From: a virus
Virus record (IMG/VR): IMGVR_UViG_3300023215_000458
Location: 1-21,014 of that record
Length of the DNA stretch: 21,014 nucleotides
Direction: 5' to 3' (one strand)
Position numbers and translations under genes: made by a program. Shown here in pieces: positions 1 to 21,014 of the stretch (within the stretch, counting starts at the first letter, position 1; each line of letters starts with the position of its first letter). The notes beneath the pieces are model-generated. The model was not told where the DNA came from and made no database searches. It saw only the letters and a list, made by a program, of their open reading frames with translations.

Positions 1-36
1 AATAAAAAAATTAATGATGCAGTGAAGGGATTATAA
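1..36 (+). CDS. 3' end of an upstream gene (partial)
   Basis: The first 33 bases read open in frame 1 as NKKINDAVKGL and end at a TAA (34-36) that shares its last base with the ATG of the next gene (TAATG). This is a plausible hydrophilic C-terminus for a preceding head or head-tail connector protein. Frame 2 also reads through to a TGA at 23-25, giving IKKLMMQ, and cannot be excluded. The fragment is too short to assign a function. Confidence 0.45.
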   Translation, partial: NKKINDAVKGL

Positions 37-314
37 TGAGTTGGAAAATAATTCTAAAACAAATAACTAAGGGGCAAGAGGCATTTTTAAATTATATGAT
101 TAAACATCATGGAAAAGAATATGCTTTAGATATGGGTATTAATGAAATGAATCCAAATGGAATATTTGCTAGTTTGCAAGAAGAATTAAATGTAAATGAA
201 TATGAAATGAGAGGGGAGACTGATTCGGAAACTTTAGCACTATATACATCAATGAATGAACAAATTTTAGAAATAATGGATAAACATTATAAGAATTATT
301 TAGATATGGCTTAA
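36..314 (+). CDS. Small hypothetical protein of the head-tail connector region
   Basis: This encodes 92 residues with no family that I recognise. The protein is predicted to be mostly helical and rather acidic towards the C-terminus; there is no signal peptide or membrane segment. A purine-rich AAGGGA at 25-30 sits just upstream of the ATG and acts as the likely ribosome-binding site. The stop codon TAA (312-314) runs directly into the GGTGA ribosome-binding site of the next gene. In siphovirus gene order the interval just before the tail-completion and tail-tube genes holds adaptor, stopper and neck proteins, so a connector or neck role is possible. That is positional inference only; a small scaffold or accessory protein would fit equally well. 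Confidence 0.7.
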   Translation: MSWKIILKQITKGQEAFLNYMIKHHGKEYALDMGINEMNPNGIFASLQEELNVNEYEMRGETDSETLALYTSMNEQILEIMDKHYKNYLDMA

Positions 315-325
315 GGTGATTTATA

Positions 326-505
326 ATGGATGAAGTAACCTATTTTACTCAATTATTGAGAGATAATTGGCCTTCAACATCGGTTATGGATTCGACTTTA
401 GGAATTGCCGCCGCCCATAGAATTAAACCAACAATTCTTGATATTCGTAATTTATCTTCGGGTGGTTCAACTGATGGAACAACTCAAGACAATATTCACT
501 TGTAA
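326..505 (+). CDS. Tail-completion/terminator-like protein, N-terminal part (frameshifted)
   Basis: The ATG at 326 follows a good AGGTGA ribosome-binding site (314-319), and the frame reads 59 residues (MDEVTYFTQLLRDNWP at the start, KPTILDIRN in the middle) before TAA at 503-505. The reading then appears to continue in the -1 frame, which is open from 475 and gives VNKLSP and then the conserved-looking body of the protein. The two parts together would make roughly 187 residues, a usual size for a tail-completion/tail-terminator protein. That protein caps the tail tube and joins it to the head, and its gene normally sits just before the tail-tube gene, as here. The role is inferred from position, size and general character. 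The break is best explained by one lost base near 500-505, because no slippery heptamer is present. Confidence 0.6.
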   Translation: MDEVTYFTQLLRDNWPSTSVMDSTLGIAAAHRIKPTILDIRNLSSGGSTDGTTQDNIHL

Positions 506-522
506 ATAAACTAAGTCCGGCA

Positions 523-891
523 GTGGGTTCTGCTACTTCTTCCGACCTAATTATAGTCTTTGAAGATGGGCAAGATATAGAATATCCTACTATTGATTGG
601 TCGGTAAGGAATGAAAATTATAACCTAACGGCGCACATTAGAACTATTTCGGCTGGTGATACAAGAGCCGCTGATAATATGTATGCACATGATAGGTTGC
701 AAAGCATCTATAAGTCTCTTCGATACACGATAGAATCAGTGAGGAAAGGCGCAACAGTTACGATTGGAAGCGACTCTTTAAAAATGAACCACATTATATT
801 AGGGGGCAGAACTGAATCTAACAATAAGGCGAAAAGATTATTGGGATATAAAGTAAATGTAACAATGAAAAAATTCGCCATTTCCGTGTAG
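523..891 (+). CDS. Tail-completion/terminator-like protein, C-terminal part (frameshifted)
   Basis: This is the continuation of the 326-505 gene in another frame. A GTG at 523 gives 122 residues, but there is no ribosome-binding site in front of it. The same frame is open back to 475, so 523 is probably not a genuine start. Visible features are an extended beta-rich part (SSDLIIVFEDGQDIEYPTID), a helix with AHDRLQSIYKSLRYTIESVR, and a final strand GYKVNVTMKKFAISV. This alpha/beta make-up and basic C-terminal strand fit tail-terminator (gpU-like) or neck proteins. The tail-tube gene begins 27 bases later. It is either the second half of one gene damaged by an indel or sequencing error, or less likely a separately translated product. 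Confidence 0.65.
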   Translation: MGSATSSDLIIVFEDGQDIEYPTIDWSVRNENYNLTAHIRTISAGDTRAADNMYAHDRLQSIYKSLRYTIESVRKGATVTIGSDSLKMNHIILGGRTESNNKAKRLLGYKVNVTMKKFAISV

Positions 892-918
892 GTATGTAAG
901 TAAAAAGGTGAAGAAATT

Positions 919-2535
919 ATGGCAGTAAATGAAGATATATTTGTAGGTAGTGGAGCAAACTTAGCGTTTGTTCCTGAATTGATATTTAGTGATTATATAG
1001 ATGCGAGTGAATCGGATGAAAACACAGTCACTATGTTGGATTTACATTCAGCAGATATAGAATTAGTTCCTAATCTGTATAAAGGATGCACAGTGGAATT
1101 ATTTGATTATGATTTGGGTGTATCTTCAATACACGTTATTACTTCAAATACTACAACTACTTTTGATTTTAGTCCGGACCATGCTTTTTCTGGTGGTTTT
1201 GAGGGTGATAGTGACTGGTTTCATATTCATCCTTATGGCGCACCATGTCCTGCTAAAAGAGTTGCTTCAAACTCTTTAAAATTAAATGCTGATAATTGGA
1301 TGGGAATTGTTGAAACTGCTACTTTTCCTAATACAGAAATAGAAATGAAACAGATGAATTTATCATTAGGTGGAACAAGAAATTTCACTTATCAATACAA
1401 AGGGATGGAAACATCCAGCGGTGGAAATATTAGTTTAATTGCTAATCATGGTGCTTGGTTATATTACGCTTTAGGAAAATGCACAGGGGTTAAATTAACT
1501 TCTGTATCAGGTTCAACTGTTCCTGCAAATAATCTTTTAGCAGAATCGGGAACAACAAATCAAGTTTATTTTGATACAGAAGATACAGAAGATACAGAAT
1601 GGGATGGTTCTACTGCTGAAGACGGCCATCTTTTTCAAGGTCCGATATTTTATCGAACTGCTGGAGATACAACATTAATGCCCCCTGTTGTTCTTGGTAT
1701 TGATACCCCTGCTCAATTAAATAAAGTAACTGTATCAACTTTTCCAAGCGGAATAATAGATGAAGCAATTACATATACATTTGCTGAGGCGAATGGGGCA
1801 GATTTGCCTTCATTTTCACTTGAACATAGTATTGCTAAAACGACTAATACAACGGCTACTCAAGGAACTACTACTGAAACTGAAACATTAGTTAGAATTG
1901 CTAGAGGAAATCGTGTTAATACTTTAACAATGACGGCTAATGAAAATGAAGAAGTTAAAATGACTATGGATTTAAACACTAGAACTGTTGATTATATTAA
2001 TGATTTAATTACTGTTACTGACGGTTCAGTAGTTTATACCCCAAGAAATGCCGTTACTACTGATTCATCTTTGTTTAATTATAACAGTAATGCAGAAGCA
2101 TTAGAACCATTTTTCTTTTCTAGTGGGTTATTCCAATGTTTCGGACAAACTTTCTTAAAGATTACAAATTTAACTTTGACTATTAATAACACTTTAACTG
2201 ATAAAAGATTTGTAGGTATTGGTAGTAAAGCCATTAAAGATGGAATGCCCGCACAAAGAACTTATGAAATTGCGTTTACTGCAATGGTTACAGATGATAA
2301 ATTATTTCAAGAATTATTGAACAATAGTGAAGATTTAGGAGCAACTAACCAAATAGTATTACAATTTGATAAAGATAGTAATGAGCAAATTCTACTTAAT
2401 TTCCAAGATTATTTCTTATCTACTGCTACTCTTACTGTTCCAGATGATAAAGGCCCAATTACAGTTGAAGGAACTGTTATGCCTAGAACTATGAGTAAGT
2501 GTGAAGTTAAAACTCATTGGATTCTTCAAGGGTGA
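919..2535 (+). CDS. Major tail tube protein
   Basis: This encodes 538 residues, from an ATG preceded by AGGTGA at 906-911. The product is Thr/Ser/Asn-rich and almost wholly beta-stranded. Residues about 146-188 (MNLSLGGTRNFTYQYKG, then GGNISLIANHGAWLYYALG) look like the core of siphovirus tube subunits. Residues about 415-470 (ITNLTLTINNTLTDKR, then GMPAQRTYEIAFTAMVTDD) match the strand-turn-strand typical of the tube-protein C-terminal half, where an 'inner' beta-sheet is followed by a variable-length domain. At 538 residues it is longer than many tube proteins, with an extra N-terminal section (about 20-110) and a loop carrying three DTE units. Its place just ahead of the chaperones and tape measure supports the call. 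It would polymerise into the tail tube that conducts DNA into the cell. I saw no sheath gene, so the tail is probably non-contractile. Confidence 0.75.
   Translation: MAVNEDIFVGSGANLAFVPELIFSDYIDASESDENTVTMLDLHSADIELVPNLYKGCTVELFDYDLGVSSIHVITSNTTTTFDFSPDHAFSGGFEGDSDWFHIHPYGAPCPAKRVASNSLKLNADNWMGIVETATFPNTEIEMKQMNLSLGGTRNFTYQYKGMETSSGGNISLIANHGAWLYYALGKCTGVKLTSVSGSTVPANNLLAESGTTNQVYFDTEDTEDTEWDGSTAEDGHLFQGPIFYRTAGDTTLMPPVVLGIDTPAQLNKVTVSTFPSGIIDEAITYTFAEANGADLPSFSLEHSIAKTTNTTATQGTTTETETLVRIARGNRVNTLTMTANENEEVKMTMDLNTRTVDYINDLITVTDGSVVYTPRNAVTTDSSLFNYNSNAEALEPFFFSSGLFQCFGQTFLKITNLTLTINNTLTDKRFVGIGSKAIKDGMPAQRTYEIAFTAMVTDDKLFQELLNNSEDLGATNQIVLQFDKDSNEQILLNFQDYFLSTATLTVPDDKGPITVEGTVMPRTMSKCEVKTHWILQG
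1573..1599 (+). repeat. Three perfect tandem copies of a 9-bp unit
   Basis: The unit GATACAGAA occurs three times in a row inside the tail tube gene and encodes DTE-DTE-DTE, an acidic surface-loop-like insertion. The copies are identical, which points to recent replication slippage. The repeat unit is a multiple of three, so copy number can change without breaking the frame. Confidence 0.9.
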
Positions 2536-2540
2536 TTTAA

Positions 2541-2678
2541 TTGGATAAAAGAGAAAAAAGAAAAATTTATTTAGAAAATTTATCTAAAAAAGAAGCGGCA
2601 AAAGTAGCAAAGGCTAAGAAAGCCGCAGAAAAGAAAGCAAAAGCGGGGGCTAAAAAAGAATCCAAAATTTCCAAATAA
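2541..2678 (+). CDS. Small Lys/Ala-rich basic protein
   Basis: A TTG start at 2541 has a GGGTGA ribosome-binding site (2530-2535) that overlaps the tail-tube stop codon. The frame runs 45 residues to TAA at 2676-2678. The product begins MDKREKRKIYLENLSKKEAA and continues with Lys/Ala repeats to a Lys-rich end. It is predicted to be helical and strongly positively charged, with no membrane segment. I do not recognise it. It sits between the tube and chaperone genes, so it could be a small tail-assembly accessory or nucleic-acid-binding peptide. The compositional bias makes it hard to call from sequence alone, but the well-placed ribosome-binding site and the lack of another gene in the interval favour it being real. 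Confidence 0.55.
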   Translation: MDKREKRKIYLENLSKKEAAKVAKAKKAAEKKAKAGAKKESKISK

Positions 2679-2684
2679 TTAAAT

Positions 2685-2726
2685 TCCACCAACACCGTTT
2701 GTCCGTATGTTGGTAAAGAAGGTGGA
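2685..2726 (+). promoter_or_regulatory. Possible leader structure masking the chaperone ribosome-binding site
   Basis: TCCACC (2685-2690) is the exact complement of GGTGGA (2721-2726), which contains the ribosome-binding site of the chaperone gene starting at 2731. A competing 7-bp stem, ACCAACA (2688-2694) with TGTTGGT (2708-2714), would leave that site free. Two mutually exclusive pairings in a 50-base gap could set the translation rate of the chaperone. This is seen by eye, with no folding calculation. Confidence 0.3.
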
Positions 2727-2730
2727 GAAT

Positions 2731-3117
2731 ATGTTAAATGAAGAAAAAAAATTAGTTAGTGATAAGAGTTTGCTGTTTGCGGCAACTGAGGCCAAAATAC
2801 ACTATCTCAAAATAAGTGAGAAAAGTGACGAGCATTTGAAAATATGGATTAAAGAACCCACTTGGTTGCAAGTTGAGCAAGCGATGGCTTCTGTAATGAA
2901 GATTAATGCAAAAACACAAGAAATGGATATTGATTTGAATAATCTCTATCATTATATGATTGATAATTTTATAGAAAAGACTGAACCTAATTTATCTAAA
3001 GTTGATTTAATTAGATTAAGTCCTTATCTTGGTTCTCAATTAAAAGATATATTACCCAATCCTCTTCAAGAGTTATCAGGGGATGATACAAAAAACGGAG
3101 AATTAGAGAAGCAATAA
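2731..3117 (+). CDS. Tail assembly chaperone, short form (gpG-like)
   Basis: This encodes 128 residues. I chose the ATG at 2731 because AAGGTGG lies 6 bases upstream; an in-frame ATG at 2707 has no such site. The protein is helical and contains EPTWLQVEQAM at about residues 42-52, a pattern seen in tail assembly chaperones, and it ends with an acidic, low-complexity linker. It lies between the tail tube and tape-measure genes, where tailed phages keep the G/G-T chaperone pair (known from phage lambda and many others). The chaperone coats the tape measure and recruits tube subunits, and it is not part of the mature tail. A slippery heptamer near the 3' end lets a fraction of ribosomes make the longer form described separately. 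Confidence 0.8.
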   Translation: MLNEEKKLVSDKSLLFAATEAKIHYLKISEKSDEHLKIWIKEPTWLQVEQAMASVMKINAKTQEMDIDLNNLYHYMIDNFIEKTEPNLSKVDLIRLSPYLGSQLKDILPNPLQELSGDDTKNGELEKQ

Positions 3118-3308
3118 GGGGTCAAAAGGCTGACCCCCAAATTATTTCTCTAATTACTGTTTATTCGCTATCTAAGGCATTGGCGATAAGCCCATTGGAA
3201 ATTTATAAAATGCCCGCAACACTAGTTAGAGATTTATTAAGTGTTCATGGAGAGGTCGAAAACTACAAAGCCGAGATGATGGATAGAGAAATGAAGAAGA
3301 ATAGGTGA
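2731..3308 (+). CDS. Tail assembly chaperone, frameshifted fusion (gpGT-like)
   Basis: This is the -1 frameshift product: zero frame to 3096, then frame 3 from 3096 to TGA at 3306-3308, 192 residues in all. The extra part is 70 residues, beginning RRIREAIRGQKADPQ after the slip and including SLSKALAISPLEIYKMPATL. It is helical and resembles the T-domain that joins tail tube and tape measure. The frame-3 extension has no start codon or ribosome-binding site of its own near its beginning and is open back only to 3087, just upstream of the heptamer. This is the layout expected for a frameshift-dependent domain. Its stop codon lies within the AGGTGA ribosome-binding site of the tape measure. The fusion is inferred from sequence; the efficiency of slippage is unknown. 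Confidence 0.8.
3090..3096 (+). promoter_or_regulatory. Slippery heptamer A AAA AAC for -1 ribosomal frameshifting
   Basis: Read in the zero frame of the chaperone gene the codons are ACA AAA AAC, so the heptamer is A AAA AAC, a canonical X XXY YYZ site. A -1 slip leads exactly into the open frame that carries the T-like domain. The in-frame stop of the short form follows 18 bases later (3115-3117). This type of signal is a known hallmark of tail assembly chaperone genes. Confidence 0.85.
3118..3137 (+). promoter_or_regulatory. Hairpin after the chaperone short-form stop, candidate frameshift stimulator
   Basis: GGGGTCA (3118-3124) and TGACCCC (3131-3137) form a perfect 7-bp stem, four or five of its pairs G-C, with a 6-base loop AAAGGC. 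It starts immediately after the zero-frame TAA and 21 bases beyond the slippery heptamer. No T-run follows, so it is not a typical intrinsic terminator. In the -1 frame it is coding. The spacing is longer than the usual 5-9 bases for a frameshift stimulator, so a role as stimulator is only possible. Confidence 0.5.
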
Positions 3309-3312
3309 GAGT

Positions 3313-5154
3313 ATGTCGGGAACTGTTGATGAAACTAGAAAATCTCTTACTGATTTAAGTCGAATATTAGAAGTAGTTGATAAGCAAACTATTGGGTTTG
3401 CTAGAAATATTGCAAATGCCGGTCAGGAAAGTAAAAAATGGACTTTTCTTGCAAGGATTCTTTCCGGTAGCGGCTTATGGAAATTACAGGCACGACTTAG
3501 AGCAGTAGCGCAAGCATTTGATTTCTATTTTAAAGCACAAGAAAATGCTATGAAACTTCAGGCTGAAAATCTTGAGGGTCTTGCTCAGTTGCAAGAAGCA
3601 CAAGAAGGCATTGCGGAAAATCTTGGGGTATTAACCGCCCTTGAAAATAGCCATAACAAAGCATTAACTGGGACACAACAAAAGAATGAGGCAATAACAG
3701 GTCAATTTAAATTGTTAAAATCTAGCATGAAACGGGCAAGAGAAGAACTGGGTCTTTCAACAGATGAGGCTATATTAAATAAAAAAGCAACTGAATCATT
3801 GAAAGGAAGTTATGTAAGTTTACAAGAAAAATTAACAAAATTGGCTAACCAAAGAGTTAGGGAAATGCAAAAAGTATTATCAAAAGAAGAAAAGTTAGAA
3901 CTTCAAGAGGCATTAAAGAAAACTAAAAGAGCAATTAAAGACATTGAAGATAATAAAAATATGGTTAAAAGAGCAGAAAAAGACTTAGCAAAACTGAAAA
4001 AAGGGGGCAAATCGCCGTGGAAAATCGCTGAGAAACAAGAAAAAATAAAAGAACTAAAAGAACAAAGAAATTTAATAAAACTGCAAGGTGTAAAAGCCAA
4101 AACTGGACCACTTAAAATGCAAATGGCCCTGCAAAAAAAATTACTTAGGGGGCCATTTACCAAAATATTACTTGGCGCAATGAAATCACTGAAAATGATG
4201 ACTTTAGTTCCATTATTTATGAAGTTGAAGAAAATGGGTATTAAAAAAGTGTTAGGCTCAGTTTGGAAAATAGTGAAAATGGCTATTGGGTTTTCTCTTT
4301 ACTTTATTCTGTTCATAGTAGGGGCATTTTTAATCTTTGCAATAATTAAAAAGATATTTTCTAAAGGAGAAATGATGGCTACGGTTATGGAAACTTTATC
4401 GGGAATATTTGAAGGGATGAAAATGACGCTTTCTGGATTTGTAGATATATTTAATGCCTTTTTCGGAGAAGGAACATTTGGTGAAAAATTAAAGACTTTA
4501 ATGAGTGGCTTTGGAAAAATATTTGGTGGATTAGGAACTATATTATGGTCGGTTGGTTTGGGAATACTTAAATTCGGATTTAAATTTGTTGTTGGTTTTT
4601 GGAGCCTAATATTTAAAGGAATTATATTAATATTCTCCAATTTTACTAAAATGGAATTTTGGAGAGATAAAATAATTAAACCTATAAAAGACTGGGTGAA
4701 CGATTCTGTTATACCGTGGGCCAAAAAATATTTCTCGGATAAAGCCGAGCAAATCAAGCAATTATTTCCCGATTTCTGGACTAAATGGTTAAAACCTAAA
4801 TTATATGACCCACTTTATACCATATTAAGCGCAGTTAAAACAAAGGTAGAAGATGCTTATAAGTGGATTAAAAATATGGAATGGTGGGCTTCCGGTGGTG
4901 TTTCTAAAGGTGGATTAGCAATGGTTGGTGAAAGAGGACCAGAATTGGTTAATTTACCCGCAGGTTCTAGAGTAACATCTGCACCACAAACAAAAAGGAT
5001 GTTGGGTGGAATTTCTAATACCATCAATGTTAGTGTTAATGGGAGAGTAGGGGCATCCGATTCCGAATTACGGGATATAGCAAAGAAAATAGGAAGAATG
5101 GTTAGTGCTGAGATTAATAGAAGCACTTCTTCTTCCACTAATTTGAGGTATTGA
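3313..5154 (+). CDS. Tail tape measure protein
   Basis: This encodes 613 residues, from an ATG 4 bases after AGGTGA (3303-3308), which contains the stop of the chaperone fusion. The order of regions is: N-terminal helical part; a long Lys/Glu-rich coiled-coil-like stretch (about 90-265); hydrophobic helices at about 323-349 (IGFSLYFILFIVGAFLIFAI) and 408-444; and a C-terminal tail with ASGGVSKGGLAMVGERGPEL at about 526-545 followed by NLPAGSRV. That Gly-rich VGERGPE motif is typical of tape-measure C-termini. The protein sets tail length and is ejected with the DNA; the hydrophobic segments may insert in the host membrane. At about 1.5 angstrom per residue (a rule from known phages), the tail would be near 90 nm. 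I saw no peptidoglycan hydrolase domain, which would fit a host lacking murein but does not prove it. Confidence 0.9.
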   Translation: MSGTVDETRKSLTDLSRILEVVDKQTIGFARNIANAGQESKKWTFLARILSGSGLWKLQARLRAVAQAFDFYFKAQENAMKLQAENLEGLAQLQEAQEGIAENLGVLTALENSHNKALTGTQQKNEAITGQFKLLKSSMKRAREELGLSTDEAILNKKATESLKGSYVSLQEKLTKLANQRVREMQKVLSKEEKLELQEALKKTKRAIKDIEDNKNMVKRAEKDLAKLKKGGKSPWKIAEKQEKIKELKEQRNLIKLQGVKAKTGPLKMQMALQKKLLRGPFTKILLGAMKSLKMMTLVPLFMKLKKMGIKKVLGSVWKIVKMAIGFSLYFILFIVGAFLIFAIIKKIFSKGEMMATVMETLSGIFEGMKMTLSGFVDIFNAFFGEGTFGEKLKTLMSGFGKIFGGLGTILWSVGLGILKFGFKFVVGFWSLIFKGIILIFSNFTKMEFWRDKIIKPIKDWVNDSVIPWAKKYFSDKAEQIKQLFPDFWTKWLKPKLYDPLYTILSAVKTKVEDAYKWIKNMEWWASGGVSKGGLAMVGERGPELVNLPAGSRVTSAPQTKRMLGGISNTINVSVNGRVGASDSELRDIAKKIGRMVSAEINRSTSSSTNLRY

Positions 5155-5155
5155 A

Positions 5156-5968
5156 ATGGCAACCACATCAAATTTTACCCAAGTTCATCACGTTTGGCTT
5201 GATTTAAGTTCTAGAAGTCCATTTACAGATGATGCAGATACAGCCACAATGAAAACATTTGAAACTAATAGAATAGGATTGAAATGTGATACTGTTGCTA
5301 TTTCCACTGCTAAGAATATCATGGCTTTTCCTACTCCCGCAATAGGTATTGCTACTGGGCATTCTGTTTCATTGGGTTTGGATTTAGGTATGTCTACAAA
5401 AAGTGTTAGTTTAAGTGGTATTATTACTGAACAGTTTATCAGCAAACAATTTAAATCAGGAGATTTACCTAAAAGTAAAACAGATAGCACGTTAGATGCT
5501 TCCCATGCTGATTATACTTATACTGATAATGATGGTAAATATGTTAAAGTATTTATGACCGCACAAGAAGTTTCACAATTAATGCATTCATATGTTGATG
5601 CTTCTTTTATGCAGACTCAACAAAATCTAAACAAATTGATTATTCTTATACCTTCAAGAGTTGGCCCAAATTTCACTTACCATGATAAGGATGAAGCGGG
5701 CAATGTATTAACAACAGGTTCAGCAACCGCTTTAGAAAATTGCCCATTGATTCCTTTTAATTATGGCGTTAGAGATAAAGGGTCTAGTAGTAAATTAGAT
5801 GCTACGAATAGTATTTCTCAAATTAGATTTCCCAAACCAATAGATACTTCAAAAAATATCACTAAGGGTATTTCTGGTTTTGTTCGCTCTTTTGATACTA
5901 CTTTTGTAGGCGGCCAACCATTTGTAGAGTTTAGTTTATCGTTTGAACTCGCACTCTCTAGTTTGTGA
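5156..5968 (+). CDS. Probable distal tail (Dit-like) or tail-tip protein
   Basis: This encodes 270 residues, starting one base after the tape-measure stop with GAGGT at 5145-5149. The product is beta-rich with no signal peptide. Strand-like blocks include GHSVSLGLDLGMSTKSVSLS at about 72-91 and a closing GGQPFVEFSLSFELALSSL. The final strand pattern recalls tube-like or distal-tail folds, in which a beta-barrel forms a hexameric ring under the tail tube. The gene directly after the tape measure is normally the distal tail protein, and that position is the main reason for the call. I do not recognise a specific family, so another baseplate ring component is equally possible. Confidence 0.6.
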   Translation: MATTSNFTQVHHVWLDLSSRSPFTDDADTATMKTFETNRIGLKCDTVAISTAKNIMAFPTPAIGIATGHSVSLGLDLGMSTKSVSLSGIITEQFISKQFKSGDLPKSKTDSTLDASHADYTYTDNDGKYVKVFMTAQEVSQLMHSYVDASFMQTQQNLNKLIILIPSRVGPNFTYHDKDEAGNVLTTGSATALENCPLIPFNYGVRDKGSSSKLDATNSISQIRFPKPIDTSKNITKGISGFVRSFDTTFVGGQPFVEFSLSFELALSSL

Positions 5969-5972
5969 TATT

Positions 5973-8609
5973 ATGTCTAATTATAGGATTTATAGTGGAG
6001 ATAAAAAATCTCTAGTTTTTCCTATATTGGGCGATGGATATGTTCATTTGGATTATAGTAGGCATATACCTAAAGGAACAGATGGATTAGAAGGTAATGA
6101 TGATGATGCCTACGGTCTTTGGGGGCATAAGAGGGCATTTACCATTGAAGCCATTGCTACACCCTATGATGTGAATGGATTTGGATATAGATTAGGAATA
6201 GAATATGGGGCGGATTCAGTTGATGGAACAGGAACACCAGCAATTCACGGCCATTATTCTGCAAGTAATTTAGGAATACCATTTTTAGATAAGTATTATT
6301 CTCCTTCAGGTGGTTCAGGAACTTCAACTAATTCTAGAACTGAGGCTTATTTTTCTCAAATAAAAAATTGTGTTTTAGCAATGAATATTGATAATATTGT
6401 TACTACTTTTAGAATTAATAATATAGAGAATTTAATTGGTGGTAGTATTCTTAGGATAGGTAGAGAACAGATGTTAATTACCTACATTGTAAAAAAAAGA
6501 GGGCAACTTTCAAGTGTGGTTGTAACTAGAGGTCAAAATGGAAGCACTGCTGAATCTCATATCAAAGGAGATATTATTCAATCTGATAATAGACGCAATC
6601 ATAAAATGACTATTTTTCATAATGAAACTTGCCAATTTTATTTAAAAAATATGACTAGAGGAAATATGAATCAACCTGCTGAATATAAATTAGGCTGTAT
6701 TATGAAAGGTAAAGACACTAATGGTAATATTAAAACTGTTACTGTTGAAAGTAATACCCCTGCAATTTCCGCATCTAAAGAATATTTTTCAACACCAGTA
6801 GTTCAACCAATAGGGGGTCAAAGAGTATTTGGAAAGCCTGTATATTTGAATAAAAATGATAGGATTCGTTATCATAAGATTGTAGATAGTGTTAATCATA
6901 CTCTTTATTATGATAGGATATATCCTTCATTTACTAGAATTTCAAGTGGAACAGTGACTTTTTCATCTAGTGCTAATACCATAAATAGAACTGATACCAC
7001 TTGGCCCGCTAGTATGACTTATATTCTAGTGCAAGATTCTGGTAATAATGATGGATATTATAAAGTAACCAGTGGTTCTGGAACAGATACTATAACCGTA
7101 GATAGTTCAGTTTGGTCTAATACAAATACGGGTAGTTTATTTACTCAAGAAACTATTTCAAGTGGAACATTAGGTGTTACTGCTATGGTAGTATATTATG
7201 GGGTTGTTAATGAAGATAACATTCTATTTTCAACAGGGGGTTCAACACTCGTTGATGTTGAAAATCAAATGTGGATGGGTAAAAATCTTTATAGCCAATT
7301 TAATGATTCAAGGTTTTTTTCTGCATCTTTACAACAAACAGAACCTAAATATTTAGGGTTTATTACTGATATTACGGTTGATTCAAGTGGTAATGCAACT
7401 GATGAAGTTAGATTGGGTGTTTGTAAATTAATAAAGCCTATTCGTTCATTTGCTGAAACTAAATTATATGTTGATGATTCTTCTAATGTTGAAATTGGAG
7501 ATATGTTATTAATTGGGGGAATAGAACAAGTTACTGTTACTTCTATTAATGGTAATACTTTAACAGTAACAAGGGCAACTGGTGAATTTCTTGTTACTGT
7601 TAAAATAGTAAATACTAATGCAACAGTTACACATGATGCTAATGCTAATATTATAGCAGGATTATCTGTTAGTGGAATAGGAATACCTACTGATACTACT
7701 ATTGCAAGTATTACAGATTCCACTCATTTTGAGTTAAGTGCCGTTGCTACTGCTAGTGGAACAAATGTAACATTAACATTTTTGGGGGAAGTTACTACTA
7801 GTCTTAATGCGTTTGACTTAACAGGTGGTAGTATTGGTGATGAAGAGTATATTACCGATTCTAGAGAAGAAGATGATTTTTCAAGAACTATTTCTAAAAA
7901 TGTAATAGGTAAAGGTGAATGGTTTAATGGATTTAAATTAGTTGATGGTAGTAATAATTCAGTTGTTAATTCCGAATTATATGGTTTTCATGTTTTAACA
8001 GATACTTGGATGGAAAGTGATTATGTTTTAAGGCCGTTTCATTTAGCAATGGCCTATGATGATATAGGACAAAGAATTACTTTATTTCTTGATGGTGCGG
8101 AATTAGATGCAAGTATATTTAGTGAAACTGAATTTAGAATACATTCTGTTATTACTGCTGGTAGTGCAACTGCAACCGTTAATACAATAGGTAAACATGG
8201 ATTGTTAAGTGGGGATATTTCTAACGGAATTTGGATTAGTATTAAAGATACTAGCGTTGCTAATTTAAATGGGGTATGGAAAGTTGTTAGTATAGTTGAT
8301 GATTATAATTTCACAATTAATGTTGTTAATAGTCTAAGTTCGGCTACTCATACTGATGCAACTGTAAAAGATGTAACTATTAGAACTGTAATGACTTTTG
8401 ATAATTTTGAATTTGATGCAACAGATTGTTATTTGGGGTCTAATGGTAATGAAGATTTAGGAACAAGAAGGGCATCACAATTTATGGGAGAGTTACATGA
8501 ATTTTGTATAAGTAAAGAATATAAGGAAACATTTCAATCAATTGATACTTTGTTACCTAATTACAGAAACACATTACTTTATTTTAGATTTGAAGAGGCG
8601 AACCTATGA
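5973..8609 (+). CDS. Lectin-like (LamG/ConA fold) tail protein with inserted beta modules
   Basis: This encodes 878 residues. I prefer the ATG at 5973, 5 bases after the upstream stop; the frame is open further upstream, but only inside the previous gene. Segments resembling a LamG/concanavalin-like fold are scattered: GLWGHKRAFTIEAIATPYD (48-66), FHLAMAYDDIGQRITLFLDG (689-708), and a C-terminal CYLGSNGNEDLG with GELHEFCIS (819 to about 848). Between them lie small beta modules. One is a VTRG-type module (about 139-200), another is IGDMLLIGGIEQVTV (about 505-519), another is HDAN-type (about 549-605), and an HGLLSGD module with LNGVWKVV (about 720-806) falls inside the lectin-like C-terminal half. 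A carbohydrate-binding tail-tip or baseplate role is likely by inference. The gene overlaps the next by ATGA (8606-8609). Confidence 0.7.
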   Translation: MSNYRIYSGDKKSLVFPILGDGYVHLDYSRHIPKGTDGLEGNDDDAYGLWGHKRAFTIEAIATPYDVNGFGYRLGIEYGADSVDGTGTPAIHGHYSASNLGIPFLDKYYSPSGGSGTSTNSRTEAYFSQIKNCVLAMNIDNIVTTFRINNIENLIGGSILRIGREQMLITYIVKKRGQLSSVVVTRGQNGSTAESHIKGDIIQSDNRRNHKMTIFHNETCQFYLKNMTRGNMNQPAEYKLGCIMKGKDTNGNIKTVTVESNTPAISASKEYFSTPVVQPIGGQRVFGKPVYLNKNDRIRYHKIVDSVNHTLYYDRIYPSFTRISSGTVTFSSSANTINRTDTTWPASMTYILVQDSGNNDGYYKVTSGSGTDTITVDSSVWSNTNTGSLFTQETISSGTLGVTAMVVYYGVVNEDNILFSTGGSTLVDVENQMWMGKNLYSQFNDSRFFSASLQQTEPKYLGFITDITVDSSGNATDEVRLGVCKLIKPIRSFAETKLYVDDSSNVEIGDMLLIGGIEQVTVTSINGNTLTVTRATGEFLVTVKIVNTNATVTHDANANIIAGLSVSGIGIPTDTTIASITDSTHFELSAVATASGTNVTLTFLGEVTTSLNAFDLTGGSIGDEEYITDSREEDDFSRTISKNVIGKGEWFNGFKLVDGSNNSVVNSELYGFHVLTDTWMESDYVLRPFHLAMAYDDIGQRITLFLDGAELDASIFSETEFRIHSVITAGSATATVNTIGKHGLLSGDISNGIWISIKDTSVANLNGVWKVVSIVDDYNFTINVVNSLSSATHTDATVKDVTIRTVMTFDNFEFDATDCYLGSNGNEDLGTRRASQFMGELHEFCISKEYKETFQSIDTLLPNYRNTLLYFRFEEANL
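7617..7785 (+). repeat. HDAN-type beta module, copy A
   Basis: About 57 residues reading THDANANIIAGLSVSG, then a STHFELSA strand. Two blocks are identical at DNA level to copy B in the giant hub gene: 25 bases at 7653-7677 (matching 9085-9109) and 26 bases at 7710-7735 (matching 9142-9167). Elsewhere the two copies differ by synonymous and amino-acid changes. Confidence 0.85.
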
Positions 8610-8713
8610 CCCGTTGTATATTCCTACAACAATGGTTGGATGTTCAGTCGAAGAAGATTGATACCCATGAAAAGGCAACAGGTATTGATGTTATTACAGG
8701 GGTGAAGAAATGA
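8606..8713 (+). CDS. Tiny protein translationally coupled on both sides
   Basis: This encodes 35 residues (start MTRCIFLQQWLDVQSKK, end GIDVITGVKK). The ATG at 8606 overlaps the upstream TGA in an ATGA, and the stop TGA (8711-8713) overlaps the next ATG (8710-8712) in another ATGA. AAGAGGCG at 8593-8600 serves as its ribosome-binding site, and its own 3' end carries GGGGTGA (8699-8705) for the giant hub gene. I do not recognise the product. It may be a real short tail protein, or a leader whose translation delivers ribosomes to the giant gene. The double overlap makes it more credible than a chance frame. Confidence 0.6.
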   Translation: MTRCIFLQQWLDVQSKKIDTHEKATGIDVITGVKK

Positions 8714-11700
8714 CTAGAATAACCAGTAATATCACCAATGTTTATGCAATGAGTAAAGGATTTACTGAGGTTGCCGCTTCAACAACCGCAATTAATACAA
8801 CCGCCACTAGTGTTAGTAATTATAGTGGTAATTTTCTTGAGAAGGCCACATATAACACTCCCTTGAATCCATTATTAGTTAGAGGGGCAGTTACACCAGA
8901 TATGGCTGATTTCACTACCCCTGCGAATGTAGAGGCTATCAATAGTTATGAAATACATAAAGCGGATAATGTAACTTTAACTAATATAAAAACAGGAATA
9001 TATAATTCAAATGGTGGATTTACAGATGCTACTTGTGATTATAATAACGACCCTACCATTACTCACGATGCAAATGCAAGTATAATAGCAGGATTATCTG
9101 TTAGTGGAACTGGTATTCCAGCAGGTGCTACTATATCATCAATTACAGATTCCACTCATTTTGAGTTGTCTGCATCTACAACAGGTGGTAGTGTGACTAA
9201 CGGCACATTAACATTTACTATTCAAACTTATAGTGCTGTAAATAGAATATATCCTAATGAGGCTGTTGTAGATTCTCATTTAAAAAACAAACAGACAACT
9301 AAAGGAAATGTATTACAAATGTATGATTATGGCGATGATAGCGGTCAAAGGATGATACATGATAGAACATTACTTAATGAAGTGTTAGACGCAACAGAAA
9401 CCGTTGTTACAGTAGGTAGCGCAACTGATATTATTGTTGATGATGTGATAATAGTTGATAACGAAGAAATGTTAGTTACTGTGGTTTCTAGTAACGATTT
9501 AACTGTAATAAGGGGATATAATAATACAACTGCAACAACTCATCTCGATAATACTCAAGTTTTTGAAAGGCAAAAAATAGATTCTTTATGGGTATTGGTT
9601 TATTCCGATGATGCTAATTCTCATCATTTTGCTAAAGTTACGGAAGTATTAGAATTTGATGTATTCGGAGATGCTATTGAATTTTCCCCTTCTATTGGGG
9701 TTGATATTCCTAAAGATACTAAATTTGCTATTTTCTCTTCCGAAGTTACTGCCTTTCCTAAAACAGATTCGGATAATCAAACCTTAGTTGCTTGTGGATA
9801 TGGGTTATTAGGTGGAACTTCTACTACTTTTACAGATGCTACTTGTGATTATAATGATGGAACAACAGTAACCCATGATATTAATTCAAATATAGTAACA
9901 GGATTACAAGTTACTGGCACTAGTATTCCAGCAAATGCATATATTGTTAGTATTACAAACACAACTAGTTTTATTTTAAATGAAGCAACTACTGGTGGTT
10001 CTCTTAGTAATCAAACCTTAACATTTTCAACTAAACAAGATAACCGTCATTATCTTAACACCCACGTTTCAAGACCATTCTTTTATTTTTTAAATGGAAA
10101 GGATAGATTAGAACCTGCAACTAGATATATTTTACGAACTTCTTCTTTTGATGGAACTAATCACACTTACACATATAGCACGTTTCTTACTGAACCGGCA
10201 TATAGTGGGGATATTATTGATTATGGCCCATACACTATGGAAGCAAGCCTTGTAGATATGTTGTATAAAGCAGACAATCCTGCCGCTATGGATTTTTTAG
10301 AATATACTAGTGATTATTTACAATTAACTAATGGTTCTCCAGATACAATTTTACTTGATGGGGGGGGTAGTAATGACGCTAGTTTTGATAATTCTATTAC
10401 AGATTTAGATGGAACAGAAGGAACTAATTGGGGTTTACTAGGAATATTAAGAGATTCAAGATTTACTCTTTCTGGAGCGCAAGCGGGAATATATTGTATA
10501 GATAATGCTACAGATTCTACTGCTACAACTTTAACTATGGATGCCGCAGATTTTGGTGGTGTTTCTACTTCGGATTCTTTAATAATTAGATTTTTAGCCC
10601 ATGCTGTTGATTTAGACCATAATGAAATGTATGGTGCTTTTAGTAGTGCTGATGCTACTGATACAATAGGGGGCGATACAGTTGGTTATTTCGCTATGGT
10701 TAATGCGTTTAGAATGGGTAATAGACCAGATACGGAAGATGCTACTACATATTACGGCTATAAAGAAGGACATACTAGATATATGCATTATACAGACTCT
10801 CCTTTAACTAATAATTTAGCCCCTAATATGTTGGAAATGATTGATTATGAATCAGTAACAACCACAGGTGGATATGTCGATATGGTTTTTGCCGACACAC
10901 AAAAAATACTCGCTAAGAAAATTAAACAAGGAGATGTTTTACAGATTCATCAAGTAGTAAGTAGTGAAGAAGTCGGATTGAATAGACTAGCCAAATTATC
11001 CGGCACATTTGAATACGATACCACATTAGGAACTAATCAAATATTAGTAAAAAATTTAGGAAATAATGAGGATATAAGATTCTTATTAGAGTCTTCTATT
11101 CCTAATTCTCAAACAGATACTTCAAGTCAATTCGACCCACTATTTGATGCTTTTACAATAGATGTAAGTGGAACTTTATATCATTTTGTTCCAGATAGAA
11201 TTAGTAATGTAAGTAGTAATACTCAAACAATTACTGTTAAATCTTGGAGAAAAGATACTGATACAGAATTTAAAACTACAACTCTTCAAGCAAATAGTGT
11301 TCCTAATTTTACTGGTAATGCTTATAGAAAAAGATACTCTTTCTTAGCAGATAATATAATGACTTCGGAGATACCCATTGATTGTAAAATTAACGGATAT
11401 AGTTTAGATTATAATGGGGCTTCGGCAGTTCCTACAAATAGAAATGTTACCTCTTTTGAGAATTTATTAGATGTATTAGGAACATCTCTTAAAGTTGGAA
11501 ATACAATATTAGAAGGGGAAAATGAAAGTCGAATTAATGATATTAATTTGGTATTTAAAGGCGGTCAAATGACGGGTCATAGAATAAAAATATCTTATGG
11601 AGATGCCTTCAATTCATTTATTAAATTGCAGACTCATTTAAAAGACGAGCGTTTTTTAGACTTTTATAATAAAACAGACTATAAACCTTTTTCTGATAGG

Positions 11701-14700
11701 TTATCGGGAATATCTCTATATAATTACCCAATTAATTCAGGCTTAGATGGGGCAGGTAGCCTTTACAGATATAATCTAAATTCTCCGTGGAGCGTAAGCA
11801 ATACTCATATTAGAGGAATCAATTCTTATATTGATTATTTCCAAGGAACTTTTGATATTGAAAATAAAGTATTTTCTGGATTTGTTGAAAGTGTTGAACA
11901 AGTAATTGAAGATGGAATGTTTAAATTGAGAATTAGAGGTAGAAATAATATTTCTAAATTGTTAGGTCCAATTGTAAATAAGGATTATAAATTCACGGAA
12001 GATATTATTTATTCAACAGTTGGGCCTATTGAGAATATGGCCCATCTAGGGAAAATGGATTATTTTACAGGTATTAGTGAAGGTGCGGCAGGTAGTGATG
12101 GTGGAAATGGTGTTTATGAAGTTGGTAGCACTAGTTTTCAAGTTGATACATATGTTTCCTCTTTATTGTTTGCAATTGCTGTAAATAAAGGAGATTTATT
12201 ATTTTCTAAAGAAGGCACTTTACTAGGAAGAATACACGCTATAACAGCAGGGTCCAATACTTATAGAATTACGGTAGAAGAAGGAATACCTGTAAGAATG
12301 AAAAACGGAGAATCAATTTTTATTACTAAACAAACACCCTCAACAGATATTACCCCCGATGTATTTGAACATCAATCTGGATTAGAAATGCATTATTTAG
12401 CAAAAAGAAGTAATACTGTTAGTTTTGCTAAAGCCATGTCCTCTAATCCATTTATTTCAATTAGAGTAAATTCATTATCTGGAACTAGTAATAAAGGAAT
12501 TATTTTTACTGGTGGTAATTCTTTAACTGATACCACAGATGGCGCACCTGCATTAGAAGGTGGAACTTTAGTAGGAACATCTTCTAGTTCTCATAAATTA
12601 GCGAAGGGATATTCCATTCATTCACCAAGTAATATTTATTTTGATTTGCCTTTTTATTGTAATCTTGCTGATGAAATTACAGATAAACACGTTATTGATT
12701 TTACTAATCTTAATACTGTTAATTCATTAACAGAATATGATATTTTAAATTTATCTTCCAAAGAAGGAGAAACTATTATTGAAATTGCTCCAATTTGCCC
12801 TGCTATTTTAGCAAGAGTAGATAGTAATGAATTAGATGGTAGAGATAAATATTTGAGATTAGCGGTTGAAACTGCAACAGATGTAATTTATTCTGTTGGA
12901 TATAATGGGCCTATTCATTTTACGGCGGCGGCTTCTGATAATGCGTATCAAAATTTAATGGTTGGAAATATAATTTTCAAATCCGATGGAATAGAAATAG
13001 GTAAAATAATAGATATTTCTAGAGCATATACAGAAACTTCTGCCAATGATGATATTGTAATAACATTAGATAAACCATTAACAAGTGCTTTAAATAGTGG
13101 GGAAGATTTTTACAAATATCAATATCATAATGATGATTCTAGTTATACTAGATACCATTATAATTCGGGGGGTAATATTAAATTTAAAGCCTCAAATAAT
13201 GCGACTTTTCTTGGAGATACTTATATGAAAATGAATGTTATTTATAGTGCTGATACTACTGATATAGCGTTTTTCCAAAAATTAAAAACAGGTATGAGAA
13301 TAGAAATTCAAGGGGCGACTGAGGGTGCAAATAATGGTGTTTTCACTATTGGGAAATATTATGTTAGTGGAAGTGATTATGGGTGGTATGTTTTTCCTAG
13401 AAAAATGGCTGGAACTAATTATGCGTCGTCGGGACTTAATAATTTTAAAAATGATACTACGGGCGACCAAACTTGCACAATTAAAATATTAACTGACCAT
13501 TTTACTCACGGGATGTATTTCTTAAATACTCAAGGGTTAAGTCAAGGTGGTGTTTTAACTTTAACAAATCCTCTTCTTTCTAGTCCTAATTTTGTAGATA
13601 ATATATGTAAACCTATCCGGTGGGCTGGTAGTCTTTTCCATTATATTACTGATGAGTCTTTAGATATTAAAAGTGGTGGTGTTGCTAGATATAATCCAAA
13701 CGCTTCTACTAATACTATCTATTCAGATTTTATAGATAGATATGGTAATACTAAGTGGAGATATTTTGGTCTTCAAAAAGGACAATCATTATCTTATATT
13801 AATAGAAGAAGAAAAGACGGTCAAATAAAAAATACCTATGCTCAAGAAAAAGGAAAAGTAAATGGTTATGCTACTGCATATCGAATCGCTGATGCAATAC
13901 ATGGTTCTGCTGAAATGTTTCTATATCCATATGGTTATCATAATAATGATTTTTCTTGGGGGGTTAGTTTCTATGATGCACTTCATACTGATTATGTCGA
14001 TACTTATAATTTTCTTAGTGGGTATCAAAGTGGGGTTTCTGCTAGTGCAGACAGTGATAACATTCGCTTCCATCCCTATTTCTTAGAATATCTTTCTCCA
14101 GAATCTAGAGATTTTAGACCAGTAATGGGAAGTAACTTTGCTGATTTAGATAAACATGGAACTTGGCTAACTTCACCTAATACTGCAACTTCTTCTAATT
14201 ATAATACTCTAAATGTTCCCCGTTATATGCCTCGTTTACATGATAATTTTAGAGGTGGCGATTGGCAAGAAGATATGGAAGCACCGGAAAACCCCGATGA
14301 TGATAGTATTGCAACATCATCAGCGGCGTATAGCGATGTAAAGAAAGTTACCAATATTAATTTTAATTTAGATAATACTGGTTCTCGTCCTACTTTGGAA
14401 TTTGATTATAATACAGACCATGCTACTAGTGATAATACAAACAGAACAGCGATTGCAGAATCACTGTATAATAATTGGGTTAAGATTGGTGGAACTACTG
14501 ATAGAAATAATAACAGGGCTTTTTATCTTACAAATGATATAGCAAATTTCCCCCCAATAAGAAGAATAAAATTTTCTTCTCCTGATTCTTATGGGGCTAC
14601 GTTACCACCTTATACTGATTTCATAGACGTTAATGGTTCGGCTACTAATACAACTGGAACTAGTCTTAGCAACCACACAACAGTAGGAGCAGAATCAATT

Positions 14701-17700
14701 ACAACCCTTTATCCACCATGGATTGGTCCTAAAGTAGATGGAATCACAAGAGCAAAAGACCATTGGGAATTGCCCGACCCTAAAACAATGAGATGGTTTA
14801 TTTTTTCACCAAGCGATATGTTCCCCGATAGTATGGCTAGACAGAATCATATAGGATATTCCGAAACAATTGACTCTACTGCTATTGCAAGAAAATTCAC
14901 AGATTATAATTTATTGCTTAAAGGGGAAAGTAGTAAGAGCCAAAGTGGGGTTCTACATGAGTATTATGAAGGTAGTTTAGATGATGAATATGAAACAGAT
15001 GATAATTATGAAACATTACCTATTACTGAGGCATCAATAACCCCTTCACAAATAAAGAGATTTGGATTAATGAGATTAATTGATTGCACTTATGATTGGC
15101 ATTTTAATTTAATTGACCCTGAAAGATTACCAGATAATATGGAAAAACTTACCACCCCTAATTTTCAATATACTCGTTATCAAGCATTAAGAAAAACCAT
15201 GCTTTATGCTGGAGATAGAGATAGTAGTTATGATGATAGTTATTCTACTATGGATACAACAGATGAAGATGGAACAGCCATAGACCCAACAGGACAGGTA
15301 TTAGTAGGAGATAATATATTTACTTATCATGGAAAATATTTAGGAACAGTTACAGCATTAGATAGTAGTAATAAAAAAATAACAGTTGTTCAAAGAATAG
15401 AACTTCCTCAAATAAGAAACAGTGGAGAATCTTATCAATATCGAGGACCACTTTATGTTTGCGGCGATGCAACTTTAGCAACTTCAAGTCAAGATAGAGA
15501 AGATTCTTATTATCAATTTCACACTAAAGGGCGAGGTGGATTAAATACTTTTACTGAGGTGGATTCTTCAGTTCCAACAAATATGTTACAAATGATGATT
15601 AATGCTTCTTACCATAAGCAACATATCACTCAAACAGATTATCAACAAGTTCCCTATGGTGCAATAACTGGGGCTAGTGGAGCAACTGGAACAGCAATAA
15701 TATATGATTCCACAAATTTAGACCAAAACATATCGGCGTGTAAATTTTTATCACATTTTAATGAAAACTTTTCTGCATTTCATAATCATGGGGGAATAGA
15801 CAGTTTGTTATTAACACCCACTGTTTCTTTGCCGCCAGCCTTTCAAACATTTTATTCAAAACATACTGTTGCTAGCGAACCCGAAAAAACAATTAATGTT
15901 ATGCAATCCAAAGAATATCTTGTTAATAAAACAGAAGGTTCAGCCACTAATAATGGACTTGCAACTGAATATTCTCATGTTTCTAATATTTTACAATGGA
16001 TTCAAGATGGTGGAAACCCATATTGGAATTGTGATGTTGTTAGTTTAGCGAGATATAATATAGAAAATAGTAATGGTATTCAAGTTCCTATTGGTGGTAA
16101 AATTAAAATTAGAGGTGCATACATACTAGGAGATGATTCTGGAACGGCTAGGTCTATTACCACAGATTTTCCTTATTCAAAACCGGCTAGAACTGGAACC
16201 CCTACTGGGGTTGATTTAGCAAAACAAAAATATGGTGATGGTTTTGGTGGATTAACCTCAGCCTATGGTAATGTAAATAGTGGAGAATATTCATTTTTGG
16301 CTACTCATGGGTATTCCACTTGGGGGTTTGCTACTTATAATGCAGATTCTATAACCGCTGATACTACTTATTTTGATAGTAATTATGCTAGTTATGTGGC
16401 TGATGGAATTTTTGGGGCATTTATACCTAATTTATATTTAAGAAGGTTGGAAAGCACAGAAATTACAGATGGAACAGTGAGTGAAACTTCGGAAGGAACT
16501 ATAATTTTTGATTCTATAAATGGTAATACTAAAATGGGAATAATTAGAATTGAAATAGATGCTACTAGTTCTACTAATGATAATCCATTTTTAAATTTTG
16601 TAGATTTAACAGGTATGTATTTAGTTGCTAATGTGGGGTATATGCATGGGCATCCAACTGCTTCTGTTGATTATCGCCCTTTTAGAAATAATGGTGTTTA
16701 TGATGAAATAAGTTACAGTTCAGAATCAGTAATTTTTAATCCTTCTTTATTAAATATATATGAAAATGATGGACTTTTTAATACCTCTATGAATGATGCT
16801 ATGGTAGACCCAAAACACATATTGTATGTGCATGAACATAGAAGAAATGTTACAGGTAAAGTAGTGGCTCATGAATTATTAATAGATAATATACCTATTA
16901 ATAGTGCAGGGATTGACCCATTTTTTGCTGATAATTATAGAATTATGCGACCAGCCGAGCATTGTTTTTGGAAAGATAGCCCCACTGAAATTAAAATTAA
17001 TACCTTATCTTCCCAAACTACAAAAATGCCTCAAGAAAATAATATGTATAAATCTATTCCATCTTTAACTAGAGTAAATCAAGCAGGGGAATTTAGTGCT
17101 GGAAGCACTAACGATATCAACTACATTACTGGAACTGTTGTAAAAGGTAAAATAGGAAAAAATGAAGCAGTTATGTCTATGTATGTAGCAATTGATATGG
17201 ATTCTCGCCATGCTCAACATAAAACCCTTACTGGAACAGTTTCAATTACTAAGGGAACATATGTAGTTGCGGGAAGTTCAACATTATTTACCACTGAATT
17301 ACAAGTTGGAGATATGATTAAACTATCTAATCAAAATTGCTATATCAAAGAAATAGCCAGCAATACAGCCTTAACTCTCGCTAGTAAATTTGTCTGCACT
17401 ACGTTATCAGGGGCAACTGCTACACTATGGAATAATAAATTCACAGTATTGCGAGATTATATCCATTTATTCAATCCTACTGGAAATAGAAATACTTTTA
17501 AAAGCGGTTCAGCATATACTATGTTATTAACAGATGGGATTTCAAAACAGAAAATGTCTATGTCGGTTGAAGCAGATTATTGGGATAGTAGAGCATTATG
17601 TAAATTATCTCTTGGAACTAAATTTGAAAATGATATGTTAGGAATTGTTTCATTTGGAGAAGTATTTATTTTAAAATCTGCTACTCCTTCTAAAATTAAC

Positions 17701-18657
17701 AATGCTGTTTCTGCAAGAATTGGTTCAACAGTAATTATTGGTAGTGAAGTTGAAGATGTGATTAATGATTTATTATCTTCGGAAGACATTGAATATAATA
17801 TTAACGATGATAGGGAATACCCATATTATATTTCTCCAAATTATCAAGGTATAGATATATTCAGTGCTAGTAATTTTGCGGCTAGATATAAAAATAAAGA
17901 AATAAGAATAGATGAAACAGGTATTGCTTTATCTAAACAATCTAGAGAATTAGATTTAAGACCAATTGAATTAAGTTATGAAGATACAAACTTAAAAATC
18001 ATTACAGTTACTAGAAACACCACAACATTTGATTTATACAATGAAGTTATTGTTTATGGTAATGGTATAAAATCCATTAAGAGAAACCGTAAGAGTATAG
18101 ACAAGTTCGGGAAGAAAACCCTAGAGGACACAAATATGGGGCTTATTTCACAAGATGATGTGGATTCTAGAGCGTTATCACTGCTTAAGGCACATTCCGA
18201 AGGGGATGATAGGTTCACCGTTAAAATGTCTAAAACAGGCATAGAATTTGTAAAGGCAGGAGATATTATAACTCTCGATTTCCCAACCGAAGGTATTCCG
18301 AAGGGGCAATATAAGGTGTATGAAATTCGTCGCCAATTGGCCGGACTTATTGAATTGGAAATAGGCACATACCGAAAAGATTTGGCGGATAGATTTGCAG
18401 AATTAATGATGCAGAATAGGTCTAACACGGCTTCTATTCGGGGAGATAAATTCAAAGAGCGAGCAGTGACTTTAGATTTCTTTGATAGTTTCAAAATTAA
18501 AGAATTAAGATTGTTGATAAACCGTGTGGGATTAGCAGAAACAGATGCATTCACATTGGGCTTCCAAACAGATTCGGATAGATTATTAGGGTTCGGAGCA
18601 ACGATGGGCCCATTGGAAACAGTAACAGAAACCTTGATTGATGAGGACTTTTTATGA
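8710..18657 (+). CDS. Giant tail hub/baseplate protein
   Basis: This is an uninterrupted frame of 3315 residues, nearly half of the window, starting 4 bases after GGGGTGA. The N-terminal 450 residues hold HDAN modules (108-172, 378-440) and a VTRG-type module (about 224-275). Residues about 920-1093 resemble the first part of phage hub proteins (T4 gp27/Mu gp44/Tal group), with FQGTFDIENKVFSGFVESVE at 1044-1063 and RIRGRNNISKLLGPIVN following. The C-terminal part, about 2990-3240, has DDVDSRALSLLKAHSEGDDR (3149-3168) and VKAGDIITLDFPTEG (3181-3195), like the later hub beta domains. Between them lie about 1900 residues including three VGxxIF-type units (near 1158, 1417, 2197), a GMRIEIQGATEGANNGVFTI unit (near 1528) and GTVSITKGTYVVAGSS (about 2841). 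It likely plugs the tube at the tail tip and contacts the host. The hub assignment is inference from pattern. Confidence 0.75.
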   Translation: MTRITSNITNVYAMSKGFTEVAASTTAINTTATSVSNYSGNFLEKATYNTPLNPLLVRGAVTPDMADFTTPANVEAINSYEIHKADNVTLTNIKTGIYNSNGGFTDATCDYNNDPTITHDANASIIAGLSVSGTGIPAGATISSITDSTHFELSASTTGGSVTNGTLTFTIQTYSAVNRIYPNEAVVDSHLKNKQTTKGNVLQMYDYGDDSGQRMIHDRTLLNEVLDATETVVTVGSATDIIVDDVIIVDNEEMLVTVVSSNDLTVIRGYNNTTATTHLDNTQVFERQKIDSLWVLVYSDDANSHHFAKVTEVLEFDVFGDAIEFSPSIGVDIPKDTKFAIFSSEVTAFPKTDSDNQTLVACGYGLLGGTSTTFTDATCDYNDGTTVTHDINSNIVTGLQVTGTSIPANAYIVSITNTTSFILNEATTGGSLSNQTLTFSTKQDNRHYLNTHVSRPFFYFLNGKDRLEPATRYILRTSSFDGTNHTYTYSTFLTEPAYSGDIIDYGPYTMEASLVDMLYKADNPAAMDFLEYTSDYLQLTNGSPDTILLDGGGSNDASFDNSITDLDGTEGTNWGLLGILRDSRFTLSGAQAGIYCIDNATDSTATTLTMDAADFGGVSTSDSLIIRFLAHAVDLDHNEMYGAFSSADATDTIGGDTVGYFAMVNAFRMGNRPDTEDATTYYGYKEGHTRYMHYTDSPLTNNLAPNMLEMIDYESVTTTGGYVDMVFADTQKILAKKIKQGDVLQIHQVVSSEEVGLNRLAKLSGTFEYDTTLGTNQILVKNLGNNEDIRFLLESSIPNSQTDTSSQFDPLFDAFTIDVSGTLYHFVPDRISNVSSNTQTITVKSWRKDTDTEFKTTTLQANSVPNFTGNAYRKRYSFLADNIMTSEIPIDCKINGYSLDYNGASAVPTNRNVTSFENLLDVLGTSLKVGNTILEGENESRINDINLVFKGGQMTGHRIKISYGDAFNSFIKLQTHLKDERFLDFYNKTDYKPFSDRLSGISLYNYPINSGLDGAGSLYRYNLNSPWSVSNTHIRGINSYIDYFQGTFDIENKVFSGFVESVEQVIEDGMFKLRIRGRNNISKLLGPIVNKDYKFTEDIIYSTVGPIENMAHLGKMDYFTGISEGAAGSDGGNGVYEVGSTSFQVDTYVSSLLFAIAVNKGDLLFSKEGTLLGRIHAITAGSNTYRITVEEGIPVRMKNGESIFITKQTPSTDITPDVFEHQSGLEMHYLAKRSNTVSFAKAMSSNPFISIRVNSLSGTSNKGIIFTGGNSLTDTTDGAPALEGGTLVGTSSSSHKLAKGYSIHSPSNIYFDLPFYCNLADEITDKHVIDFTNLNTVNSLTEYDILNLSSKEGETIIEIAPICPAILARVDSNELDGRDKYLRLAVETATDVIYSVGYNGPIHFTAAASDNAYQNLMVGNIIFKSDGIEIGKIIDISRAYTETSANDDIVITLDKPLTSALNSGEDFYKYQYHNDDSSYTRYHYNSGGNIKFKASNNATFLGDTYMKMNVIYSADTTDIAFFQKLKTGMRIEIQGATEGANNGVFTIGKYYVSGSDYGWYVFPRKMAGTNYASSGLNNFKNDTTGDQTCTIKILTDHFTHGMYFLNTQGLSQGGVLTLTNPLLSSPNFVDNICKPIRWAGSLFHYITDESLDIKSGGVARYNPNASTNTIYSDFIDRYGNTKWRYFGLQKGQSLSYINRRRKDGQIKNTYAQEKGKVNGYATAYRIADAIHGSAEMFLYPYGYHNNDFSWGVSFYDALHTDYVDTYNFLSGYQSGVSASADSDNIRFHPYFLEYLSPESRDFRPVMGSNFADLDKHGTWLTSPNTATSSNYNTLNVPRYMPRLHDNFRGGDWQEDMEAPENPDDDSIATSSAAYSDVKKVTNINFNLDNTGSRPTLEFDYNTDHATSDNTNRTAIAESLYNNWVKIGGTTDRNNNRAFYLTNDIANFPPIRRIKFSSPDSYGATLPPYTDFIDVNGSATNTTGTSLSNHTTVGAESITTLYPPWIGPKVDGITRAKDHWELPDPKTMRWFIFSPSDMFPDSMARQNHIGYSETIDSTAIARKFTDYNLLLKGESSKSQSGVLHEYYEGSLDDEYETDDNYETLPITEASITPSQIKRFGLMRLIDCTYDWHFNLIDPERLPDNMEKLTTPNFQYTRYQALRKTMLYAGDRDSSYDDSYSTMDTTDEDGTAIDPTGQVLVGDNIFTYHGKYLGTVTALDSSNKKITVVQRIELPQIRNSGESYQYRGPLYVCGDATLATSSQDREDSYYQFHTKGRGGLNTFTEVDSSVPTNMLQMMINASYHKQHITQTDYQQVPYGAITGASGATGTAIIYDSTNLDQNISACKFLSHFNENFSAFHNHGGIDSLLLTPTVSLPPAFQTFYSKHTVASEPEKTINVMQSKEYLVNKTEGSATNNGLATEYSHVSNILQWIQDGGNPYWNCDVVSLARYNIENSNGIQVPIGGKIKIRGAYILGDDSGTARSITTDFPYSKPARTGTPTGVDLAKQKYGDGFGGLTSAYGNVNSGEYSFLATHGYSTWGFATYNADSITADTTYFDSNYASYVADGIFGAFIPNLYLRRLESTEITDGTVSETSEGTIIFDSINGNTKMGIIRIEIDATSSTNDNPFLNFVDLTGMYLVANVGYMHGHPTASVDYRPFRNNGVYDEISYSSESVIFNPSLLNIYENDGLFNTSMNDAMVDPKHILYVHEHRRNVTGKVVAHELLIDNIPINSAGIDPFFADNYRIMRPAEHCFWKDSPTEIKINTLSSQTTKMPQENNMYKSIPSLTRVNQAGEFSAGSTNDINYITGTVVKGKIGKNEAVMSMYVAIDMDSRHAQHKTLTGTVSITKGTYVVAGSSTLFTTELQVGDMIKLSNQNCYIKEIASNTALTLASKFVCTTLSGATATLWNNKFTVLRDYIHLFNPTGNRNTFKSGSAYTMLLTDGISKQKMSMSVEADYWDSRALCKLSLGTKFENDMLGIVSFGEVFILKSATPSKINNAVSARIGSTVIIGSEVEDVINDLLSSEDIEYNINDDREYPYYISPNYQGIDIFSASNFAARYKNKEIRIDETGIALSKQSRELDLRPIELSYEDTNLKIITVTRNTTTFDLYNEVIVYGNGIKSIKRNRKSIDKFGKKTLEDTNMGLISQDDVDSRALSLLKAHSEGDDRFTVKMSKTGIEFVKAGDIITLDFPTEGIPKGQYKVYEIRRQLAGLIELEIGTYRKDLADRFAELMMQNRSNTASIRGDKFKERAVTLDFFDSFKIKELRLLINRVGLAETDAFTLGFQTDSDRLLGFGATMGPLETVTETLIDEDFL
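9019..9225 (+). repeat. HDAN-type beta module, copy B
   Basis: In the giant hub gene, residues about 104-172. It starts with FTDATCDYN, whose 27 coding bases (9019-9045) are identical to 9829-9855 in copy C. The THDANASIIAGLSVSG core and STHFELSA strand match copy A in the upstream gene, with blocks of 25 and 26 identical bases. Confidence 0.85.
9829..10030 (+). repeat. HDAN-type beta module, copy C
   Basis: In the giant hub gene, residues about 374-440: FTDATCDYN, then THDINSNIVTGLQVTG, then TGGSLSNQTLTFST. The first 27 bases are identical to copy B, while the rest has diverged more in both bases and residues. Confidence 0.8.
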
Positions 18658-19073
18658 TAACAGATGAAATAAAGAAAAAAATAGCCCTATTTTTAAGGGA
18701 GACAGTAGGTGGTAGTAGTGGTAAAATGAGTTTAGGAACTGGTGGTGGTAGCACTAATCCCACTGCTTTAACATTAGATGTTCCTTTAACGGCGGCGAGT
18801 GCAGGTCAATCAGTTACATCTAGTAGTTCGGATAATAAAGTAATAGAATTAAAGGCTTCATTTACAGGAAGTTCTTTACAAGGATATACTGTTAGAGAGA
18901 TGGGATTATTTTCTACTATGGCTAAAGACGACCAATTCGATGAATTAGTAACATCTGGAGCATCTTTTACTACGGATTCCGATGTTATGTTTTCTAGAGT
19001 TAATTTTAATGCAATAGGAAACTTTTCAACCAGTGATACGGTCGAAGTAATATACACGATAGAGGTTGAATGA
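18654..19073 (+). CDS. Small tail-tip/fibre-associated protein
   Basis: This encodes 139 residues; the ATG overlaps the hub stop (ATGA, 18654-18657), with GAGG at 18643-18646 as ribosome-binding site. An N-terminal helix (MITDEIKKKIALFLRETVGG) is followed by MSLGTGGGSTNPT, then beta strands with GYTVREMGLFS (about 78-88) and a closing VIYTIEVE. The layout of N-terminal helix, GTG turn, then [IV]RExGLF and a final strand pair is common in small phage tail or baseplate proteins encoded between the hub and the fibre. It may attach the fibre to the tip. The role is inferred from this pattern and position; no enzymatic motif is present. Confidence 0.65.
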   Translation: MITDEIKKKIALFLRETVGGSSGKMSLGTGGGSTNPTALTLDVPLTAASAGQSVTSSSSDNKVIELKASFTGSSLQGYTVREMGLFSTMAKDDQFDELVTSGASFTTDSDVMFSRVNFNAIGNFSTSDTVEVIYTIEVE

Positions 19074-19074
19074 T

Positions 19075-21014
19075 ATGGCAGTAGCAAGTGGTGGAATATT
19101 AAGTTCAATGGGAACAGTAGGCACTACACAATTAACTGATAAAGTTGATTCTCCCCATACAGGATTATTCAAAGCATTGCATAATATGACTCAAGGTAAT
19201 GTCGCATTAGATTTTGGAGATACGGCAGGGGCAGATGGAGACATAACAAATACCACTTATGGTTTTACTCATACTTATACATGGGTTGAGGGTTCACCAT
19301 ATGTAGCCGTTTCAGGTGGGTCAATTTTATATGAAGGTAAGTTAGTATCAGTGCATAATAAAGACGCCGCTGAATTAGACAAACCCCCAAGTGGTGTTTT
19401 TTATCATTGGATTACAGTCAATAGTGCAGGAACAATTGGTATAACAATGGGAAATACTGATGGTGTTGTTCCCGATATACCTGCTCAAACTGTTCCTATT
19501 TCATTAATTAAAGTTCAATCAACAGATAGTTCTGGAGATTTGGCTACACAATTTTTCACTACTACAAAACAATCTAATTCTCTTTCAATAGGATATGATA
19601 ATTCAAATGAATATACAGAAGTGGGAAGTATTACGGGAACATCTGCTGGATTATTTATTACTGGTATAGGAACTGCTATTGTTGTAGCAAATGATAAAGT
19701 ATTAATTCAAGATACTGAAAGTTCGGATGTAATTAAAACTGTGAGAGTAGATTCTCTTGGGGCATTATCTGGGGCCGCAGTATTAACAGGAACTACAAAT
19801 AATACTATTACAACTGTTACTGCCGCTAATGCTATTACTGGTGAAGCCAATTTAACTTTTGATGCTAGTGCTAATACTTTAGCAGTTACAGGAAATCAAA
19901 CAATTACCCCTGCTAATGATGTTGGGGCGGCGGCTTTAACTATTACAAATGCAGATACAGACCAAGTGGCTTTAGATATTGCCGCATCAAATATTGATGC
20001 TGATGTGGTGAACATAGTAGCAAACGCAGTTACTACTGCTAATGTCCTTGATATTACTTCTAGTGGTTTAACAGATGGAAAGTTGTTTAATGCATCTACT
20101 ACATCTACTGTTACTGATGGTGGCACATCTAAAATTCTTTCTTTTACATTAAATAATTATGGTGTTGGTAGTCAAACTGCTAAAGGATTATCATTAGTTT
20201 ATAATAAATTAGGTGTTACTGCTGGTGGTAAAACAGCGAATGTAACTGGAATGCATATAGATATAGATGATTCTGTTGGCAATACTGGAACAGTAAATAT
20301 AACAGGATTAGATATAGATTGTAATTTTGGTAATGTTAGTGGAACAATAAAGAATATTGGATTAGATGTAAATGTGGCTGGTGCAGACACTAATTATTCA
20401 GCACTATTTAGTGGTGGTAATGTTGGTATAGGACAAACAACACCTATCGCCCCTTTGCATATCACATACACTGGGAATGGGGTCGGTTTAATTCTAGAAT
20501 CACTAGATAGTGGAGTGACAAATGCTCCCGATTTAATGTTGCGTAGAAGTTCTGCAAGTCCAGCCGATGATGATGAATTAGGCGTAATTCTTTTTAATGG
20601 GGAAGATGGGGCTGGTAATTCTACTGATTATGCTTATATTTCTGCAAGAACTACCGAAGTGGATAATGGGTCTGAAGAAGGCGCACTTAAATTTGGAATT
20701 ATGGATGCGGGAACTTCAAGCACTATGGCTAGACTTGCGAAACCAAATGTGGGAGAAGGACTTTCAGGCATTACTGTTCATGCTGGTTGGCATACAAGGG
20801 CAACGGTGGCTAGTGTTGTCGCCGCTACTTATTCTCCAGATATTGCCTGTTCAGGAATTGTAATTTTAATGACTAATGGTTCATCAATAGTTACTTTACC
20901 TGATGTTGCCGCCGCTGATGTTGGGGTGCAATTTACCTGCATTAATACTTCAGGTGGAACATTAACTGGTAAAATAGTTTCAGCAGATACCAGCAATACT
21001 CGTTTTAATGGTGC
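19075..21014 (+). CDS. Long tail fibre/adhesin, N-terminal part (runs off the window)
   Basis: The ATG at 19075 lies one base after the upstream stop, with GAGGT at 19062-19066. The frame stays open to the window end (646 codons seen), so the C-terminus is missing. After an N-terminal domain (MAVASGGILSSMGTVGTTQL to about residue 170), the protein becomes low-complexity and rich in Thr, Ala, Asn and Gly. About residues 385-455 hold repeated short strands (VTGMHIDIDD, ITGLDIDCNF, IKNIGLDVNV) that look like a beta-helix or fibrous repeat. FSGGNVGIGQTTP then follows, a motif common in phage fibre shafts. Such proteins are receptor-binding fibres, often ending in a trimerisation or self-cleaving chaperone domain that cannot be seen here. 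The N-terminus probably anchors to the tail tip. Confidence 0.8.
   Translation, partial: MAVASGGILSSMGTVGTTQLTDKVDSPHTGLFKALHNMTQGNVALDFGDTAGADGDITNTTYGFTHTYTWVEGSPYVAVSGGSILYEGKLVSVHNKDAAELDKPPSGVFYHWITVNSAGTIGITMGNTDGVVPDIPAQTVPISLIKVQSTDSSGDLATQFFTTTKQSNSLSIGYDNSNEYTEVGSITGTSAGLFITGIGTAIVVANDKVLIQDTESSDVIKTVRVDSLGALSGAAVLTGTTNNTITTVTAANAITGEANLTFDASANTLAVTGNQTITPANDVGAAALTITNADTDQVALDIAASNIDADVVNIVANAVTTANVLDITSSGLTDGKLFNASTTSTVTDGGTSKILSFTLNNYGVGSQTAKGLSLVYNKLGVTAGGKTANVTGMHIDIDDSVGNTGTVNITGLDIDCNFGNVSGTIKNIGLDVNVAGADTNYSALFSGGNVGIGQTTPIAPLHITYTGNGVGLILESLDSGVTNAPDLMLRRSSASPADDDELGVILFNGEDGAGNSTDYAYISARTTEVDNGSEEGALKFGIMDAGTSSTMARLAKPNVGEGLSGITVHAGWHTRATVASVVAATYSPDIACSGIVILMTNGSSIVTLPDVAAADVGVQFTCINTSGGTLTGKIVSADTSNTRFNG

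Follow-up and report, generated by a model that had tools for sequence, protein, structure and literature searches.

The DNA analysed here (the window, 21,014 bp, corresponding to an entire IMG/VR record) carries a group of tail genes on its plus strand, the strand of all window features mapped below. A tail tube protein of 538 aa is encoded at 919..2535; its match to PF18906 (E 6.6e-6) lies just under the cut-off, and the protein also matches the minor tail protein family phrog_290. Positions 2707-3313 comprise a tail assembly chaperone gene followed by a gap of about 200 nt ahead of the tape measure gene (3313..5154, 613 aa), which was assigned by its match to phrog_19914 (E 7.8e-7). At the tail assembly chaperone position of HVTV-2, a -1 frameshift is annotated. 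Synteny identified the next gene (5156..5968) as that of a 270-aa tail protein, which matched no family in Pfam or PHROG and, judging from its position, could be the connector between tube and hub. Beyond a gene for an 888-aa protein (5943..8609) lies the giant gene under study at 8710..18657, which encodes a baseplate-hub protein of 3,315 aa and carries GGGGTGAAGAA upstream of its ATG. The gene thus occupies the position of a hub gene, after those for tail tube, assembly chaperone, and tape measure. No description of the giant protein was found in the literature searched; nameless relatives (A0A516LT38, 60% identity) exist in public databases.

The last 415 hub residues have relatives in 19 viral contigs, to which later scans added more. 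Full-length orthologues of 3,257-3,557 aa, with 49-79% identity between types, are encoded on about ten IMG/VR contigs, while the shorter hubs of a sister clade (L019, L041, and L039, the last one partial) have about 2,156-2,200 aa at about 25% identity. All hub orthologues reside on marine viral contigs. The longest of these, G003 (94,290 bp), bears homologues of the tail genes in the window and also encodes PolB, an RFC-like clamp loader, terminase, and prohead protease, along with a weak match to a TFIIB zinc ribbon. Two adjacent ORFs on G003 (57752-58859, equivalent to 17752-18859 of L023) start with identical sequence, the second containing undetermined bases, the cause being either duplication at this locus or a gap in the assembly. 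GroEL and PolB occurred in five of five relatives tested and HMG-CoA lyase in the three longest, so that the long relatives combine the three genes and the genome size of 90-110 kb by which magroviruses are recognized. The gene content of the relatives also fits the description of the Aoguangviridae, order Magrovirales, for which non-contractile tails are predicted (PMC10768690). As placed by orthology and synteny with these long relatives, the 21-kb fragment is predicted to derive from a magrovirus. The literature names Poseidoniales as magrovirus host.

The 3,315-aa ORF is real and intact. Its frame is uninterrupted across the 8710-18657 stretch, where the two alternative frames are interrupted by 239 and 512 stops. 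An origin of the long ORF by an assembly or frame artefact might be suspected from L018: this contig shares 99.9% identity with the window, and a 10-nt deletion breaks its frame near aa 1890. However, unbroken ORFs of full length occur in the roughly ten other contigs, and sibling comparisons yielded a dN/dS of 0.11-0.14 over the whole length of the gene. Since a chance ORF would show neither feature, and since the orthologues are independent, we rejected the artefact, to which we assign a negligible probability. Thus, the original prediction of an intact 3315-residue ORF kept under selection was borne out, and the selection is purifying. The deletion in L018 is probably a sequencing or assembly fault and possibly marks a defective variant.

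The C-terminal part of the protein was predicted to be hub-like (about residues 2990-3240), and several lines of evidence confirmed this. Aligned members of the C-terminal segment matched phrog_21793 (E 4.5e-6, and 2.9e-7 in a genome scan) and also the tail-protein family phrog_1887; for hub residues of about 2990-3260, profile E-values against phrog_21793 reached 6e-10. A full-length member of phrog_21793 is gp133 of HVTV-1 (476 aa), and HVTV-2 has the identical protein under the annotation baseplate hub. The homology does not extend over all 482 positions of the family: only positions 345-478 match, and hhalign extends the C-terminal part from about position 259. Conversely, an HMM built on the C-terminal part of the HVTV-type hub recovered 13 magrovirus proteins with E-values from 5.8e-10 to 0.029, each time through the C-terminal segment. 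By hhalign, this segment matched the HVTV-type hub with probabilities of 91-94% and P-values as low as 1.9e-8; when the hub protein was covered by 54 tiles, matches were confined to those reaching this segment. AlphaFold modelling of residues 2660-3315 gave a model whose overall confidence is low (pLDDT 49, low TM-scores), with a pLDDT of about 80 for the core. When this model was compared to the PDB by Foldseek, 25 matches at E<1e-3 were obtained, essentially all of them hubs, including those of phage Chi, JBD30, T5 (pb3), monocin, lambda (J), Mu (gp44), 80alpha, and VgrG; the best named match in BFVD was the HHTV-2 hub homologue (E 7.3e-10). The C-segment profile gave chance matches only against PDB sequences, and neither tblastn of the hub core against named phages nor a scan of genome contigs returned a match. 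We concluded that residues 2991-3260 (17680..18489) form a hub core whose homologue is an ordinary hub of 476 aa, and that the magrovirus chain possesses the distal (hdIII/hdIV-like) core of gp27/gp44/Tal/pb3-like baseplate hubs.

Upstream of this core, the protein comprises an N-terminal extension, a first hub-like segment, and a long middle region. The extension (aa 1-930, 8710..11499) adds some 900 residues in front of the first hub-like segment that the original prediction had not mentioned; its conservation profile marks aa 176-345 and 444-760 as conserved cores, and it matched nothing in Pfam or PHROG. The middle region (aa 1126-2990, 12085..17679) is beta-rich and most variable at aa 2241-2690. 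It separates the two hub-like segments by 1,866 aa in the window, in good agreement with the predicted distance of about 1900 residues, and by up to 2,169 aa in the long clade; the corresponding spacing is 1,231-1,271 aa in the short clade, and about 160 residues lie between the N-terminal part and the hub core in HVTV-1. A small module at aa 2840-2902 (17227..17415) is common to bacterial tail-fibre and minor-tail proteins (phrog_1980, E 1.3e-8) and, by tblastn, matched sequences in pelagiphages and gp25 of N15. Apart from this module, the window hub matched no PHROG, and it had no Pfam match at E<=1. As anticipated, no enzyme domain was recognized in the middle region of the window protein or of three orthologues (Pfam, E<=0.1), which yielded a single weak tudor-like match. 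Two blocks within it, aa 1230-1400 (12397-12909) and aa 2001-2160 (14710-15189), display 64% and 78% identity within the clade and belong to no family; we regard these as the best places to seek the function of the middle region.

Alignment of the orthologues revealed blocks that are present in some proteins and absent from others, with clean boundaries. An HMM of one kind of block, type A (core ...GLSVSGTGIPAGATISSITDSTHFELS...), detected 25 copies of about 60-75 aa, of which 24 are spread over about 13 scaffold sites of the hubs and the remaining one belongs to the 888-aa neighbour. In the window hub, the first copy (aa 106-169, 9025..9216; HMM and alignment) is missing in 5 of 10 long orthologues and in L009, while the second (aa 372-443, 9823..10038; alignment) occurs in the window virus only, its flanks being clean in all orthologues. 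The siblings L004 and L005, which share 95% nt identity, are set apart by an in-frame difference of 225 nt, and L013 and L014 (93%) by 225 nt apiece at two sites. Copies at different sites share up to 82% nt identity. For L013 and L014, the two copies have 82% identity against a background of 93%, and a single recent jump of one cassette between these contigs is therefore not favoured. The copy in the 888-aa neighbour (aa 551-613, by HMM) has 70% DNA identity to the first hub cassette, and therefore the cassettes are common to adjacent tail genes. No significant family was found for type A: the best Pfam hit (E 0.043) was to unrelated families, the best PDB hit had an E-value of 0.11, a match to a cyanophage tail fibre was at chance level, and Ig and FNIII profiles did not recognize the cassette as a phage Ig-like or FNIII domain. 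A second repeat, type B, occupies three fixed and two variable sites. HMM searches located it in the window at aa 1143-1204 (12136..12321), 1408-1466 (12931..13107), and 2192-2230 (15283..15399), and a Foldseek lead for the first of these (E about 0.03) hints that the repeat may form a small Gar1/NAF1-like barrel. These results demonstrate that the hub protein diversifies through gain and loss of small interchangeable cassettes. They also modify the predicted picture of one huge insertion: the large middle region stands, whereas the notion of a single block oversimplifies, as cassettes occupy many sites in the middle region and in the N-terminal extension alike.

A first hub-like part was predicted at about residues 920-1093. 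Its best conserved portion, aa 1026-1125 (11785..12084), belongs to the better conserved stretches of the protein, its identity being 66% inside the clade and 30% in comparison with the short clade. On visual inspection, its motif VFSGFVESVEQ...FKLRIRGRNN...FTEDII is similar to the hairpin that a first hub domain would have. In slices set by aligned-codon index, and hence approximate, dN/dS was 0.058-0.061 in both sibling pairs for the slice with this segment, 0.035-0.041 for that with the C-terminal core, and 0.15-0.16 for the middle. No significant match was obtained between the segment and the N-terminal domain of the HVTV hub by hhalign (the 54 tiles and chosen segments) or by HMMs in both directions, between the hub tiles and the families of the tail tube and the 270-aa neighbour, or between the relatives and the hub families YQBQ (PF24032) and GpP-like_1st (PF21683). 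The AlphaFold model of aa 850-1420 was unusable (pLDDT 36); its Foldseek matches to Gar1/NAF1-like barrels most likely stem from the type-B repeat and were dropped as evidence for a hub. Hence, of the predicted hub-like first part the conserved block was recovered, but sequence and fold searches did not identify a hub domain in it. The first tube-like domain of the hub is probably furnished by aa 1026-1125, within one chain with the core, and we list the segment as a candidate for it.

Taken together, the data fit a magrovirus tail hub with an unusually large, modular insertion. The explanation that we favour, with somewhat better than even confidence, is an extreme form of the T5-type hub insertion in one chain, acting as a modular host-contact apparatus. 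The tail would end in a baseplate hub encoded by the 3,315-aa gene, in which the C-terminal core of about 270 residues, by analogy, would form a trimer beneath the last ring of the tube or connector and aa 1026-1125 would provide the first tube-like hub domain. The middle region would be a greatly enlarged counterpart of the hdII-insertion region of T5 and RcGTA; together with the N-terminal 900 residues, it would surround the tip and extend beneath it, seal the tube, attach to the surface of the archaeon, and set off opening. Turnover of the cassettes would then adapt the host-facing surface and so tune host contact. The gradient of spacing between the segments, from HVTV-1 through the short to the long clade, is counted in favour of this explanation. 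Weighing against it are the negative sequence and fold searches with the first segment and the low confidence of the C-terminal model as a whole. More tentatively, and with considerable doubt, we propose that the hub is a host-recognition organ that, being split by up to about 2,170 residues and furnished with cassettes of about 225 nt at about 13 sites, permits fast combinatorial change of the tail tip through a single gene.

In an alternative arrangement, the C-terminal segment is the hub core, hub domain I is contributed by a different protein encoded upstream, and aa 1-2990 are a fibre-like N-terminal extension rather than an insertion. In favour of such an arrangement, formal tests linked the first segment to no hub or tube domain; the hubs of lambda (gpL) and RcGTA (gp13) are divided likewise (PMC10721106), and two uncharacterized tail genes lie immediately upstream. 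However, HVTV-1, the closest known relative, keeps all parts in one chain, the block at aa 1026-1125 is conserved across both clades, and neither upstream neighbour has a detectable hub domain. The one-chain reading is further favoured because dN/dS of the slice with the first segment is near that of the core and below that of the middle, and we consider the division between two proteins rather unlikely. Less likely still is that the middle region holds at least one over-diverged enzyme, for example a glycan- or S-layer-degrading one, which would make the protein a hub fused to cell-surface hydrolases. The conserved blocks without family at aa 1230-1400, 1601-1760, and 2001-2160 would leave room for it, but the blank Pfam results for the window protein and, save for the tudor-like match, for the orthologues argue against it. 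Magroviruses are ubiquitous in surface oceans and their hosts are abundant uncultured marine archaea; the giant hub suggests itself as a candidate for the part of the tail that contacts these hosts. The cassette sites offer a ready comparative system, in which close genomes possess or lack a domain at a defined hub position.

The homology of the core joins the hubs of marine archaeal viruses to a family of haloarchaeal and bacterial hubs. HVTV-1 gp133 and HHTV-2 gp51 (phrog_21793) share with the magrovirus protein the homologous C-terminal core, the gene position after tube, chaperone, and tape measure, and extra residues between the N-terminal part and the core. In contrast, the HVTV-1 hub has neither cassettes nor the N-terminal extension of about 900 aa, and no homology of its N-terminal part to the magrovirus protein is detectable; at 3,315 aa and a spacing of about 1,870 aa, the magrovirus hub is enlarged about sevenfold in length over the HVTV-1 hub (476 aa, spacing about 160 aa). 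In T5, the linker between two tube domains evolved into hdII plus a tube-closing insertion, and the GTA hub is similar (PMC10038345). T5 pb3 and the RcGTA hub/megatron thus resemble the proposed magrovirus design in their large hdII insertion, and Foldseek matches the core; the insertion in pb3 is far smaller (chain of 949 aa), and the proposed likeness to the magrovirus insertion is one of position. The nearest functional analogy is gp44 of the Haloferax virus HFTV1, a hub of an archaeal tailed virus whose globular domains project toward the S-layer or host surface (PMC12494034); the HVTV-type profile had no sequence match among PDB chains. Phage tail proteins are known to gain and share small in-frame domains such as Ig-like ones (domain mosaicism, PMC10684548), and the type-A cassettes are likewise small, in frame, and shared, but they occur at about 13 sites of one hub and match no Pfam or PDB family significantly. 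While hub insertion itself is known from T5, what is new here are about 13 sites at which interchangeable cassettes are either present or absent, along with near-identical viruses whose hub genes differ in frame by exactly 225 nt.
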